Source of the DNA: Puniceicoccales bacterium Verruco_02
GTDB taxonomy: Bacteria; Verrucomicrobiota; Verrucomicrobiia; Opitutales; Oceanipulchritudinaceae
Length of the DNA: 64,000 nucleotides
Reading direction: 5' to 3'
NCBI GenBank assembly: GCA_001604585.1
Contig: LVBW01000037.1
Coordinates: 514-64,513, forward strand
Shown here: in pieces, positions 1 through 64,000 of the stretch
How the letters are laid out: each line of letters starts with the position of its first letter
Numbering within the stretch: position 1 is the stretch's first letter
The notes under the pieces: model-generated
What the model was told of the DNA's origin: nothing
Seen by the model: only the letters and a program-made list of their open reading frames with translations
Databases searched by the model: none
Translations under genes and position numbers: made by a program

Positions 1-1
1 G

Positions 2-415
2 GGTATGAACGGCTCGCCGACGGGCGACCTTTACGTGTTCATCAACGTGAAGGAGCACGACATTTTCGAGCGCCACGGCGACGACCTATTTTGCGACATC
101 CCGATAAAGTTCACCCTCGCGAGCCTTGGCGGCAGTATCGAGGTTCCATCCCTAGGAGAAGACGGTAAAGGCTCGATGCTGAAAATCCCCACCGGCACTC
201 AGGACGGGACGACCTTCCGCATCCGCGGACGCGGTATGCCCCGCCTCAACAGCGGCAGCCGTGGCGACCTGCTCGTAAAGGTCCATATCGAGGTGCCCAA
301 GAAGTTGACAGCCGAGCAGAGGGAAAAGCTGGAAGCCTTTGCCATAGCCTGCGGCGATGCGGAAAACCCCATCGAGGAAAGCTGGTGGAAAAGGGCAAAG
401 AAGCGTTTCGAGTAG
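2..415 (+). CDS. dnaJ: DnaJ co-chaperone, C-terminal part (5' end outside window)
   Basis: C-terminal substrate-binding domains of the Hsp40 co-chaperone DnaJ, which delivers unfolded clients to DnaK and stimulates its ATPase. The visible 138 codons include [19 protein letters not shown], the [17 protein letters not shown] strand region, [20 protein letters not shown] and [13 protein letters not shown], all typical of DnaJ C-terminal domains I and II. The J-domain and zinc fingers would lie upstream of the window. The reading frame is open from the first bases, so the listed ATG at base 5 is internal and not a start. The protein ends in a basic tail after a short helical segment. Confidence 0.93.
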
Positions 416-756
416 CTTGCTCGCTCAAGCACAGAACTTGTGCAAGCAGGCTTGCGTATCCCTTTGTTCGTAGATTTCCGCGCGTGGAAACAGCGTGCGC
501 AAGGCTCCGAAATCGTGTTTTACACCCGTGATTATTTTCGGAATACTTGTGAATTTGCGTAAAATCGAAAAAATACTTTACTTGGAACGAAAATACGTGT
601 TTCGCAAGACGTTGATATGCAACAACTAGAAACTTTGTGTATTTTTTTGTTTTTCCTGCTTGCATCCGTAGCTAACAAGAGCTTTTATCTGACTCATCAA
701 AACGTTCCCGAAAGGGAGTTTTGGGGTTACCAAGGAGTAGTGAAATAGAAAATGAT
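416..756. other. Non-coding stretch after dnaJ, possibly holding a small RNA
   Basis: No convincing gene on either strand. The DNA is more AT-rich than the flanking genes and includes a T-rich run (tatttttttgtttttcc) and a small cccgaaaggg hairpin. It ends in a strong + strand terminator at 757-792, about 340 bases past the dnaJ stop. That distance is long for a 3' UTR, so a short unannotated transcript ending at this terminator is possible. This is inference from layout only. Confidence 0.4.
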
Positions 757-792
757 GGCGGGTCACTTAGGGGTAGGTGACCCGCCTTTTTT
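757..792 (+). terminator. Rho-independent terminator
   Basis: A perfect 10-bp stem, GGCGGGTCAC paired with GTGACCCGCC, encloses a 10-base loop and is followed directly by six T residues. The U-tract lies on the right, so it stops + strand transcription. It would end a dnaJ transcript or a separate short RNA upstream. Confidence 0.88.
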
Positions 793-890
793 ATGCCACT
801 TTAGATCCTTTGCGCACGGCGAAAGTGCAGCATTCGACCTTGGTCGAAAGGGCGGAACTCTCATCGGTTCGACGAACAAGAGGCCAGAGA

Positions 891-1712
891 CTAGCAGGCT
901 GTGCTTCGCTGGCGAACGGCCTCGAATAGGAATATCGCCGCGGCAGCACTGACGTTCAGGCTGTCGGCGCTGCGTCCGCTCATGGGTATCTTTGCCCGCA
1001 TCGTGCCCGGGTCGTCCATCCAGAAGCTGCTCAGGCCCTCGGCCTCGCTGCCAAGGAGCAGAGCAAGGGCACCGCGCATGTCCGCCTCCCACAGTGTTTT
1101 GTCCGCGTCGGGCGTGGCGGCCACGGCCCTTATGCCGCGTTCGCGGAAGAACGCCTTCGCCTGCGCGTTGTCCGCAAAGGCTGTCTGCATGGCAAATATC
1201 GAGCCTTGGCTGGCTCGTATGGCCTGCGGGCTGTAAAGGTCAGTCACGGGGTCTGTAACTATCACCGCATCAGCGCCTGCGGCGTCGGCGCTGCGGAGCA
1301 AGGTACCAAGGTTGCCGGGCTTTTCCACATGCTCTATCAGCATGATAAGTGGGGTGTCGCCCAGTTTAAGGTCGGCAAGGCCGGATTTGCGCATCGCGGC
1401 CACGGCCAGAAGGCCATCAGGATTCTCTCGATTGGACGCCTTTTCATAGGCGGGTATCGCCATGCGGAAGCTCTCAACGCCCGGCAGTTCCGCCACGCGG
1501 GCAGCCAGGAGGGCGTAATCCGGCCCGGTCCAGTAGTCCTCGCATGTATATAATGCGCGTATGTCGGCCCCTCCGGCCACTGCGCGCTCCAGCTCTCTAA
1601 GTCCCTCGACAACATAACAGCCCGCGCGGCGGCGGTGCTTGCCTTCCTTAAGGCGGGCAAGGTCTTTTACGCGGGGGTTCTGCGGACTGCAAATCTCGAC
1701 AAGGCTGGGCAT
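891..1712 (-). CDS. TrmH/SpoU (TsnR-type) RNA 2'-O-methyltransferase
   Basis: A 273-residue SPOUT-class methyltransferase that would transfer a methyl group from SAM to a ribose 2'-OH in rRNA or tRNA. The N-terminus (SPQNPRVKDLARLKEGKHR, then VVEGLRELERAV) matches the SpoU substrate-binding region. The C-terminal knot carries the three family motifs: IEHVEKPGNLGTLLRSADAAG, LLLGSEAEGLS and IPMSGRSADSLNVSAAAAI. Length is normal for the family. The exact RNA target cannot be read from sequence. It stands alone on the minus strand, convergent with dnaJ. Confidence 0.9.
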   Translation of the reverse strand: MPSLVEICSPQNPRVKDLARLKEGKHRRRAGCYVVEGLRELERAVAGGADIRALYTCEDYWTGPDYALLAARVAELPGVESFRMAIPAYEKASNRENPDGLLAVAAMRKSGLADLKLGDTPLIMLIEHVEKPGNLGTLLRSADAAGADAVIVTDPVTDLYSPQAIRASQGSIFAMQTAFADNAQAKAFFRERGIRAVAATPDADKTLWEADMRGALALLLGSEAEGLSSFWMDDPGTMRAKIPMSGRSADSLNVSAAAAIFLFEAVRQRSTAC

Positions 1713-1868
1713 GGGCTGAATTGGTCTGTCGAATATGATGAATAATGCGAAGCAGGCAGTGAACCATATTTTTCATCCCATCTTGAGTAATATCAAACTA
1801 GCCGTATCGTAATCACGTGGGCTAACGCAGTGTAGATATGCTTGGAACACTTCAAACTGAAAGGATGT

Positions 1869-2369
1869 ATGAACGATACGTGTACACTCATATTGTCCGT
1901 TGCGGCAGTTATGCAGACAATATTCATCGGCCTTGGACTTCGCACGCTCATACTATCGGGCAAGACGCTAATGGTTGGCACAACCGCGATGCTTTCGCAG
2001 AGAATGTTTGAAATCAACAGACTGGAGCTTGAGCACCCGTCATTATTTGCCTGCCTATCATTACCTGAAGCAGAGGATTGTTCATGCGTTGAGGACGAAA
2101 TGCGCATGCAACACTATCTGTTCATGCTTTTCTCGTTCTATGAGCAGCTTGTGCTGCTAAAGGATGCATCCATAGCTGATTACCAGAACTCTTGGCGCTG
2201 GCGATTTCTTGAGCACATGAGCAACAGACCCAAGTTCAGGCATTATTGGGAAACTCGTTACAAACGCCAGTGTACGAGCACATTCAAGAGGTTTGTTGTC
2301 GAATTGCTGGCCGAACCGGACAATAAAAAGTCCCGACGATTGTTTGGGTATCGCCTTGGAACAAGATAA
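1869..2369 (+). CDS. Small single-pass membrane protein of unknown function
   Basis: I do not recognise a named family. The first 24 or so residues form a hydrophobic segment (LILSVAAVMQTIFIGLGL), followed by a soluble helical region with MLSQRMFEINRLELEHPSLFACL and FYEQLVLLKDASI, then a Trp/Arg-rich part and a basic C-terminus. This order of features resembles uncharacterised bacterial proteins with one N-terminal anchor. I prefer the ATG at 1869, preceded closely by GAAAGGA, over the upstream TTG at 1842 in the ORF track. The DNA is more AT-rich than its neighbours, which hints at a separate origin. No operon partner is close. Confidence 0.6.
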   Translation: MNDTCTLILSVAAVMQTIFIGLGLRTLILSGKTLMVGTTAMLSQRMFEINRLELEHPSLFACLSLPEAEDCSCVEDEMRMQHYLFMLFSFYEQLVLLKDASIADYQNSWRWRFLEHMSNRPKFRHYWETRYKRQCTSTFKRFVVELLAEPDNKKSRRLFGYRLGTR

Positions 2370-2401
2370 CCGCCCCCTGCCCAATCCCTCGGCCCCTTTC
2401 G

Positions 2402-2430
2402 TTGACAATACGCTTTTGCGAGGCTAATCT
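2402..2430 (+). promoter_or_regulatory. Candidate sigma-70 promoter for floA
   Basis: A perfect -35 hexamer TTGACA is followed at exactly 17 bases by TAATCT, a weak -10. It lies about 80 bases upstream of the floA start. The spacing is optimal, but only half of the -10 matches consensus. Confidence 0.4.
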
Positions 2431-2492
2431 TCCATCAGCCTGCCCCGCATTTGCACTTACTGGCGGTGCTTAACGGCGACTCTCAACACCAA

Positions 2493-2501
2493 CCCCCCCC
2501 C
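2493..2501 (+). repeat. C9 homopolymer just upstream of floA
   Basis: Nine consecutive C residues end eight bases before the floA ATG, where a ribosome-binding site would normally sit. A similar C9 tract precedes lpdA. Confidence 0.9.
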
Positions 2502-2509
2502 TGACTAAT

Positions 2510-3556
2510 ATGATAAATGCCCTCGCCATCGAAGGCCCTCTGCCCGTCATCGGCCTTGTTCTTGCCGGTATCGTGGTACTGGTCCTGTTCATTATAGTCC
2601 TATCTTTCTTTAACGTGTGGCTGCGCGCGTGGCTCTCCGGTGCCCATGTCGGCCTTGTCACCCTCGTGGCCATGAAGCTGCGCGGAGTGCCCTTCTCGGT
2701 GCTGGTCGAGGCCCGCATCACAGCCGTCAAGGCAGGCATAGATCTCTCCATTGGCGAAATCGAGACCCACTACATGGCTGGCGGCGACGTCATCCAGACC
2801 GTGCAGGGCCTTATCAACGCCCAGAAGGCCGGTATGCCCATGAACTGGAATCAGGCGGTGAAGATCGACCTTGCAACCAAAGGTTCCGGCAAGAGCGTGC
2901 TCGAGGCAGTGCGCACCTCCATCAACCCCAAGGTGATCGACGTGCCCAACCCCAACACGGGCCGCACTACGATCGACGGCGTGGCCAAGGACGGCATTCA
3001 GGTAAAGGTGCGCGCCCGCGTCACGGTGCGCTCCAACCTCGAAAAGTACGTCGGCAGCGCACAGGAGGAGACTATCATCGCCCGCGTTGGCGAAGGCATC
3101 GTCACCACAATCGGCAGCGCCGAGAGTTACAAGTGGGTGCTCGAAAACCCCGACTCCATATCCCGCACCGTGCTAAACCGCGGCCTGGACACGGGCACGG
3201 CCTTTGAAATCCTCTCTATCGACATCGCCGACGTGGACGTGGGCGACAACGTGGGTGCCAAGCTTCAGGAAGCACAGGCCGTGGCCAACAAGAACATGGC
3301 TCAGGCACAGGCCGAAATCCGCCGCGCGGCCGCCGTCGCGCAGGAGCAGGAAATGAAGGCCAAGGTGGAGGAAATGCGCGCCAAGGTAGTCGAGGCCGAG
3401 GCAGAGGTGCCAATGGCCATCGCAGCCGCCTTCCGCAGCGGCAACCTCGGCATCATGGACTATTACCGCCTGCGCAACCTACAGAGCGACACCGACATGC
3501 GTAGCTCCATTGCCAAGCCCTCCGGCCCGACGCCTGGCAAGGGCGGCGCGGCCTAG
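2510..3556 (+). CDS. floA: Flotillin-like protein FloA
   Basis: A 348-residue SPFH-family membrane scaffold of the FloA/UPF0365 type, which organises functional membrane microdomains. One hydrophobic hairpin or anchor lies at residues 8-33 ([17 protein letters not shown]). It is followed by the SPFH domain, including VDVPNP-like and [19 protein letters not shown] segments, and then an Ala/Glu-rich coiled coil from about residue 245. The C-terminal region [19 protein letters not shown] is characteristic of FloA. No Shine-Dalgarno sequence is visible; a C9 tract occupies that place. The next gene, 132 bases downstream, encodes an anchored coiled-coil protein that may act with it. Confidence 0.93.
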
Positions 3557-3688
3557 GCGCCAAGACAGGCTCTGCACCCAGTGCCCGAACGGTCCAAACC
3601 CGTCGGGCTGGGCACAGGGCCGCCCAGTGTCCGATACCAGACCATACCGCTTAGTTTATACGCCTAACTTCGAAAGAGTCGCCCCCCA

Positions 3689-4360
3689 ATGACAGAACCC
3701 GGCAGCATGCTCCTTATCCCCGTAATCGGGATCGAAGATTCCATTGAAAAGATCATATTTCTAGTGGGCTTCGCCGTGTTCGGACTTATCCGCTTCTTGG
3801 CGTCCAAGTCCGGGGATGACGAACAAAGCCCCGAGAATCGGCAGGCAAGACAGGAGCAGCAAAGGCGCACGAGCGATGTGCAGGAGGAAATCCGCCGCCG
3901 CATTATGGAGAGCATGGCCGAAAGGGCCGCCAAGGAAGGCAGACCCATGCCTCAGCCTCAGGCCCCGGTTCAGCCCGCGCGTCCAGTGGAAGTCCAGCGC
4001 AGCGAGCCGGTGTTCAAAAGGGCTGAAATACACATGGAAACCCGCGCGCAAGTCCAGCGGCGCGCCGAGGCCAACGCCGACGACGAGCGCCGCAGGAACG
4101 CCGCCCGCAAGCGGGTCAACATAATGGAGCAGCTCGAACAGGCACAGCGCGAGGAGGAGGAGAGCCGCGCGCGAATGCTCCGCGTTATGGAGGAAAAACG
4201 AAGCGCCATACTGGCCGAGCACTCCGCCAATGCACAGGCAAAGCCCTTTTCTACAGACTGCCTGCGCGACGCATCCGCCCTGCGCGACGCAGTCATACTG
4301 TCCGAAATTCTGGGCAAACCAGTTGCCGAACGCGGCGACGTATCCACCCGCGGGTTCTGA
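3689..4360 (+). CDS. Membrane-anchored coiled-coil protein downstream of floA
   Basis: A 223-residue protein without a named function. A hydrophobic segment near the N-terminus (IIFLVGFAVFGLIRFLA) is followed by a long charged region, rich in Arg, Glu, Gln and Ala with a central proline-rich stretch, predicted to be largely coiled coil (EEIRRRIMESMAERAAKEG; RRRNAARKRVNIMEQLEQAQREE). The C-terminus contains LRDAVILSEILGKPVA-like sequence, which from memory resembles the conserved end of small proteins next to floA in PVC bacteria. Its position suggests a microdomain-associated partner. The start is preceded by a C6 run and no Shine-Dalgarno sequence. Confidence 0.65.
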   Translation: MTEPGSMLLIPVIGIEDSIEKIIFLVGFAVFGLIRFLASKSGDDEQSPENRQARQEQQRRTSDVQEEIRRRIMESMAERAAKEGRPMPQPQAPVQPARPVEVQRSEPVFKRAEIHMETRAQVQRRAEANADDERRRNAARKRVNIMEQLEQAQREEEESRARMLRVMEEKRSAILAEHSANAQAKPFSTDCLRDASALRDAVILSEILGKPVAERGDVSTRGF

Positions 4361-4701
4361 ATCGGCAGGGCATACAGGGCATATGTCGCTGTTCAAAACT
4401 GAACACATATCTACGGCACAACTCAGCTATAATGCATGCTTCGGTTTGATTTCGGCCTGAAACGGCTGCATCTGTGCAATATGTCAGCATAATCCGGGCA
4501 AAATGCCCCGGTGGCACGGGAAACGCTATTTGCGTCCTTTGGCTGCACGAGAAGCACTGTACGCTCCCCGGTCAATTGGTCGTGGACGTATTTCGCAGTC
4601 CCGTTCGAAGACTATTTGAACCGGCTTCGCGAGAGTTAACCCTGTGAAGGCGACCCCCTGCGGGACGCCGAACAACACTTTTAGAGGAACGCAGAAGAAC
4701 C
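4361..4701. other. Intergenic leader region of gltB
   Basis: About 340 bases without a gene. A TATAAT hexamer lies at 4428-4433 but no good -35 accompanies it. An inverted repeat at 4381-4410 lies just upstream. Only the last bases before gltB (TTTTAGAGGAACG) look like a ribosome-binding region. I could not match any known riboswitch or glutamine-sensing RNA here. Confidence 0.5.
4381..4410. promoter_or_regulatory. Inverted repeat, possible operator upstream of gltB
   Basis: Nested arms: TGTTCA-aaac-TGAACA in the centre, flanked by ATATGT on the left and ACATAT on the right. It overlaps the likely -35 zone of a TATAAT-containing promoter about 20 bases downstream, a suitable place for a repressor or activator of gltBD. 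The regulator is unknown. Confidence 0.4.
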
Positions 4702-7700
4702 ATGTGTACCGAAAACCAGATGCCGTGCGGCCAACCTGTCGCACAAGGGCTGTACGATCCCCGCAACGAACATGACAATTGCGGCGTTGGCTTCATTTGC
4801 CACCTCAAGGGCCGCAAGTCCCACGACATTGTCGAAAATGCCCTGAAGATGGTCCGCAACATGGACCACCGCGGCGGTTGCGGCTGCGACCCCCAGACCG
4901 GCGACGGCGCTGGAATATTCCTCCAGCTTCCCACCAAGTTCTTTGCCAAGGTGGCCCCGCTCTGCGGCATAAGCCTGCCCGCCGAGGCCCAGTACGCCGT
5001 CGCGATGGTGTACCTGCCCCGCATTGAACAAGAGAGGGCAGAGATCGAGGCCCTGTACGAGCAGTTTGTCCGCGAAGAGGGCCAGCAGGTCCTCGGCTGG
5101 CGCACGGTGCCCGTCCGCGGCGACACCCTCGGCGCTGCCTCCAAGGCCAGCGAGCCGGTCATGCGCCAGCTCTTCATTGGCCGCAGCCAAGAGCTGAAGA
5201 GCGACTTGGACTTCGAGCGCAAGCTCTACGTCATCCGTTCCTGCGTGGACCACGCGGTGAAGACACTCGACCTCTCCCAGGGCAGCTTCTACTACTCGGC
5301 CAGCATCTCGGCGCGCACGATTCTCTACAAGGGAATGCTCACCACAGAGCAGCTCGACCACTACTTCCCCGACCTGCACGACGAGGCCCTCGACAGCGCC
5401 ATGGCAATGGTGCACAGCCGCTTTTCGACGAACACCTTTCCGAGCTGGCCTCGCGGGCAGCCCTTCCGCTACATGTCCCACAACGGTGAAATCAACACCG
5501 TGCGCGGCAATGCCAACTGGATGCACGCCCGTCAGGGCCTGCTCGGAACGGGCGTTCTGGGCAAGGACATCGAGAAAATCCTCCCCATCATTGACGAAAC
5601 TGGCTCCGACAGCGCCATGTTCGACAACTGCGTGGAGTTTCTCGTTCTATCGGGCCGCCCTCTGCACCACGCCGTGATGATGATGATCCCCGAGCCTTGG
5701 GAGCGCCACCAGCACATGTCGCAGGAGAAGAAGGACTTTTACGAATACCACGCTTGCATGATGGAGCCTTGGGACGGCCCCGCATCCATCGCATTCTCCG
5801 ACGGCGTGTCGATCGGTGCCGTGCTCGACCGCAATGGCCTTCGCCCCTCGCGCTACTATGTTACGAGCGACGACCTCGTCATCATGGCCTCGGAAGTGGG
5901 CGTCATCCCCGTGGAACCCTCCACCGTGGTGAAGAAGGGCCGCCTCCAGCCCGGGCGCATGTTCCTTGTCGATACGAGCAAGGGCCGCATTGTCCCCGAC
6001 GAGGAAATCAAGGCCGAGATGGCCGCGCAGAAGCCCTACGGCGAATGGCTGGCCGCCAACCGCATTTTCTTTAACGATCTGCCTGCGGCGAAGGAGCATC
6101 CCGCCGTGGCCGCCGAAGAGCTGATCAGCTATCAGCGCGCCTTCGGCTACACTTACGAGGACAAGCGCTACATTCTCGGCCCCACAGCCCAGAGCGCTGC
6201 CCAGCCTCTCGGCTCGATGGGCAACGACACGCCTCTTGCGGTCTTCTCGCAAAGACCCGTGCTGCTATACAATTACTTTCGCCAGCTCTTTGCGCAGGTG
6301 ACAAACCCGCCGATCGACCCGATTCGCGAGGAACTGATCACCTCGTCCATCAGCTTTGTCGGCTCCGAGGGCGACCTTATCAATCCCGGCCCCTCGAACT
6401 GCCGGATGATACGCCTCGAAAGCCCGATACTGGAGAACGAGGAGCTGGAGCGCCTGCGCGAACTGGATCTAGGCGGCTTCAAGAGCGCTGTACTGCCCAT
6501 CTTGTACACGCCCGGCGAGGACGGCTCCGCCCTCGAAGCGGCGCTCGACGGGCTGTTCGCTGCGGCGGACTCGACGATTGGGCAAGGCGCGAACCTCATC
6601 ATCCTTTCCGACCGCGGCATTTCGGCGGACAAGGCCCCCATCCCGGCCCTTCTGGCTGTTGCGGGGCTGCACCACCACCTTATCCGCACGGGCACGCGCA
6701 CCAAGGTCTCCATCATTCTGGAAAGCGGAGAGCCGCGCGAAGTCATGCACTTTGCCCTGCTCCTTGGCTACGGAGCGAACGTCATCAACGCCTACATGGC
6801 CGAGGAGACAATCCGCGACATGTGTGCCAAGGGCGAGATCTCCCACCCCGCCGACAAGGCCGTACACAACTTCGTCAAGGGCACCATCAAGGGCGTCATC
6901 AAGACAATGGCCAAGATGGGCATCTCCACGGTGGCCAGCTATCGCGGTGCGCAGATTTTCGAGGCAATAGGCCTAAAAAAGTGCGTAATCGACAAGTACT
7001 TCACTTGGACGGCAAGCCGCGTGGAAGGCATCGGCCTCGACGAAATCTCCGCCGAGAGCGCCTACCGGCACGCCTCCGCGTGGAAGCCAATCGAGGTCGA
7101 AAACGACGAGCTGGAAACGGGCGGCATCTACCAGTGGCGCGCCGATGGCGAGGCCCACCTCTTCAACCCGCAGACAATCCACCTGCTCCAAAAGGCCACG
7201 CGCCTCGGCAGCATGGAGGTGTTCCGCGAGTACAGCCGCCTCATCGACGACCAGTCCAACCGCCTCTGCACGATGCGCGGCCTCATGGAATTCAACTTTG
7301 GCGGGGCCGTGCCAGTGCCCGTCGAGGAAGTCGAGAGCATCGATGCCATACTCAAGCGCTTCAAGACCGGGGCAATGAGCTTCGGCTCCATATCCAAGGA
7401 AGCGCACGAAGCCCTCGCCATTGCCATGAACCGCATCGGCGGCCGCAGCAACACCGGCGAAGGCGGTGAAGACCCTGAACGCTTCGCCCCCCTGCCCAAC
7501 GGCGACTCCAGACGCAGTTCCATCAAGCAAGTGGCAAGCGGCCGCTTCGGCGTGACGAGCAACTACCTGGTCAATTCGGACGAAATCCAGATCAAAATGG
7601 CGCAGGGTGCCAAGCCCGGCGAGGGCGGAGAGCTGCCCGGCCACAAGGTCTATCCGTCCATTGCCAAGGTGCGCGGCACAACGCCCGGCGTCGGCCTCAT

Positions 7701-9312
7701 AAGCCCCCCACCCCACCACGACATTTACTCAATCGAGGACCTGGCGGAGCTTATCCACGACCTCAAAAACGCCAACGAGAAGGCGCGCATCAGCGTGAAG
7801 CTCGTGAGCGAAGTGGGCGTGGGCACGATCGCCGCAGGCGTTGCCAAGGCCAAGGCGGATACGATCCTCATCTCCGGCCACGACGGCGGCACGGGCGCCA
7901 GCCCCACATCGTCCATCTATCACGCCGGTTCGCCCTGGGAGCTGGGCATTGCCGAGACCAACCAGACCCTGCTGCTAAACGATCTGCGCAGCCGCGTGTA
8001 TCTGGAAGTGGATGGCCAGCTAAAGACAGGGCGAGACGTTGCCATCGCCTGCCTATTGGGCGGCGAGGAGTTCGGCTTTGCAACTGCCCCGCTTGTTTCG
8101 CTCGGCTGCCTTATGATGCGCGTCTGCCACAAGAACACCTGCCCGGTGGGCGTTGCCACGCAGAACCCGGAGCTTCGTGCGAAGTTCCGCGGCGCGGCGG
8201 ACTACGTTGTGAACTTCATGCGCTTTGTCGCACAGGAGCTTCGCGAGACAATGGCAAAGCTCGGCTTCCGCAGCGTGGACGAGATGGTGGGCCGCAGCGA
8301 CATGCTGCGCGTCAACAAGGCCATTGACTTCTGGAAGGTGCGCGGCCTCGATTATTCGAAGATTCTCTACCGCCCGCAGGTTCCGGCAAGCGTGGGCACA
8401 TACCGCCAGATCTCTCAGGAGCACCTCTTGGAGCTGTCGCTGGACAAGACGACGCTGCTCGACCTTTGTAAGCCCGCCCTTGAGCGCGGCGAGAAGGTCT
8501 CTGCGGAAATGCCCATCGTGAACACAAACCGCGTCGTCGGCACCCTTACAGGCTCTGAGCTTACCCGTCGCCACGGTGCGGAGGGCCTGCCCGAGGGCAC
8601 GATTCACCTCAAGTTCAAGGGCAGCGCGGGGCAGAGCCTTGGCGCATTCTGCCCCAAGGGCATGACCTTCGAAGTCGAGGGCGATACCAACGACTACATC
8701 GGCAAGGGCCTTTCAGGCGCGACGATCGTCGTCTATCCTCACAAGGACGGGCACCCCTGCTTCGTGGCAGAGGACAGCATCATCACAGGCAACGTGGCCT
8801 TCTACGGCGCGACCGCTGGCGAGGCATTCATAAGCGGTGTCGCAGGTGAGCGCTTCTGCGTGCGCAACAGCGGAGTTCACGCCGTCGTCGAAGGTGTGGG
8901 AGACCACGGCTGCGAGTACATGACCGGGGGCAGCGTAATCTGCCTCGGACGCACGGGGCGCAACTTTGCCGCTGGCATGAGTGGTGGCGTTGCCTACGTG
9001 TTCGACATTGACGGCGACTTCCTAGGCAAGGTGAACGCTGAGATGGTGAACATCTACCGCCTCGTCGAATGCGAGGACGCCGAGATTGTCGCCGTGAAGG
9101 CTCGCGTCGAAAAGCACGCCGCACTTACTGGCAGCAGGCTCGCGGCTCGCATACTCGACAGCTGGCAGGAAAGCCTTGGCAAGATCGTCAAGGTGATGCC
9201 TCAGGACTACGAGCGCGTGCTCAACGCCCTCAAGCAGGCCGAGGCCAGCGGACTTAAAGGCGAGGAAGCCATTCTGAAGGCTTTCGAGGAAAACACCAAG
9301 GCGGCTCACTAG
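4702..9312 (+). CDS. gltB: Glutamate synthase large (alpha) subunit
   Basis: A 1536-residue glutamate synthase alpha subunit. It hydrolyses glutamine at an N-terminal Ntn site and channels ammonia to a flavin centre, which converts 2-oxoglutarate to glutamate. [12 protein letters not shown] places the nucleophile at Cys27 after a short propeptide. The central domain follows, then the FMN-binding synthase domain with the 3Fe-4S cluster region ([19 protein letters not shown]) and the C-terminal GXGXG beta-helix ([38 protein letters not shown]). Length is that of bacterial GltB. The start is preceded by AGAGGAA. gltD follows after 46 bases, so the pair forms an operon. Confidence 0.97.
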
Positions 9313-9358
9313 TGGCCCGCAATCCACAATAGAAATCCACAACGAACAATTTGGAATC

Positions 9359-10861
9359 ATGGGCAAGCCAACAGGTTTTCTTGAGTATCAACGCCAGACC
9401 ATTGCCGACCGTCCCCCGGCGGAAAGGCTGAAGGACTGGAAGGAGATACACGCTGAGCGCGACGACGCCAAACTGCGCACTCAGGCCGCGCGTTGCATGG
9501 ACTGCGGCACCCCCTTCTGCCACATCGGCATGAGTATCGGCGGCATGGGCACCGGGTGCCCCATTCACAACCTTATCCCCGAGTTCAACGACCTTGTTTA
9601 CAAGGGCCGCTGGGCCGATGCTTACGAGCGTCTGCGCCGCACGAACAACTTCCCCGAGTTCACGGGCCGCGTATGTCCCGCCCCTTGCGAAGGCTCCTGC
9701 ACGCTCGGCGTCATCGAGCCGCCGGTGGCTATCAAGAACATCGAGAACACCATTTCCGATGTCGCATGGGAGAAGGGCTACTATACGCCCCGGCTCCCCG
9801 CAAAGCGCACGGGGAAAACGGTGGCCGTCGTCGGCAGCGGGCCTTCGGGCCTTGCCTGCGCGGACCAGCTCAATCAGGCCGGTCACGAGGTGACAGTCTT
9901 TGAACGCGCCGACCGAATTGGGGGCCTTCTCATGTACGGCATCCCGAACATGAAGCTCGACAAGCGCGAGGTCGTGGAGCGGCGCGTAAGCCTTATGAAG
10001 GCCGAGGGCGTGAAGTTCGTCTGCAACGCCTTCATTGGCCAGAGCGAGGAATGGAGCGTCGAGCGCTTAAAGGGCGAGTTCGACGCCATTGCCCTCTGCT
10101 GCGGAGCGACCAAGCCCCGCGACCTGCCCGTTTCGGGCCGCGATGCCAAGGGCGTGCATTACGCGATGGAGTTTCTCACCGCGAATACGAAGCACATTCT
10201 TGACAGCGGCTTTGACGGCTCGCCCTCTCCCATCGACGCGAAGGGCAAGGACGTGGTCGTCATTGGCGGCGGCGACACAGGCACCGACTGCGTGGGCACG
10301 AGCCTTCGCCACGGCTGCAAGAGCGTCATCCAGCTTGAAATCATGCCCAAGCCACCGGCGGAGCGCGCTCCGAACAATCCCTGGCCCGAATGGCCCAAGG
10401 TGCTCAAGACCGACTACGGGCAGCACGAGGCAATTTACGTTCAGGGTGAGGATCCGCGCACGTATCTGGTTTCCACAGAGTGCTTCATTAAGGACGAGGC
10501 GGGCAATCTGACGGGCCTGCGCATCGTGGACATAGAGTGGAAAAAGGACGCGCAGGGGCGCTTCGGCCCGGTGCCGGTAGAGGGTTCGCGCCGCGAGATT
10601 CCCGCACAGCTAGCCCTGCTTGCAATGGGCTTTCTCGGGCCTGAACAGGAGCTACTCAAGGCATTCGGCGTCGAGGCCGACCTTCGCAGCAACGTCAAGG
10701 CAGACTACGGGAAGTTCGCAACGAATGTGCCCGGCATATTCTCCGCCGGAGACATGCGCCGCGGCCAGAGCCTCGTAGTTTGGGCGATAAACGAGGGCCG
10801 CGCCTGCGCCGTCAAGGTGGACGAGTTCATCATGGGCCGCAGCTTCCTGCGTATGCCCTAG
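9359..10861 (+). CDS. gltD: Glutamate synthase small (beta) subunit
   Basis: A 500-residue beta subunit that oxidises NADPH and passes electrons through FAD and 4Fe-4S clusters to GltB. Cluster ligands are visible in [26 protein letters not shown] and [14 protein letters not shown]. The FAD Rossmann motif is [17 protein letters not shown], and the NAD(P)H motif is [15 protein letters not shown]. The C-terminal [20 protein letters not shown] is the usual flavin-domain end. No Shine-Dalgarno sequence is seen before the ATG. A strong terminator closes the operon 29 bases after the stop. Confidence 0.97.
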
Positions 10862-10889
10862 GGCGACACGCCCCTTCCGGGTTTTCACA

Positions 10890-10925
10890 AGAGCGGACGC
10901 CTATTCCTGGGCGCCCGCTCTTTTT
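10890..10925 (+). terminator. Rho-independent terminator after gltBD
   Basis: AGAGCGGACGCC pairs with GGCGCCCGCTCT over 12 bp with one mismatch and a short loop, followed by five T residues. It separates gltBD from hemN. Confidence 0.88.
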
Positions 10926-10992
10926 CATATCTACGCGGGATGTAAGCAGCCGACTTGAGCTTTGGTCGCATTTGGGCTATACCAGATGGCGG

Positions 10993-12354
10993 ATGAACGC
11001 CGGATTCGACATAGCCCTGCTGCGCAAATACGACCGCCCAGCGCCTCGCTACACCTCCTACCCCACGGCGTTGCAATTCAGCCCCGAGGCTGCCCCTGAG
11101 GCCCTGATTGACGAAATCCGCTCCGGCAAAGGGCCTTTGTCCCTGTATCTGCACCTGCCTTTCTGCGAGTCGCTATGCTGGTTCTGCGCCTGCAACACGG
11201 TCATTACGCCAAGCCGCGCCAGCGCCGACCCCTACATCGAGGCTCTTGAAAGGGAGATGGACCTGCATCTGCCCCTACTCCGGTCCGGCAGGACGGTGGA
11301 GCAGCTCCACTTTGGCGGCGGCTCCCCAAACTTCCTAGCGCCTGAACAGCTAGAGCGCGTCTGCTCGGCCATTGGCAGGCGCTTCAGTTTCGCCCCCGAC
11401 GCGGAACTCTCTGTGGAACTAGAGCCCAGGGTGCTCGAAGAGGAGCATCTGGACATACTGCGCGCCCACGGCTTTTCCCGCGCCAGCATAGGCATACAGG
11501 ACTCCGACCCCGCCGTGCAAAAGGCCATACATCGCATCCAGCCCGAGGATATGAACATCCGAGTGATGGGCTGGCTGCGCGAGCGCGGCTTCAACTCGAT
11601 CAACATCGACCTCATTTACGGCCTGCCCGGCCAGACGCAGCAGAGCTACGCCCGCACTCTGGAACACGTCATAAGCCTATCGCCGGAGCGCGTGGCAGTG
11701 TTCAACTACGCGCATGTGCCCTGGATGAAGCCAGCGCAGAAGAACATACTCATGCACGGGCCTCTGCCCGGGCCGGAGGAAAAGCTGGGCCTATTGACGC
11801 TGGCCATCGAAAAGCTCACTGGCGCAGGCTACCAGTTCATAGGACTGGACCACTTTGCCAAGCCGGGCGACGAACTCTGCCTCGCCCAAAAGGAAGGGAC
11901 GATGCAGCGCAACTTTCAGGGCTACAGCACCCGTGCCGGGGCGGAGCTGTTGGCCTTCGGCTCCAGCTCCATCGCGCAAAGCCGCCGCAGCTACCGCCAG
12001 AACGCGCATTCGCTGGAGGGCTACTACAAAGCACTGGACGAGGGGCGCCTGCCAATAGAGCGTGGCATAATTCTGACGGACGAAGACCTGTTGCGCCGCA
12101 CGGTGATTATGCGCGTGATGTGCGATCTGTCGCTCGACTATGCGGCGATGGGCAGGCTGACGGGTGTGGACTTTGCCAAGTTCTTCGCGCCGGAAATCGC
12201 CGCTATGGACGAGATGGAGGCCGACGGCCTGTTGCGCCGCCACCCCGAAGGCTTGGAGCTGACCCCTCTTGGCCGCCTGCTTGTGCGCAACATAGCCCTG
12301 CTCTTCGACCAGCACTTCAAGGGCGGCGAGAAGCGGCATTCGCGCTCTGTGTAG
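10993..12354 (+). CDS. hemN: Oxygen-independent coproporphyrinogen III dehydrogenase
   Basis: A radical SAM enzyme of 453 residues that converts coproporphyrinogen III to protoporphyrinogen IX in anaerobic haem synthesis. The N-terminal RYTSYPTALQF is typical of true HemN, as opposed to HemW. The radical SAM cluster motif is CESLCWFC (CxxxCxxC), followed by HFGGGSPNFL and the SIGIQD segment. The ORF track extends 71 codons upstream across the gltD terminator; the ATG at 10993 gives the proper N-terminus MNAGFDIALLRKYD. A HemW-like function is less likely because the HemN C-terminal domain (DYAAMGRLTGVDFAKFF) is present. Confidence 0.92.
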   Translation: MNAGFDIALLRKYDRPAPRYTSYPTALQFSPEAAPEALIDEIRSGKGPLSLYLHLPFCESLCWFCACNTVITPSRASADPYIEALEREMDLHLPLLRSGRTVEQLHFGGGSPNFLAPEQLERVCSAIGRRFSFAPDAELSVELEPRVLEEEHLDILRAHGFSRASIGIQDSDPAVQKAIHRIQPEDMNIRVMGWLRERGFNSINIDLIYGLPGQTQQSYARTLEHVISLSPERVAVFNYAHVPWMKPAQKNILMHGPLPGPEEKLGLLTLAIEKLTGAGYQFIGLDHFAKPGDELCLAQKEGTMQRNFQGYSTRAGAELLAFGSSSIAQSRRSYRQNAHSLEGYYKALDEGRLPIERGIILTDEDLLRRTVIMRVMCDLSLDYAAMGRLTGVDFAKFFAPEIAAMDEMEADGLLRRHPEGLELTPLGRLLVRNIALLFDQHFKGGEKRHSRSV

Positions 12355-12433
12355 GGTTGCCCTGCGCATGGGTTCCTGTTTTGCTTCACAAGCACGGAGC
12401 CGCGCTCCATTTCTCCCGCCACTTCATTTCCCC

Positions 12434-13720
12434 ATGACAGAGCAGACCAAGATAGACGAACTTGTGACCAACTGCGCCAAGGAAGCCCTTGCCGCCTCCC
12501 GCGTCATGGCCAATCTGCCCGCGCACCGCAAGAACGTGGCCCTGCTGAAAATGGCGGAAATGCTGGAGCGGCGCACTGACGAGCTGCTGGCGGCCAACGC
12601 ACGCGACGTGGAGGCAGCACGCATAGGTGGCCTCTCCGGCGCCATGCTGGACCGGTTGCTGCTCGACCCCAAGCGCATCGCAAAAATCGCGCTGGGTGTG
12701 CGTCAGGTGGCCGAGCTGCCAGACCCCGTCGGCGAACAGCTCGAAAAGAGCGTCCGCCCCAACGGCCTCGACATCCGCAAGGTGCGCGTCCCCATCGGCG
12801 TCATCGGCATCATCTACGAGAGTCGCCCCAACGTTACGATCGACTGCGCCGTGCTCTGCTTCAAGAGCGGCAATGCCTGCTTACTGCGCGGCGGGCGCGA
12901 GTCCTATCACAGCAACGTTGCCCTTGTTAAGTGCGTCCACGAGGTGCTGGAATCCGAAGGCCTGCCCAAGGCCTCCGTCAGCTTCATCGAGACCACCGAG
13001 CGCTACGCCCTGCACCGTCTGCTCAAGCTCGACCAGTATGTGCACTGCATAATCCCGCGCGGTGGCGAGGGCCTCATCCGCATGGTGACCGAGGAGGCGC
13101 ACATGCCCGTGATCAAGCATTACAAGGGCGTGTGTAATGCCTACATCGACAAGGCCGCCGACAAGGACATGGCCGTCAAGATTGTCACCAACGCCAAGGT
13201 GCAACGTCCCGGCGTGTGCAACGCGATCGAGAACCTCGTGGTGCATCAGGATGTTGTGGACAGCGTGTTCCCCTACGTAGCGCGCAGTCTTGTGCGCAAC
13301 GGCGTGGAGCTGCGCTGCGACGTGCGCTCGCGCATGGCTCTGGAGGCCTTCGGAGGCTTCTCAAACCTCAAGGACGCAAGCGAGGATGACTATCACGAGG
13401 AGTATCTGGACCTTGTCATCGCCGTGCGCGTGGTGCACGACACCGAGGCCGCCATACAGTTTGTCAACACCTACGGCTCTGCCCACAGCGACGTAATAAT
13501 CAGCGGCGACGAGGCTGCGGCCAAGGCATTCATGGCAGGCGTGGACAGCGCCACTGTGTACTGGAATGCTTCGACGCGCTTCACCGATGGCTTCGAGTTC
13601 GGCATGGGTGCGGAGATAGGCATTTCAACGGACAAGCTGCACGCTCGCGGCCCGATGGGCCTCAAGGAGCTGACCACATACAAGTATGTGATATACGGGC
13701 AGGGCCAGATTCGCAGCTAG
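12434..13720 (+). CDS. proA: Gamma-glutamyl phosphate reductase
   Basis: A 428-residue ALDH-superfamily enzyme that reduces gamma-glutamyl phosphate to glutamate semialdehyde with NADPH, the second step of proline synthesis. Visible family segments are VRVPIGVIGIIYESRPNVTID, FKSGNACLLRGGRES, HMPVIKHYKGVCN and the catalytic cysteine in VQRPGVCNAIENL. The C-terminus LTTYKYVIYGQGQIR is typical. The ORF extension to 12368 is discarded, since MTEQTKIDELV is the normal start. No proB is adjacent, and no Shine-Dalgarno sequence is visible. Confidence 0.96.
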   Translation: MTEQTKIDELVTNCAKEALAASRVMANLPAHRKNVALLKMAEMLERRTDELLAANARDVEAARIGGLSGAMLDRLLLDPKRIAKIALGVRQVAELPDPVGEQLEKSVRPNGLDIRKVRVPIGVIGIIYESRPNVTIDCAVLCFKSGNACLLRGGRESYHSNVALVKCVHEVLESEGLPKASVSFIETTERYALHRLLKLDQYVHCIIPRGGEGLIRMVTEEAHMPVIKHYKGVCNAYIDKAADKDMAVKIVTNAKVQRPGVCNAIENLVVHQDVVDSVFPYVARSLVRNGVELRCDVRSRMALEAFGGFSNLKDASEDDYHEEYLDLVIAVRVVHDTEAAIQFVNTYGSAHSDVIISGDEAAAKAFMAGVDSATVYWNASTRFTDGFEFGMGAEIGISTDKLHARGPMGLKELTTYKYVIYGQGQIRS

Positions 13721-13798
13721 GCGTTCTCACGCTTTTCACGCGTTTTTCCGTTCGTGCTTGACCGGCTCTAGGCGTATATTGGCAGGGACGCCTACGCC

Positions 13799-14089
13799 AT
13801 GTTCATCATCCACATTCATTACACCGTGCCCCTCGAAACCGTGGACAGGCACCTGCCAGCGCATGTCGAGTGGTTGCACGAGCACGAGAATGCCGGGCAC
13901 TTTGTCGTTTACGGACGCCTGGTGCCCCGCACGGGCGGGGTGATAGTGGCCGACCTGCCAACGCGGGCCGAACTGGACGCAATTCTTGCAAGGGACCCCT
14001 TCATGCTGCATGGCGTGGGAACATACAAGGTAATCGAATTCTCCGAGAACAAGGGCTACCGCAGAAACAGGGACATCAAGAGGGCATAA
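13799..14089 (+). CDS. YciI-like protein
   Basis: A 96-residue protein of the YciI fold (dimeric alpha-beta barrel related to ferredoxin-like enzymes). It shows the typical pattern of an N-terminal strand (MFIIHIHYTVPLETVDRHLPAHVEWL), HxxHxxWL-like helix, VVYGRLVPRTGGVIVADLP, and a DPFMLHGVGTYKVIEF end. The conserved histidine and the Asp in RDPF form the putative active site of the family, whose reaction is unknown in most members. It may be co-transcribed with the downstream alcohol dehydrogenase. Confidence 0.8.
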   Translation: MFIIHIHYTVPLETVDRHLPAHVEWLHEHENAGHFVVYGRLVPRTGGVIVADLPTRAELDAILARDPFMLHGVGTYKVIEFSENKGYRRNRDIKRA

Positions 14090-14137
14090 AACACCCGTGC
14101 TTACCCATACCCATCAACTCTTCCACTAGATATACAT

Positions 14138-15307
14138 ATGGAAAACTTCAGCTTTCAGAACACGACCAAGATCATTTTCGGCCGCGGCACCCAGCATCAG
14201 GTCGGCGCGGAATGCCGCCACCACGCCCGCAAGGTGCTCCTGCACTTCGGCGGCCAGAGCATAAAAAAGAGCGGCCTATACGATCAGGTCGTTGCCTCGC
14301 TAATAGACGCGGGCGTTGAGTTCGTGGAGCTTGGCGGCGTGCAACCCAATCCCCGGCTCGCGCTTGTCCACAAGGGCGTCGAGCTTTGCCGTGCCGAAGG
14401 CGTGGAGCTGATTCTCGCCGTGGGCGGAGGCAGCGTCATCGACTCGGCCAAGGCTATCGCGATGGGCGTGCCTTACGAAGGCGACGTGTGGGATTTTTAC
14501 TCATACAAGACCGAGCCAAAGACGGCCCTGCCAGTGGCCACGGTCCTGACAATCCCGGCTGCGGGCAGCGAGTCTAGCGACTCCAGCGTAATTACCAAGG
14601 AGGAGGGCTGGCGCAAGAACGGCTTCACGCACAAGGTGCAGACGCCCGTTTTTTCCATCCTGAACCCGGAGCTGGCCTTCACCCTGCCAAAGTATCAGGT
14701 GGCCTGCGGGGCGGCGGACATAATGAGCCACCTGATGGAGCGCTACTTCACCAACGCCCGCCCGGTGGAACTGACTGACGCGCTTATCGAGGCGACCTTG
14801 CGCACGATGATACGCAACGTGCCCAAGGTGCTGGCCAACATGCAGGATTACGACGCATGGGCGGAAGTCATGTGGAGCGGCTGCGTGGCGCACAACAACC
14901 TCTTGGACACGGGCCGCATTGGCGACTGGGCCTCGCACGGCATAGAGCACGAGCTGTCGGCCATGTACGATGTGGCGCACGGCGCGGGCCTTGCGGTGGT
15001 CTTCCCGGCATGGATGAGGCACGTTTACAGGCAGGATACGAACCGCTTTGTGCGCTTCGCGGTGGAGGTGTGGGGCCTGCGCAACGACTACTGGAACCCG
15101 GAGGCGACGGCGCTGGCTGGCGTGCAGGCGCTTCAGGATTTCTGGGTGTCGATAGGTATGCCAAGGAATCTTGCCGAGCTTGGCGCCTCACCGGAAAAAA
15201 TCGACCAGATGGCGACTCTGGCCACGGGTGGGGACAGGTGGACCCTTGGCAACTTCAGAAAACTGGGGCAGGCAGACGTGGCCGCCATCCTGCGCGGAGC
15301 GGTGTAA
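14138..15307 (+). CDS. Iron-containing alcohol dehydrogenase (YqhD/BdhA-like)
   Basis: A 389-residue group III dehydrogenase that likely reduces aldehydes with NADPH. Cofactor-binding GGGSVIDSAKAIAMGVPY and the metal-ligand regions DIMSHLMERYF and HGIEHELSAMYDVAHGAGLAVVFPAWM are clear. The N-terminal MENFSFQNTTKIIFGRGT is the YqhD-type opening. Substrate specificity cannot be read. The start has no Shine-Dalgarno sequence, only an AT-rich tatacat just before ATG. ispG begins about 100 bases downstream. Confidence 0.92.
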   Translation: MENFSFQNTTKIIFGRGTQHQVGAECRHHARKVLLHFGGQSIKKSGLYDQVVASLIDAGVEFVELGGVQPNPRLALVHKGVELCRAEGVELILAVGGGSVIDSAKAIAMGVPYEGDVWDFYSYKTEPKTALPVATVLTIPAAGSESSDSSVITKEEGWRKNGFTHKVQTPVFSILNPELAFTLPKYQVACGAADIMSHLMERYFTNARPVELTDALIEATLRTMIRNVPKVLANMQDYDAWAEVMWSGCVAHNNLLDTGRIGDWASHGIEHELSAMYDVAHGAGLAVVFPAWMRHVYRQDTNRFVRFAVEVWGLRNDYWNPEATALAGVQALQDFWVSIGMPRNLAELGASPEKIDQMATLATGGDRWTLGNFRKLGQADVAAILRGAV

Positions 15308-15408
15308 TTAGGCCACCACTAACAACGTATGGTTTCTGCCGCGAACGGACCTTGCGGCGGCTTTCATACCCCTTGCGCGAAGGCCCGTTCGTTGACATAG
15401 TATCGCCC

Positions 15409-17469
15409 ATGAGCGGGGAAGAAACCTTTCCACAGAGTTATTCACGTTCGCGCCTTGCACCACTGCGCCGCCTGAGCCGCGAAGTGCACATCGGACAGCT
15501 TTGCATCGGCGGGAACAACCCCGTGGCCGTGCAGAGCATGACCAACACGCCGACAACGGACCTGCGGGCAACCGTGGCGCAGGCCATAGCTCTTGCCGAA
15601 GCTGGCTGTCAGATAGTACGCATAACTGCGCCCAATGTGCAGGCGGCAAAGGCGCTTGGCGAAATACGACGCGAGTTTAGCTCCGCAGGGTTCCCCGCCC
15701 TGCCCCTTGTTGCGGACATCCACTTTCTACCTGCCGCCGCTATGGAGGCCGCCCTGCATGTGGAGAAAATCCGCATTAACCCCGGCAACTATGCCGACCG
15801 CAAGCTATCCGAGGCGCGCGATTACACGGAGGCCGAATACGCCGCAGAGCTGGAGCGCCTGCACGAGGCGGTGACCCCCCTTGTGCTGCGATGCCGGGAG
15901 CTAGGCCGCGCTATCCGCGTTGGCGTAAACCACGGCTCGCTTTCGGACCGCATAATGAACCGCTACGGCGACACGCCCGAAGGCATGTGCGAGAGCGCTC
16001 TGGAATTTATCCGCATCTGCGAGGCGCACCACTTCCGCGACATCGTGGTTTCGCTGAAGGCGTCCAACCCCAAGGTGATGATTCAGGCAACGCGCCTGAT
16101 GGCGGCCCGCATGGATGCCGAGGGCTTCAACTACCCCCTGCACTTAGGCGTGACGGAGGCTGGCGGGGGCGAGGACGCCCGCGTAAAGAGCGCGCTGGGC
16201 ATCGGCACCATGCTGCGCGACGGCCTTGGCGACACAATCCGCGTCTCGCTGACCGAAGACCCCGTGGCGGAACTGCCCGTGGCTCTGGCATTGGCGCGCG
16301 AGGCGGAAAGGCTCTGGGCCAAGGCGGACAAATCCCCCGTGGAGGCCGCCGCCCTGCCGCGTATAGAAAGCAATCCCTACGCCTTCAGCCGCCGAGAAAG
16401 CGTGGTTATTGCGCCCGGCTCCACACTGGCGGCCGGTGGAGGGGAAGTGCCGCGCGTGGCCCTTGTGCTCGCCAAAGAGCCGGACGGGAGCCTGCTGCGA
16501 GAGCTGGACAAATGGCAGAGGCACAACCCGAAAATGCCCGTCGAACTTCTCTCCTTTCCCGTCGTTGACCCGGCCTCGGCCTGCGCCCTGCCCACCGTCG
16601 GGGGGCCGTACATGTGCCCGCCCCTGCTGGCGGACCTCTGCCCCGCGCCGGGAGAGAACCTTGTCACCCTGCTTGCAATGCTTTCGCCGCGCATGAAACT
16701 GCGCGCCTTTTGCTGCCGCCCTCAGGACGAGGCGGAGCTAGCCGCAGCACTGGTGAAGGCGAACGATCTGGCCGCCATACTGGCGCTGGATCTTAGCCCT
16801 GAAGGGCTGGCCAATCTATTGCCAGCACTCAGGGGGAGCGATCCTTCCAGGTACATGTTCACCTGCACCCGTCCGCAGGCACCTATGCACCCGGCGGGTG
16901 CATACCGACTTGTCGCAGAGCTGCTTCGCAAGGCGGGGTTGGCCAGCCCCATCTGGATACGCCACACGCCCGCCCTTGTGGACGGCGCGTGCAGCGGCCT
17001 GCCTGCCGACGACACGGCCATGATGATGGACGCCGCCGTGCTCATTGGCGGCCTGCTCTGCGATGGCATAGGCGACATCGTGAGCGTCGAAACAGCGGCA
17101 ACGCCGGAACGCAGCGTCGAGATAGCCTACGGCATTCTGCAAGGCTCGCGCACGCGTTCCACACGCACCGAATACGTCGCCTGCCCCAGTTGCGGGCGCA
17201 CACTGTTTGACCTTGAGAGCACGACGCAGCGGGTCCGCGCAGCCACGGGGCACCTTGAGGGGGTGACTATCGCCATTATGGGCTGCATCGTCAATGGGCC
17301 GGGCGAGATGGCCGATGCGGATTTTGGTTACGTGGGCGGCGCGCCGGGCAGGATTAACCTCTATGTAGGGAAGAAACCCGTGCAGTTCAACATCCCATCC
17401 TCTGAAGCGGTCGAGCGTCTCGTGGCCCTTATCAAGGAACGGGGCAAATGGCGCGAGCCGCCCAAATAG
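15409..17469 (+). CDS. ispG: 4-hydroxy-3-methylbut-2-enyl diphosphate synthase, long form
   Basis: A 686-residue IspG (GcpE) of the MEP isoprenoid pathway, converting MEcPP to HMBPP with a 4Fe-4S cluster. The N-terminal TIM barrel (VAVQSMTNTPTTD; INPGNYADRK; RVGVNHGSLSDRI) and the C-terminal cluster domain (ACPSCGRTLFDLE at about residue 588, IMGCIVNGPGEMADADFGYVG at about 622) are separated by roughly 270 extra residues. This three-domain form is known from plants, Chlamydiae and Bacteroidetes; most proteobacterial enzymes are near 370 residues. The ORF track extends upstream through the dehydrogenase gene, but ATG 15409 gives a sensible start. Confidence 0.94.
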   Translation: MSGEETFPQSYSRSRLAPLRRLSREVHIGQLCIGGNNPVAVQSMTNTPTTDLRATVAQAIALAEAGCQIVRITAPNVQAAKALGEIRREFSSAGFPALPLVADIHFLPAAAMEAALHVEKIRINPGNYADRKLSEARDYTEAEYAAELERLHEAVTPLVLRCRELGRAIRVGVNHGSLSDRIMNRYGDTPEGMCESALEFIRICEAHHFRDIVVSLKASNPKVMIQATRLMAARMDAEGFNYPLHLGVTEAGGGEDARVKSALGIGTMLRDGLGDTIRVSLTEDPVAELPVALALAREAERLWAKADKSPVEAAALPRIESNPYAFSRRESVVIAPGSTLAAGGGEVPRVALVLAKEPDGSLLRELDKWQRHNPKMPVELLSFPVVDPASACALPTVGGPYMCPPLLADLCPAPGENLVTLLAMLSPRMKLRAFCCRPQDEAELAAALVKANDLAAILALDLSPEGLANLLPALRGSDPSRYMFTCTRPQAPMHPAGAYRLVAELLRKAGLASPIWIRHTPALVDGACSGLPADDTAMMMDAAVLIGGLLCDGIGDIVSVETAATPERSVEIAYGILQGSRTRSTRTEYVACPSCGRTLFDLESTTQRVRAATGHLEGVTIAIMGCIVNGPGEMADADFGYVGGAPGRINLYVGKKPVQFNIPSSEAVERLVALIKERGKWREPPK

Positions 17470-17528
17470 AGCCTTACTCCCCGAACGGGCATTTAGCCAA
17501 GCCCTCCCCTCTTCTGCCAATGCACACG

Positions 17529-18047
17529 ATGAACAAACTGCTCTCCGCCCTGCTGCTTGCGCTAGGCGGATGTGTGGGTGTCCCCCAAGGCTTGGAGCCG
17601 GTGCAGGGCTTCGAGCTGGAGCGTTACCTCGGCACCTGGTACGAGATAGCTCGGCTGGACCACTCCTTCGAGCGCGGCCTCAGCCGGGTGAGCGCCACGT
17701 ACAGCCTTCGCGAGGACGGCGGGGTGCGCGTGCGAAACAGGGGCTATTCAGCAAAGCATGGCCGCTGGAAAGAGGCCGTTGGCCGGGCCTATTTTGTGGG
17801 CGGTGCCGATGCTGGGCACCTCAAGGTGTCGTTTTTCGGCCCCTTCTACGGCACTTACGTCATCGTCCATCTGGACCGCGAAAATTATCAGTACGCGCTG
17901 GTCTGCGGGCCGGACCACGGCTTCCTGTGGATTCTCTCGCGCGAGCCACAGATTGCCCCGGATACGCTGGCCATGTTGCTGGCGCGGGCAAAGTCGCTCG
18001 GCTTCGACACCGAGGCCCTGATTTTCGTAAAACACGGGGAGGATTGA
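17529..18047 (+). CDS. Bacterial lipocalin, outer-membrane lipoprotein (Blc-like)
   Basis: A 172-residue Blc-type lipocalin. The signal peptide [15 protein letters not shown] ends in a lipobox (LGGC), so the mature protein should be lipid-anchored. The lipocalin signature [23 protein letters not shown] follows at once, with the expected second conserved region near [18 protein letters not shown] and the third near FLWILSREP. Family members bind lysophospholipids or fatty acids and are linked to envelope stress. The start overlaps no other gene; I chose ATG 17529 because it leads straight into the signal peptide. Confidence 0.9.
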
Positions 18048-18123
18048 GCGCATTGCGCAACAAAGCCTGATATTTCACTCCAGTTTGCTTTCCCAAGTCT
18101 CAAAACAGTGTATCAATCACATT

Positions 18124-19401
18124 ATGGCCAGCGAAGTTAAGGTACCCCAGATGGGTGAGTCCATCACGTCCGGCATACTTGCAAAGTGGCTCGTCGCAGA
18201 TGGTGCGTCGGTCCGGCAGGACCAGCCGCTTTTCTCCCTCGAAACGGACAAGGTGACCGCCGAGGTCAACTCCCCGGCAGCGGGTGTCATCCGCCAGAAG
18301 GCGGCCGAGGGGGCCGAGGTGGCCGTGGGTTCCGTTGTCGCCCTTGTGGAAGAGTCCGCAGAGGTGGCGGCAGCAGCCCCGGCGGCAGCACCCGCCAGCG
18401 CCACTGCCGATGCGAAGTCCGCCCCGCAGTCCGGCCCGGCTGCGCGCAGGCTGGCCGCTGAAAAGGGCGTGGACACGGCGGAGATTCCCGGCACTGGCAG
18501 GGATGGTCGAGTGACCAAGGGGGACATCATCGCCGCTGCCGCTTCGCCTGTTGCGGCCACCCCCACCACGGTCAATCCGCAGATTACCGACGCTGTGACG
18601 GCTGCGGCCCCGCAAAAGGCTCCCGCCCCGGCACAAGCGCCCGCGCAGGCGCAAAAAGCTGTGCCCGTAGCACCCGCCGCCCCTGCAACCGCTCCGGCTT
18701 CGGCCCGGCAGACGCGGCGCAAGATGACGCCTCTGCGCCGTCGCGTGGCCGAGAGGCTGGTCCGCGCAAAGCAGGAGGCCGCGATGCTGACCACTTTCAA
18801 CGAGGTGGACATGAGCGCGGTCATGGAGCTGCGCAAGGTGCATCAGGAGGCTTTTCAGAAGAGGCACGGGGTGAAGCTGGGCTTCATGTCATTCTTTGTG
18901 AAGGCCGTCGTTCAGGCGCTCAAGGAGGTGCCCGAGGTCAATACGCAGCTCGATGGCGACGAGATCGTGGAGAACCATTTTTACGACATAGGCATTGCCG
19001 TTGGCGCGCCGCGCGGACTGGTGGTGCCGGTCCTGCGCGATGCGGACCGCAAGGGCTTTGCGCAGGTGGAGAAGGACATTCTCGCCTATGGGCAGAAGGC
19101 GCGGGACGGCAAGTTGTCCATAGACGAGCTGACGGGCGGCGTCTTCACCATAACCAACGGCGGCATTTATGGCTCTCTGATGTCAACTCCTATACTGAAC
19201 CCGCCACAGAGCGGCATCTTGGGTATGCACGCCATAAAGGAACGTGCAGTGGTGGTGGATGGTCAGGTCGTGGCAAGGCCGATGATGTATATAGCGCTGT
19301 CCTACGATCACCGGGTGATAGACGGCAAGGAGGCCGTGACTTTCCTAGTGAAGGTAAAGGAGGCAATTGAAGACCCGATAAGGTTACTCTTCGAGGTGTA
19401 A
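18124..19401 (+). CDS. sucB: Dihydrolipoyl succinyltransferase (E2 of 2-oxoglutarate dehydrogenase)
   Basis: A 425-residue E2 transferase. An N-terminal lipoyl domain ([34 protein letters not shown] with the lipoylated lysine) is followed by an Ala/Pro linker, a peripheral subunit-binding domain ([30 protein letters not shown]), a second Ala/Pro linker and the catalytic domain ending in [17 protein letters not shown] with the active-site His and Asp. MGESI and the overall length favour SucB over other E2 types. E1 (sucA) is not adjacent; E3 (lpdA) follows 131 bases later. Confidence 0.93.
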
Positions 19402-19517
19402 CAGGGATGTAACAGGGGAAACTTCGAACCAAATCTGGCAGTGAAACCAATGGTTAAAGTAGCCTCATTGTATCTGCGTAAATCCCTTTTTATCTGCGGT
19501 TAAAGATTCTTATTCTT

Positions 19518-19526
19518 CCCCCCCCC
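19518..19526 (+). repeat. C9 tract directly upstream of lpdA
   Basis: Nine C residues, one T, then five C residues abut the lpdA ATG. No ribosome-binding sequence is possible in this pyrimidine run. Confidence 0.9.
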
Positions 19527-19532
19527 TCCCCC

Positions 19533-20903
19533 ATGAGCACCATTGACATTGCCATAATCGGCGCCGGACCCGGCGGTTACGTCTGCGCCCTTCGCGCCGC
19601 AAAGCTGGGCCTCTCTGTTGCGCTTGTCGATGAGCGCACCTCGCTCGGCGGCACCTGCCTAAATATCGGCTGCATTCCCTCAAAGACTCTGCTGCACTCC
19701 AGCGAGCTGCTCTCTGAAATGCAGAACGACGCCGCCTCGAACGGCATTGCTCTGGCGGGCGTCCCCACGATGGACATACCGCTCATGATGCAGCGCAAAC
19801 TGGGCGTGGTGGCCAAACTGGCAGGCGGTATCGCACTGCTCTGCAAGCAGGCCAAGGTCACGGTCCTGCAAGGGCGCGCAACGCTTCTTGGCGAAGGCAA
19901 AGTCGGCATCGAAGGCCGGGATACAGGCGAAATATCCGCGAAAAACATCGTGCTGGCCACAGGCTCGGTTCCCGTTGAGCTGCCCTTCATGAAGTTCGAC
20001 GGGCAGAGCATAGTTTCCAGCACCGAGGCGCTCGCCTTCGACAAGGTGCCGGGCAAGCTGCTCGTAATCGGCGCCGGGGCCATCGGGCTGGAGCTTGGCA
20101 GCGTATGGGCGCGCCTTGGCAGCGAGGTCACGGTGCTGGAATTTCTCCCGCAGATTGCGCCGACTTTCGACGCCGACATTTCCCGCCACCTTCAGCGCAG
20201 CCTTGCAAGACAGGGCCTGATTTTCCACCTCGAAACCAAGGTGACAGGCTGCGAAGTGAAGGACGGCAGGGCCGTGGTGACTGCCGAAAAGGGCGGCCAG
20301 GGCCTGAGCTTCGAGGCCGACAAGGTGCTCGTGGCCGTGGGCCGCAGGCCGAACACTGCGGGCCTGAACCTTGAGGCCGCAGGGGTGACGCTGGATGCGA
20401 AGGGCCGCGTCGAAACCGATGCCGGGCTGCGCACAAAGGCAGCTGGCGTCTGGGCCATTGGCGACCTTGTGGCCGGCCCTATGCTCGCGCACAAGGCCGA
20501 GGCAGAGGCGCATCTTGTAGCCGAGCGCATTGCCGGGCACAAGGCCTTGCCCCTGGACCACGACAATATCCCCGGCGTAGTTTACACAAGCCCCGAGGCG
20601 GCCAGCGCGGGCCTTACAGAGAAAATGGCAAAGGAGCGCGGGCTGGAGGTCAAGGTGGGCAAGTCCTTCTACGCGGCGAATGGGCGCGCCCTAGCCAGTG
20701 ACGCGGCGGACGGCTACGCAAAAGTGATTTCCGACAAGGCCACGGACCGCCTGCTGGGCGTGCAGATAGTGGGCGCAAGCGCGTCCGAACTTATAGCCGA
20801 GGCCGTGGCGCACCTCGAATACGGCGGCAGCGCCGAGGACATTGCCCTGTGCGTGCACGCGCACCCCACCCTATCCGAAGTGCTCAAGGCAGCCGCGCAA
20901 TAG
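19533..20903 (+). CDS. lpdA: Dihydrolipoyl dehydrogenase (E3)
   Basis: A 456-residue flavoprotein disulfide reductase that reoxidises the lipoyl groups of E2 with NAD+. The FAD motif is IAIIGAGPGGYVCALRAA, the redox disulfide lies in GGTCLNIGCIPSKTLLHSS, the NAD motif is LLVIGAGAIGLELGSVWARLG, and the C-terminal dimer-interface histidine is in HAHPTLSEV. It follows sucB in the same direction. The start codon is preceded immediately by a C-rich run instead of a Shine-Dalgarno sequence. Confidence 0.97.
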   Translation: MSTIDIAIIGAGPGGYVCALRAAKLGLSVALVDERTSLGGTCLNIGCIPSKTLLHSSELLSEMQNDAASNGIALAGVPTMDIPLMMQRKLGVVAKLAGGIALLCKQAKVTVLQGRATLLGEGKVGIEGRDTGEISAKNIVLATGSVPVELPFMKFDGQSIVSSTEALAFDKVPGKLLVIGAGAIGLELGSVWARLGSEVTVLEFLPQIAPTFDADISRHLQRSLARQGLIFHLETKVTGCEVKDGRAVVTAEKGGQGLSFEADKVLVAVGRRPNTAGLNLEAAGVTLDAKGRVETDAGLRTKAAGVWAIGDLVAGPMLAHKAEAEAHLVAERIAGHKALPLDHDNIPGVVYTSPEAASAGLTEKMAKERGLEVKVGKSFYAANGRALASDAADGYAKVISDKATDRLLGVQIVGASASELIAEAVAHLEYGGSAEDIALCVHAHPTLSEVLKAAAQ

Positions 20904-20931
20904 TGCTTGAGGTGGCCAAGAATTATTGCTC

Positions 20932-21336
20932 ATGAGACAAGTCGCCGCTCCCGACAAGTTCACCCTCGAAACAGAACTTGGTGATGCCTTCCCGATGTGG
21001 GAGGCCATACTATGCAGAATCGACGCCGTATATGGCCCCCTCTCCCCATACTGGACGCCCTCGAAAGTAGCATTTGGCAAAGTCTGTGTGCTCTGCAATG
21101 GCAAGCGGAACCTCGTGTATCTGACTCCTGAACGAGGAAGCATACTGGCAACCCTCGCGCTGGGAGAAAAAGCCTGCGAAGCGGCGTTCCAAAGTGGACT
21201 GCCTGATGAGGCAAAGACCAACATCGCGAACTCGAAAAAGTATGTCGAAGGCAGATCCGTTCGCATGAATGTCAATGACACGGACGCCCTGTCAGTGCTT
21301 GAACAACTGCTGGTGTTCAAGACCAGATCTTCTTAA
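20932..21336 (+). CDS. DUF3788-like small protein
   Basis: A 134-residue protein that, from memory, resembles the DUF3788 family: a short soluble protein with W..L....D..YGPL-like N-terminal pattern (MWEAILCRIDAVYGPLSPYW), a YLTPERGSILATLALGEKACEAAF core and a KKYVEGRSVRMNVND end. Function is unknown. The ATG at 20932 is chosen over the TTG at 20926. Base composition is closer to neutral than in neighbouring genes. It is separated from the next cluster by about 250 bases. Confidence 0.65.
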   Translation: MRQVAAPDKFTLETELGDAFPMWEAILCRIDAVYGPLSPYWTPSKVAFGKVCVLCNGKRNLVYLTPERGSILATLALGEKACEAAFQSGLPDEAKTNIANSKKYVEGRSVRMNVNDTDALSVLEQLLVFKTRSS

Positions 21337-21583
21337 GGGACCGACCGTCCTTCTGCCTTCAAGTCCTGCGTATTCCGCCCTGTAACGCCAACGGAAGAGT
21401 AATGTCACAACGTAGAGAAATAACGACGTTACTTTAGTTTGCAAACGACGTGATGCTATTCTAGTTGTATTGCGTGCGAAATATCGGCACCATGCATGAA
21501 CCGTCGCCGCCCCCTCGGCCAACAAGCTGAATGGGTCCCATGTCCATGCTTTGCAAAGCAATACACAACAGGAGAAATAGCTC

Positions 21584-22363
21584 ATGCCAGTATCAGGACG
21601 CGAACTAGCAACCCTCGACTTCGGCAACCTCATCGGAGGTCCGCTCAACGCCGTTGTAGAGGCACAGGCAAAGTCTGCCATCACCACGGCCAACTTCATC
21701 AAGGAAGTGGCCTTCGACAAGGAAGGAAAGGTCGTCAACGTCGATTTCAAGTACAGCCGCAAGAATGACGACGGCAAAGATCAGGAATTCACCCTCACGG
21801 TGCCCTTCCTGACGATGATTCCCATACCGTACATTTCGGTCAAATCGGCCATTGTGGAGTTCAACGCCAAGATAACCTCCACAACCGAGAGCAAGAGCGA
21901 GTCCAACTTCAACACGGAAAACACCCTCTCTGTCAGCTCCGGCTGGTTCGTATCGGCCAAGTTGCAGTCCAAGGTATCCTACCAAAAGAGCAGCTCCGCC
22001 ACCGACAAGGAAGAGCGCACCTACGACATGCACGTCAAGGTCGAGGCCGAGAACGCCGACATGCCCGCGGGCACCGAGCGCATCCTGACGATCCTCGAAC
22101 AGTCCATCTCCGAGCGCAAGGGCAAGACCTTCAAGGGTAGCATCGTCATCGCCACAGGCACAGGCACCGCCCTCACCCTGAGCGACAACCCGGACAAGCT
22201 GGACCCGACCGCCATCAACGGCTCCACCTTCACCCTCACGGGCAAGCAATACAAGATAAGCGCCTGCACCAAAGACGCCACAACGGGCAAGATAAGCATC
22301 ACCGTGGACACTGCCATCACACTGGCAAAGGACACCAGCGTGCTGCTCGACGACGCGGCATAA
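21584..22363 (+). CDS. DUF2589-like protein
   Basis: A 259-residue protein matching, from memory, the DUF2589 family: LATLDFGNLIGGPLNAVVEAQAKSA at the start, then FTLTVPFLTMIPIPYISVKSAIVEFNAKI, and a variable Ser/Thr/Lys-rich region (STTESKSESNFNTENTLSV). The C-terminal third is Thr/Gly-rich and beta-like (ATGTGTALTLSDNPDKLDPT). No signal peptide or membrane segment is seen. The start has one of the few clear Shine-Dalgarno sequences here (AGGAG, ten bases upstream), suggesting strong translation. It heads a three-gene cluster. The family has no established function. Confidence 0.75.
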   Translation: MPVSGRELATLDFGNLIGGPLNAVVEAQAKSAITTANFIKEVAFDKEGKVVNVDFKYSRKNDDGKDQEFTLTVPFLTMIPIPYISVKSAIVEFNAKITSTTESKSESNFNTENTLSVSSGWFVSAKLQSKVSYQKSSSATDKEERTYDMHVKVEAENADMPAGTERILTILEQSISERKGKTFKGSIVIATGTGTALTLSDNPDKLDPTAINGSTFTLTGKQYKISACTKDATTGKISITVDTAITLAKDTSVLLDDAA

Positions 22364-22456
22364 GGCCAATTGTCTTTGGCACAGTACCGGGGCTGAGGCG
22401 GTCCAAACCCGCCGGCAGCCCCGCTTCAAGCGCGCGGACAGGAAAAGGACAAAGGC

Positions 22457-23398
22457 ATGAACGACAAGGAACAGGAACAAAAGCTCTCGGAACTAGTGGG
22501 CGCAATAGTCTCCAGCATCGCACATGCGCGCGGTGTGGCCGATGCCGAAGCCCTGCGTCTTGCCCACATCTACCGGCGCAACGAGCTTCTCAAGGGCCTG
22601 CCAGTGCCTCGCCTGCGCCTGCGAAACATCAACATCAGTCTGCCCCTGCTTATAAGTGGCCTTAGTCCCTCAGAGCCGGGCACGCTGAACACCTCGGCCA
22701 ACATTGCCGATGCCGCCTTCAGGAGCCTGCAAAGAGGCTTCGGCGAGCTGCTCGTAAAGCTGCGCCAGAAGAGCGAAATGCAGAGTCTGCCCGAGGACGA
22801 GCGCAACGAAGCCTGCCTGTACTCGATACTAATCGGTGGCCTGTTCGAGGAATCGAGCAAGGAAGTCCTCACGCTCAAGAAGGAACGCTTCGAGGGTTAC
22901 AAACACGCTTTTACCTCCCGCATCGGAACCGTGATTGACGAGGCGCTCGCCAGCTCCGGCGACGATGTTGCCGCCAGCAGCGACCAGTCCTCCATACAGG
23001 CAGAGGTGGCTGACAAGGTGGCCGAGGCTACGCGAAGGCTGCTTCAGGAGCTGCTTTTCACAAGGCTGCGGGAATTTGTCAGCGCAAGGCAGAAAGACCT
23101 GCCCGAGGCGGAGCAGAAGCCCTTCGACCAGGCTAGGGCAAGGCTGCGCACAGACGCCTTTTTGCGTGGCGAGGACGGCGGCATACTCGTGGATGGCACA
23201 CGCCGCGCCGCGGCAGAGAGCTGCTACCGCCAACAGGCCAAACCGGCGCAAATCCGCGTTATTGCGGGCACCGACAATGTGAAAAACTGCGGTGCAGGGC
23301 CGGAAATGATTACGCGGATAAACATGACTATCCACGAAGAGGGCCTTGAGTGGACCAGTCAGCCCGACGGCGGCGCAGACAGGCTCTGCCCTGAATAG
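22457..23398 (+). CDS. Second protein of the DUF2589-type cluster
   Basis: A 313-residue protein with no family I can name. Its N-terminus (LSELVGAIVSSIAHARGVADAEALR) and the segment VPRLRLRNINISLPLLISGL echo the layout of the upstream DUF2589 protein, suggesting a distant paralogue. The middle is long, helical and charged. The C-terminal 60 residues (QIRVIAGTDNVKNCGAGPEMITRINMTI) look like a small separate beta domain. There is no signal peptide or membrane helix. A purine-rich AAGGACAAAGG precedes the start. It lies 93 bases after the DUF2589 gene and 9 before the next gene. Confidence 0.55.
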   Translation: MNDKEQEQKLSELVGAIVSSIAHARGVADAEALRLAHIYRRNELLKGLPVPRLRLRNINISLPLLISGLSPSEPGTLNTSANIADAAFRSLQRGFGELLVKLRQKSEMQSLPEDERNEACLYSILIGGLFEESSKEVLTLKKERFEGYKHAFTSRIGTVIDEALASSGDDVAASSDQSSIQAEVADKVAEATRRLLQELLFTRLREFVSARQKDLPEAEQKPFDQARARLRTDAFLRGEDGGILVDGTRRAAAESCYRQQAKPAQIRVIAGTDNVKNCGAGPEMITRINMTIHEEGLEWTSQPDGGADRLCPE

Positions 23399-23407
23399 GC
23401 GGCCAAG

Positions 23408-23959
23408 ATGATACACTGCGTCACAATCGACAAATTGGGCCAGAGTCTCGAACAGCTATCCCCCGTCTTGGACAGCTACCGCCGGGGCGACCCTGCCTTC
23501 CCCGCCCTTGCCCTCCACTGGCTGGAGACTACGCACAAGGGACTGTCCAGCCTGCGCCTTAGCGAGCTTAGCGAGCTGGGCACACTTGGAGCCTCCATCA
23601 TAAAGGCGGGCGAGGCGATCCCCGGCCCGGACGGGTTGCCACCGCGCCGCTCTCAGACAAGGGCAAGGCAGAACATCGCAGCCGCCGAAGCTCTGGAAAG
23701 GGCGGAAAGAGTGCTGCGGGACCGCGTTCAGTCAAGCGAGGAAAGGCTGCGTCTTTTCGAGGACAAGCTCTGCGAAGGCATGACTGCCTACATGTTGGAA
23801 AACAGTCTGCCCGAGGGCGGAGGGGAACAGGCCCTGCGCAGGCTCTGGGACGGCCTCTGCGCCTATGCACCGACTAGACCCCTGACGCGCTACCTCTCCG
23901 CCTCGCTGGGATCGACGGACAGGCTCTGCCTCTTGGCCAACATTCTCGGCAGGCTCTAG
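23408..23959 (+). CDS. Third protein of the DUF2589-type cluster
   Basis: A 183-residue protein of unknown family, mostly alpha-helical by composition. It has leucine-rich stretches (LRLSELSELGTLGASIIKAG) and a charged helix (AEALERAERVLRDRVQSSEERLRLFEDK). No signal peptide, membrane segment or catalytic motif is visible. Its start is nine bases after the previous stop, so the two are likely translated together. The C-terminal half is conserved in character (ALRRLWDGLCAYAPTRPLTRYL) but I cannot assign it. Confidence 0.5.
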   Translation: MIHCVTIDKLGQSLEQLSPVLDSYRRGDPAFPALALHWLETTHKGLSSLRLSELSELGTLGASIIKAGEAIPGPDGLPPRRSQTRARQNIAAAEALERAERVLRDRVQSSEERLRLFEDKLCEGMTAYMLENSLPEGGGEQALRRLWDGLCAYAPTRPLTRYLSASLGSTDRLCLLANILGRL

Positions 23960-24082
23960 AGCATGCTTGCCCCGGACCGGAATGGCCCTTTGCTCCGACG
24001 AGTTTAATACCCATTCTCGCAAAGAGCCATCCGGACCAATCAACAAGGCAGCGTTCCCGAATCCGGCTCATGCTGCGGCAGG

Positions 24083-24100
24083 CCGTCCGTCCGTCCGTCC
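24083..24100. repeat. CCGT tetranucleotide repeat
   Basis: Four tandem CCGT units plus CC in the gap between the DUF2589-type cluster and elbB. The gap of about 255 bases shows no other feature except a tatacc word 20-25 bases before elbB. Confidence 0.85.
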
Positions 24101-24216
24101 TTGAACTTTGGCTCGCTATCACCTAGAACCAGAGTCTGCACCTAGTTCAGGCTCTCTTATCCGCGTTTTTCCCACAAACCATTCCCGAGACTGATATACC
24201 CCGAACAACACAGATT

Positions 24217-24885
24217 ATGCCCAAAGTAGCTGTATTACTGGCCGGATGCGGATTCCAGGACGGAGCCGAAATTCAGGAGGCCGTCATCACCCTGCTCGAA
24301 CTGGACAGGGCCGGAGCCGAAGTGCAGTTCTTCGCCCCCGACATCCAGCAGGAACACGTCATCAACCACCTCGACGGCACCGTATCCAGCTACCGCGAGC
24401 GCAGCGTAATCGAGGAGGCAGCCCGCATTGTGCGCGGCGACATTGTCCCACTTACCGACGCCAAGGCATCGGACTTCGACGCGCTCATTATGCCCGGGGG
24501 CTTCGGCGTGGCCAAGAACCTGTGCAGCTTTGCCTTCGACGGGGCTTCCTGTGCCGTGGACGGCGAGGTGGAACGCTTCATTCTGGACATGTACCGCGCT
24601 GGCAAGCCCATAGGCGCGATCTGCATATCCCCCGCCCTTGTGGCCCGCGTGCTGGGCGCGGACGATATTTCCGTGACAGTCACCATTGGCAACGACAAAA
24701 AGACCGCACAGGCCATACGCGACTGTGGGGCCGTACATGTGGACTGCCATGTGGACGCCATCGTAATTGACGAAAAGAACAACATTATCAGCACTCCGGC
24801 CTATATGTACAGCACTACGACTCCGTCGAGGGTCGAGCAGGGCATAGGCAAGCTTGTCAAGGCTGTGCTGGAGCGCATCAAGTGA
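24217..24885 (+). CDS. elbB: ElbB-like glyoxalase/DJ-1 family protein
   Basis: A 222-residue class I glutamine amidotransferase-like protein of the ElbB (isoprenoid biosynthesis protein with amidotransferase-like domain) type. VAVLLAGCGFQDGAEIQEAVITLLELD is the characteristic start. A GFGVAKNLCSFAFDG segment follows, and PIGAICISPALVARVLG carries the nucleophile-elbow cysteine. Escherichia coli ElbB has weak glyoxalase activity and is found near isoprenoid genes; its true role is unsettled. The stop overlaps the lptC start by four bases, linking it to the Lpt operon. Confidence 0.9.
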   Translation: MPKVAVLLAGCGFQDGAEIQEAVITLLELDRAGAEVQFFAPDIQQEHVINHLDGTVSSYRERSVIEEAARIVRGDIVPLTDAKASDFDALIMPGGFGVAKNLCSFAFDGASCAVDGEVERFILDMYRAGKPIGAICISPALVARVLGADDISVTVTIGNDKKTAQAIRDCGAVHVDCHVDAIVIDEKNNIISTPAYMYSTTTPSRVEQGIGKLVKAVLERIK

Positions 24886-25346
24886 GGGCCGCTCTGCCAG
24901 TATTCTGCCTTACGCTGCTATCGGCTGCTCTCCCTGCCCTCCCGGCCCGAAGCGGCACAGAGGAGCAGGCCTCGCTATCCCCGGACGCCCCGGTGGAACG
25001 CTTCAACATACACGCTTTCGATCCGCTAAGCGGCTGGCGCACCTGGAGACTGGAGGGCGAAAGGGCAGAGTTCCCCAGCCCCGGCGCAGTGCGCATGAGG
25101 GACATCACCTTCATCGTGTTCGAGCCGGAAAAGGCCCAGCGCGTGATGCTGCGCATCGAAAGCCCGGTCGCCGAGACGGCCTCCGGGCGCGAACAGGTGA
25201 CAGGCCCCGGCGAAATACTCGTAACGGCAGATGGCTTTCTGCTGGCGGGGCGAGACTGGACATGGCACACAGGTGAAAGGCGGCTTTCCATACGTTCCTC
25301 CGCTCATGCTGTAATCGAAGGCGAGCTTTGCCCCATATTGGAATGA
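24882..25346 (+). CDS. lptC: LptC-like LPS export protein
   Basis: A 154-residue protein with an N-terminal hydrophobic signal or anchor (ALPVFCLTLLSAALPALPA) and a beta-jellyroll-like body (FDPLSGWRTWRLEGERAEFPSPGAVRMRDITFIVFE) of LptC character. LptC links the inner-membrane LptBFG transporter to periplasmic LptA. Sequence identity within this family is low, so the call rests partly on position: GTG start overlapping elbB, and ATGA overlap with the LptA-like gene, followed by lptB. lptF/lptG are not in the window. Confidence 0.75.
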   Translation: MRAALPVFCLTLLSAALPALPARSGTEEQASLSPDAPVERFNIHAFDPLSGWRTWRLEGERAEFPSPGAVRMRDITFIVFEPEKAQRVMLRIESPVAETASGREQVTGPGEILVTADGFLLAGRDWTWHTGERRLSIRSSAHAVIEGELCPILE

Positions 25347-25933
25347 AAACACTGCCCCTCATACTCGCCCTGCTGCTGGCCGCTCCAATGCTGCAAGCAC
25401 AGGCCCCGCAGACAGTCATAGACAGCGACCATCTGGACATGATAGCCGCCGAGGACAGCAACAGCTTTGTCTTCACGGGCAACGTCGTGGCAAAGGGGCA
25501 GGGCCTGTTACTGCACTGCGACAGGCTGGAAGTAATCGCATTCCGTGCGCAAGGCTCCACTCCCACGCTTGGCCGCATGGAAGGGGTTCAGAGTCTTGTC
25601 GCCACCGGCAATGTGCGCATAGATCAGGCCGGGCGAACGGCGTATGCCGATAGGGTGGATGTCACCCCAGCCGACGGCCTCGTGGTTCTTTCTGGCAAGC
25701 CAAGCATTGTCGATAGCAAGGCCAGCGTGGAGGGCTGGAAAATCATCTACAACAGCAAGACCCGCATGGTGAATATACTGCCGGAACCGGCGGAACTGGC
25801 CCTGCCCGGACAGCCCGCAGGACGCAGCCGCCTCGTGCTTGCCGAAGAGGCCATCCCGAAGCTCGACTACGACTCCGTGCTTCAGGGCGGGCATGATGAA
25901 GCGGACAAGCCAAAGGCCCCGGAGGGCAAATGA
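25343..25933 (+). CDS. lptA: LptA/OstA-like periplasmic LPS bridge protein
   Basis: A 196-residue secreted protein of the LptA/OstA_N family that forms the periplasmic bridge carrying LPS to the outer membrane. The signal peptide is MKTLPLILALLLAAPMLQAQA. Typical strands follow: VIDSDHLDMIAAEDSNSFVFTGNV, VRIDQAGRTAYADRVDV and VVLSGKPSIVD. The first five codons in the ORF track are dropped because the ATG at 25343 overlaps the lptC stop as ATGA. A short charged C-terminal tail precedes lptB, whose start again overlaps by four bases. Confidence 0.85.
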   Translation: MKTLPLILALLLAAPMLQAQAPQTVIDSDHLDMIAAEDSNSFVFTGNVVAKGQGLLLHCDRLEVIAFRAQGSTPTLGRMEGVQSLVATGNVRIDQAGRTAYADRVDVTPADGLVVLSGKPSIVDSKASVEGWKIIYNSKTRMVNILPEPAELALPGQPAGRSRLVLAEEAIPKLDYDSVLQGGHDEADKPKAPEGK

Positions 25934-26664
25934 GCCAAGGAGCATCATTTATTGCCGCCCGTGGGCTGGCGCGCGAATACGGGCGCCGCTCCGTCGTGGA
26001 CGGCGTGGACTTGGACGTTCGCGCTGGCGAAATCGTGGGCCTACTCGGCCCCAACGGCGCTGGAAAGACGACGAGCTTTTACATGATAGTGGGCCTTATC
26101 CAGGCCACCCGCGGCAAGGTTTACATAAACAACAGCGACGTCACCGCCGTCCCCATGTACAAGCGCGCGCGAATGGGCCTTGGCTACCTGCCGCAGGAGC
26201 CCAGCATATTCCGCCGCCTGAGCGTCGAGGACAACCTGCGCGCCGTGGCCGAGACGATGGACATGAGCCGCAGCGAGCGCCGGGCGCAGATAGCGGCCTC
26301 GCTTGACGAGCTGGGCCTGACACGCCTTGCACGGCAGAGGGCCTACACACTTTCCGGGGGCGAGCGCCGCAGGCTGGAGATAGCCCGCGCCCTTGTCACA
26401 AAGCCGCAGTTCCTCCTGATGGACGAGCCTTTCAGCGGCGTTGACCCCATAAGCGTTGCCGAGGTGCAGAACATCGTGCGCGAGCTGAAGAACAGAGGCA
26501 TAGGAGTCCTCATCACCGATCACAACGTGCGCGAAACACTAAGCATCGTGGACCGCGCCTACCTCATGCACAATGGCAAGGTGCTAAGCGAGGGCACGAG
26601 CGAGGAGCTGATCAACGACCCGGATAGCCGCAAGTTCTACCTTGGCGAATCCTTCAAGCTCTGA
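25930..26664 (+). CDS. lptB: LPS export ABC transporter ATPase LptB
   Basis: A 244-residue ABC ATPase that powers LPS extraction from the inner membrane. Walker A is GPNGAGKTTS, the signature is LSGGERRRLEIARAL, Walker B is FLLMDEPFSGVDPISV, and the switch histidine is in VLITDHNVRET. The Q-loop region LPQEPSIFRRLSVEDNLRAV and the end YLMHNGKVLSEGTSEELINDPDSRKFYLGESFKL are specific for LptB. It is the last gene of the elbB-lptC-lptA-lptB run with 4-base overlaps throughout. Confidence 0.96.
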   Translation: MSQGASFIAARGLAREYGRRSVVDGVDLDVRAGEIVGLLGPNGAGKTTSFYMIVGLIQATRGKVYINNSDVTAVPMYKRARMGLGYLPQEPSIFRRLSVEDNLRAVAETMDMSRSERRAQIAASLDELGLTRLARQRAYTLSGGERRRLEIARALVTKPQFLLMDEPFSGVDPISVAEVQNIVRELKNRGIGVLITDHNVRETLSIVDRAYLMHNGKVLSEGTSEELINDPDSRKFYLGESFKL

Positions 26665-26712
26665 TAACGCCTTGGCTGGAGCGACGCTCTTTTTCATTTC
26701 CATCACCCGCTA

Positions 26713-27579
26713 ATGCCCGAAATCAGCCCAGAGTGGACCAGTCCCGGCTACATTGCCTCGCTCTGGCACGTACTGCTGATTGGCGGAGGCGTCATTGGGT
26801 TCATTTATATATTGGCGCAGAGGGAACGCTGGGCAGGACTACCCCCGCCCGAGGTTCGTGCATGGCGCATCGGCTGGCTGGATATGGGCCTCTTGTTCTG
26901 CCTGCTTTTCATGTGGTCTTTGGCAGCGGGTTCCATCACGGGCCGCTTGCTGCCTCTTGGGGAAGACCCCGCGCATTCGCTTCTTGCATGGCGAACGGCT
27001 CTGGACGGCATGGTGCTTCAGGCTGGCATGATACTAGTATTTTTCGGCTTTTGGCTTTCCCAGCCCTACGAGCACAGACTGCCCTTCAGCAGCGAGCCCA
27101 TGCCCGGCAGCGCCGCCCTTGGCAAGGCTCTGCTGTATTTTCTGGCCTTCATGCCCGCCCGCTACCTGCTGGAGCTTGCCTGGATGGCCACCCTGACGCA
27201 GTTGGACAAGCTGGGGCTGCCCCTGCCTATGGAGCCTCAGCTTGTGACGGGCTTTTTCAACCGCAACAGCCCGCCTCTGGCCTTTGTGTCGCTGGTGTTA
27301 TTGGCCGTAATTGTGGCCCCGATAGTGGAGGAGTTGGTGTTTCGAGCAGGGCTGTACCGCTTCCTCAAGGCCCGCCTTGGCACACATGGAGCCATGATTG
27401 CCAGCGCCGGAGTGTTCGCCCTCTTGCACGGCAACCTGCTCTCGGCCCCCACCCTGATGCTGCTTGGCATCGCGCTCTGTCTTGCGTACGAGTCCGGGGG
27501 CAACATAAAGGTGCCCATCATCATGCACGCTGTGTTCAACATGAACTCCGTGCTGCTCATCGTGCTTCAGACCGCCTGA
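26713..27579 (+). CDS. CPBP family intramembrane protease
   Basis: A 288-residue multi-pass membrane protein with the three CPBP (Rce1/Abi) motifs in order: EELVFR at about residue 206 (EExxxR), FALLH (FxxxH) and HAVFN (HxxxN), which form the intramembrane active site. About six to eight hydrophobic segments are visible. Bacterial members may process peptides or act in membrane-protein quality control, and the substrate is unknown. It sits between lptB and thiL with a 48-base gap and no Shine-Dalgarno sequence. Confidence 0.88.
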   Translation: MPEISPEWTSPGYIASLWHVLLIGGGVIGFIYILAQRERWAGLPPPEVRAWRIGWLDMGLLFCLLFMWSLAAGSITGRLLPLGEDPAHSLLAWRTALDGMVLQAGMILVFFGFWLSQPYEHRLPFSSEPMPGSAALGKALLYFLAFMPARYLLELAWMATLTQLDKLGLPLPMEPQLVTGFFNRNSPPLAFVSLVLLAVIVAPIVEELVFRAGLYRFLKARLGTHGAMIASAGVFALLHGNLLSAPTLMLLGIALCLAYESGGNIKVPIIMHAVFNMNSVLLIVLQTA

Positions 27580-27588
27580 ACCCTACCT

Positions 27589-28551
27589 ATGAATCCCTTT
27601 ACCAAAGACCCGGCAGCGAGCGTGACCAGCCTTGGCGAGTGCGCTCTTCTTGGCCGGATGCGTGAATGGCTGGGTGCCGCCGCCCCGGCCTCGCCCGCCG
27701 GCATGGGCGATGACTGCGCCCTGACAGAGCCGCGGGCCAATCTGTTCACCTGCGACAGCCTGCTCTATGGACGGCATTTCGACGACTCCTGCCCTGCGGA
27801 GCTGGCGGGCGAAAAGCTGCTCAAGCGCAACCTGAGCGACATTGCCGCAATGGGCGGACTGCCGGAAAACGCCCTGCTGGCCCTGTTCCTGCCCCCGCAG
27901 ACTAGCACCGAATGGCTGGAGGGCTTTGTCAGGGGCCTTGCCCGTGCGGCTCTGCGCTACTCTACCAGCATTGTAGGCGGAGACATTGCAGAGAGTAGCT
28001 CGCCCTTTCTTGCCGCCACGCTCAGCCTCACAGGGCGCGCCCGCAGGCCGCTCTTGCGCGGCGGGGCCAAGGCAGGGGATGTACTGTATGTGTCCGGCCC
28101 TCTGGGCTGCTCCATCAAGGGACATCATCTGACCTTCGAGCCGCGCATCGAGCAGGGCATGTACCTATCCTACGCGCCGGGGGTAAGCGCTTGCATGGAT
28201 CTTTCCGACGGCCTTGCAAAGGACCTGCCCCTTCTTTGTGGCTCCTCACTTGCTGGCATCTTGGACATGGACGCTTTGCCGCCCTCGGCGGAGACTATTT
28301 GCGAGTGCGGGGAGGATCGCGTGGCCATGTTGCGCCATATCATGTGCGATGGCGAGGACTACGAGCTGCTCTTTGCCGTGGACGCAGCTATGGCCGAAGA
28401 GCTGGAAAGTATGTGGACGGACCGCTTTGGCGCCCCACCCTTCCGCATCGGCAGCCTTGCCCCCCGCGATGGGGACGGCCCGCAGCTAATCGACGCAGCA
28501 GATGGAAAGGCCCTTGAATATGCAGGATACGAGCATCTTAGACAGGCTTAG
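27589..28551 (+). CDS. thiL: Thiamine-monophosphate kinase
   Basis: A 320-residue ThiL that phosphorylates thiamine monophosphate to the active diphosphate. The family segments are GMGDDCAL (metal/ATP site), FTCDSLLYGRHFD, KLLKRNLSDIAAMGG, GGDIAES, and CMDLSDGLAKDL. Length is typical. The start follows the protease stop by nine bases, and the 3' end overlaps tsaE by about 30 bases in another frame, so the three genes probably share a transcript. Confidence 0.94.
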   Translation: MNPFTKDPAASVTSLGECALLGRMREWLGAAAPASPAGMGDDCALTEPRANLFTCDSLLYGRHFDDSCPAELAGEKLLKRNLSDIAAMGGLPENALLALFLPPQTSTEWLEGFVRGLARAALRYSTSIVGGDIAESSSPFLAATLSLTGRARRPLLRGGAKAGDVLYVSGPLGCSIKGHHLTFEPRIEQGMYLSYAPGVSACMDLSDGLAKDLPLLCGSSLAGILDMDALPPSAETICECGEDRVAMLRHIMCDGEDYELLFAVDAAMAEELESMWTDRFGAPPFRIGSLAPRDGDGPQLIDAADGKALEYAGYEHLRQA

Positions 28552-28963
28552 GCAGGGTCTTTGCTCATCCAGTGCGCAAGAGACGGCCGCCATAGCGGCG
28601 GAGCTGGCAGCGGCCCTGCCGCCGGACTGCACTCTGGCCCTGCATGGAGACCTTGGCTGTGGCAAGACGACCTTCGTTGCAGGGCTGGCAAAGGGCCTTG
28701 GAATTGCCGCTCCAGTGACAAGCCCCAGTTATAACCTCATGAGTCTGCACAAGGGCAGTGAGCGCATGTTGGCGCATCTGGATGCCTACCGTCTGCAAAG
28801 CGCGGCGGATATGGACGCGCTGATGCTCGAAGAGTTCCTGCACAGCCCCTACTGCATAGCTCTGGAATGGCCCGAGCGCGTGCAGGAATGGCTCCCCGAG
28901 GGCTGCATACATCTGTATTTGGTGGACAAGGGCGAGGGGCGCAGGCTCATCCGCATTGAGTGA
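28520..28963 (+). CDS. tsaE: tRNA threonylcarbamoyladenosine biosynthesis ATPase TsaE
   Basis: A 147-residue P-loop ATPase that works with TsaB, TsaC and TsaD to make t6A37 in ANN-decoding tRNAs. Walker A is GDLGCGKTTF, and the family hallmarks TSPSYNL, HLDAYRL and ALEWPERV are all present. The start could be the ATG at 28502 or that at 28520; both lie inside thiL. I use 28520 because it begins close to the first conserved helix. Its stop lies 52 bases before the sigma-28-like promoter. Confidence 0.92.
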   Translation: MQDTSILDRLRQGLCSSSAQETAAIAAELAAALPPDCTLALHGDLGCGKTTFVAGLAKGLGIAAPVTSPSYNLMSLHKGSERMLAHLDAYRLQSAADMDALMLEEFLHSPYCIALEWPERVQEWLPEGCIHLYLVDKGEGRRLIRIE

Positions 28964-29015
28964 CAATTCGCAATAGTCTCTGCTACCCAAGCGTCGCATT
29001 CCGCTTCGCTTTCGA

Positions 29016-29042
29016 TCAAGATTTCCCGTATTGTGCCGATGT
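29016..29042 (+). promoter_or_regulatory. Sigma-28 (FliA)-type promoter
   Basis: TCAAGATT, 11 bases, GCCGATGT. The enterobacterial FliA consensus is TAAAGTTT-N11-GCCGATAA, so 12 of 16 positions match with exact spacing. It lies about 70 bases upstream of the flagellin-like gene. The 5' leader between contains a small GCCCC-gtc-GGGGC hairpin at 29060-29072 and AAGGAG at 29090-29095. Confidence 0.7.
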
Positions 29043-29109
29043 ACAGGGAGTCTGAGTGTGCCCCGTCGGGGCGAAGCGTCTAACCTTTCAAGGAGCTAGT
29101 AATCGAGCC

Positions 29110-30705
29110 ATGTCCAGCGTGAAACTCAGTTCCATGAACTGGGACACCATACTGAAGTACAACCTGTCCAACGCCTTCGCCATCCCGAAGTCGGAAGTGG
29201 ATGACAACTCTGCGTACAAATACAAGAGCGTTTCGACCAAGACTTACGGGCAGAGTCTGGCTCTTCTCAACGGCATGAACGAGAAGCTGGGGATTCTCAA
29301 GACCAACCTCCAGCTCATGCAGAACTACGCCCTGAAGGGCTTGAAGGCCACCGTGCTCGATAGCAAGGCCCGTTCGGAGGCCTATGCGCAGCTTCGTTCG
29401 TTGAGCGCGGGTATCGACACCATCGTGCGCGATTACAAGCTGGAGAACATCCCCCTTTTCAACGGGCGCCAGTTCAATCTTTCTTACGGAAGCGGCTCGG
29501 TGAAGGTGAATCTGGACAATCTTTCCTCCAGCGGAGAGAACGGGCTTGGCCTTGCCAGTTCGCCGGAGGGAGCCTTTGCAAGCATCAGCTACGATTATCT
29601 GGCCCTGATGAAAAATTCGGCAACCGACATTGCCGGACTGGACATTAGCGATGCGAAGTCGATTTCCGTCAAGAGCGACGCCTACCCCTACTCCGGTGAA
29701 CTTAAGGACGGCAACTACTGGGTGAAGGTAACATACATGGGGACGCAGTCCACCGTGGAGATACAGAATCTGGACGGCACGACCATCCAGAAAGTGGAGG
29801 GCGTGGACTTTACCGGCACCGGGCAGGTGAGCGTCAAAACGAACGTTGGCGTGGAGCTTTCCTTCGAGAAGACACAGTTCCAGACCGCCCTTGGCGGCGA
29901 CAAGCACGACTGGGAGGTGTTCGGCGCACAGTCCCTGTACGCAAACCTGCGTTACGAGCGCAACGTGCAGCATGTGCTCGACGATGGTAGCGGCAAGACC
30001 CTGACCGAAGAAAGCAGCGTGAGTGTCGCCCGGGGCAGCACCCTTATCGGCAGCAGCGGAAACTTGAAGGTCGGCGCCAGCACATCGCCCGTTTACGACG
30101 GTGTGACGACGATGGACACCGGGCAGTACGACTTGAAGATCAAGTACGATGGGGCCAAGTCCTCGCTCTGGCTCTACGACAAGAGCGGCAAGCTCATTTC
30201 CACCAAGCGCGGCGTGGACCTTACCGGTGAGGACAAGTTCAGCGTGGACATGGGGACGGGCGTCACAATATCGCTGGACCCGAACAACTTCGATTCGTCC
30301 AAGCGAGACTACCACGTGTACCTCAACTACACTGCCGCAGACAAGGCCAGCGAAGAGCTGGACTACAATGCATACTACGAGCGCATAGTTGCGGCCATCG
30401 CCACCATTCAGGAACAGATAGACGTCGTTGCACAGGCAAAGGAGGAGCTGGAGAGCCGCTACTCCATCATTCAGAATGCTTTCAAGCTGGCCAACAATGG
30501 CGGAGGCACCAGTTCGGTCTTGTCCAGCCTCATTGGTGGTTCCTCGCTGGATGCTTCAAGCCTTTTCTCCACTGTCAACAACACCAGCAGCAGCTCAGGC
30601 GGATCCGTCCTGCTTAGTTCGGGCAACATTCTCGGTGCCTTGCAAAGCTCGGTCGAGTCGATGTCCGACATAGATCCGGCTGTGCTTGCTCGCTACTACC
30701 GATGA
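29110..30705 (+). CDS. Divergent flagellin-like secreted filament protein
   Basis: A 531-residue protein whose ends resemble flagellin. Residues about 45-120 (LNGMNEKLGILKTNLQLMQ; RSEAYAQLRSLSAGIDTIV; NIPLFNG) match the D1 heptad region, and residues about 416-462 (YERIVAAIATIQEQIDVV; ELESRYSIIQNAF) match the C-terminal D1 helix. Between them lie two related segments of about 80-90 residues, from about 198 (KDGNYWVKVTYMG) and about 335 (DTGQYDLKIKYDG), each with a GVDxTG...GV.S core, probably D2/D3-like domains. The usual N-terminal LSSGLRINSAKDDAAG motif is absent and a Ser-rich tail of about 70 residues is added. A sigma-28-like promoter and a FliS-like gene support the call. FlgL-like protein is an alternative. 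Confidence 0.7.
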   Translation: MSSVKLSSMNWDTILKYNLSNAFAIPKSEVDDNSAYKYKSVSTKTYGQSLALLNGMNEKLGILKTNLQLMQNYALKGLKATVLDSKARSEAYAQLRSLSAGIDTIVRDYKLENIPLFNGRQFNLSYGSGSVKVNLDNLSSSGENGLGLASSPEGAFASISYDYLALMKNSATDIAGLDISDAKSISVKSDAYPYSGELKDGNYWVKVTYMGTQSTVEIQNLDGTTIQKVEGVDFTGTGQVSVKTNVGVELSFEKTQFQTALGGDKHDWEVFGAQSLYANLRYERNVQHVLDDGSGKTLTEESSVSVARGSTLIGSSGNLKVGASTSPVYDGVTTMDTGQYDLKIKYDGAKSSLWLYDKSGKLISTKRGVDLTGEDKFSVDMGTGVTISLDPNNFDSSKRDYHVYLNYTAADKASEELDYNAYYERIVAAIATIQEQIDVVAQAKEELESRYSIIQNAFKLANNGGGTSSVLSSLIGGSSLDASSLFSTVNNTSSSSGGSVLLSSGNILGALQSSVESMSDIDPAVLARYYR

Positions 30706-31124
30706 GCCGGGCAGATTCAGGCAGGGCAGCGAGGGCATACGGGCAGCACAAGACCGATGGCATGTCCACCTTGGAGAAGATTCGCTTCACGATGAACTGT
30801 GCCGTGCGCGCGGCTCGCGAAAAGGATGCCAACGGCCTGCATCTGGCTCTGGCTGTGCTGAAGGCCGGCCTCAACTTCGAGAATCAGCCGCAGATTGCCT
30901 TGGGCTTTCTGCAACTATACAAGAGCTGCGAAATCGAACTGGAGGAGAGGGGGGACTTCGATGCCGTTTTGCGCATACTCCTGCCATTGCAAAGGGCCTG
31001 GCTGATGGCCGAGCCTAGGCAGGCAATTAGCATCCGCCCGGCTCCAGAGGGCGAAGTCCCGGCGCAAGGTGCAAGAGTGGAGATAATGGACAGTCCGCCG
31101 GACTGGGCCAAGGACATGGAGTGA
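30702..31124 (+). CDS. fliS: FliS-like flagellin export chaperone
   Basis: A 140-residue helical protein that follows the FliS pattern: an AY near the N-terminus (RAYGQHKTDGMSTLEKIRF), a four-helix layout with AVRAAREKDANGLHLALAVL, a LNFENQPQIALGFLQLYKSC middle (compare the LD.E.G.EIA.NL..LY pattern of FliS), and the ILLPLQRAW end matching the L..LR.AW hallmark. FliS binds the flagellin C-terminus before export. Its ATG overlaps the stop of the flagellin-like gene as ATGA, so the two are translationally coupled. The C-terminal 35 residues are an acidic, proline-containing extension. Confidence 0.72.
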   Translation: MSRADSGRAARAYGQHKTDGMSTLEKIRFTMNCAVRAAREKDANGLHLALAVLKAGLNFENQPQIALGFLQLYKSCEIELEERGDFDAVLRILLPLQRAWLMAEPRQAISIRPAPEGEVPAQGARVEIMDSPPDWAKDME

Positions 31125-31211
31125 CGCCGTATCACGGGAACTCATCCTGTGCCGCAATCGTCCTGATTGCCGTGCCTGCACCCCGCGCGTAAACTGTCAC
31201 GAGCGGCCCGT

Positions 31212-32507
31212 TTAGATGGCTTTGGCCTCGTTGCGGGGCCTGGTCTTCAGCTCGTCGTATTTTTTCAGCTTCCTGCGCATCCAGTCTAGGGCCACGATGA
31301 CAGCCCTTTCGCGCACGTTCTGGCGTGTGCCGCTGAGGAACACCTTGCGCGACCATACCCCGTCGGGCGAGGCATAGCCGATGTACACGGTGCCCGTGGG
31401 CGCCGTGTCGGGGCCGCCGTTGTCCGGGCCGGCGTAGCCTGTGATGGACAGGGCATAGTCGCAGTCGAGCCTTTCCTGTGCGCCCACGGCCATAGCGACG
31501 GCTGTTTCGGAGCTTACAGCGCCGTGCTGCTCCAGTATCTCTGCTGGCAGGTCCAGTAGCTCCATTTTCACATCGTTGTTGTAGCAGACTATGCCGCCGC
31601 GAAAGACCTTGGAAGCTCCGGGAATATCGGCAAATGCGCTGCTGAGCAGCCCTCCGGTGCAGGATTCCGCCACGCACAGGCTGCGTTCCTCGCTGCGGAG
31701 CTGGGCCACGATCCGTTCGGCAAGGCTTACGTCGCCATAGCCCACAAAGTCCGCCCCCAGGAGTTCGCGGCAGGAGTCGCCCAGAGTCTCTATCTCCTTC
31801 CAGCTCATGGAATCATCCGCAGCGCCTATGCGAATGTCCACAACGCCCAGATGGCAGCTGTAGCCCACCTTCACGCGCTGGCCGTAAGGGTCGAACAGTG
31901 GCGCCAGCATCGGCCCCAGTTCGGACTCTGGCAGGCCGCAGGTGCGGATTTGGAGGTAGGCCTCGTTTATAAGGGCTATGTCGCGCGCTTCGAGGCGGGG
32001 CAGCACCTCTTCCATGAACATGGGGCGCATTTCCATGCCAGGGCCGGGCAGCATGATGAGTATCTTGCCGTCCTTTTCGAGCCAGACTCCGGGGGCTGTG
32101 CCGTTGCGGTTTGGCAGGATCTCCGCGCCTGTCGGGATGCAGGCCTGCCTAAGGTGCACGGGGCCGGCCTTGCGCCCTATCGAAGAAAGCCTTTTACGTA
32201 TCTCTTCTGCGGCAAGCTCATCCATCACCAGTTCCAAGCCCAAGGCGGCGGCGATGGTCTCGCGCGTGAGGTCGTCGGCTGTCGGCCCCAGCCCGCCGGT
32301 CGTTATGACGATGTCGGCCCTTTGCCAGGTTTCCAGAAAGTAGTTGCGGATGTCCTCGGCGTTGTCGCGAATTTCCTGATCGCGGGCGATTGCCAGGCCC
32401 TTGCGCGCCAGTTCCCTGCCCATGTAGGATAAATGGGCATTGTCGCGAAGACCTAATAGCAGCTCATCCCCGAGGCTGATAATTTCGAGTCGCTTCCTTA
32501 CGGGCAT
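31212..32507 (-). CDS. cinA: CinA family protein (NMN amidohydrolase / ADP-ribose pyrophosphatase domains)
   Basis: A 431-residue two-domain CinA. The N-terminal molybdopterin-binding-like domain (LEIISLGDELLLGLRDNAHLSYMG; ITTGGLGPTADDLTRETIAAALG; LPGPGMEM) is the COG1058 pyrophosphatase. The C-terminal domain (SLCVAESCTGGLLSSAFADIPGASKVFRGG; ALSITGYAGPDNGG) is the NMN deamidase, which recycles NMN in the pyridine nucleotide cycle. ATG 32507 is chosen over the ORF start because MPVRKRLEIISLG is the usual opening. It is divergent from uvrC, with only 59 bases between. Confidence 0.93.
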   Translation of the reverse strand: MPVRKRLEIISLGDELLLGLRDNAHLSYMGRELARKGLAIARDQEIRDNAEDIRNYFLETWQRADIVITTGGLGPTADDLTRETIAAALGLELVMDELAAEEIRKRLSSIGRKAGPVHLRQACIPTGAEILPNRNGTAPGVWLEKDGKILIMLPGPGMEMRPMFMEEVLPRLEARDIALINEAYLQIRTCGLPESELGPMLAPLFDPYGQRVKVGYSCHLGVVDIRIGAADDSMSWKEIETLGDSCRELLGADFVGYGDVSLAERIVAQLRSEERSLCVAESCTGGLLSSAFADIPGASKVFRGGIVCYNNDVKMELLDLPAEILEQHGAVSSETAVAMAVGAQERLDCDYALSITGYAGPDNGGPDTAPTGTVYIGYASPDGVWSRKVFLSGTRQNVRERAVIVALDWMRRKLKKYDELKTRPRNEAKAI

Positions 32508-32566
32508 GGTAGTGAAATGTCTATCGGTATGGTGGGAGTTACACAACTATACCCCTCAAAATGTAA

Positions 32567-34039
32567 ATGCCAAACAGAGACGCCAGTTCATTGAAAGAAA
32601 AACTGCGGCATCTGCCTGATGGGGCGGGTGTTTACCTCATGAAGGACCGCCTTGGGGCGATACTGTACGTCGGCAAGGCGCGCAACCTCAAGCGCAGGGT
32701 GAGCACATACTTCCAGCCATCGCGCAAGGAGAAGCTGCAACAGCCGAAGGTGGCCGCGATGCTGGATTTGATTTACGATTTCGAGATAATCGAGGTGCGC
32801 AGCGAGGCCGAGGCTCTGCTCCTTGAAAGCCGCCTCATAAAGCATTGGAAGCCAAAGTACAACACCGAGCTTACAGACGACAAGCGTTACCCCATGGTGA
32901 GGGTGGACTTGGAAAGCCCCCTGCCACGCTTCCGGGTGACGCGGCTGAAGACTTCCGAGCGCAGTCGCTACTTCGGCCCCTTTGTCTTCGCCAGCCAGAT
33001 GCGGCAGACTTTGCTCAACATGCGCAAACAGTTTGGCATACTGTTGGCCGATGCCTCCCCCACCCTGTTGCCCGACGGGCGCTGGATGCTCTACGACGAC
33101 ATACGTTCGGAGCTTTTCGGCGGTATGGGCAACATCGTCAGCGCCGACGAGTACCGGGCGAGGGTCGAGGACGCAATGGCGTTCCTGGACGGGCGTAGCC
33201 GCGAGTGGATGGAGGATGTGAAGAAGGATATGGCTGAGGCCGCAGCAAGGCGCGACTACGAGCAGGCAGCTCAGTTGCGGGATTTGGCCAAGGCGATGGA
33301 GAACACCCTTTCGCCGACGCGCAAGTTCGCCGTCATTCCCTCCCGCCCTGCCGACGATGCCGTGATGGCGGAGCTGGGGCAGGTGCTGGGTATGAAGGCG
33401 CCGCCAAGGCACATGGAGTGTTTCGACATTTCGCACATAAGCGGTAGCTTCTGCGTGGCAAGCATGGTGCACTTCAGTAACGGCGTGCCGGACAAGGCCA
33501 ACTACCGGCGCTTTCGCATAAAGAGCTTCACGGGCAACGACGACTTCCGCGCGATGGAGGAGGTCGTGGGGCGGCGCTACAAGAGGCTGCACGAGGAGGG
33601 GCGCGCCTATCCGGATCTATTGGTTATCGACGGCGGACTTGGGCAGATAGCCTCGGCGTTGCGTTCTTTCCTCGAACAGGGGCTGGAGCCGCCCTTCATG
33701 ATCGGCTTAGCCAAGAAGCATGAGCGGGTGTTCTTTGCCGACGGGCGAGAGCCTTTGGACCTCCCTGTGGACAGCGAGGCGAGGAAGCTGCTCCAGCGTC
33801 TGCGAGACGAGGCCCACCGCTTTGCCAACGCCTTCAACGCAGAGCTGCGCAGCAAACGAATCCGCGAGAGTGTGCTGGACGATTTCCCCGGGATGGGGCC
33901 GGTGCGGCGCAAGGCGCTTTTTGCGCATTTCCGCAGTCTTGAGCGCATGAAGGAGGCCAGCGTGGATGAGCTGGCCGCCGTGGATGGCATTGGGCCGAAA
34001 ATGGCTGCGGACTTGTACGAGTTCCTGCGTGAGTGCTGA
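32567..34039 (+). CDS. uvrC: Excinuclease ABC subunit C, short form
   Basis: A 490-residue UvrC, the nuclease that cuts on both sides of a lesion. The GIY-YIG domain (GVYLMKDRLGAILYVGKARNLKRRV), UVR motif (RRDYEQAAQLRDLAKAM), RNase H-like domain (ECFDISHISGS; LLVIDGGLGQ; DEAHRFAN) and C-terminal tandem HhH (DFPGMGPVRRKALFAHF; VDGIGPKMAADLYEFL) are all present. Typical UvrC has about 600 residues; here the region between the UVR motif and the RNase H domain is shortened by roughly 100. All catalytic segments remain. The gene starts without a Shine-Dalgarno sequence. Confidence 0.95.
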   Translation: MPNRDASSLKEKLRHLPDGAGVYLMKDRLGAILYVGKARNLKRRVSTYFQPSRKEKLQQPKVAAMLDLIYDFEIIEVRSEAEALLLESRLIKHWKPKYNTELTDDKRYPMVRVDLESPLPRFRVTRLKTSERSRYFGPFVFASQMRQTLLNMRKQFGILLADASPTLLPDGRWMLYDDIRSELFGGMGNIVSADEYRARVEDAMAFLDGRSREWMEDVKKDMAEAAARRDYEQAAQLRDLAKAMENTLSPTRKFAVIPSRPADDAVMAELGQVLGMKAPPRHMECFDISHISGSFCVASMVHFSNGVPDKANYRRFRIKSFTGNDDFRAMEEVVGRRYKRLHEEGRAYPDLLVIDGGLGQIASALRSFLEQGLEPPFMIGLAKKHERVFFADGREPLDLPVDSEARKLLQRLRDEAHRFANAFNAELRSKRIRESVLDDFPGMGPVRRKALFAHFRSLERMKEASVDELAAVDGIGPKMAADLYEFLREC

Positions 34040-34358
34040 CACGGTTTCGATCGGATTACTCCCACTTTTCGCAGCAATGGTGGTAACTCACAGTTGCCGA
34101 CAAGTTATTCACATATTGTTCCACGTGGAAACATGCGGCTTGCTGGGGCTTGTCTTGGGCTTGGGCCAAAGTTATCAACAATGCATCGAATCGCATGTAT
34201 AATATTCCGTGATATGATAAGATACATGATGATGAATCGCGTATAATGTAATAAGTGACGTGTCCGTCGTGTATCTTCCGCGCATATTTACACCATGCCT
34301 TGGCAGATTGTTTATTGCTGATTGCGTGCCGGGCGGGCTGTGCGTCTAATAATCGCTC
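34040..34358. other. AT-rich intergenic region with DnaA-box-like words (possible oriC)
   Basis: The gap between uvrC and mnmE holds TTATTCACA at 34105-34113, a match to the DnaA box TTATNCACA, and TTATCAACA at 34172-34180, one mismatch from TTATCCACA. A parS-like palindrome lies just after the first. An AT-rich stretch follows (aatattccgtgatatgataagatac to gtataatgtaataag, about 34200-34255). mnmE/mnmG flank oriC in many bacteria. Only two boxes are seen, so origin function is speculative. Confidence 0.35.
34117..34133. promoter_or_regulatory. parS-like site, imperfect
   Basis: TGTTCCACGTGGAAACA, which contains the 12-bp palindrome TTCCACGTGGAA and differs from the perfect palindromes in mnmG by one extra A. 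ParB binds such sites to load chromosome-segregation and SMC complexes near the origin. Confidence 0.6.
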
Positions 34359-35723
34359 ATGTACTTCGATGGAGACAGTATTGCGGCACCCGCCACCCCG
34401 GCCGCCGAGAGCGCACTGGCAATTATCCGTGTCAGTGGGCCTCTCTGTAAGGAGCTTTCGGCAGTGTTTTCGGGCAAGATGTCCATCGAGCCGCGAAAAG
34501 CCTTCTACGGGGCTTACAGGAGTCTTGACGGAGTCCTGCAAGACTGTTGCGTCTTTATCCCCTACCCCCAGGGTTCGTCATACACGGGCGAGTCCATGCT
34601 GGAAATCTGCTGCCACGGCAATCCCATTATCGTCAGGTCGATTCTCGATGACCTCTTTCGCAGGGGCTGCCGGGCCGCAGAGCCGGGCGAGTTCACCCGC
34701 CGCGCCTTTCTCAACGGACGTATGGACCTGACTCAGGCCGAGGCCGTGCAGGATCTGATAGCCGCACGCAGCCGTGCCTCGATTGACGCAGCCCAGCGGC
34801 AGCTGGATGGTTCGGTGGGTCGCGCAGTGAATTCGCTTCTAGAACGCCTTCTCAATGTCATTGCGTACGCCGAGGCCTACATCGACTTCCCCGAGGAGGA
34901 TCTTCCGCCGGAGGACAAGGACGGGCCGATTGCGCAACTGGTTTCCTTGCAGTCGGATGCGAAACGCCTGATGGCGACGGCCCCCTACTCTGCCCTATTG
35001 CGCGAAGGGGCACGAACGGTAATCGCTGGTCTTCCCAACGCGGGAAAGAGCAGCCTGTTGAACGCTCTCTTGGGGGAAGAAAGGGCCATTGTGAGCGCCG
35101 AGCCGGGCACGACGCGAGACTACATAGAGGAGCGCCTGATAGTGGGGCGGCACCTCTTGCGCATCGTGGACACGGCGGGTCTGCGCGAAGGCGGAGGCGA
35201 AATCGAGGACAAGGGTATCGAAAAGAGCCGCCAGCTAATAGCCCATGCCGACATCGTCATACTGGTCATTGATGGCACCGCCCCCCCACCCTGCCAGGAA
35301 CTGCCTGTCTCCTTGCGCGAGCTGTCCGCCCGCGGCCTTGTGATAGTTGCCATCAATAAGTGCGACCTGCCGCAGGAGAAACCATTTGACGAGCTACTTC
35401 CCGGTGCAAGGCTCATTAGGCTAAGCGCCATTACAGGTGAGGGACTTCCGGAACTGCGCGATGCTGTATGCGATATCATCGACAGCCGCTACAAGGCGCC
35501 GGGACAAGACGACGTGCTGGTATGCGCGCGCCATGCCGAGGCGCTTGCCAACATGAGCGATAGCATCGCGCAGGCGCTCGACAAGATGCGCCGAGGCGAG
35601 GCCGCCGAGCTTGCCGCCAGCGACCTGCGAGACGCCCTCGGCTCGCTTGAGCAGATAGTGGGACGCGTTGACAGCGAACGGGTACTGGATCTGGTATTTT
35701 CCAAATTCTGCATAGGCAAATGA
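34359..35723 (+). CDS. mnmE: tRNA modification GTPase MnmE
   Basis: A 454-residue MnmE (TrmE) that, with MnmG, places the 5-carboxymethylaminomethyl group on wobble U34. The N-terminal folate-binding domain (DSIAAPATPAAESALAIIRVSG; YTGESMLEICCHGNP; EPGEFTRRAFLNGRMDLTQAEAV), G domain (GLPNAGKSSLLNAL, DTAGLRE, NKCD) and the C-terminal CIGK cysteine motif are all present. The ATG at 34359 gives the normal N-terminus. The stop overlaps the mnmG start as ATGA. Confidence 0.97.
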   Translation: MYFDGDSIAAPATPAAESALAIIRVSGPLCKELSAVFSGKMSIEPRKAFYGAYRSLDGVLQDCCVFIPYPQGSSYTGESMLEICCHGNPIIVRSILDDLFRRGCRAAEPGEFTRRAFLNGRMDLTQAEAVQDLIAARSRASIDAAQRQLDGSVGRAVNSLLERLLNVIAYAEAYIDFPEEDLPPEDKDGPIAQLVSLQSDAKRLMATAPYSALLREGARTVIAGLPNAGKSSLLNALLGEERAIVSAEPGTTRDYIEERLIVGRHLLRIVDTAGLREGGGEIEDKGIEKSRQLIAHADIVILVIDGTAPPPCQELPVSLRELSARGLVIVAINKCDLPQEKPFDELLPGARLIRLSAITGEGLPELRDAVCDIIDSRYKAPGQDDVLVCARHAEALANMSDSIAQALDKMRRGEAAELAASDLRDALGSLEQIVGRVDSERVLDLVFSKFCIGK

Positions 35724-37636
35724 CTGGCACGGAAAACAATCCCTACGATGTAATTGTGTGCGGAGCTGGACACGCTGGCTGCGAGGCCGCACTGGCCGCC
35801 GCCCGCATGGGTATGCGCACCCTGCTCATTAGTGGCAATATCGACACGATAGCCAAAATGAGCTGCAACCCCTCGATCGGCGGACAAGCCAAGGGGCATA
35901 TAGTTCGCGAAATTGACGCACTTGGCGGTGAAATGGCCGTCAACACGGATACTACGGCAATCCAGTTCCGAATGTTGAACGAGTCTAAAGGCCCCGCCGT
36001 GCAAGCCCCCCGCGCCCAGTGCGACAAGAAAGCCTACCAGTTGCGCATGAAGCACACGCTGGAGCTTCAGCCGGGGCTGCACCTGTTTCAGGCTATTGTA
36101 AGCCGCCTTATCTACGGAACGGGCTGTGTGCGCGGCGTCGGCACCAGCATAGGCGCGGAATTCTATGCCAAGACCGTGATTGTGACTACGGGCACCTTCT
36201 TGCGCGGCCTTATGCACATCGGCAAGAACAAGACCGAAGGCGGACGCTCAGGCGACTTTAGTGCGCAAACGCTGTCCTCAAGTCTCAAGGATGCGGGTAT
36301 TGCGCTCGACCGTCTGAAGACTGGTACCCCAGCTCGCCTGCTGGGCAGTACGATCGATTTTGCTGTAATGGAGGAGCAGCCCGGTGACGCCCAGCCTCTG
36401 CTCTTCGCCTTCTACGATACGCGCGGCCTACCGGACGATGTGTTCCACGTGGAACAGTCGCCGGCGATGGCGGCTGCGGAACGTCTCTTGTTCCACGTGG
36501 AACAGGGCAGGGGGATGCGCCGCCCTGGCTGGCTCCCGGGTATGGAGCAGTTGTCCTGTTGGATGACGCACACGAACGCGCGGACGCGGGAAATCATCAT
36601 CGAGAACCTGCATTGTTCCGCGCTGTACGGCGGAGAGATTCAGGGTGTTGGGCCGCGCTACTGCCCGAGCATCGAAGATAAGATGGTGCGCTTCGCCAAT
36701 CATGAGCGGCACCGCCTGTTTCTGGAGCCGGAGGGCAGGGGGACGGATGAATGGTACGTAAACGGCCTATCCACCAGTATGCCCTTCGATGTGCAGCAGA
36801 AGATACTGCACAGTGTGCCGGGGCTGGAGAACGCCCTGATGATGCGCCCGGCCTACGCAGTGGAATACGACTTTGCGCAGCCTACACAGATACACTCCTG
36901 GCTGGAGACGCGGCAGGTGGAGGGCCTGTTCTTTGCCGGGCAGATTAACGGCACCTCAGGCTACGAGGAAGCGGCGGGACAGGGCCTTGTGGCAGGCATA
37001 AATGCCGCATTGAAAGTGCGGGGAGAGCCGCACTGGGTGCCCGCAAGGCACGAAAGCTACATCGGCGTCCTGATAGACGACCTCGTTACCAAAGGCACTC
37101 AGGAGCCTTACCGCATGTTCACAAGCCGTGCGGAACACCGCCTGCTGCTTAACCACAATTCCGCAGAGCTGCGCCTTGGGCCGCACGCTGCGCGCCTCGG
37201 CCTCTTGACGCCTGCGAGGGCAGCCGCTGTGCTACGTAAAAAGGCAGCGGTGGAGGACTGGTCAGCGCGCTTCGAGCAGCTAGCGGCGCCGGGCGGCAAA
37301 CTCGGGGATCATATCCGCAAGGGTGGGGGACTCGATGCTGCCCCGGCAGAGTTTCTAGCCCTGTCCGAATCTGCCCGCGAAGAGGTGCTCTACCGCGTGC
37401 GCTACCGTGGCTATATAGATAGAGAGCTGCGCCATGTGAGTAAACTGGCGGGCGTCGAGCGCGTCAGCATACCGGATACTTTTGACTACGCCACGGTCCC
37501 CGGCCTGCGTAACGAGAGCCGCCAGAAGCTCATTCGCCATCGTCCCGAGAACCTCGCGCAGGCCTCTCGCATCAGCGGAGTCAGTCCCGCAGACATTTCC
37601 CTGCTCATTGTGGCGCTTGCGTCACGAAACACATAG
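35720..37636 (+). CDS. mnmG: tRNA uridine-5-carboxymethylaminomethyl modification enzyme MnmG
   Basis: A 638-residue FAD-dependent partner of MnmE. The FAD motif is VIVCGAGHAGCEAALAAARMG, followed by SCNPSIGGQAKGHIVREIDALGG, TFLRGLMHIG, LKTGTPARL, GTQEPYRMFTSRAEHRLLLN and the C-terminal tRNA-binding domain. Between LLFAFYDTRGL and QLSCWMTHTN there are about 45 residues where, from memory, the E. coli enzyme has about nine. This insertion contains FHVEQ twice, each encoded by a perfect parS-like palindrome. The usual neighbour rsmG (gidB) does not follow; a PhoB-like gene does. Confidence 0.96.
   Translation: MTGTENNPYDVIVCGAGHAGCEAALAAARMGMRTLLISGNIDTIAKMSCNPSIGGQAKGHIVREIDALGGEMAVNTDTTAIQFRMLNESKGPAVQAPRAQCDKKAYQLRMKHTLELQPGLHLFQAIVSRLIYGTGCVRGVGTSIGAEFYAKTVIVTTGTFLRGLMHIGKNKTEGGRSGDFSAQTLSSSLKDAGIALDRLKTGTPARLLGSTIDFAVMEEQPGDAQPLLFAFYDTRGLPDDVFHVEQSPAMAAAERLLFHVEQGRGMRRPGWLPGMEQLSCWMTHTNARTREIIIENLHCSALYGGEIQGVGPRYCPSIEDKMVRFANHERHRLFLEPEGRGTDEWYVNGLSTSMPFDVQQKILHSVPGLENALMMRPAYAVEYDFAQPTQIHSWLETRQVEGLFFAGQINGTSGYEEAAGQGLVAGINAALKVRGEPHWVPARHESYIGVLIDDLVTKGTQEPYRMFTSRAEHRLLLNHNSAELRLGPHAARLGLLTPARAAAVLRKKAAVEDWSARFEQLAAPGGKLGDHIRKGGGLDAAPAEFLALSESAREEVLYRVRYRGYIDRELRHVSKLAGVERVSIPDTFDYATVPGLRNESRQKLIRHRPENLAQASRISGVSPADISLLIVALASRNT
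36441..36456. promoter_or_regulatory. parS-like palindrome inside mnmG (site 1)
   Basis: TGTTCCACGTGGAACA, a perfect 16-bp palindrome of the ParB target type (TGTTNCACGTGNAACA-like). It encodes part of FHVEQ in the MnmG insertion and lies 48 bases before the second copy. Confidence 0.75.
36489..36504. promoter_or_regulatory. parS-like palindrome inside mnmG (site 2)
   Basis: A second identical TGTTCCACGTGGAACA, in the same reading frame as the first, again giving FHVEQ. Two identical copies within 64 bases are very unlikely by chance. Confidence 0.75.
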
Positions 37637-37641
37637 TGCCC

Positions 37642-37706
37642 GTTACAAACATGTTACGTAGTATCTTGTTGCCTAGTTAAGACTTGCGGAATACATGTTT
37701 CGTAAC
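37642..37706. promoter_or_regulatory. Inverted repeat upstream of the response regulator gene
   Basis: GTTACAAACATGT at 37642-37654 and ACATGTTTCGTAAC at 37693-37706 are inverted copies differing by one inserted base. They lie in the 87-base mnmG-response regulator gap and end 17 bases before the start codon. This could be an operator, perhaps autoregulatory. Confidence 0.5.
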
Positions 37707-37723
37707 AAAAGAAGAAAGCTACC

Positions 37724-38422
37724 ATGTCCAAAAGCCCGCCCAAACGCATATTGGTAGTTGATGATGAGCCTGATGTAACGGAGCTTCTCAACTACCGCCT
37801 TCGCAAGGAAGGTTACGATGTAGAGGTCATCAACAACCCTCTGCTCATCATGGGCAAGGCTACGGAATTCCGTCCCGACCTGTTCATATTGGACATAATG
37901 ATGCCCGAGCTAGACGGCATCAAAATCTGTCGCATGATACGTGCTGACAAGAACATGAGCAACGCTCCGGTCATATTCCTAACTGCCCGCGGAGGTACAG
38001 ACGACCGCATCAAGGGTCTTGAGAGTGGCGCTGACGACTACATTGCCAAACCATTCGACGTGAAGGAACTGGTGCTGCGCGTGGGTCTGCTGCTCAAGCG
38101 GGTATCCACGGGCAAGGCATCCGAAGGCCAGATACTGCGCGCCGGAGAGGTGATGCTCGATCAGGAACGTCACAATGTGACGGTGAACGGCGAACCTGTG
38201 GACCTTACGGCAACCGAGTTCAAGCTGCTGAACCTTCTCATGGAGCGCAAGGGCAGGGTGCAGTCGCGCGACATGCTGCTAATCAACGTCTGGAACTACG
38301 ATACGGACACCGAAACGCGCACTATTGACACCCATGTGCGCCGCCTGCGCGAAAAGCTGGGCAACCAGTCCGCCATCATAGAGACGGTGCGCGGGGTGGG
38401 CTATCGCGTTAATGACGAATAG
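37724..38422 (+). CDS. OmpR/PhoB-family response regulator
   Basis: A 232-residue response regulator. The receiver domain has the acidic pocket (ILVVDDEPDVTELL), phospho-acceptor Asp in LFILDIMMPELDG (about residue 56) and the conserved Lys in DDYIAKPFDVKEL. The C-terminal winged-helix domain ends with TRTIDTHVRRLREKLG and VRGVGYRVND. The sensor kinase gene follows after about 120 bases. PhoB is the closest type by overall features, but no pst/phoU gene is adjacent, so the signal is not certain. Confidence 0.9.
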   Translation: MSKSPPKRILVVDDEPDVTELLNYRLRKEGYDVEVINNPLLIMGKATEFRPDLFILDIMMPELDGIKICRMIRADKNMSNAPVIFLTARGGTDDRIKGLESGADDYIAKPFDVKELVLRVGLLLKRVSTGKASEGQILRAGEVMLDQERHNVTVNGEPVDLTATEFKLLNLLMERKGRVQSRDMLLINVWNYDTDTETRTIDTHVRRLREKLGNQSAIIETVRGVGYRVNDE

Positions 38423-38540
38423 TTCACCGTTGGGTCAAGATACTGAGTACGGGCAAAGTTTTGCCTGACTAGGGCCGTTCTCCCCGGCATTATCTTGGCC
38501 TGTCACGCGCCAGCCTTGGCGCATCATAAGCCCGATACCC

Positions 38541-39830
38541 ATGTGGCTGACCATTGCAGCTATATTCGCACTCATCTCCCTGATCCTCGCCCTGCGTCTG
38601 CGCGGCGCGTATAACCTTCTGTCCACCCTCGAAGAAAGCGCCCGCAGGCACGAACCAGTGCTCATCGAGCGCCGCTCCCGTTTTGGCGTGTTCCGGAAGG
38701 CCGAAGGCCTGCAACAGGCCCTCAATACCCTTATTGGCGAGACCCGCCACGGACGCAACCGCGACCGCGACTACCTGCACCAGATAGAGACCACCCTCGG
38801 AAGCATTCGCGAGGCAATCCTGATACTCGACGAAAGCCACTACGTGCGCATGGCCAACGGGGCCGCAAGGCAGCTAATAGGCAGCGAAAGGCACCTTCTT
38901 GGCCGCCGGGTGGAGAGTCTCCTGCCCAGCGTGGGCTTTCTCGACTACGTGCGCGGCATCTGGGACGGGCGCAAATCAGGCAACGAGGTGGTGGAAATTG
39001 TAAGAGGAGAGGAACACCTCTACTTTGAAGTAACGGGCGCCCTGATCGTAAGCGACGAATCCCGTCAGAAGCTGTCGCTATTTGTATTACACGATATCAC
39101 ACAGCTCAAATCCCTCGAAAGAATGCGCACGGAGTTCGTAGCCAACGTGTCGCACGAGCTGCGCACGCCGGTCACGGTTATCCGCGGCTTTGCAGATACG
39201 CTGCTGGAAGAGGGCAACGATCTCAGTCCCGAGGCAAGGCAGCGTTTCCTGCTGAAGATACATCGCAACGTAGTGAGGCTGAACACCTTGCTGGAAGACT
39301 TGCTGACTCTTTCGCGCATGGAAGGCAAGGCGTCGGCCCTTGTGCCGGAGCCAATCAGCCTGAACGCACTAATCGGAGACGTGTGCGAGAACTTCGCAGA
39401 CCGCAAGCCCGCGGGCTGCCTCTTGGACATGCAGCTTGAGCCGGATCTACCCATTCTGCTACTTGACCCGCTGCGCATAACACAGGTGTTGGAAAACCTG
39501 CTCGACAACGCAGCGCGTCACGCCAAGGGCATGAAGACCCTGCGCATTCGCACGGCAATAAAGGGCAACGCAGCCGTGTGCGCCGTGGAAGACGACGGCT
39601 GCGGCATCCCGGCGACAGACCTGCCACACATATTCGAACGCTTCTACCGCGTTGACAAGGGCCGCTCCCGCGAGCTTGGCGGCACCGGGCTGGGCCTATC
39701 CATTGTCAAGCATATCATCCTCCAGCATGGGGGACGGATCTTCGTCCACAGCCGCGAAGGGCACGGGACGAGCATGGGCTTCGAGCTACCGCTGGCTTGC
39801 ACCCAGCAGGCGAGTACAAATGCGGAGTAG
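38541..39830 (+). CDS. PhoR-like membrane sensor histidine kinase
   Basis: A 429-residue kinase with one N-terminal membrane segment (MWLTIAAIFALISLILALRL), a PAS-like sensor domain at about residues 75-185 (REAILILDESHYVRMANGAA), a HisKA domain with the autophosphorylated His in VANVSHELRTPVTVI (about residue 205), and an HATPase domain with N box NLLDNAARHAK, G boxes DDGCGIPATDLPHIFERFYR and GGTGLGLSIVKHI. A large periplasmic sensor is absent, as in PhoR. It pairs with the preceding regulator. Confidence 0.9.
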   Translation: MWLTIAAIFALISLILALRLRGAYNLLSTLEESARRHEPVLIERRSRFGVFRKAEGLQQALNTLIGETRHGRNRDRDYLHQIETTLGSIREAILILDESHYVRMANGAARQLIGSERHLLGRRVESLLPSVGFLDYVRGIWDGRKSGNEVVEIVRGEEHLYFEVTGALIVSDESRQKLSLFVLHDITQLKSLERMRTEFVANVSHELRTPVTVIRGFADTLLEEGNDLSPEARQRFLLKIHRNVVRLNTLLEDLLTLSRMEGKASALVPEPISLNALIGDVCENFADRKPAGCLLDMQLEPDLPILLLDPLRITQVLENLLDNAARHAKGMKTLRIRTAIKGNAAVCAVEDDGCGIPATDLPHIFERFYRVDKGRSRELGGTGLGLSIVKHIILQHGGRIFVHSREGHGTSMGFELPLACTQQASTNAE

Positions 39831-39955
39831 GGCAGGGGGCTGCGATTTTCTCAAGATACCCTAGGGAGTGTTTGCAAATCCGTCTCCCGTCGGAAAGCGG
39901 GCGTCCGCTCTGGATTACACCGCCCAGTTTCGGTCAATTGGACGGTTTGGAGACG

Positions 39956-39999
39956 AAAAACAGCCCGCCACCATATAGGTGACAGGCTGTTTTTCTGGG
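39956..39999. terminator. Bidirectional terminator between phoR-like and PPi-PFK genes
   Basis: AAAAACAGCC pairs with GGCTGTTTTT, with an inner CACC/GGTG pairing around an ATATA loop. T-runs on both sides fit the convergent genes. Confidence 0.85.
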
Positions 40000-40096
40000 T
40001 TAAGAACCCTGTCGATGTGGCCTATCCAGCGATAGGATATTCCCCAAAGGTGATGCAAAGCATCTCGGGTGAAGGGCTTATCCCCCTGTACCCTGC

Positions 40097-41326
<1,230 letters not shown>

Positions 41327-41504
41327 TGTAGTATCCAGATTGTGAAACGTGTTGAAACGCGAAAGCGAAGGGCAGCGGCTGGTCGATGGGGCCGCACAAG
41401 CCTAAAACAAACACCACTAGACAATTCATCCGCGCAAGGCAACACTGAGGCGGACCCTTTCCGGCCTGCAAATGTGACCGCGCGATGTGGGCCGAGCCGA
41501 GTAG

Positions 41505-42482
41505 CTACGCGTTTGCGGAACGCGACCAGAGGCGAAGGCTGGAAAGGAGCAGGCTCTCCAACGCCGCCTCTTCCTTCAGGTTGAACACTTCGCAGAGGCG
41601 GCCCGCCCGCTCAATTTCCTCCTGTGCGCGGAATAGTGTGCGCATCGTGCCTTGTCTGACATCGGCCTTGGCAAAGGCGAGAGTAGCCGAGGCAATGTCA
41701 GCAAAGAGGCGCTGACGCAGGCCCTTGCGCGCTCCGGCCTCCATTGCGGCCTCCTGCTCTTCGGGCAGGTTCGGCGGCAGGGCCGCAGCCTGTGCTTCCC
41801 AAGCCTTGTCGGACATTTCGCCTAGAAGGGCGGAAAAGCTGGCCGATAGTCCATACATGCCCAGCACCAGCTTTGCCACGGCTTGCGCACCCTTTGCCCC
41901 GCCCGCAGCCTGTGCCAGCCATTCGCGGTAGCGCTCCAGCCAGCCCTGCCAGCGAGGGTCCGTCCCGTCCGCCCCGTTCGAGCGTATGCTGAACTGGAAG
42001 CAGCGGCTGCGGATTGTCTCCAACAGCTCGTAAGGCCGGGTGGACAGCAGGAGCATCGTGCTATCCGCCGGGGGTTCCTCAAGGGTTTTTAGGAAGGCGT
42101 TGGCCGTGGCGATGTTCATCCTGTCGGCATCGTACACGACGGCCAGCTTGCGCGGGGCAACGCTTGGCGTCTGGTGAATCTGGCGCAGGAAGCTGCGCAT
42201 AGTGTTCTCGCCGCCCTCGCCTCGCTCTCCGATGCGTATCTGGCGCATCTTGCCCGTTGGGCGCAAGCTGATGAAGTCCGGGTGCGTGTCCACCTTTTGC
42301 TTTGTGCAATCGAGAAGGGCTGTCCCAAGCGCGAGGGCGAGCTGTTCGAGTTCGCGCAAGTCCTCTCCGTGCAGCAGCATGGCGTGGGCCATGCGCCCCG
42401 TGGCCAGCGAGCGGCAGAGCACCTGTGCCGGACGCGCTGCCCGCAGAGAGCCGGGCAGGCTCTCTTCAAAACGCCGGGCCAT
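41505..42482 (-). CDS. holB: DNA polymerase III delta-prime subunit
   Basis: A delta-prime clamp-loader subunit, about 325 residues from the proposed start. RSLATGRMAHAMLLHG opens the AAA+-like domain. LAVVYDADRMNIATANAFLKTLEEPP, TMLLLSTRPYELLETIRSRCFQF (sensor 1 and the SRC motif) are the family core. The region corresponding to Walker A lacks GKT, as expected for a non-hydrolysing delta-prime. The C-terminal half is helical. The exact start is uncertain: ATG 42482 is preferred to the ORF start at 42602, whose 40 extra residues look non-native. Confidence 0.85.
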   Translation of the reverse strand: MARRFEESLPGSLRAARPAQVLCRSLATGRMAHAMLLHGEDLRELEQLALALGTALLDCTKQKVDTHPDFISLRPTGKMRQIRIGERGEGGENTMRSFLRQIHQTPSVAPRKLAVVYDADRMNIATANAFLKTLEEPPADSTMLLLSTRPYELLETIRSRCFQFSIRSNGADGTDPRWQGWLERYREWLAQAAGGAKGAQAVAKLVLGMYGLSASFSALLGEMSDKAWEAQAAALPPNLPEEQEAAMEAGARKGLRQRLFADIASATLAFAKADVRQGTMRTLFRAQEEIERAGRLCEVFNLKEEAALESLLLSSLRLWSRSANA

Positions 42483-42639
42483 GGCCGGGCCGGGGATGAA
42501 TGTGCCGGTATCGTGCAAGGTGGGGGCGGTGCTGCCAGACTCTGGCCGTGATTGGCAAGGCGGGCAGGCAGGAAGACTGGCGGCAAAGGTGCGCCGATGC
42601 AAGACCGCTTGAGCGTATTGCCCGCGTGCAGGCCTCCTC

Positions 42640-43332
42640 TTAACGGAAGAGGTTGTACTTCACGATCGCATACAGGGCGCGGAAGCCGTCCCTCCAGCCA
42701 ATCTTCTTGCCCTCCTCATAAGTGCGGCCGGAGTAGGAGATGCCCACCTCGTAGATGCGGCAGCGTTGACGGGCCAGTTTGGCGGTTATTTCCGGCTCAA
42801 AGCCGAAGCGTTCCTCCTCTATTGTGATCTTCTCCAGCACCTCGCGGCGGAACACCTTGTAGCAGGTCTCCATGTCGGTGAGGTTTATGTTGGTGAACAT
42901 GTTGCTGACCATTGTCAGGAACTTGTTGCCCATCATGTGCCAGAAATACACCACGCGGTGCGCGTCCCCGCCTGCGAAGCGGGAGCCGAAGACAACGTCC
43001 GCGCGCCCGTCGAGTATGGGTCTTAGTAGGCGCGGGTATTCGGCGGGGTCGTATTCGAGGTCGGCATCCTGAATTATCACAACATCGCCCGTTGCGCTCT
43101 TGAAGCCCGTGGCCAGCGCACCGCCCTTGCCCTTGTTCTTTTCGTGGTAGAAGACCTTGCAGAGGGGGTCTTTTTCCAGCGTGTCGCGCAGTATGTCCCG
43201 CGTGCCGTCCTTGGAGCAGTCGTCCACGATGACGATCTCGTGCAGGTTGACGCCGGATGCCTTCACCTTTGCCACGATGGTGCAGATGGTATCCTTTTCG
43301 TTGTAGCAGGGAATGACGACTGAAACTTGCAT
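42640..43332 (-). CDS. Family 2 glycosyltransferase, polyprenyl-phosphate sugar synthase type
   Basis: A 230-residue GT2 enzyme resembling dolichol-phosphate mannose synthase (Dpm1 type): [41 protein letters not shown] and the metal-binding DADLEYDP. The later segment [26 protein letters not shown] is typical of the same subgroup. No C-terminal membrane segment is present. It would make a lipid-linked sugar donor. The divergent neighbour encodes a GT-C-like membrane protein that could use such a donor. ATG 43332 gives the standard MQVSVVIP start. Confidence 0.88.
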
Positions 43333-43440
43333 TGCAGGACAGGTGTTTGCGGGGGAAAGGCGTATTCCGGTTCTAACACGGGTTCTCCGGCTCATGTTTC
43401 AGCCTGAGGGGAACTGGCCGCTGCCTCGACCAAGGTTTAT

Positions 43441-45561
43441 ATGAACAGCATACTCAGGCGCGTCATCGTTGCGTTGTCCGGCCTCTTTGCCGTGGCCATG
43501 TTCTTCCGCCTGCAAATAACGAGCGGCTTTGACGCCGTTCCGGGTGATATCTGGGACGGGCGCCTGCTAATGGGCATAGTGGAGCACTGGCGGCTCGTGC
43601 TGCTGGGCGAGCGGGAATGGCACACCTTGGCTATGTTCTGGCCGCAGGAGGGCAGCCTTGGTTACAGCGACACCTTTTTCCTGACCGGCATGGCCTACTC
43701 GCTGCTCCGCCTCTTCGGGTTGGACCAGTGGCACGCCTATACGGCTGCGTACATGGGCCTCGGCTATGCGGGCTATCTTTCGATGTACTGGCTCTTGCGT
43801 GGCTTTGTGCGCCTGCCCTTCCTGCATTCCCTGCTGCTGGCGGTCCTGTTTGTGAACGTTTCGCCCATGATAATGGGGGTGAACAACAGCCACATGCAGC
43901 TAACCTACGCCTGGCTTTTGCCCTGCGTAATCGCCCTTGGCTGGAAGAGCCTGCTAGACGAGCGGCGGCCCCTGCTCTGGGCCAGTCTCTGTGCGCTGCT
44001 CCTTGGCCTTTTGTTCTTTTCCACCTTCTACGTCTCGTGGTTCTTTGTGCTGATTGTGTGCATTGCCCTCTTTCTGTTCCTTGCGGGGGGCAGCGTGGAG
44101 GGTGGCATTGGCAAAGGGCCTAGCAGGGTGGATCTGCGCCTTGGCATATGCCGGGACAGGATCGACGCCGTGTTGCGCTGGGCGTGGGGGAATAGGCGGC
44201 GCCTATTGGCTTTCGGAGCGGTGTTCGCTCTCTTGCTCCTGCCCTTCGTATGGCTGTATCTGCCAGTGTTGCAGGAAAGCGGGCCGCGCTCGTACAGGGC
44301 CATGAAGCCCACGATGCCTGTGCTGGTGGACTTCATTAACGTCGATCCGCTCAACTACACCTGGGGCTGGATAGCAGACAGTCTCAAGCTCCACGTCCGC
44401 GACTTCTGCGGCGAATTGCGCTTCGGTCTTCCGCTGCTTACGCTCTGCACTTTTTTCGCGGCCTTCGTCTTTTTTGCGCGCAGGCAGCTACTTGGGCGGC
44501 ACCCGGACACTCTTTCGCGCGTTGCCTTTGCCATGTCGCTCGCAGTGCTGGTTTGTTGGCTATTGTCGATAAAGGTCGGCGGCAACTCGCTCTGGTGGCT
44601 AGTCTATACCTTTGTGCCGGGTGCCAAAGCCATACGCTGCGTCTTCCGCATCAATGTGGTGCTGACGATGTTCCTGTTGCTCGTGGTGGCCGTGTACTTC
44701 CGCGAGCTTGTGCGGGGCAGCCGCGTTGCGCAGGCCTTTGCGGCCATTCTCTGCGTACTTATGTTTGCCGAGAACATGGCCCGTCTCAGTCCGGGCTATC
44801 GCATTAGCCGCCGCGAATGCCTCGCCATGCTGGCCCATGCCCAGCCTCCGCCCGAGGACGCAAGGGTGTTCTACATAAAAGCGCCGGACTGCGACTACAT
44901 CATTGCGCACATGGAGGCCTTCGTCCTTGCCCAGCATTTCGGGCTGGAGACAGTGAACGGGCATTCCGGCCTGTTGCCAAAGAGCTGGCCGCTCGACGAT
45001 GTGCATTCGCCTGCCTACGAGAAGAACCTGCTAGTCTGGCTCAAGGGAGAGCTGCCAAAGGGTCTCTACGCCTACGACAGGCCCAGCGGACAGTGGCAGG
45101 ATGCCTCGGCTCTGGCGGACCTTTTGGACTACCGCGAGGGCGAGGATCTTGTGGCGGCTCACACATTTTCATCCTACGACATGGGCGGATGGTCGGGGCT
45201 GGAGCCTTGGGGAGCGTGGACGGAGGGCAAACTGTCCTCGCTGCTTTTCAGTCTTCCGGAAGAGATGAAAGGAAGGCCCCTGCGTATGGAAGCAAAGCTG
45301 AGGGCGCTTGTATCCGGCAGCCATTCCCAGCGCATGACTCTTCGCATAAACGGGGAAAAGCTGGGCTACTGGCTCATAACCCAGGAGAATGCACCCTTGC
45401 TCCTGAACATGGAGATACCTGCCCGCCTGACGGGCGGGGGCAGGCTGCTCTTGCAGCTCGAATTGCCCGACGCTACCAGCCCGAAGACACTCGGCTCTGG
45501 TGAGGATGGTCGCCAGCTCGGCGTGGGAGTGGAGATGATGCGTATAACGGGGGCAGAGTAG
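43441..45561 (+). CDS. GT-C-like multi-pass membrane protein
   Basis: A 706-residue membrane protein with about 10-12 hydrophobic segments in the first 440 residues and a soluble C-terminal domain of about 250 residues. The first extracytoplasmic loop holds acidic residues (FDAVPGDIWDGRLL) as in GT-C glycosyltransferases that use polyprenyl-phosphate sugars. Later motifs are not diagnostic, and no named family was recognised. The divergent GT2 gene, 108 bases away, could supply its donor. The C-terminal domain is beta-like and may bind carbohydrate. It ends at a terminator shared with the chemoreceptor gene. Confidence 0.65.
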   Translation: MNSILRRVIVALSGLFAVAMFFRLQITSGFDAVPGDIWDGRLLMGIVEHWRLVLLGEREWHTLAMFWPQEGSLGYSDTFFLTGMAYSLLRLFGLDQWHAYTAAYMGLGYAGYLSMYWLLRGFVRLPFLHSLLLAVLFVNVSPMIMGVNNSHMQLTYAWLLPCVIALGWKSLLDERRPLLWASLCALLLGLLFFSTFYVSWFFVLIVCIALFLFLAGGSVEGGIGKGPSRVDLRLGICRDRIDAVLRWAWGNRRRLLAFGAVFALLLLPFVWLYLPVLQESGPRSYRAMKPTMPVLVDFINVDPLNYTWGWIADSLKLHVRDFCGELRFGLPLLTLCTFFAAFVFFARRQLLGRHPDTLSRVAFAMSLAVLVCWLLSIKVGGNSLWWLVYTFVPGAKAIRCVFRINVVLTMFLLLVVAVYFRELVRGSRVAQAFAAILCVLMFAENMARLSPGYRISRRECLAMLAHAQPPPEDARVFYIKAPDCDYIIAHMEAFVLAQHFGLETVNGHSGLLPKSWPLDDVHSPAYEKNLLVWLKGELPKGLYAYDRPSGQWQDASALADLLDYREGEDLVAAHTFSSYDMGGWSGLEPWGAWTEGKLSSLLFSLPEEMKGRPLRMEAKLRALVSGSHSQRMTLRINGEKLGYWLITQENAPLLLNMEIPARLTGGGRLLLQLELPDATSPKTLGSGEDGRQLGVGVEMMRITGAE

Positions 45562-45579
45562 GGCGGGTTACCCCCAATG

Positions 45580-45614
45580 AAAAAGGCAGCACCCTTTTCG
45601 GGATGCTGCCTTTT
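45580..45614. terminator. Bidirectional terminator
   Basis: AAAAGGCAGCA-CCC and GGG-A-TGCTGCCTTTT form a long stem with a TTTTC loop, with A/T runs on both sides. It separates the convergent GT-C-like and chemoreceptor genes. Confidence 0.88.
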
Positions 45615-45651
45615 CGCGTGTGCTGTGTATGCAGGGGGCTTAGTTATGGCG

Positions 45652-48102
45652 CTATTTGAGGAAACGGCCTCCGGTGTGCTGGCCGCCTATGGTAACGTGC
45701 CGCTTGGGCGGCTCCGGCTCCTCATATGGTTCATCATCGTAACTGCCGTGCTCGCCTATGCTTAGCTGCGTGCGGCTATCTCCACCCATCGATAGGCCGG
45801 ACAGGCGGCTTAGGCTGTCGATAGTGTCGATGAGGTTGCTGGCCTCGCGGTTGAGATCGGCGGCAGATGAGGCACCTTGTTGTGCGAGTGCCGCGTTCTT
45901 CTGCGTAGCGGAGCTTGTCACGGCAAGGCCCTGATTAATCTGCTCAAGGCCCGTTGTCTGCTCCTGACTGGCGTGCGCAATCTCCTTTACTAGTGTGTCG
46001 AGGTTGTTGATGCGTTCGGTGATGGTGTCCAGACTCTGGGCCACGCTGCTGCACATCAAAACGCTGTCGTGGGTGAGGGTGGTGTTGTGCGCAATGATGG
46101 TCTCGGTCTCGTGTGCTGCGTTCTTGCACTTGAGGGCAAGGGCGCGCACCTCGTCTGCCACCACAGCAAACCCCGCACCTGCCTCGCCCGCACGGGCTGC
46201 CTCGACGGCGGCGTTCAGCGCAAGGATGTTCGTCTGGAAGGCGATTTCGTCGATCGCGCGGATGATTTTGCCAATCTGGGTGGAGGCGGCGTTCATGTCG
46301 TCGATGGTCTTCGACATCGCCTTCATCTTGTTGGTGCCCTGCCCGGTGGCTACTAGGACATCGGCGGATATCTGGGCCGCTTCGCGCACAGCGTCGTTGT
46401 TGCGGGCCGCCATGCTGGAGATTTCCTCCACGGTGCTGCTGGATTCCTCGAGCGAGGCAGCCTGTTCGGAGGCCATAGTGGCCTGCTCTTCGGAGGATTC
46501 CGTCAGCGATGCCGCAGAGGCGGACAGCTTTTGCGATAGGCCGAAGAGCTGCACAACAGCTTCGCCAAGGCGCTTTGCCACCGTGGCGCCTATCCAGAGG
46601 CCAAGGCCGATGGCGGCGGCGAATATGAAGGCAACAAGCCATAGCTGCACCTTCATCCAGAAGCCTCCCTCGACCACCTTTTCCTGCATCGTGCCGGTTA
46701 TCCTGTTGGTGAACTGGCGGAAAGAATCGGCGCTGCGGCGGCTGGCCTCGGCAAGGTTATCGTTAATCACCTTGCTTGCTACTAGGGAGCGGTTGAAGGC
46801 GTCGGCAGCGCGCACAGTCTGGGCAATGATGCCTTTGTCGCCCTCTGCCTTGTCGATTATTTCGCTAAGCTGGCTGTGTATCTGCCCGGCCTTTTCGGAC
46901 TCGCCGATAATGCGAAGGTCCGCCACGATGATGTCGCGGTCCTTGCGTAAGGTTTCCACAAGACCACCGCTCTGGTCCTTTAGCAGGGCCACGCACTTGT
47001 CAGTACACTTGAGCGAGGCGTTCTGCACAAGGAACAAGAGGGTGTACAGGCTCTCCTTCAGCTCGGTTGTGGCCATCTGCAATTCGGATACAATGCCGAG
47101 TGCGTCGTTGGTCTTTTTCTGCGTCTGAATGAGGTTGCCAAGGGAGCTGCTTAGCTCGCCGCTGACCTGCTTTAGGTAGTTGGAAAGGTTGTTGGAGCCG
47201 TCGAACACGGTGTTGTCGGCCAGTTCGAGCAGTTTTTCGTCCAGCTCGCGCAGCACGCTGTCCAGCTCCTGAAGACTTTTTGCCGTCGGGGCGCTCTGCT
47301 TGAGTATGCCCGCGCTGCCGGAGAGAAGCTCTTCGGCCTTGTCGCGCAGGGTGTCCATCGCGGCCACTTCAAAGGGGCCTGCCACGTTCTCTGGGATGTT
47401 GGCAAAGCCTTCGCCTATCTTGCCGAGCATATCGCTGATGGCCTTGGCTTTGTCCGCACCCGGTGTGCGGGTGTAGTTTTGCACGGAGAGCTGAAGCTCC
47501 AGCACCATGCCGCGGAGCTGAAGTATAAGCACGGTGTCGCCAAGGGTGGTGTTGGCCGTGCTGCTAAGGTCCGCCAGTGTGCTGCGCGTTGTGGCGTCTG
47601 TGCGGTCGGATATTTCCTTCTGCTGGATTGTGGCCTGTGTCAGGGTGCGCCCGCGCACAGCTTCGACTATCTCGCCCACAAGGACGGACAGCCTTTCGGT
47701 CCGCTGGAGGAAGTCCTCCATGTTACGGTCCAGCTCCTCGCGTGTGGAGAGGTAGTTGCTCTTGGCCTGAAAGAGGTCGTTTATGCTCGTTTCGGCCTTT
47801 CGGTCCACGCTGGACCTGGCAAGGGTGTTCAGCTGGGACAAGCCGCGCTCGGGCGACAGGCCGCGCACCTGCTGGAAGCTGTCCGCAGCAAGGATGGAGC
47901 TGGCCATGTCGGAGACAGCGTTCTGCGCCTCAATCGAGGCCAGTTCCTTTTCGACGTTGCTTGTAAGCTCCGAGCTTGAGAGCCGCAAGTTGTTGTTCAG
48001 TAGCCGTATGGCGTATGCACTAATCGTTCCAAGAACTACTGTTAGGAACGCGGCGAATATGAAACCCGCCAATAGGCGTTGACGAATGTTTAGATCTCGC
48101 AT
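45652..48102 (-). CDS. Methyl-accepting chemotaxis protein with large periplasmic domain
   Basis: An 816-residue chemoreceptor. The first membrane segment is at about residues 12-34 and the second at about 492-514 (LWLVAFIFAAAIGLGLWI). Between them is an unusually long, mostly helical periplasmic domain of about 455 residues that contains a CTDKC pair near residue 366. After a short linker the signalling coiled coil has the hairpin tip IDEIAFQTNILALNAAVEAARAGEAGAGFAVVADEVRALA, which binds CheA/CheW. The C-terminus (EPEPPKRHVTIGGQHTG) lacks the NWETF methylation tether. A motile or twitching cell is implied. Confidence 0.95.
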   Translation of the reverse strand: MRDLNIRQRLLAGFIFAAFLTVVLGTISAYAIRLLNNNLRLSSSELTSNVEKELASIEAQNAVSDMASSILAADSFQQVRGLSPERGLSQLNTLARSSVDRKAETSINDLFQAKSNYLSTREELDRNMEDFLQRTERLSVLVGEIVEAVRGRTLTQATIQQKEISDRTDATTRSTLADLSSTANTTLGDTVLILQLRGMVLELQLSVQNYTRTPGADKAKAISDMLGKIGEGFANIPENVAGPFEVAAMDTLRDKAEELLSGSAGILKQSAPTAKSLQELDSVLRELDEKLLELADNTVFDGSNNLSNYLKQVSGELSSSLGNLIQTQKKTNDALGIVSELQMATTELKESLYTLLFLVQNASLKCTDKCVALLKDQSGGLVETLRKDRDIIVADLRIIGESEKAGQIHSQLSEIIDKAEGDKGIIAQTVRAADAFNRSLVASKVINDNLAEASRRSADSFRQFTNRITGTMQEKVVEGGFWMKVQLWLVAFIFAAAIGLGLWIGATVAKRLGEAVVQLFGLSQKLSASAASLTESSEEQATMASEQAASLEESSSTVEEISSMAARNNDAVREAAQISADVLVATGQGTNKMKAMSKTIDDMNAASTQIGKIIRAIDEIAFQTNILALNAAVEAARAGEAGAGFAVVADEVRALALKCKNAAHETETIIAHNTTLTHDSVLMCSSVAQSLDTITERINNLDTLVKEIAHASQEQTTGLEQINQGLAVTSSATQKNAALAQQGASSAADLNREASNLIDTIDSLSRLSGLSMGGDSRTQLSIGEHGSYDDEPYEEPEPPKRHVTIGGQHTGGRFLK

Positions 48103-48361
48103 CTAGGGGCTTCTGATGCTGTTGATTTTCTGACTGTGTGTGCGCTCGGGCCATTCCTGATGGCTCAAGCCGGGGGACCGGCTGCGCGTTCTGGGGTATT
48201 GTCCTGACACACCACTGTGATGCGGGGTGGGGCAGTGTGCAAACTATTGAAGGAGAGTCAGAGCAAAAAAACAGGGACTTGACGCTGCCATCCGAGGGAG
48301 CGCAACGTTTGTGACGCAGGAGGCGGGAGCCGTGCGCACAGCGAGCCTGATGGAGATGAAG

Positions 48362-48745
48362 TTACTTGTATCGCAGGGGCACGACGACGCGCACCTTTAC
48401 GGGCTGGCCGCCGCGCTTTCCCGGCTCAAACTCCCAGCTTCGTATGCAACGTATGGAGATGTCGTTGAAGCTGTCGTTGGAACTCTGGACGATGCGGGGT
48501 TTGATGACGCGGCCCTTTTCGTCGATGATGAAGCCGACCTGAACCGAGGCTTTGAGCCCTTGCAGTTCGGGCGGTATAGTTGGAGGTGTCTGCTTGGTAG
48601 GCTTAGGCGGAGAATCAAGTTCCTTCATTTCGGCCGAATCGGCGATTTCGTCGTCGGAAAAGGCCGATTGGGCATTGACGGACGCTGCGCCAAGGCACAG
48701 CAGTGCGAATACAAACAGTAATCTTGTGGGTATGAAGTAGCGCAT
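48362..48745 (-). CDS. TonB C-terminal-domain protein, secreted
   Basis: A 127-residue protein. The signal peptide MRYFIPTRLLFVFALLCLGAASVNA is followed by a short Pro/Lys linker (DSPPKPTKQTPPTIPPEL) and a TonB C-terminal-like domain (ASVQVGFIIDEKGRVIKPRIVQSSNDSFNDISIRCIRSWEFEPGKRGG). It lacks the cytoplasmic start and long periplasmic rod of a full TonB, and no ExbB/ExbD is adjacent, so it is probably not an energy transducer. The role is unknown. Confidence 0.8.
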   Translation of the reverse strand: MRYFIPTRLLFVFALLCLGAASVNAQSAFSDDEIADSAEMKELDSPPKPTKQTPPTIPPELQGLKASVQVGFIIDEKGRVIKPRIVQSSNDSFNDISIRCIRSWEFEPGKRGGQPVKVRVVVPLRYK

Positions 48746-49125
48746 TTCTAGTCTCTCTTAAGGGGAAATGTACGGGAGACCGTGAGGGGGTATATTACTC
48801 TTTTCGGCTGGAAACCGGGTTAATTTAAGTATGGCTTGCAAGTTACGCAACCCCGGAGTTGTTCCCGGCGCTCCGTCACACGGCATTTGCCGCATTCAAT
48901 GCGCGATTGGCGGTGTATAACGGCATGAATGCCTCTTGGTCTGCTCAATTGAGTTTTCCATCATTAGCGTTTAATCGGCAGCCTGCAAGCGGTATGAAAT
49001 GTTACGATGTTCTTCGCGCCAGTTTTACAATTTTGGCAAAATACATCTTCTCCAGTAAATCAAGCATGGCGGCTAGGCGTTTTTTTTGGCTCGCCTGCCA
49101 ACGCGTTCATTCATTCGCTGACAGC
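48746..49125. other. Intergenic region between the TonB-like gene and trpE
   Basis: About 380 bases with no separate gene. The ORF track extends trpE through this stretch, but the added residues are not conserved in character and the composition is AT-richer. A short T8 run occurs near 49079-49086. No Trp-rich leader peptide with alternative hairpins was found, so attenuation is not supported. A possible promoter lies at 49033-49061. Confidence 0.5.
49033..49061 (+). promoter_or_regulatory. Possible trpE promoter
   Basis: TTGGCA and TAAATC are separated by 17 bases, about 65 bases upstream of the trpE ATG. The match is moderate and no operator is evident. Confidence 0.3.
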
Positions 49126-50628
49126 ATGAAGATATTTCCTTCCCGTGAGCGTTTCATGGACCTAGTGCACGAGGGCAACAAGGTGCCCGTGTACTGTGAC
49201 CTGATGGCGGACCTTGAAACGCCCGTCTCCGTCTATGCCCGCTTGCGCGCGGCCTCCGGGGCTGCGTTCATGCTGGAGAGCATCGAGGGCGGGTCGGTTC
49301 TCAATCGTTATTCCTTCATAGGTTGCCAGCCGCGCAAAGTCATCGAGTGCCAGCTTGGCGGGATGACCAGCATCACCAACCGTATTGGCGAGGTGGAGAG
49401 TTTCCCCACTCCGGCTGACCCGCTGGAAGTCATCGAGAGGGAGATGGATGGCAGTCGCCTTGTGAAGCTGCCGGACATGCCCCGCTTTGAGGGCGGCGCG
49501 ATAGGTTTCATATCCTACGAGTACATCAGTTGCGTGGAGCCTTCGGTGCCCGTGCCGGCGGCAGATCCGGTGAAGGTGCCGGTTTTGCACTTCATGATTA
49601 CCGACACGCTGGTGATATTCGACCGCGTGCGCCAGACTCTGCGCCTGCTAATCATTGCCGATGTATCGCGCGACGCGTGCCCGGACAGCGCCTACGATCG
49701 CGCCTGCGAGGGTTTGGAGCGTCTGGTGACTCTGCTTCGCAACCCTCGCCGCGTCCAGCCAGCCCCGGTTGTGGAGGTGCAGCCGCCTTCGCGCCTGCCC
49801 GGCAACATGGAAAAGGCGCAGTTCGAGGCAATGGTGGACAATGTGAAGGAGTACATCCGCGCCGGGGATGTGATACAGGTGGTCGGTTCCCAGCGTTTTG
49901 AGCGCGAGTTTGACCGCACACCGCTGGATCTTTACCGGGCGCTTCGCCTTGTGAACCCCTCTCCCTACATGTTCCTTTACGATCCGGGTCCGTTTGCCCT
50001 GGTGGGGGCCTCGCCCGAGGTGCACGTGCGCCTTACCGACGGCACGGCGCTCATGCGTCCAATAGCCGGAACCCGCCCGAGGGGGGCGGACGCTGCGGCC
50101 GATCTGGCGTATGAGAAGGACATGTTGGCCGACGAGAAGGAGAAGGCAGAGCACCTGATGCTCGTTGACCTTGCCCGCAACGACCTTGGCAGAGTCTGCA
50201 CGCCGGGCACGGTCACTGTGCCAGAGTTCATGATCGTGGAGCGGTACAGTCACGTCATGCATATCGTAAGCCAGGTGGAGGGCCGCATAGCCGAGGGGAG
50301 CAACGCCTGTGACCTAATGCGCGCCACCTTCCCGGCGGGCACGGTGTCCGGCGCTCCGAAGATTCGCGCCATGCAGATAATCGCCGAGCAGGAAAAGGAG
50401 CAGCGAGGCCCCTACGCGGGCGCAGTCACATACTTCAGCTACGACGGCAACCTCGATTCCTGCATCGCCATACGCACTGCCCTCGTCAAAGACGGGCGCA
50501 TCTACGTGCAGAGCGGAGCCGGGCTTGTGGCGGATTCTGTCCCGACGAGCGAGTATCAGGAGACGCTCAACAAGGCTGGAGCCATGTTCAAGGCAGTGGC
50601 TATGGCCGAGGCCATGCCGTCGATGTAG
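49126..50628 (+). CDS. trpE: Anthranilate synthase component I
   Basis: A 500-residue chorismate-using enzyme that makes anthranilate with TrpG for tryptophan synthesis. The N-terminal part includes FMLESIEGGSVLNRYSFIG (Trp-binding region), and the catalytic core includes NPSPYMFLYDPGPFALVGASPEVHV, LMRPIAGTRPRG, LVDLARNDLGRV and YSHVMHIVSQVEG. The start at ATG 49126 gives a TrpE-like N-terminus; the ORF extension to 48859 is discarded. PabB is less likely because the Trp-binding LLES-type motif is present. No trpG or other trp gene follows. Confidence 0.93.
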   Translation: MKIFPSRERFMDLVHEGNKVPVYCDLMADLETPVSVYARLRAASGAAFMLESIEGGSVLNRYSFIGCQPRKVIECQLGGMTSITNRIGEVESFPTPADPLEVIEREMDGSRLVKLPDMPRFEGGAIGFISYEYISCVEPSVPVPAADPVKVPVLHFMITDTLVIFDRVRQTLRLLIIADVSRDACPDSAYDRACEGLERLVTLLRNPRRVQPAPVVEVQPPSRLPGNMEKAQFEAMVDNVKEYIRAGDVIQVVGSQRFEREFDRTPLDLYRALRLVNPSPYMFLYDPGPFALVGASPEVHVRLTDGTALMRPIAGTRPRGADAAADLAYEKDMLADEKEKAEHLMLVDLARNDLGRVCTPGTVTVPEFMIVERYSHVMHIVSQVEGRIAEGSNACDLMRATFPAGTVSGAPKIRAMQIIAEQEKEQRGPYAGAVTYFSYDGNLDSCIAIRTALVKDGRIYVQSGAGLVADSVPTSEYQETLNKAGAMFKAVAMAEAMPSM

Positions 50629-50724
50629 CATTATGCCGCATTGTTATTGGCAATCAGCTAATGCGAAAAACTCCGCCTCTGGCCATTGCAGTCCGTGCGT
50701 TTACGGTTATGGTATATAGACATA

Positions 50725-50747
50725 ACCCCGTTTGCTACCCCGTTTGC
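50725..50747 (+). repeat. Tandem 11-bp direct repeat upstream of the sigma factor gene
   Basis: ACCCCGTTTGC occurs twice, 12 bases apart (50725-50735 and 50737-50747), which is about one helical turn. This spacing fits a regulator bound to one face of the DNA. The gap from 50629 to 50953 otherwise holds no gene. Confidence 0.6.
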
Positions 50748-50813
50748 GATTCTCGAATGCTGTTCGTGTGGCAACAGGCTTGAGTTTGGCGACAATTTGC
50801 CAGTATCAAGCAT

Positions 50814-50831
50814 GATAACGTTTGATAACGT
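50814..50831 (+). repeat. GATAACGT direct repeat upstream of the sigma factor gene
   Basis: GATAACGT occurs twice with a 10-base period (50814-50821, 50824-50831), flanked by GCAT and ATGC. It lies about 120 bases before the TTG start. Together with the preceding repeat it suggests a regulated promoter region. Confidence 0.5.
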
Positions 50832-50953
50832 ATGCCTCATGCCACAAATTGATGTTGCCTGCTGCATGTGAGGGCGCTTATATATCGGACGCAGAGTCTT
50901 CATTCGGGTTTTGCTTACGACTACCACTAACCGGCCAGACTTAGCTAAGCCGC

Positions 50954-51922
50954 TTGTACGATCAAAACCAGTCTCCCTCTTCGGACAGGCAGGGGCACGA
51001 CCCCTTTTTTCACCCGGAGAAAAATGCCATCAAGCTGTATTTGCAGGAGATAGGGCGCATTCCGCTCCTAACTCAGGCTCAGGAGCTTGCGCTTGCGCGC
51101 AGAGTAATGGCAGGCGATGCTCAGGCAAGGAAGCTGATGGTGATGTCCAACCTGCGCCTTGTAGTAAAAATCGCGCACGACTATGCGAACTTCGGCCTGC
51201 CCATTTCAGACCTCATAAGCGAGGGCAACATCGGCCTCATGAAGGCCGTGGAGCGATTCGACCCCGACAAGGGAGGGAAGCTATCCACCTACGCCGCATG
51301 GTGGATAAAGCAGTCCATAAAGCGCGCACTGGCCAACCAGTCCAAGACCATACGTCTGCCCGTCCACATGGTGGACAAGATAGCCCGTATGCGTCGCACG
51401 GCTATGGCACTGGCCGAGCAACTGGGGCGTGAACCCAGCGACGACGAGATAGCGCGAGAGCTTGGTGTCAGCTCCAGCAAAGTGGCGCATATGCGCAGTG
51501 TGTCGGTGCGGCCGACAAGTCTTGACGCACCACTTGGCGACGACGAGGGCAGCTCCTTTGGCGAGATGGTTGGCGACGAAAACGGCTTCACGCCCTTTGA
51601 AATGCTCCGCGACAAGGCCCTGCGCAAGGAGCTGGTCATGATGCTGGAGCAGATAGAGCCGCGCGAGGCCGAGATAATACGCCTGCGCTTCGGTCTGGAC
51701 GGCGGGCAGGAGCGCACGCTTGAGGAAGTGGGCGAGATGTTCGGCATCACCCGCGAGCGCGTGCGCCAGCTTCAGAATCTGGCCCTCAACAAAATGCGCC
51801 GCATATTCCGCGAAAAAGAGCAGCAACGCAGCGAAGAGGAGATATCCAAGGACCGCGCCGAACAGGGGCGAAGGGACGTGCTTCGCGACTACATACGTAA
51901 CAGCACGGCCAAGGGGCACTAG
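50954..51922 (+). CDS. Sigma-70 family RNA polymerase sigma factor (RpoD/RpoS-like)
   Basis: A 322-residue group 1 or 2 sigma factor. Regions are in order: 1.2 (NAIKLYLQEIGRIPLLTQAQELALA), 2.1-2.4 (NLRLVVKIAHDYANFGLPISDLI, GNIGLMKAVERFDPDKGGKLSTYAAWWIKQSI), 3 and 4 (RERTLEEVGEMFGITRERVRQLQNLALNKMR). There is no region 1.1, as in short primary sigmas of Bacteroidetes and in RpoS. It could be the housekeeping sigma or an alternative; this cannot be decided here. The start appears to be TTG. It is not a FliA-type sigma. Confidence 0.9.
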   Translation: MYDQNQSPSSDRQGHDPFFHPEKNAIKLYLQEIGRIPLLTQAQELALARRVMAGDAQARKLMVMSNLRLVVKIAHDYANFGLPISDLISEGNIGLMKAVERFDPDKGGKLSTYAAWWIKQSIKRALANQSKTIRLPVHMVDKIARMRRTAMALAEQLGREPSDDEIARELGVSSSKVAHMRSVSVRPTSLDAPLGDDEGSSFGEMVGDENGFTPFEMLRDKALRKELVMMLEQIEPREAEIIRLRFGLDGGQERTLEEVGEMFGITRERVRQLQNLALNKMRRIFREKEQQRSEEEISKDRAEQGRRDVLRDYIRNSTAKGH

Positions 51923-51928
51923 ACATTT

Positions 51929-51982
51929 GGCCACCTCGAACAACTTATGTTTCAGCTAGGAAACCAGTTGTTCGAGGTGGCC
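51929..51982. terminator. Perfect 17-bp inverted repeat between convergent genes
   Basis: GGCCACCTCGAACAACT (51929-51945) and AGTTGTTCGAGGTGGCC (51966-51982) pair over 17 bases with no mismatch around a 20-base loop. No T-run follows on either side (cttaggcaaatt; the left flank is agacat). It may still end both convergent transcripts, or it may be a protein-binding or mobile-element-derived palindrome. Confidence 0.6.
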
Positions 51983-51991
51983 TTAGGCAAA

Positions 51992-54900
51992 TTACAAGAT
52001 GTCGCCCGATGTGGACTCAAGCGGGAGCGTCACCATCGCTGGCGGGGCATTCAACTTTGCCCACCACTCGCCAATTCTGCCGCCAATTAGCAGCATCGAG
52101 GGCGTGACTACGAGCGTCAAGAGGGTGGAGAATGCCAGGCCGAAGGCCACCGAGGTCGAGAGCTGCACCCACCACTGCGTGGACGGAGCGCCGAAGCTGA
52201 TGCTCCGTGCAAAGAAGTCCACGTTCATCATCAGCACCATCGGCATAAGTCCCAGAATGGTCGTGATCGTCGTCAACATGACCGGGCGCAGGCGCTGGGC
52301 ACCTGTTCGCAGCACGGCCTCCATCAGCGCCATGCCGTTCTTGCGGTGGTGGTCGAAGGTGTCGATCAGAACGATGTTGTTGTTCACCACGATGCCCGCC
52401 AGCGAGATTACGCCAATGCCGTTCATGATGACGCTGAAGGCCTGATCTGTGATCAACAGGCCGAGGAACACGCCAACAGTGGAGAATATCACGGCCGTCA
52501 GGATGAGGAAGGTGTGGTAGAAGCTGTTGAACTGGGTAAGCAGCACCATGGCTATCAGGAAGACGGCAACAACGGCCGCCTTGCCAAGGAAGGCCGAAGC
52601 CTTGGCCTGCTCCTCGTCCTGACCGCGGAAGGCCACCTCCACGCCCGGTGGCAGGGGTCTCTCGTTGGCGATCCATTCGCGCAGTTCCTGCACCTTGTCG
52701 TCGGCCAGCACGCCCGGCTCTATGTTCGAGGACACCGTATAGACTCGGCGCGAGTCCTTGCGCAGTATGCTGCTAACCTTCTGCTCCGGTTTTAGCGTCA
52801 CAAAGCTCGAAAGCGGCACGAAACTATCGCCCACGTTTATGCGTAGCCCGTTGATCTCGTCCAAAGAGCGGGCGCTGCGCGGGAAGCGAAGGCGGATGTC
52901 CACTTCGTCATCAACGTTTTCCGGCCGGTAGGAGCCAATTATGACGCCCGTTGTGGCAAGCTGCACGGCGTTGCCCACCGTGGCCACGTCTGCCCCGTAG
53001 CGGGCTGCCTGTGCGCGGTCCACCTTCAGGTTCCACTCAATGCCCGGCACGGGGCGGGAGTCCGTCACCTCGGTCAGCCCATCCAGGCTCTCGAACTTGG
53101 TGCGGACTATGTCCGTTGCCTTCTCCAGCAGCTCCTGAGTGCGGGCGGAGATCTCCAGCTGTACCGGCTTGCCGACCGGCGGCCCGGCGTCGGGCTTGGA
53201 AATGTCGATAATGATGCCTGGAATGTCCCTTGTGCGTTCGCGCACCATTTCCAGTATCTGGTTGCCCGTGGGCCTCTCCCACCAGTCCATGAACTCCAGC
53301 TGGAAGCTGCCGTGGACATCCTCGGGTTTGTCGCCAAGGCCACCGCCGAGGCTTATGCCAGTAGTGGTGTTGAGAATCTTGATTCCGGGCACGGTGGATA
53401 TGGCCGCTTCCACCTCGCGCACGATGGAGTCCATCTCTTCGATCGAAAGGTCTCCGCGCATACGCACGTCCACAAGGGCCATCTCCGGGTCCACATCGGG
53501 GAAGAACTCCACACCCTTGCCGAAGATACCATAGAGGGCTATCGAGCCGAACAGTGCGCAGATGGCCAGAGCCAGCGGCAGCCAGCTGTGGTGCAAGGCT
53601 CTCTTCAGGAAGCGCACGTACATGCCCGTCAGGCCGCCTGTCTTGGTGACATCGCCGTGTTCGGCAGCGGAGAGCGCGTGCATTGTCTCGGGGTTGGCCG
53701 AGCCGGGCGCGCCCACTAGGCTGCCAAGGGCGGGCAGGAAGATTAGCGCCATGAACAGCGAGGCCGTCATGGTGTAAACCAGAGTCAGGGGCAGGTACAT
53801 CATGAAGTCTCCCATGATGCCGGGCCAGAAAAGTAGCGGTATGAAGGCGCCTAGGGTCGTGATAGTCGAGGCAATGACGGGCATACCCATGCGCTGGGCC
53901 GCCATTGTGTAGGCCTGTTTGCGGTGCAGGCCCTCGGTCATCTTGCGGTCGGCAAACTCGGTGACCACGATTGCCCCGTCAACGAGCATTCCGCTGGCCA
54001 TGATCAGGCTGAAGAGCACCATCATGTTGAGCGTCATGCCGCTGGCGTGGAGCAGGAGAACGCCCGCCAGAAAGGAGCCGGGGACGGCCATGCCGACGAG
54101 AAAGCCGCTGCGAAGGCCCATCGCGCCCACAACGACGATGATGACCAGGATGATTGCGCTCAGGACGTTGTTCATCAAGTCGTTCAACATTATTGTGATG
54201 TTGTTCGACTGGTCCTGCGAGAAGCTGACTTCCAGCCCCTCGGGCCAGAGGGCTTGTTCGGCGGCGACGATTTCTCGCACCTGCCTTACGCCGTTTATGA
54301 TGTTCGAGCCGGAGCGTTTCTTGACGGCTAGCGATATGGAGGGCTTGCCGTTCACGCGGGCAAGGCTTGTGGCGTCCTTGAATGTGCTCTCAAGCCGTGC
54401 CAGATCCTTGACTGTCAGCACCTTGTCCGGTCCGGTCAAGACCGGCATCTCCAGTATGTCCACGGGGCTTTCAAAGAGGCCGGGCACCTTGATGGGCTGG
54501 CGGCCGACGCCGTTGTCTATGGTGCCTGCGGGGACGAGCTGGTTGTTTGCCGCCGCAAAGCTGAATACCTGCCCCTGATTGATGGCGTAGTTCTCGATTA
54601 CGGAAGGCTCGACAATGATGTCAACCACCTCCTCGCGGTCGCCCTGTATCTCCACTTCCAGCACCTCGGGGATGGATTCCAGCTTGTCGCGCAGGGCGCG
54701 GGCCGTGTTGACGAGGGTGCGCGTGGGCACATCGCCCGACAGGTTCACGTAAACCATCGGGAAGATGTCGGCAAAGTTGATCTCGTTTATTATCGGGTCG
54801 TCCGCGCTCTGGGGCAGCTCGCCCTTGATGCGGTCCACCGCGGCGCGGACATCGGCGATGGCGGTCTTGATATTTATGTCGGACTCGAACTCGATGATAA

Positions 54901-55177
54901 TCTGGCCGTTGCTCTCGATGGCCACGGCCTTCATTTCCTTGATTCCCTCAAGGCCGCGCAGTTCGTTCTCCAGCGGGCGCACAATGAGCCGTTCGCTGTC
55001 CTGCGGGGATATGCCCTCCATGTGCACGCCGATGAAGACCATCGGGATAGTGACATCCGGGTCGCTCTCGCGCGGGATGCTTACCCATGAGTAGATGCCT
55101 GCTGTGAAGAGCAGTGATAGGGCCGTCAATACCGTTCGCCGGTAGTGTACGGCCCAGGCAATAATGTCGTTGAACAT
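51992..55177 (-). CDS. RND family efflux transporter, inner-membrane pump
   Basis: A 1061-residue resistance-nodulation-division pump with 12 expected membrane segments and two large periplasmic loops. The N-terminus (RRTVLTALSLLFTAGIYSWVSIPRESDPDV) and paired halves are typical. In TM4 the sequence GMLVDGAIVVTEF keeps the proton-relay Asp but has Gly instead of the second Asp of AcrB. In TM10, GIVVNNNIVLIDTF has Asn where AcrB has Lys940. Many non-AcrB RND pumps share these changes, so the substrate is unknown. The adaptor gene precedes it; no TolC-like gene is in the window. Confidence 0.93.
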   Translation of the reverse strand: MFNDIIAWAVHYRRTVLTALSLLFTAGIYSWVSIPRESDPDVTIPMVFIGVHMEGISPQDSERLIVRPLENELRGLEGIKEMKAVAIESNGQIIIEFESDINIKTAIADVRAAVDRIKGELPQSADDPIINEINFADIFPMVYVNLSGDVPTRTLVNTARALRDKLESIPEVLEVEIQGDREEVVDIIVEPSVIENYAINQGQVFSFAAANNQLVPAGTIDNGVGRQPIKVPGLFESPVDILEMPVLTGPDKVLTVKDLARLESTFKDATSLARVNGKPSISLAVKKRSGSNIINGVRQVREIVAAEQALWPEGLEVSFSQDQSNNITIMLNDLMNNVLSAIILVIIVVVGAMGLRSGFLVGMAVPGSFLAGVLLLHASGMTLNMMVLFSLIMASGMLVDGAIVVTEFADRKMTEGLHRKQAYTMAAQRMGMPVIASTITTLGAFIPLLFWPGIMGDFMMYLPLTLVYTMTASLFMALIFLPALGSLVGAPGSANPETMHALSAAEHGDVTKTGGLTGMYVRFLKRALHHSWLPLALAICALFGSIALYGIFGKGVEFFPDVDPEMALVDVRMRGDLSIEEMDSIVREVEAAISTVPGIKILNTTTGISLGGGLGDKPEDVHGSFQLEFMDWWERPTGNQILEMVRERTRDIPGIIIDISKPDAGPPVGKPVQLEISARTQELLEKATDIVRTKFESLDGLTEVTDSRPVPGIEWNLKVDRAQAARYGADVATVGNAVQLATTGVIIGSYRPENVDDEVDIRLRFPRSARSLDEINGLRINVGDSFVPLSSFVTLKPEQKVSSILRKDSRRVYTVSSNIEPGVLADDKVQELREWIANERPLPPGVEVAFRGQDEEQAKASAFLGKAAVVAVFLIAMVLLTQFNSFYHTFLILTAVIFSTVGVFLGLLITDQAFSVIMNGIGVISLAGIVVNNNIVLIDTFDHHRKNGMALMEAVLRTGAQRLRPVMLTTITTILGLMPMVLMMNVDFFARSISFGAPSTQWWVQLSTSVAFGLAFSTLLTLVVTPSMLLIGGRIGEWWAKLNAPPAMVTLPLESTSGDIL

Positions 55178-55255
55178 CTGAAAAGTGTCTCCGCTTGTGA
55201 ATGTCTCGGAATAATTGTTCGGCCTATGCGGGGCCGGTGCGTTGGATGGCTCCCT

Positions 55256-56353
55256 TTAGCGGGCGGCTTCGTCCGTTGTCAGAGGCTCGTTTTCCATCGC
55301 GAGAAGCACCTTCTGGCCGGGGCTTACAAAGTCCTTGCCAGTTGTGACAATTATGCACTTCTCGGGTAGCTCGCCCTGTATCCAGAGGCCCTCGGGGCTG
55401 GTGTTGACTATGCTGATGGGGATGAAGCTCGTGAGGCCCTCCTCGTCGGCGATCAGAAGGCCGATGCTGCCGGAGTCAGAGAGCATTATGTGCGCCGGGC
55501 TAATGAAGTGGGCCTGCGTTTCCTCGTGCGGAACGCGCAGCTCCGCTGTCAGGCCCGCCAGTATGCGCCCATCGGGGTTTGGCACGTCCAGCTCCACCTT
55601 GTACATTCGGCTCTGCACGTCGGCCTCGGGGCTGATGTAGCCAATAGTGCCCTCCACCTTTTCACCTGTGGACAGGGTGGCGTTGGCCTTGCTGCCAGTG
55701 TGTACGCCGATTATTTCCTGCTCGGTCAGGTAGCCCATTACCACGATGGGGTTAAGCGAGGCCACCCTTGCCACCTCGCTGCCGGGGGACAGAAAGTCGC
55801 CCTTTTCGACGAAGCGTTCGCTAAGATACCCGTCGAAGGGGGCGCGGATTATGCAGCGTTCCAGGTCCAGCCTTGCCGCTTCAAGCGCTGCCTTTGCCGC
55901 TTCGAGCAGGGCCTCGGCGCTGGCCAGCTCGGCCTTGCTCTTAAGGCCCTGCGCGGCGAGTCTTCGCGCGCTGTCCAGCTCAAGCTGCTGCTGGCGAAGG
56001 ACCGCCTCTGCCTGGGCAAGCAGGGCCTGCCTGTCGCGTCCTTCGAGGGTGGCTATCACCTCGCCCTCGCGAATTTTCTTGCCCCGCTCCACGCCGGTGG
56101 AAATCACCTGCCCGCTAAGCTCGGCGCGCACTGTCACGCTGCGGTCCGGCTCGGTGCGGGCGTTGACCTTGGTCTCGCGCGTGATGAGGCTGGCGCTGGA
56201 GTGTATGGCGCGGACCTTGAATAGGTGACGCGTGGCGCCAGCCTGTTCCTGCGCCGGTTTGTCTTTGGCGGATAGAAGGCCGGAGGCCATCCATACGACC
56301 ACTGCCGCGGCCATGATGCCTGAATAAATTAGCGGTGAACGGTTCTTGTCCAT
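55256..56353 (-). CDS. RND efflux periplasmic adaptor (membrane fusion protein)
   Basis: A 365-residue HlyD/AcrA-type adaptor. An N-terminal membrane segment (IYSGIMAAAVVVWMASGLLSA) is followed by a barrel-sandwich/lipoyl half-motif (VRAELSGQVISTGVERGKKIREGEVIATL), a helical hairpin (ALLAQAEAVLRQQQLELDSARRLAAQG; LEAAKAALEAARLDLERC), the second lipoyl half (IRAPFDGYLSERFVEKGDFLSPGSEV) and beta domains. It would join the pump to an outer-membrane channel. It lies 78 bases upstream of the pump gene and is likely co-transcribed. Confidence 0.93.
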   Translation of the reverse strand: MDKNRSPLIYSGIMAAAVVVWMASGLLSAKDKPAQEQAGATRHLFKVRAIHSSASLITRETKVNARTEPDRSVTVRAELSGQVISTGVERGKKIREGEVIATLEGRDRQALLAQAEAVLRQQQLELDSARRLAAQGLKSKAELASAEALLEAAKAALEAARLDLERCIIRAPFDGYLSERFVEKGDFLSPGSEVARVASLNPIVVMGYLTEQEIIGVHTGSKANATLSTGEKVEGTIGYISPEADVQSRMYKVELDVPNPDGRILAGLTAELRVPHEETQAHFISPAHIMLSDSGSIGLLIADEEGLTSFIPISIVNTSPEGLWIQGELPEKCIIVTTGKDFVSPGQKVLLAMENEPLTTDEAAR

Positions 56354-56607
56354 ATTGTGCTGCCGATGCGGTATTGACAGTTTTGCCGCGAGACTGGGGG
56401 GCGGAATGGCCGTCCGGCACGTCTAGCGGCAATGAAAATGATATGACCCTGCCTGAATGGGCGTGGGTCAGTGACTCCATCCCCAAGTTCGGGTCCGGTC
56501 AAAACCAAACTGTTGCCAACTTGAAGCTTTGTGCCTGTCCGCTGGCAATAAATACGTGAATAGCGGCTTTCATGCCGTGGGTAGCGGCTCTATGGCAAGG
56601 CAGAAGG

Positions 56608-57705
56608 CTAGCGGCTTTCCAGCGTCCACTCTCCGGAGAACCAGCGGCGGACCGTTTCGCCTGCGGGCTTGTTCTCTGGCGTGAAGTCGCGCTGCGCGCT
56701 TTCGCTGCCGACATCGCGGTTAATGCGCCAGCTCCAGAATATCACCCCCTCGAACCAGGGCTGCACATACAGGGTGCGGAAAAAGGCCTCGTAGCAGTCC
56801 TGCTGCTCCTGAAAGTCCAGCCCGCCTGTAAGCTCCCACGAGTATGGGGCCGTGGCCGTGCCGTCAACGGAGGTGTAGCCGATCTCGGTGTATATGACCT
56901 GTTTGCCGTACTGCTTGTGCAGCTTGAGGGCGATTTCCACGTATGGCTCCCATGCGGCGATCAGCTCATCCAGTGTCACATCGCTCTTGTCGGCCAGCTT
57001 GTAGTAGGCGTCGATGCCTATGTAGTCCACAGCGTCCCACCAGTTCATGGTGAATTCCGCATAATGATTGGCCGCATAGACGAGTGGCCCGCTGTAAACC
57101 TTGCGCACCTTGGCTATGAGTTCGCGCCAGTGGCTTTCGTAGGGCTGGGCCTCGGAAAGCTCCGTGCCTACGCAGAGCATCTCGACCTTCTCCTCCTCCG
57201 CCATGCGGGCATGGGCTAGGAGCAGCGCGCCGTAGCTGGCAAACCACGCGTCCGCCTCGGCCGTGCTCATGCCCTTGCCAATGTCGCCGCGCCAGCCTTC
57301 GCCGCTGCGCAGGTTGACGTGGGGCTTCAGCATCACCTTCAGGCCAGCCTTGTGGGCGAGCTGCACGGCCTTGCGCTGCTCTTCGATGTCGGGGGCGCTG
57401 TTTTCCTCGTAGTTGTGGTCGAATATCTCGGTGCCGCGCATTGTGTCCTGATAGTACGTGGAGTGGATGCTCACGTAGTTCGCCCCCAGTGCCTTGATAA
57501 GGCGGGTGGACTCTGCGTAGCCGGGCGAGCGGAACTCGCCCTTTTTCCATGCGGGCACTGCAAAGCCGCGTATCTTGCCGTCGTCAATAGTTTGTGTGTT
57601 CATCGTGGCAGGGCCGTTCACGCAGGAGGACAGAGTCAGCAGGGCAGCGCCGGAAATGGCCGCGATAACTGCGAGGATGGTGGATTTGAAACCTTTGCGA
57701 TGCAT
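56608..57705 (-). CDS. GH113-like glycoside hydrolase lipoprotein (probable beta-mannanase)
   Basis: A 365-residue secreted enzyme. The signal peptide (GFKSTILAVIAAISGAALLTLSSC) ends in lipobox LSSC. The TIM-barrel body shows the order expected for GH113 endo-beta-1,4-mannanases: MLKPHVNLRSGEGWRGDIG, MLCVGTELSEAQPYE with the likely acid/base Glu, DAVDYIGIDAYYKLADKSDVTLDELIAAWEP, and VIYTEIGYTSVDG with the likely nucleophile Glu. The ATG at 57705 is chosen over 57867, which adds 54 unsupported residues. Divergent alpha-galactosidase and downstream esterase genes support a mannan-degrading role. Confidence 0.8.
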   Translation of the reverse strand: MHRKGFKSTILAVIAAISGAALLTLSSCVNGPATMNTQTIDDGKIRGFAVPAWKKGEFRSPGYAESTRLIKALGANYVSIHSTYYQDTMRGTEIFDHNYEENSAPDIEEQRKAVQLAHKAGLKVMLKPHVNLRSGEGWRGDIGKGMSTAEADAWFASYGALLLAHARMAEEEKVEMLCVGTELSEAQPYESHWRELIAKVRKVYSGPLVYAANHYAEFTMNWWDAVDYIGIDAYYKLADKSDVTLDELIAAWEPYVEIALKLHKQYGKQVIYTEIGYTSVDGTATAPYSWELTGGLDFQEQQDCYEAFFRTLYVQPWFEGVIFWSWRINRDVGSESAQRDFTPENKPAGETVRRWFSGEWTLESR

Positions 57706-57974
57706 GACTCTACCTTGGTGAATGTTGCTGTTTATTCGGCGACACTTGAGAAATATTCCGGCATGGCCAAGCAAAATTAAGCAGGGGAGTTGCGCATCTT
57801 TACAATTGACGGAGCTTTTTTTGTGGATGCGGCTCAGCTTATTCTCTAGTATCTCCCTTGCCATCATTCATACCCCCACACCGGAAGGACAGCCCGTGCC
57901 CGTCGCAATGCGCCCTGCAAGGTCAATGTCCTCCATCCGGTTCCGCAGTCAACCCGACTAGTAACAGAAATAGT

Positions 57975-59192
57975 ATGTCCTTACGTAAGCTGTTTGGTGG
58001 AAGTATGAATCTTCCGGGCCTTATCGCGGCCCTTGCACTGTCCGCAAGCACGGCAGACGCACAAAAATTCGAGGGTCTGGCTATGACTCCGCCCATGGGC
58101 TGGAATAGCTGGAACACCTTTGAGATAAACATCGACGAGGAGCTTGTCCTCGGCGTAGCCAAAGTGATGAAAGAGAGCGGAATGCTCGATGCGGGCTACA
58201 ATTACATCGTTCTTGACGATGGTTGGATGACCCGCGAGCGCGATGCGAATGGCGACCTTGTGCCCGACCCGGAGAAGTTCCCAAGCGGCATGAAGCATCT
58301 TGCGGACACTCTGCATCAGATGGGCTTCAAGTTCGGCCTGTACAACTGTGCCGGCGGCAAGACCTGCGCCGGCTTCCCCGGCAGTAAGGGGCACGAGTAT
58401 CAGGACGCCCGCCTGTACGCCAGGCTCGGCATTGACTACCTGAAGTACGACTGGTGCGATACCGGAACGCGCGACGCTCAGGAAGCCTACACCACGATGC
58501 GCGACGCCATATACGCCGCAGGCCGCCCGATGATATTCAGCATGTGCGAATGGGGCACGGCCAAGCCTTGGCTATGGGCCAAGGACACGGGTCACCTCTG
58601 GCGCACAACGGGCGACATTATCGACTGCTACGACTGCGAAACGCGCTGGTCGCGCGGCTGGAAGAAGATTGCAGACTTTCAGGCCACAAACGAGGAGCTG
58701 TACAAGGCCGCAGGTCCCGGTCACTGGAACGACCCCGACATGATGGAAGTGGGCAACCCCGGCCTGACCTTGGAAGACAACCGCGCCATGTTCAGCCTCT
58801 GGTGCATGATGGCTGCCCCCCTCATCGCGGGCAACGACGTGCGCAACATGAAGCCCGAGGTGCTCGAAATCCTAATTAACAAGGAAGCAATCGCCATAGA
58901 CCAGGACCCGCTGGGCAAGCAGGGCTGGCGCTTCTACGGCGACCCGCGCCTCGAAATCTGGGTGCGCGAGCTTTCCGGCGGCGACTGGGCCGTCTGCGTA
59001 ATGAACCCCTCTGACGAGGCGCGCGAGTGCTCCGTGACATGGGAACACGTCGGCGGACTGCTGCCGAAGAAGGCCCAGATTCGCGACATCTGGCAGAAGA
59101 AAGACCTCGGCACTACCGATAAGCTGCCGACTGTCACGCGCAAGCTCGCCCCGCACGATGTGATGATGTTCCGTCTCAACGCGATCAAGTAA
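57975..59192 (+). CDS. GH27 alpha-galactosidase, secreted
   Basis: A 405-residue retaining alpha-galactosidase that removes terminal alpha-1,6-galactose. A signal peptide (LFGGSMNLPGLIAALALSASTADAQ) precedes the barrel, which opens with TPPMGWNSWNTFEINIDE. The nucleophile is Asp159 in LKYDWC and the acid/base is Asp214 in WRTTGDI, the standard GH27 pair. GHWNDPDMMEVGNPGLTLEDNRAMFSLWCMMAAPLIAGNDV follows, as in plant-type enzymes. The C-terminal beta domain is present. The ORF extension upstream of ATG 57975 is discarded. The gene is divergent from the GH113-like gene. Confidence 0.95.
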   Translation: MSLRKLFGGSMNLPGLIAALALSASTADAQKFEGLAMTPPMGWNSWNTFEINIDEELVLGVAKVMKESGMLDAGYNYIVLDDGWMTRERDANGDLVPDPEKFPSGMKHLADTLHQMGFKFGLYNCAGGKTCAGFPGSKGHEYQDARLYARLGIDYLKYDWCDTGTRDAQEAYTTMRDAIYAAGRPMIFSMCEWGTAKPWLWAKDTGHLWRTTGDIIDCYDCETRWSRGWKKIADFQATNEELYKAAGPGHWNDPDMMEVGNPGLTLEDNRAMFSLWCMMAAPLIAGNDVRNMKPEVLEILINKEAIAIDQDPLGKQGWRFYGDPRLEIWVRELSGGDWAVCVMNPSDEARECSVTWEHVGGLLPKKAQIRDIWQKKDLGTTDKLPTVTRKLAPHDVMMFRLNAIK

Positions 59193-59223
59193 ACCGTCAA
59201 AGGCAAAGCTGTTTTTCCCCACG

Positions 59224-59263
59224 GGCCGCATGGAGCGACAATAAGTTCCATGCGGCCTGTTTT
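59224..59263 (+). terminator. Rho-independent terminator after the alpha-galactosidase gene
   Basis: GGCCGCATGGA pairs with TCCATGCGGCC over 11 bases with a 12-base loop, followed by TGTTTT. The next gene therefore probably has its own promoter. Confidence 0.82.
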
Positions 59264-59369
59264 CTGGCCTCTAGGGCGGACCCCGCACTTGCGGAAGCTC
59301 TTCCCATTGTTTAGGTAACATGCAGGCAGCTTAGCTGCACAGCACACATACAATCAGCGGCATATCCCG

Positions 59370-60854
59370 ATGAATAACACACGACTTTTTGCAGCCCTTT
59401 GCGCCGCTGCACTCATCAGCACACAAGCCATTGGCAACGTGATACTTCCAGCCATATTCAGCGACCACATGGTGCTTCAGCGCAATGCCGAGGTGACAAT
59501 TTGGGGCCACGCCCTGCCTTACGAGACCGTGACTCTGGAACCGGGCTGGAGCGACGCCCGGCCAAGTCAGCTCGTTGGCCGCGATGGCAAATTTGCCATC
59601 AAGATAAAGACGCCCGACAACAAGGGGCCGTACTCACTCACGGTAAAGGGATGGAACAGTATAACAATTAGCGACATACTTATTGGCGAGGTCTGGCTCT
59701 GCTCCGGCCAGAGCAACATGGCCTTCAGCGCCCAATGGGTGTACAACTTTGCAAACGACGTAAAGGAGGGCCGCTCCAAGGCCACCTTCGACGTGGACAA
59801 AGAGCTGGCCTTCATCGAGCGCGAGCTGGCTGCGGCAGATCACCCCGAACTGCGCTTTTTCACCGTGGGCAGCGTCACTGCCGACACCCCCCAGCAGGCC
59901 CTCTACGGCGAATGGGTCGTGTGCACGCCCGAGACGATGAAGCAGTTTTCGCTCGTGGGCTATTTCTTTGGTCGCCGCCTTCAGGAGGAAATGGACGTGC
60001 CCGTGGGCCTGATAAACAGCAGTTGGGGAGGAACGCCCGCCGACGTGTGGACGCCTGCCCCGCTAATGCAAGGCGACCGCGTTCTGGGTGAGTTTCTAAA
60101 GATTCGCGACAAGGAGACATGGGGGCCCAACGCTCCGGGCGTTCTTTACAACGCCATGATTCACCCCTTGATACCCTTCCGCATCGCGGGCGTTATCTGG
60201 AATCAGGGCGAGGAAAACGTGGGTGCCAATCGAGGCGACGAGCTGTACGCCCGGATGCTGGCCACGATGGTGCGCGGCTGGCGCAGCGCATGGGGCTACG
60301 ATTTCCCCTTCCTCTACGTGCAGATACCGCCCTACCGCTACGATGCGGGGAACCTGGCGGCCTTCCGCGCCGCACAGCTACGCGACCAGCAGCGCCGCGC
60401 TCTGGACCTTATCCCGGACAGCGAGATGATCGTTACTAGCGACGTGGGCAACATCGAGGACATACACCCGATGGACAAGCTCTCCGTGGGCGAGAGGCTG
60501 GCCACCTGGGCGCTGAACCGCGTGTACAACGTGAGCGACGAGATCCCCTGCGGCCCTCTCTACGAGGGCATGAGCGTCGAAGGCGGGGCCATTCGCGTCA
60601 GCTTCATCTATGCGGACGGGCTTCAGGCCTTGGACGGCAAGCCGCTGACAGACTTTCAAATCGCGGGCGAGGACAGGGTGTTCCATCCCGCCACGGCGAT
60701 AATCGACGGCGAGACCGTGCTGGTCTCCAGCCCCGAGGTCAAGCAGCCCTTGGCGGTGCGCTTTGCATGGACGGACATCGCCACGCCCAATCTTTGCGGA
60801 GGCAGCGGGCTGCCAGCGTCCAGTTTTCGCAGCGACGACTGGCCCCTGCAATAG
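59370..60854 (+). CDS. Sialate O-acetylesterase-family carbohydrate esterase, secreted
   Basis: A 494-residue SASA/SGNH-type esterase. A signal peptide (FAALCAAALISTQAIG) precedes the domain opener ILPAIFSDHMVLQRNAEVTIWG. The nucleophile is Ser115 in LCSGQSNMAF, the GINSSWGGTPADVW oxyanion region and WNQGEENVG follow, and the catalytic Asp-His is in VGNIEDIHPMDKLSVGERLATWAL. Family members deacetylate sialic acids or plant and algal polysaccharides. Next to a mannanase and an alpha-galactosidase, acetylated mannan is the more likely substrate. Confidence 0.88.
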   Translation: MNNTRLFAALCAAALISTQAIGNVILPAIFSDHMVLQRNAEVTIWGHALPYETVTLEPGWSDARPSQLVGRDGKFAIKIKTPDNKGPYSLTVKGWNSITISDILIGEVWLCSGQSNMAFSAQWVYNFANDVKEGRSKATFDVDKELAFIERELAAADHPELRFFTVGSVTADTPQQALYGEWVVCTPETMKQFSLVGYFFGRRLQEEMDVPVGLINSSWGGTPADVWTPAPLMQGDRVLGEFLKIRDKETWGPNAPGVLYNAMIHPLIPFRIAGVIWNQGEENVGANRGDELYARMLATMVRGWRSAWGYDFPFLYVQIPPYRYDAGNLAAFRAAQLRDQQRRALDLIPDSEMIVTSDVGNIEDIHPMDKLSVGERLATWALNRVYNVSDEIPCGPLYEGMSVEGGAIRVSFIYADGLQALDGKPLTDFQIAGEDRVFHPATAIIDGETVLVSSPEVKQPLAVRFAWTDIATPNLCGGSGLPASSFRSDDWPLQ

Positions 60855-60944
60855 ACAGCGGCGAAACCGGCGCATTCGGCTGCACCCTTGCATGTGGGCC
60901 GTATGTATGCTCAATTGCCGCACTCTTGTTGCTTAGCACAGGTC

Positions 60945-61790
60945 ATGATTAGCGACTATGCGCAGTATCTTCCGCTTCTGACGGGGGTCCTTTACTTGGG
61001 TGCCTTTGTCCTCTGGCTGCCCTGGCTACTTGGACGGGGTGGGGCGGCCGGGCTGCCGCTTCGCAGTCTTGCTTGGGCGCTCCTCATTTCGGCCTTCGTC
61101 CTGCACAGCGGCATTTTGCTCTTCATAGGCTGCACCGAAGGCCGTTGCCCAGTCGGCAGTGCTATGGAGCTGTTGCAGTTTGTGGCATGGTCGCTCATGA
61201 GCACCTACTTCATCGTTGCGGCGCTCTTCCGAAGCACCCTGCCTGCCTTTTTCACCTCCGCTCTGGCGGGGCTGCTCTGTCTTGTCTCTTCCGGGGCCGG
61301 GGATTTGCCATACCGCGAGAGCCTGTCGTCCACCGTCACGGCGCACGCCGGGCTTTCTCTCTTTGCCTACGGTGCCTTTGCCCTGATTGCGCTGACTTCA
61401 CTCATGTATCTAGTCCAGCACTTCGGGATACGGCGGCGGCGCTGGACGAACATCTTCCGCGCTCTGCCCTCTCTAAGAGAACTGGAACTGGTCAATCTGC
61501 GCCTGCTTCAGGTGGGACTCTTTGTGTACGTGCTGGCGCTTCTAGTCGGGGCATGGTGGTATCTTGGCGGGCAGGGCAGCGTGAGCGGCCTGAAGTTCCT
61601 TTTCGCGACGCTTGTCCTTGTCGCCTATGCGCTGGTCCTGTTTTTCAGGATGGCGGGCAAGCTCTTCGGTCGGCGTCTGGCCTTGGCTGGCATACTGCTC
61701 TTTATCCTTGCCCTCTTGGCCCTGTACCCGGTGCAGCACAGCGGAATGGGACCAGTGAAGGCCGCGCCAGCAGAGGAGGTTGCACGGTGA
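60945..61790 (+). CDS. hemX: HemX/CcsA-like membrane protein
   Basis: A 281-residue protein with about eight hydrophobic segments, of the cytochrome c assembly (CcsA/HemX) family. The segment TAHAGLSLFAYGAFALIALTSLMYL and the order of helices are typical of the HemX members that precede hemA. HemX affects GluTR level in Bacillus; its direct role in this organism is unknown. The start at ATG 60945 is preferred to the ORF start. Its stop overlaps the hemA GTG start by four bases (GTGA). Confidence 0.85.
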   Translation: MISDYAQYLPLLTGVLYLGAFVLWLPWLLGRGGAAGLPLRSLAWALLISAFVLHSGILLFIGCTEGRCPVGSAMELLQFVAWSLMSTYFIVAALFRSTLPAFFTSALAGLLCLVSSGAGDLPYRESLSSTVTAHAGLSLFAYGAFALIALTSLMYLVQHFGIRRRRWTNIFRALPSLRELELVNLRLLQVGLFVYVLALLVGAWWYLGGQGSVSGLKFLFATLVLVAYALVLFFRMAGKLFGRRLALAGILLFILALLALYPVQHSGMGPVKAAPAEEVAR

Positions 61791-62884
61791 GCGCGGGTAT
61801 TTCACTGCGACTTGTGGGCCTAAGTCACCGCAGCGCTCCCAAGGGCCTGCGAGAGTGCATGACTCTGGACGCGGAGCGTCGTACGCGCTTGGAGACTGCA
61901 CTCGACGCCCTGTCGGGCTTGGAGGGTCACCTCTTGCTCTGCACCTGCAATCGGGTGGAACTCTATGCCTCCGGCTCTGCGGAGGAACCTCTGCGGCAGG
62001 CACGCGAGTACTTCTGCAAGGCTACGGGCCTAGGAATCGCTGGGGCGGAACGCTACGGCTACGAGAAGGCTGGCTGCGACGCAGTGCGGCACCTGATGGA
62101 GGTCTGTGCCGGTTTGGACAGCGAGATGACAGGCGAGACGGAGATACTCGGGCAGGTGAAGCAGGCCTACTCGAGCGCGGCGCAGGCAGGGCGGCTCGGT
62201 CCGCTCATGCACAGGCTCTTTCAGAAGAGCTTTCAGGCCGCCAAGCTCGCGCGCGAACTTAGCGGCATAGGTGCGGGGCAGGTGAGCATAGGTGCCGTGG
62301 CTGTGGAGCTTGCAAGGCGCATTCATGGGGATCTCTCCCATAGCCGCATAATGGTTGTCGGGACCGGGCAGGTTGGGGCGGACGTGGCGCAGGCCATGCG
62401 CCTTCGCGGTGCTGGCGACATACGTCTTACAGGGCGCAGCGAGGACAAACTTTGCTGTGTGGCGGGCATTGCCGGAGCGCGAAGCATTCCATTTTCCGTG
62501 TGGAAGAGCCATGTGGCGGAATGCGATATAGTGATTTTCTGCACCTCTGCGCCCGGCAGCATCATCTGCCGGGACGAGATACGCGCCGCCATGCATGGCA
62601 GGGCTGGCAGGCCGCTCTTTCTCATGGATCTTGCCATGCCCCCGGACGTGGAGCCAGAGGCGGGGGATCTGGACGATGTGTTCCTACACAGCTTTTCGGA
62701 CCTCGCGGCAATGGCCAACGAGAACATGCGTGGCCGCCTTGCAGAGCTGGAGCGTTGCCGAGCCGAACTGGAGGAAAGGGCACTGCGCCTGTGGAAGGAT
62801 ATTTTAAGCCGCCACGATGGGGCCGCTTGCGAGGGGCAGGAACTTTCTCAACACGAGGACAGCAGGGCAAGGCAGGAGAGTTGA
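61787..62884 (+). CDS. hemA: Glutamyl-tRNA reductase
   Basis: A 365-residue GluTR that reduces glutamyl-tRNA to glutamate 1-semialdehyde, the first step of C5-pathway haem synthesis. The nucleophilic cysteine is in LLLCTCNRVELYAS. HRSAPKGLRE, GLDSEMTGETEILGQVKQAY, and the NADPH domain VVGTGQVGADVAQAMRLRGAGDI are present, followed by a C-terminal dimerisation helix. The ORF track starts far upstream in another reading of hemX; the GTG at 61787 is the real start. hemN is in the same window at 11 kb, consistent with the C5 route. Confidence 0.95.
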   Translation: MSAGISLRLVGLSHRSAPKGLRECMTLDAERRTRLETALDALSGLEGHLLLCTCNRVELYASGSAEEPLRQAREYFCKATGLGIAGAERYGYEKAGCDAVRHLMEVCAGLDSEMTGETEILGQVKQAYSSAAQAGRLGPLMHRLFQKSFQAAKLARELSGIGAGQVSIGAVAVELARRIHGDLSHSRIMVVGTGQVGADVAQAMRLRGAGDIRLTGRSEDKLCCVAGIAGARSIPFSVWKSHVAECDIVIFCTSAPGSIICRDEIRAAMHGRAGRPLFLMDLAMPPDVEPEAGDLDDVFLHSFSDLAAMANENMRGRLAELERCRAELEERALRLWKDILSRHDGAACEGQELSQHEDSRARQES

Positions 62885-62890
62885 GTGCCG

Positions 62891-63922
62891 CTACATGCTG
62901 CCGCCGCCTTTTTCGCAGGCTTCGAGCAGGCGCTGGATTTCTAGGCCGCGGGCAAAATCCGGCTCTCCGCCCCGGCCTTCCAGCACGGCGCTGACGAAGG
63001 CGCGGTACAGTGAGTCTCGCTCGGGCAATTCCACGCTTTCCCACGCGCCCTGTCCGCCGTCAGGGCCGATGCGGGCCACTTTCATGCGGTCCCAGCCCTC
63101 GTCTAGGTCTATGTCGATCGAGCCTTTCTCCGCGTATATGCAGAGCGACACTTTGTTGGGCCGTCCGCAGGCTAGGCGGGTCAGGGATATGCTGCACAGG
63201 GCACCGCTTTGCAGCTCCATGTCGATTAGGGCGGAGTCGTTCACGTCCATGAGGTATTCGCCGATGCGTCCGCCGGGAGCCTTGTCAAAAGTCTTCATAC
63301 GGCAGCGTATATTCTTCACTGGGCCTAGGGGCAGGGTGGCAAAGTCTAGGATATGAACGCCGATGTCGCCCAGCGCGCCCTTGCTGCCGTGGGCCGAAGA
63401 AAGGCGCCAGAGCCACTTGCGTTCGCTTCGCCAGTCCCCCTGATCGCTTGCCAGCAGCCAGTTCTGGAGGTAGCGGGCCTCTGCGTGAAACACGCGTCCA
63501 AGCTCTCCCCGGCGCAGCATGTCCGCCGCCGCGTGCAGGGCGGCGCTCTTGCGGTAGGAAAGGTTCACCATGTTCACCTTGCCAGATTTTGCCGCCGCAT
63601 CTGCCATGAGCCGGGCCTCTTCCACACTGAAGGCGAGCGGCTTTTCGCATAGAACGTGCAGCCCTGCCTCCAGCACTTTCAGGACTTGGGGACAGTGCGT
63701 ATGGTCCGGCGTTACAATGGCCACTGCATCCAGCCCGCCATCGGCCAGCATGGCGTCCAGATCCGCGTAATACCGAGCTATGCCGTGCTCCGATGCAAAG
63801 GCGGCTGCCTTTTCAAGGCTTGTTCCGCAGACGGCGACGATACAAGCGCGCTCATCCTTGGCGAATTCTGCCGCATGTACGCCAGCCCACCAGCCAGTCC
63901 CGACAATGGCTATTCGTATCAT
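62891..63922 (-). CDS. Gfo/Idh/MocA family oxidoreductase
   Basis: A 343-residue NAD(P)-dependent oxidoreductase. The Rossmann start is IRIAIVGTGWWAGVHAAEFAKDE, and the EKPLAFSVEEARLM segment carries the conserved Lys of the family. A C-terminal substrate domain follows (SSAHGSKGALGDIGVHILDFATLPLG) with the expected Asp and His. The substrate is likely a sugar or inositol but is not readable. ATG 63922 is chosen because it begins at the Rossmann strand. It is convergent with hemA, six bases apart. Confidence 0.92.
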   Translation of the reverse strand: MIRIAIVGTGWWAGVHAAEFAKDERACIVAVCGTSLEKAAAFASEHGIARYYADLDAMLADGGLDAVAIVTPDHTHCPQVLKVLEAGLHVLCEKPLAFSVEEARLMADAAAKSGKVNMVNLSYRKSAALHAAADMLRRGELGRVFHAEARYLQNWLLASDQGDWRSERKWLWRLSSAHGSKGALGDIGVHILDFATLPLGPVKNIRCRMKTFDKAPGGRIGEYLMDVNDSALIDMELQSGALCSISLTRLACGRPNKVSLCIYAEKGSIDIDLDEGWDRMKVARIGPDGGQGAWESVELPERDSLYRAFVSAVLEGRGGEPDFARGLEIQRLLEACEKGGGSM

Positions 63923-64000
63923 GCCAGCGAGTATGGGTGCTGCGCTTGCAATTCGCAACAGTGTGGTTGTTTTTGCTTGTGGCGGGATTATTTCTTTGGC

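What the first reader, a model, noticed from the sequence alone, without database searches (positions are those of the whole stretch)
21584..23959. Three-gene cluster headed by a DUF2589-like protein
The first two proteins seem to share an N-terminal plan (LxGxxVxxxAxA..., then a strand ending in LPLL or VPFL), while the third is helical and unrelated. Gaps are 93 and 9 bases. None has a signal peptide, membrane segment or catalytic motif. The leading gene has an unusually good Shine-Dalgarno sequence. This looks like a structural assembly of unknown purpose.
Basis: partly seen in the sequence, partly recalled or inferred. Interest (0 to 1): 0.65.

Follow-up and report, generated by a model that had tools for sequence, protein, structure and literature searches.

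The report
Conserved three-gene DUF2589 module, function unknown
This is a small, self-contained set of genes that has travelled together between many bacteria, archaea and (in a two-gene form) phages, and that probably builds a multi-protein assembly which may act on membranes, although nobody has yet shown what it does.

Summary
The three genes are real and form a conserved unit. Protein A (21584-22363) is a full-length Pfam DUF2589 protein (E 1e-28). ORF2 (22457-23398) and ORF3 (23408-23959) match no family. In 388 genomes of the phylum, DUF2589 and ORF2 occur in exactly the same 11. Loci without ORF3 mostly carry a second, short DUF2589 (B) and a zinc-ribbon gene. Phages carry a two-gene form, B then A (78 of 80 loci). 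ORF2's N-terminus is a divergent DUF2589-type segment; ORF3 is unrelated. AlphaFold gives A a long Ala-rich helix and a long beta-hairpin. The hairpin's distal part alternates hydrophobic and polar residues in 66 of 66 sequences and has an aromatic tip in 65. Several phage pairs lie beside holin, spanin or endolysin genes. I favour a hetero-oligomer that engages or perforates membranes, with A the major subunit (0.3). A purely structural cytosolic assembly (0.3) and a mobile phage-host conflict module (0.2) remain open. No library gives a significant match to anything of known function. The claim of an unusually good Shine-Dalgarno is weak.

The parts
21584..22363 (+). Protein A: full-length DUF2589 (PF11655) protein, 259 aa. 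AF2: helix 13-43; strands 52-60, 66-74, 84-109, 133-157; helix 162-173; extra beta domain about 190-259
21908..21982 (+). Codons of the distal amphipathic hairpin of A (residues 109-133, aromatic tip at 121-122)
   Evidence: family-wide alternation 66/66, aromatic tip 65/66; AF2 confidence is low in 105-139
22364..22456 (+). 93-base A-ORF2 spacer with a GC-rich stem-loop (MFE -39.3 kcal/mol, z -1.8); not conserved in the sister genome
   Evidence: spacers of this kind are enriched in stable folds across loci
22457..23398 (+). ORF2: DUF2589-type N-terminal helix and strand, then a helical insertion and C-terminal strands; AF2 mean pLDDT 90.6
23408..23959 (+).

Best explanation
The cluster is a self-contained, horizontally mobile operon for a soluble hetero-oligomeric complex. 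SHOWN: the genes travel together; A, B and ORF2 share a DUF2589-type N-terminus (helix, then strands); ORF3 is exchanged for B plus a zinc-ribbon protein in other lineages; phages carry the minimal pair B-A. INFERRED: A is the major subunit. Its Ala-rich helix packs with the matching helix of ORF2 (or B) into a ring or filament, and its long hairpin, with a conserved amphipathic distal part and aromatic tip, inserts into or docks on a membrane and perforates or remodels it. ORF2 acts as adaptor or cap; ORF3 as chaperone or regulator. In phages this would assist or time lysis or otherwise act on the envelope. In cells it could drive a controlled membrane lesion, programmed lysis or release of contents.
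For: Co-occurrence: 65/67 loci with ORF2, 46/67 with ORF3; identical 11/388 genomes for DUF2589 and ORF2. ORF2-ORF3 gaps median 7 bases. A-ORF2 and A-B homology. AF2 of A: long helix and 25-26-residue hairpin strands. Distal hairpin: hydrophobic/polar alternation in 66/66 sequences, shuffle p<0.05 in 98%, aromatic tip in 65/66. Phage context: GTA_holin_3TM - B - A - lysozyme-like ORF (L045), holin - B - A (L039), spanin-like upstream (L044); an endolysin-like gene 0.9-2.5 kb away in 42/80 related phage loci, with spanin-like or TM coiled-coil genes between, and a homologue 3 kb from the operon in a Rhodothermales bacterium. LytTR regulators in 8 of 83 loci, all within about 4 kb of A, none in an equal stretch further out. 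A-ORF2 spacers fold more stably than control gaps, 53% versus 27% with z<-2, p=0.006, suggesting unequal dosage.
Against: No significant fold match: PDB E>0.4 for A, top entries only loosely resemble pore stems. The hairpin is the least confident part of the model (pLDDT<50). Amphipathic strands also occur in soluble beta-sheets. The hairpin window for the alternation test was chosen after seeing the mean profile. Many phage pairs sit elsewhere (between terminase genes; on the strand opposite the lysis genes). Peptidoglycan-hydrolase closeness in bacterial loci is not clearly above background. Archaea without peptidoglycan also carry the operon. Up to eight paralogues in one cluster look more like a structure than a killing pore.
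Confidence: 0.3

Rival explanations
1. A cytosolic structural polymer or scaffold: A with ORF2, or A with B, polymerises through its Ala-rich helices and beta-sheets into a filament, ribbon or shell with no membrane action.
For: Multi-paralogue arrays (up to eight DUF2589 genes) in Bacteroidales; no signal peptide, TM helix or enzyme motif; long helix plus long strands; one cluster next to RebB (R-body) genes in a Polyangia genome, L059.
Against: RebB is present above cut-off in only 4 of 50 genomes with the module and adjacent in one; no fold match to a known polymer.
Confidence: 0.3
2. A mobile conflict module (moron-type superinfection exclusion or abortive-infection-like defence) that phages and hosts exchange.
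For: Patchy distribution (3/273 genomes of the order); Verrucomicrobiota copies do not form one clade (p-AU 2e-67); insertion at a synteny breakpoint; phage pairs at varied sites; caspase upstream in Runella and subtilase downstream in two Flavobacteriaceae.
Against: No PADLOC match; no enrichment of known defence genes seen among neighbours; strong housekeeping-like constraint; proteases in only 3 loci.
Confidence: 0.2
3. A domesticated phage virion component (structural gene cassette).
For: B-A pair beside capsid, adaptor or terminase genes in some phages.
Against: Placement differs among phages, often at the end of the early operon; hosts lack other virion genes nearby; PHROGs has no such family.
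Confidence: 0.07

Closest known systems
Pfam DUF2589 (PF11655)
   Same: A matches the full model; B and the extra paralogues match it too
   Different: The family has no function. The operon partners, two operon types, phage pair and ORF2 relationship come from this work; the held literature has one passing mention, up-regulated DUF2589-related genes AF0414-AF0417 in Archaeoglobus (PMC3949148)
Beta-barrel pore-forming proteins (aerolysin and binary-toxin translocase type), as an analogy only
   Same: Long hairpin with alternating hydrophobic/polar residues and aromatic tip; such pores appear among the weak fold hits
   Different: No significant structural or sequence similarity (E>0.4); different overall fold; no secretion signal
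Phage holin / spanin / endolysin lysis cassettes
   Same: Genomic closeness in several phages
   Different: No membrane helix and no enzymatic motif; often on the opposite strand; present in archaea and in cellular operons without lysis genes
R-bodies (RebB, PF11747)
   Same: Cytosolic assemblies from small Ala-rich proteins; adjacent in one Polyangia genome
   Different: No sequence relationship found; co-occurrence 4/50 genomes; none found in the window's genome

Membership tests
DUF2589 (PF11655) | Match above the curated cut-off over the full model | tested here: met
   A: 101 bits against cut-off 23, model 2-154 of 154
DUF2589 (PF11655) | ORF2 matches the Pfam model directly | tested here: not met
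   No DUF2589 hit for ORF2; relationship only by profile-profile comparison
Beta-barrel pore-forming proteins | Significant fold similarity to a solved pore former | tested here: not met
   Best PDB E 0.48, TM 0.14
Beta-barrel pore-forming proteins | Conserved amphipathic membrane-spanning-length hairpin | tested here: inconclusive
   Alternation 66/66 over 11+11 residues, aromatic tip 65/66, but pLDDT<50 there
Beta-barrel pore-forming proteins | Membrane insertion and leakage | not testable with these tools
   Needs purified protein
Phage lysis protein | Member of the lysis operon | tested here: inconclusive
   Yes in L045 and L039; opposite strand in the marine group; elsewhere in others
Anti-phage defence system | Match to known defence models | tested here: not met
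   PADLOC none
R-body (RebB) | RebB homology or genetic linkage | tested here: not met
   No RebB hit in the window's genome; linked in 1 locus only

The most novel reading that the evidence does not exclude
DUF2589 defines a new, widely distributed class of two- to four-component membrane-perforating machines shared by bacteria, archaea and phages. A DUF2589 hetero-oligomer inserts amphipathic hairpins from the cytosolic side. Phages would use it to help breach the envelope and cells to trigger controlled lysis, in some lineages under LytTR control or protease (caspase, subtilase) control.
Probability: 0.15. Interest if true: 0.85.

Novelty: categorically new. Interest (0 to 1): 0.55.

Why it matters
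A strictly co-inherited operon spanning bacteria, archaea and tailed phages, with no member of known function, is rare. Defining its partners turns an orphan DUF into a testable complex. If the membrane reading holds, it would be a new way by which cells and phages breach membranes from inside. If the structural reading holds, it is a new cytosolic assembly, encoded also by the gut bacterium Akkermansia muciniphila, where it could be studied.

Tried and rejected
Single-protein scan of viral contigs found nothing; the alignment scan did. The first alignment for the genome scan was too diverse. PDB sequence searches gave no relatives for A, ORF2 or ORF3. Foldseek versus PDB found no significant match for A or ORF2; in viral models only a sequence relative with no name. 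The R-body link was tested in 50 genomes and mostly dropped. Defence database: none. An empty site in a congener was looked for: the two flanking blocks lie on different contigs there, so the cassette sits at a synteny breakpoint but no clean empty site exists. Peptidoglycan hydrolases near bacterial loci (Amidase_2 x3, Muramidase x1 and others) were considered, but the number is about what a genome background would give (my estimate, not computed) and the seeds came from near genes. Literature: one uninformative mention; searches for Akkermansia and Archaeoglobus gene names gave nothing usable.

Full report
OBSERVATION. A is a DUF2589 protein over the full model (E 1e-28). ORF2 and ORF3 match no Pfam, NCBIfam, PHROGs or PADLOC family. 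There is no membrane helix. The genes are under purifying selection (dN/dS 0.10-0.13 against a congener, the same as the lpd neighbour).

CO-OCCURRENCE. In 388 genomes of the phylum, DUF2589 is in 11 and an ORF2 profile hits exactly the same 11. ORF3 is in three of these, plus one marginal hit (E 5.7e-4) elsewhere. A scan of 84,980 species genomes gave 185 relatives, 80 kept as loci. They cover Verrucomicrobiota and relatives, Desulfobacterota, Myxococcota, Gamma-, Beta- and Alphaproteobacteria, Bacteroidota, Chlorobi, KSB1, Anaerolineae, Cyanobacteria, Actinomycetota, Nitrospinota and archaea (Methanoperedenaceae, Methanothrix, Bathyarchaeota, Theionarchaea). After dereplication and requiring 2.6 kb downstream, 65 of 67 have ORF2 and 46 of 67 have ORF3. 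Gaps A to ORF2 have median 78 bases, ORF2 to ORF3 median 7. The rest of the neighbourhood is not conserved, so the unit is self-contained.

ARCHITECTURES. Type I is A-ORF2-ORF3 (this window). Type II is A-ORF2-B-zinc ribbon; the zinc-ribbon gene is found in 17 loci, none of them in the ORF3 set; these include Akkermansia, Bacteroidales, cyanobacteria, Nitrospinota and Rhodospirillales. Bacteroidales clusters hold up to eight DUF2589 paralogues. The phage form is B-A, in 78 of 80 viral loci (the two exceptions begin at a locus end). A, B and ORF2 are related at profile level (A-B E 5e-11; A-ORF2 E 3.9e-5; B-ORF2 E 1.2e-3). These are pairwise values, and the ORF2 match covers only 67 columns.

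MOBILITY. The A tree does not keep Verrucomicrobiota together (p-AU 2e-67). The window's A lies with copies from Desulfovibrio, Desulfuromonas, Kangiellaceae, Methanothrix and Methanoperedenaceae. In a same-genus genome without the cassette, the left block (lpd, DUF3788-like) and the right block (DJ-1, LptC-like, LptA-like) lie on different contigs, so the cassette sits at a synteny breakpoint.

STRUCTURE. AlphaFold2 of A (66 sequences, mean pLDDT 74.7, pTM 0.48) gives a long helix 13-43, two short strands, two strands of 25-26 residues forming a hairpin, and a short helix. ORF2 (mean pLDDT 90.6) has the same helix-then-strand start, a large helical insertion and C-terminal strands. Foldseek finds no significant PDB match for either. 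Family-averaged hydropathy shows the hairpin has a distal part (109-119 and 123-133) that alternates hydrophobic and polar residues, separated from the core by Ser/Thr-rich stems. Alternation is positive in 66/66 sequences, with shuffle p<0.05 in 98%, and an aromatic residue lies at the tip in 65/66. The window of residues was chosen after seeing the profile, and AF2 is uncertain exactly there.

CONTEXT CLUES. In phages the pair lies between a GTA-type holin and a lysozyme-like ORF (L045), after a holin (L039), or after a spanin-like gene (L044). In a large related group of phages it converges on genes that include an endolysin-like protein (phrog_33083, E 1e-15; 42 of 80 loci) and a spanin-like protein. 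These 42 are not independent, and other phages place the pair between terminase genes. A homologue of that endolysin-like protein lies 3 kb from the operon in a Rhodothermales genome. LytTR regulators occur in 8 of 83 cellular loci, all near. A caspase-domain gene precedes A in Runella, and a subtilase follows ORF2 in two Flavobacteriaceae. RebB is adjacent in one Polyangia genome. The A-ORF2 spacer is more structured than control gaps (p 0.006), but not in the sister genome (z 0.09), so the excess of A is only a hint.

READING. Shown: a mobile, strictly co-inherited module with related A, ORF2 and B. Inferred: a hetero-oligomer with A as major subunit. Speculative: membrane engagement through the distal hairpin. 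I put membrane action at 0.3, a purely structural assembly at 0.3, a conflict or moron role at 0.2 and a virion part at 0.07; the rest is unknown. 'Categorically new' is chosen because no library or held paper describes such a system. It rests on the absence of a known relative of known function, not on a demonstrated mechanism.

LIMITS. Genes in the loci were called by a simple script; starts are approximate. No multimer prediction was available. The paper library is incomplete, so an earlier description elsewhere cannot be excluded.

Noticed in passing
window 20926-21336: DUF3788 gene (E 2e-16) between lpd and protein A; a similar gene follows lpd in a congener that lacks the cassette (L136 1917-2327).
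   Followed up: partly
L118 2745-3599: Caspase-domain (Peptidase_C14) gene directly upstream of a DUF2589 gene with a long N-terminal extension and ORF2 (Runella).
   Followed up: partly
L097 11795-13051; L098 11802-13064: Subtilase (S8) gene downstream of A-ORF2 in two Flavobacteriaceae; A carries an extension of about 100 residues.
   Followed up: partly
L059 7038-11782: Polyangia locus with two DUF2589 genes and ORF2 next to a RebB (R-body) gene.
   Followed up: yes
L029 8924-9187; L030 8890-9165; L041 10615-10905: Small family (87-96 aa, ending in a conserved YHIGF-x-R motif) of unknown function immediately downstream of DUF2589 in two plasmids and a phage contig.
   Followed up: partly
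L191 6950-7525 and 41 other viral loci; L095 13032-13628: Endolysin-like family (phrog_3000 / phrog_33083) with a WSAGC motif near DUF2589 in phages and in a Rhodothermales genome; looks L,D-transpeptidase-like by eye.
   Followed up: partly
L049 9959-10816: Viral contig with a truncated DUF2589 gene followed by a protein with a GGGGHIVDNRPAEITQRK motif, reminiscent of contractile-injection-associated proteins (from memory).
   Followed up: no
G370:C1 about 1206700-1208900; L024; L129: All eight sampled genomes of one genus (Akkermansia-like by size and by L129) carry the type II cluster; in the two loci read (L024, L129) a LytTR gene precedes it.
   Followed up: partly

Follow-up and report, generated by a model that had tools for sequence, protein, structure and literature searches.

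Flagellins build the core of the filament with the D0 helices at both of their ends, and D0 also anchors the known axial proteins. In model bacteria the filament is described as requiring FliD for its formation (PMC5072837); the FlaF/FlbT flagellum of Phaeobacter is without FliD (PMC11974857), and in a Caulobacter model an unknown factor, X, takes care of assembling flagellin (PMC7591256). That factor is the gap that a gene described here could fill in the Opitutales lineage. The gene, A, overlaps a second gene, B, in the window, which is the whole stretch of 64,000 nucleotides analysed and comes from an Opitutales MAG (Verrucomicrobiota). The A-B pair is a new family with known folds, the flagellin fold and the FliS fold, and was described in no library or publication searched. 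Its linkage to the flagellum is well supported by the features below and by the genomes in which it occurs.

29016 to 29042, plus strand: sigma-28 (FliA)-type promoter, TCAAGATT-N11-GCCGATGT; 12/16 match, local p = 0.005, recurring 5' of relatives of A.
29110 to 30705, plus strand: gene A, D0-less flagellin-family protein of 531 amino acids (ORF; Pfam match of a paralogue; Foldseek; family of 19 sequences).
29110 to 29181, plus strand: N-terminus of A with the family motif LTxxQIxxFNxPxAFAxxR, here MNWDTILKYNLSNAFAIP, where flagellin has D0 (alignment A5).
29245 to 29430, plus strand: helices 46-79 and 85-107 of A, corresponding to the N-terminal D1 helices of flagellin (AF2 model; PF00669 profile positions 55-138 in relatives).
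29698 to 30279, plus strand: two related beta-rich domains of A in the D2/D3 position (sequence, alignment A5 and AF2 strands; FliC_D2 match in 2/19 members).
30364 to 30498, plus strand: helix 419-463 of A, the expected C-terminal D1 helix (AF2 model).
30499 to 30702, plus strand: Ser/Gly-rich C-terminal tail of A, where flagellin has D0 (low-confidence part of the AF2 model).
30702 to 31124, plus strand: gene B, FliS-family chaperone of 140 amino acids, overlapping A by ATGA (hhalign; Foldseek; Pfam FliS in relatives).

Gene A, for which a GTG at 29056 is an alternative, longer start, represents an unannotated branch of the flagellin fold in which the D1 helices are kept along with two beta domains and the N-terminal D0 is absent, an assignment that is well supported. 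The window protein itself gave no direct Pfam match, while a paralogue (L007) matched Flagellin_N with 30.5 bits (cut-off 26.6), and among the 19 sequences of the family (alignment A5) Flagellin_N was found in 7 members at E<=0.01 and FliC_D2 in 2. The family thus has the D1 region of flagellin by its homology to Flagellin_N; D0 is missing from A, as its model contains no long N-terminal helix and the Flagellin_N match in its relatives begins only at about profile position 55. The two beta-rich domains share the repeat GxYxxxxxYxGxxSxxxxxDxxGxxxxxxxGVDLTG, seen in the sequence and in alignment A5. The AF2 model of A has low confidence (pLDDT 57), and all 18 of its Foldseek matches in the PDB with E below 1e-3 are flagellar filament, flagellin or FlgL entries, the F41 fragment included; FliD is absent from the fold matches listed. 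Profile comparisons with hhalign, made against small local sets of FliC, FlgL, FlgK and FliD, gave 6% for FliC, a weak 1.7% for FlgL and a negative 0.7% for FliD, and no Pfam match to FliD_N or FliD_C was obtained for A.

These results agree with an earlier note, made from the sequence, in describing gene ends like the D1 helices of flagellin and a missing N-terminal flagellin motif. Its further suggestion, a diverged filament protein of a poorly described motility or secretion system, is supported with two refinements: the family is a diverged flagellin family, but the system is a true flagellum of the FlbT/FlaF type and, because the D0 region is missing, A is probably not an ordinary filament subunit. 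Other identities considered for A were rejected: a Sec-secreted surface protein, as no signal peptide was apparent by eye in the sequence, and FlgL, as the same genome has a separate FlgL and the profile match was 1.7%. Searching Pfam, NCBIfam and the PDB sequences directly with the window proteins yielded nothing of use; weak matches to Lin1278, to a CRISPR-associated protein and to the NlpB lipoprotein were dismissed as chance.

That B is a remote chaperone of the FliS family is likewise well supported, by its sequence profile and by its helical-bundle fold. Alignment of the B family with the FliS family by hhalign reached a probability of 97.4% (E 1.3e-11, 106 columns), against 0.7% for a FliT-like control. 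The best 14 Foldseek matches of the B model in the PDB, individually weak with E-values of 0.03 or weaker, were all FliS proteins from several species, with TM-scores of up to 0.70 by target length, and the helical core of the model is well predicted. Window B alone had no Pfam match; Pfam FliS (PF02561) matched 9 of 14 B relatives weakly, and in about half of the genomes with A such a weak match sits on the gene directly after it. The earlier reading of the second gene as FliS-like and overlapping by ATGA was therefore sound, B starting at 30702. The C-terminal tail of A would be the putative docking site for this chaperone.

Upstream of A, 12 of the 16 positions of the promoter site agree with TAAAGTTT-N11-GCCGATAA, and 67 bp separate its end from the ATG at 29110; its coordinates are those of the FliA match first noticed there (12/16, exact spacing, about 70 bases before the gene). 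The two strands of the 64-kb window carry five sites that score 12/16 or better, so a lone site is weak evidence. When the test is confined to the 120 bp upstream of A, dinucleotide shuffles give p = 0.005 for this site. Across the family, FliA-type sites are enriched 5' of 15 non-redundant A genes (combined p about 2.5e-10), compared with p 0.87 for 20 control genes of the window in the same test, and we rejected a chance match on this recurrence. Scores among relatives include 15/16 (L026), 14/16 (L028) and 13/16 (L022); in L011, the closest relative of A, TCAAGAnT...TGCCGATGT is kept and the spacer has diverged, and the A genes of L008 and L021 are without a FliA-type site upstream. These upstream sites support a predicted late, FliA-dependent expression of A.

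In the window's genome there are genes for FliA-type sigma factors, FlhA, an FlhF-like protein, FlgN, FlgK, FlgL and three flagellins. Three FliA-like factors lie above the cut-off, and a FliA-type promoter at A thus coexists with a FliA-type sigma factor, as expected of a sigma-28 regulon. The window itself holds a further sigma-70-family factor (51203-51802), distinct from these three, whose FliA/WhiG match is below the cut-off. On contig C101, fliC is followed by one unannotated ORF and then by FlbT (2.2e-37) and FlaF (1.4e-32), so the flagellum is of the FlbT/FlaF type, and the pair is of the alphaproteobacterial type. The ORF between fliC and flbT (G000:C101, L073 17883-18323, minus strand) is up to 147 amino acids long and has no Pfam match, and a similar ORF occupies the equivalent place in L055. 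Large TPR-type proteins lie near flagellin genes at L014 3846-6152, L073 13930-16296 and L081 5055-7391; at least one of them is O-GlcNAc-transferase-like and recalls the Caulobacter flagellin glycosyltransferase FlmG. The earlier note had proposed a search of the genome for fliA, flhA and flagellin genes, all of which were found; neither of the two findings it named as fatal, a lack of flagellin or FliS similarity and a lack of export genes or of a FliA-type sigma factor, was made.

Of 373 genomes sampled within the order, 15 carried A in a family-profile search, and these are spread over five families. In a phylum sample of 388 genomes, beyond four members of the order, the profile matched only the D1 region of ordinary flagellins of one genome. 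Named genomes yielded none in a scan with the single A sequence and four A loci, in Opitutales bacteria and a Puniceicoccaceae bacterium, in a scan with the family alignment; a plasmid search returned one marginal flagellin only. The window's genome and two relatives have two A-B loci each, the A paralogue of the window's genome being on contig C1 (30% identity), and L011, nearest to window A, has the same downstream genes. B was found in all 15 genomes with A, and the two genes, whose trees have major clades in common, are co-inherited and usually adjacent. They are unlinked in G132 (L012), G426 and G412, the case of G426 resting on a weak profile match at the same position as in G132.

Two of these loci deserve separate mention. 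In G563 (L034 1375-2517) an intact B and a flagellin gene come after a second, truncated A remnant, which suggests that the A-B-fliC unit was duplicated in tandem and that one A has decayed. Inside a flagellar cluster at L012 9487-13539, the genes after A are one for a GNAT-type acetyltransferase and then others resembling those of surface-sugar synthesis, which possibly serve flagellin glycosylation.

All 15 genomes with A have flagellin and FlaF, and FliD was found in none of them, compared with 67 of the 89 flagellated genomes without A that were tested (Fisher p 2e-8, shared ancestry ignored). With genomes at least 90% complete the counts were 0/12 and 54/63, respectively (Fisher p 1e-8, shared ancestry again ignored). 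No FliS above the cut-off other than B was found in the genomes with A, and in several genomes without it (e.g. G042, G075, G081, G389) fliS closely follows fliD, as B follows A. In the 22 flagellated genomes that had neither A nor a FliD match, a better A profile still detected no A, and G431 (77% complete), from the genus of the A-carrying G412, has FlaF and no A match. The Caulobacter control gave no FliD match and the FlaF/FlbT flagellum of Phaeobacter is without FliD, so the loss of FliD may belong to the flagellum type and not to A.

From this genomic replacement we infer a cap role for A, and a tip cap would be its most likely single role. We consider it a good possibility, somewhat short of an even chance, that A-B is a late flagellar operon in the fliD-fliS slot, with A an exported tip-assembly (cap-like) factor and B its chaperone. 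More tentatively, A may be a new type of cap or tip-assembly factor for the filament, derived from flagellin through the loss of D0, paired with a FliS-derived chaperone of its own and standing in for FliD in an FlbT/FlaF-type flagellum. A FliA-driven late operon of Opitutales with such a flagellum would then make A and B; B would bind A in the cytoplasm, probably through the C-terminal tail of A, and pass it to FlhA, and A would leave through the flagellar channel. At the growing filament tip A would attach by its D1 helices to the D1 of flagellin and form a head with its beta domains. In that position it would fold incoming flagellins into place, the part that FliD plays in other systems, with FlaF, and not B, presumably acting as chaperone of the main flagellins. 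Several points speak against a cap: A has no similarity to FliD, it has no D0, 22 of the 89 flagellated genomes without A are also without FliD, and some genomes have two A-B loci.

Alternatively, A could be an additional junction protein or a minor component of the axial structure, resembling FlgL, placed at the hook-filament boundary or in a segment of the filament and served by B as chaperone. We regard this as rather unlikely: FlgL is among the Foldseek matches of A, Flagellin_N is common to FlgL and the A family, and A directly follows flgL in G213 (flgN-flgK-flgL-A-B, with fliC beside in the opposite orientation), but the FlgK and FlgL slots are already filled, both being encoded separately in the window's genome, A is without the D0 required for axial packing, and its profile comparison with FlgL is weak (1.7%). 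Large beta domains and the lack of D0 would also suit a secreted flagellin homologue that is exported by the flagellum and works outside it, for example in the matrix, in adhesion or as filament decoration, and Vibrio FlaE/FlaF are flagellin homologues that build no filaments (PMC8306008); the association of A with FlaF and with missing FliD fits a core assembly role better, and we find this reading unlikely. The FlbT/FlaF-type system and the precedent of Caulobacter FljJ (PMC7591256) suggest, in turn, a regulatory flagellin paralogue that would time flagellin translation with FlbT and be cleared by export. It seems improbable to us, as FljJ is about half identical to structural flagellins, whereas A is far diverged with its own FliS-type partner, and as the FliA promoter marks A as a late product. 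Finally, B as chaperone of the main flagellins with A a passenger in the operon is very improbable, since FlaF, the flagellin chaperone of the FlbT/FlaF type, is present in every genome with A, and A and B are co-inherited and mostly adjacent, even though B is a FliS relative and lies apart from A in G132 (L012), G426 and G412.

A cap-like tip factor with its chaperone is thus the reading that we carry forward. It makes the A-B pair a concrete, testable tip-assembly candidate in one lineage and, if the cap role is true, a new kind of cap; A is in addition an example of a flagellin without its polymerising end and yet with a dedicated chaperone.

Compared with known systems, A shares with the flagellin FliC (PF00669) the D1 helices and the position of the central beta domains, and its relatives neighbour fliC, but it has no D0 match, its N-terminal motif is replaced, and it carries a Ser/Gly-rich tail and a large two-repeat beta region. 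Like A, the F41 fragment (PDB 1io1) is a flagellin minus both ends, and it is one of the Foldseek matches of A; F41 arises by proteolysis, whereas A is encoded as such in a natural gene and has a chaperone of its own. FlgL (HAP3) has the flagellin-type D1 and is adjacent to A-B in G213, but a separate FlgL exists and the profile match is weak. The FliD cap, like A, is paired with a FliS-type gene, and the two are mutually exclusive in the sampled genomes, although they have no sequence match and FliD is not among the listed fold matches. Compared by description, Caulobacter FljJ and Vibrio FlaE/FlaF are, like A, flagellin relatives that do not build a filament alone (PMC7591256, PMC8306008), but A differs in having a FliS-type partner. 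That partner, B, resembles FliS (PF02561) in its helical bundle, its length, its conserved Tyr, Leu and Trp positions, its weak Pfam matches and its full-length profile match, and differs in having diverged below the Pfam cut-off and in its place next to A, in genomes where FlaF is present as well.
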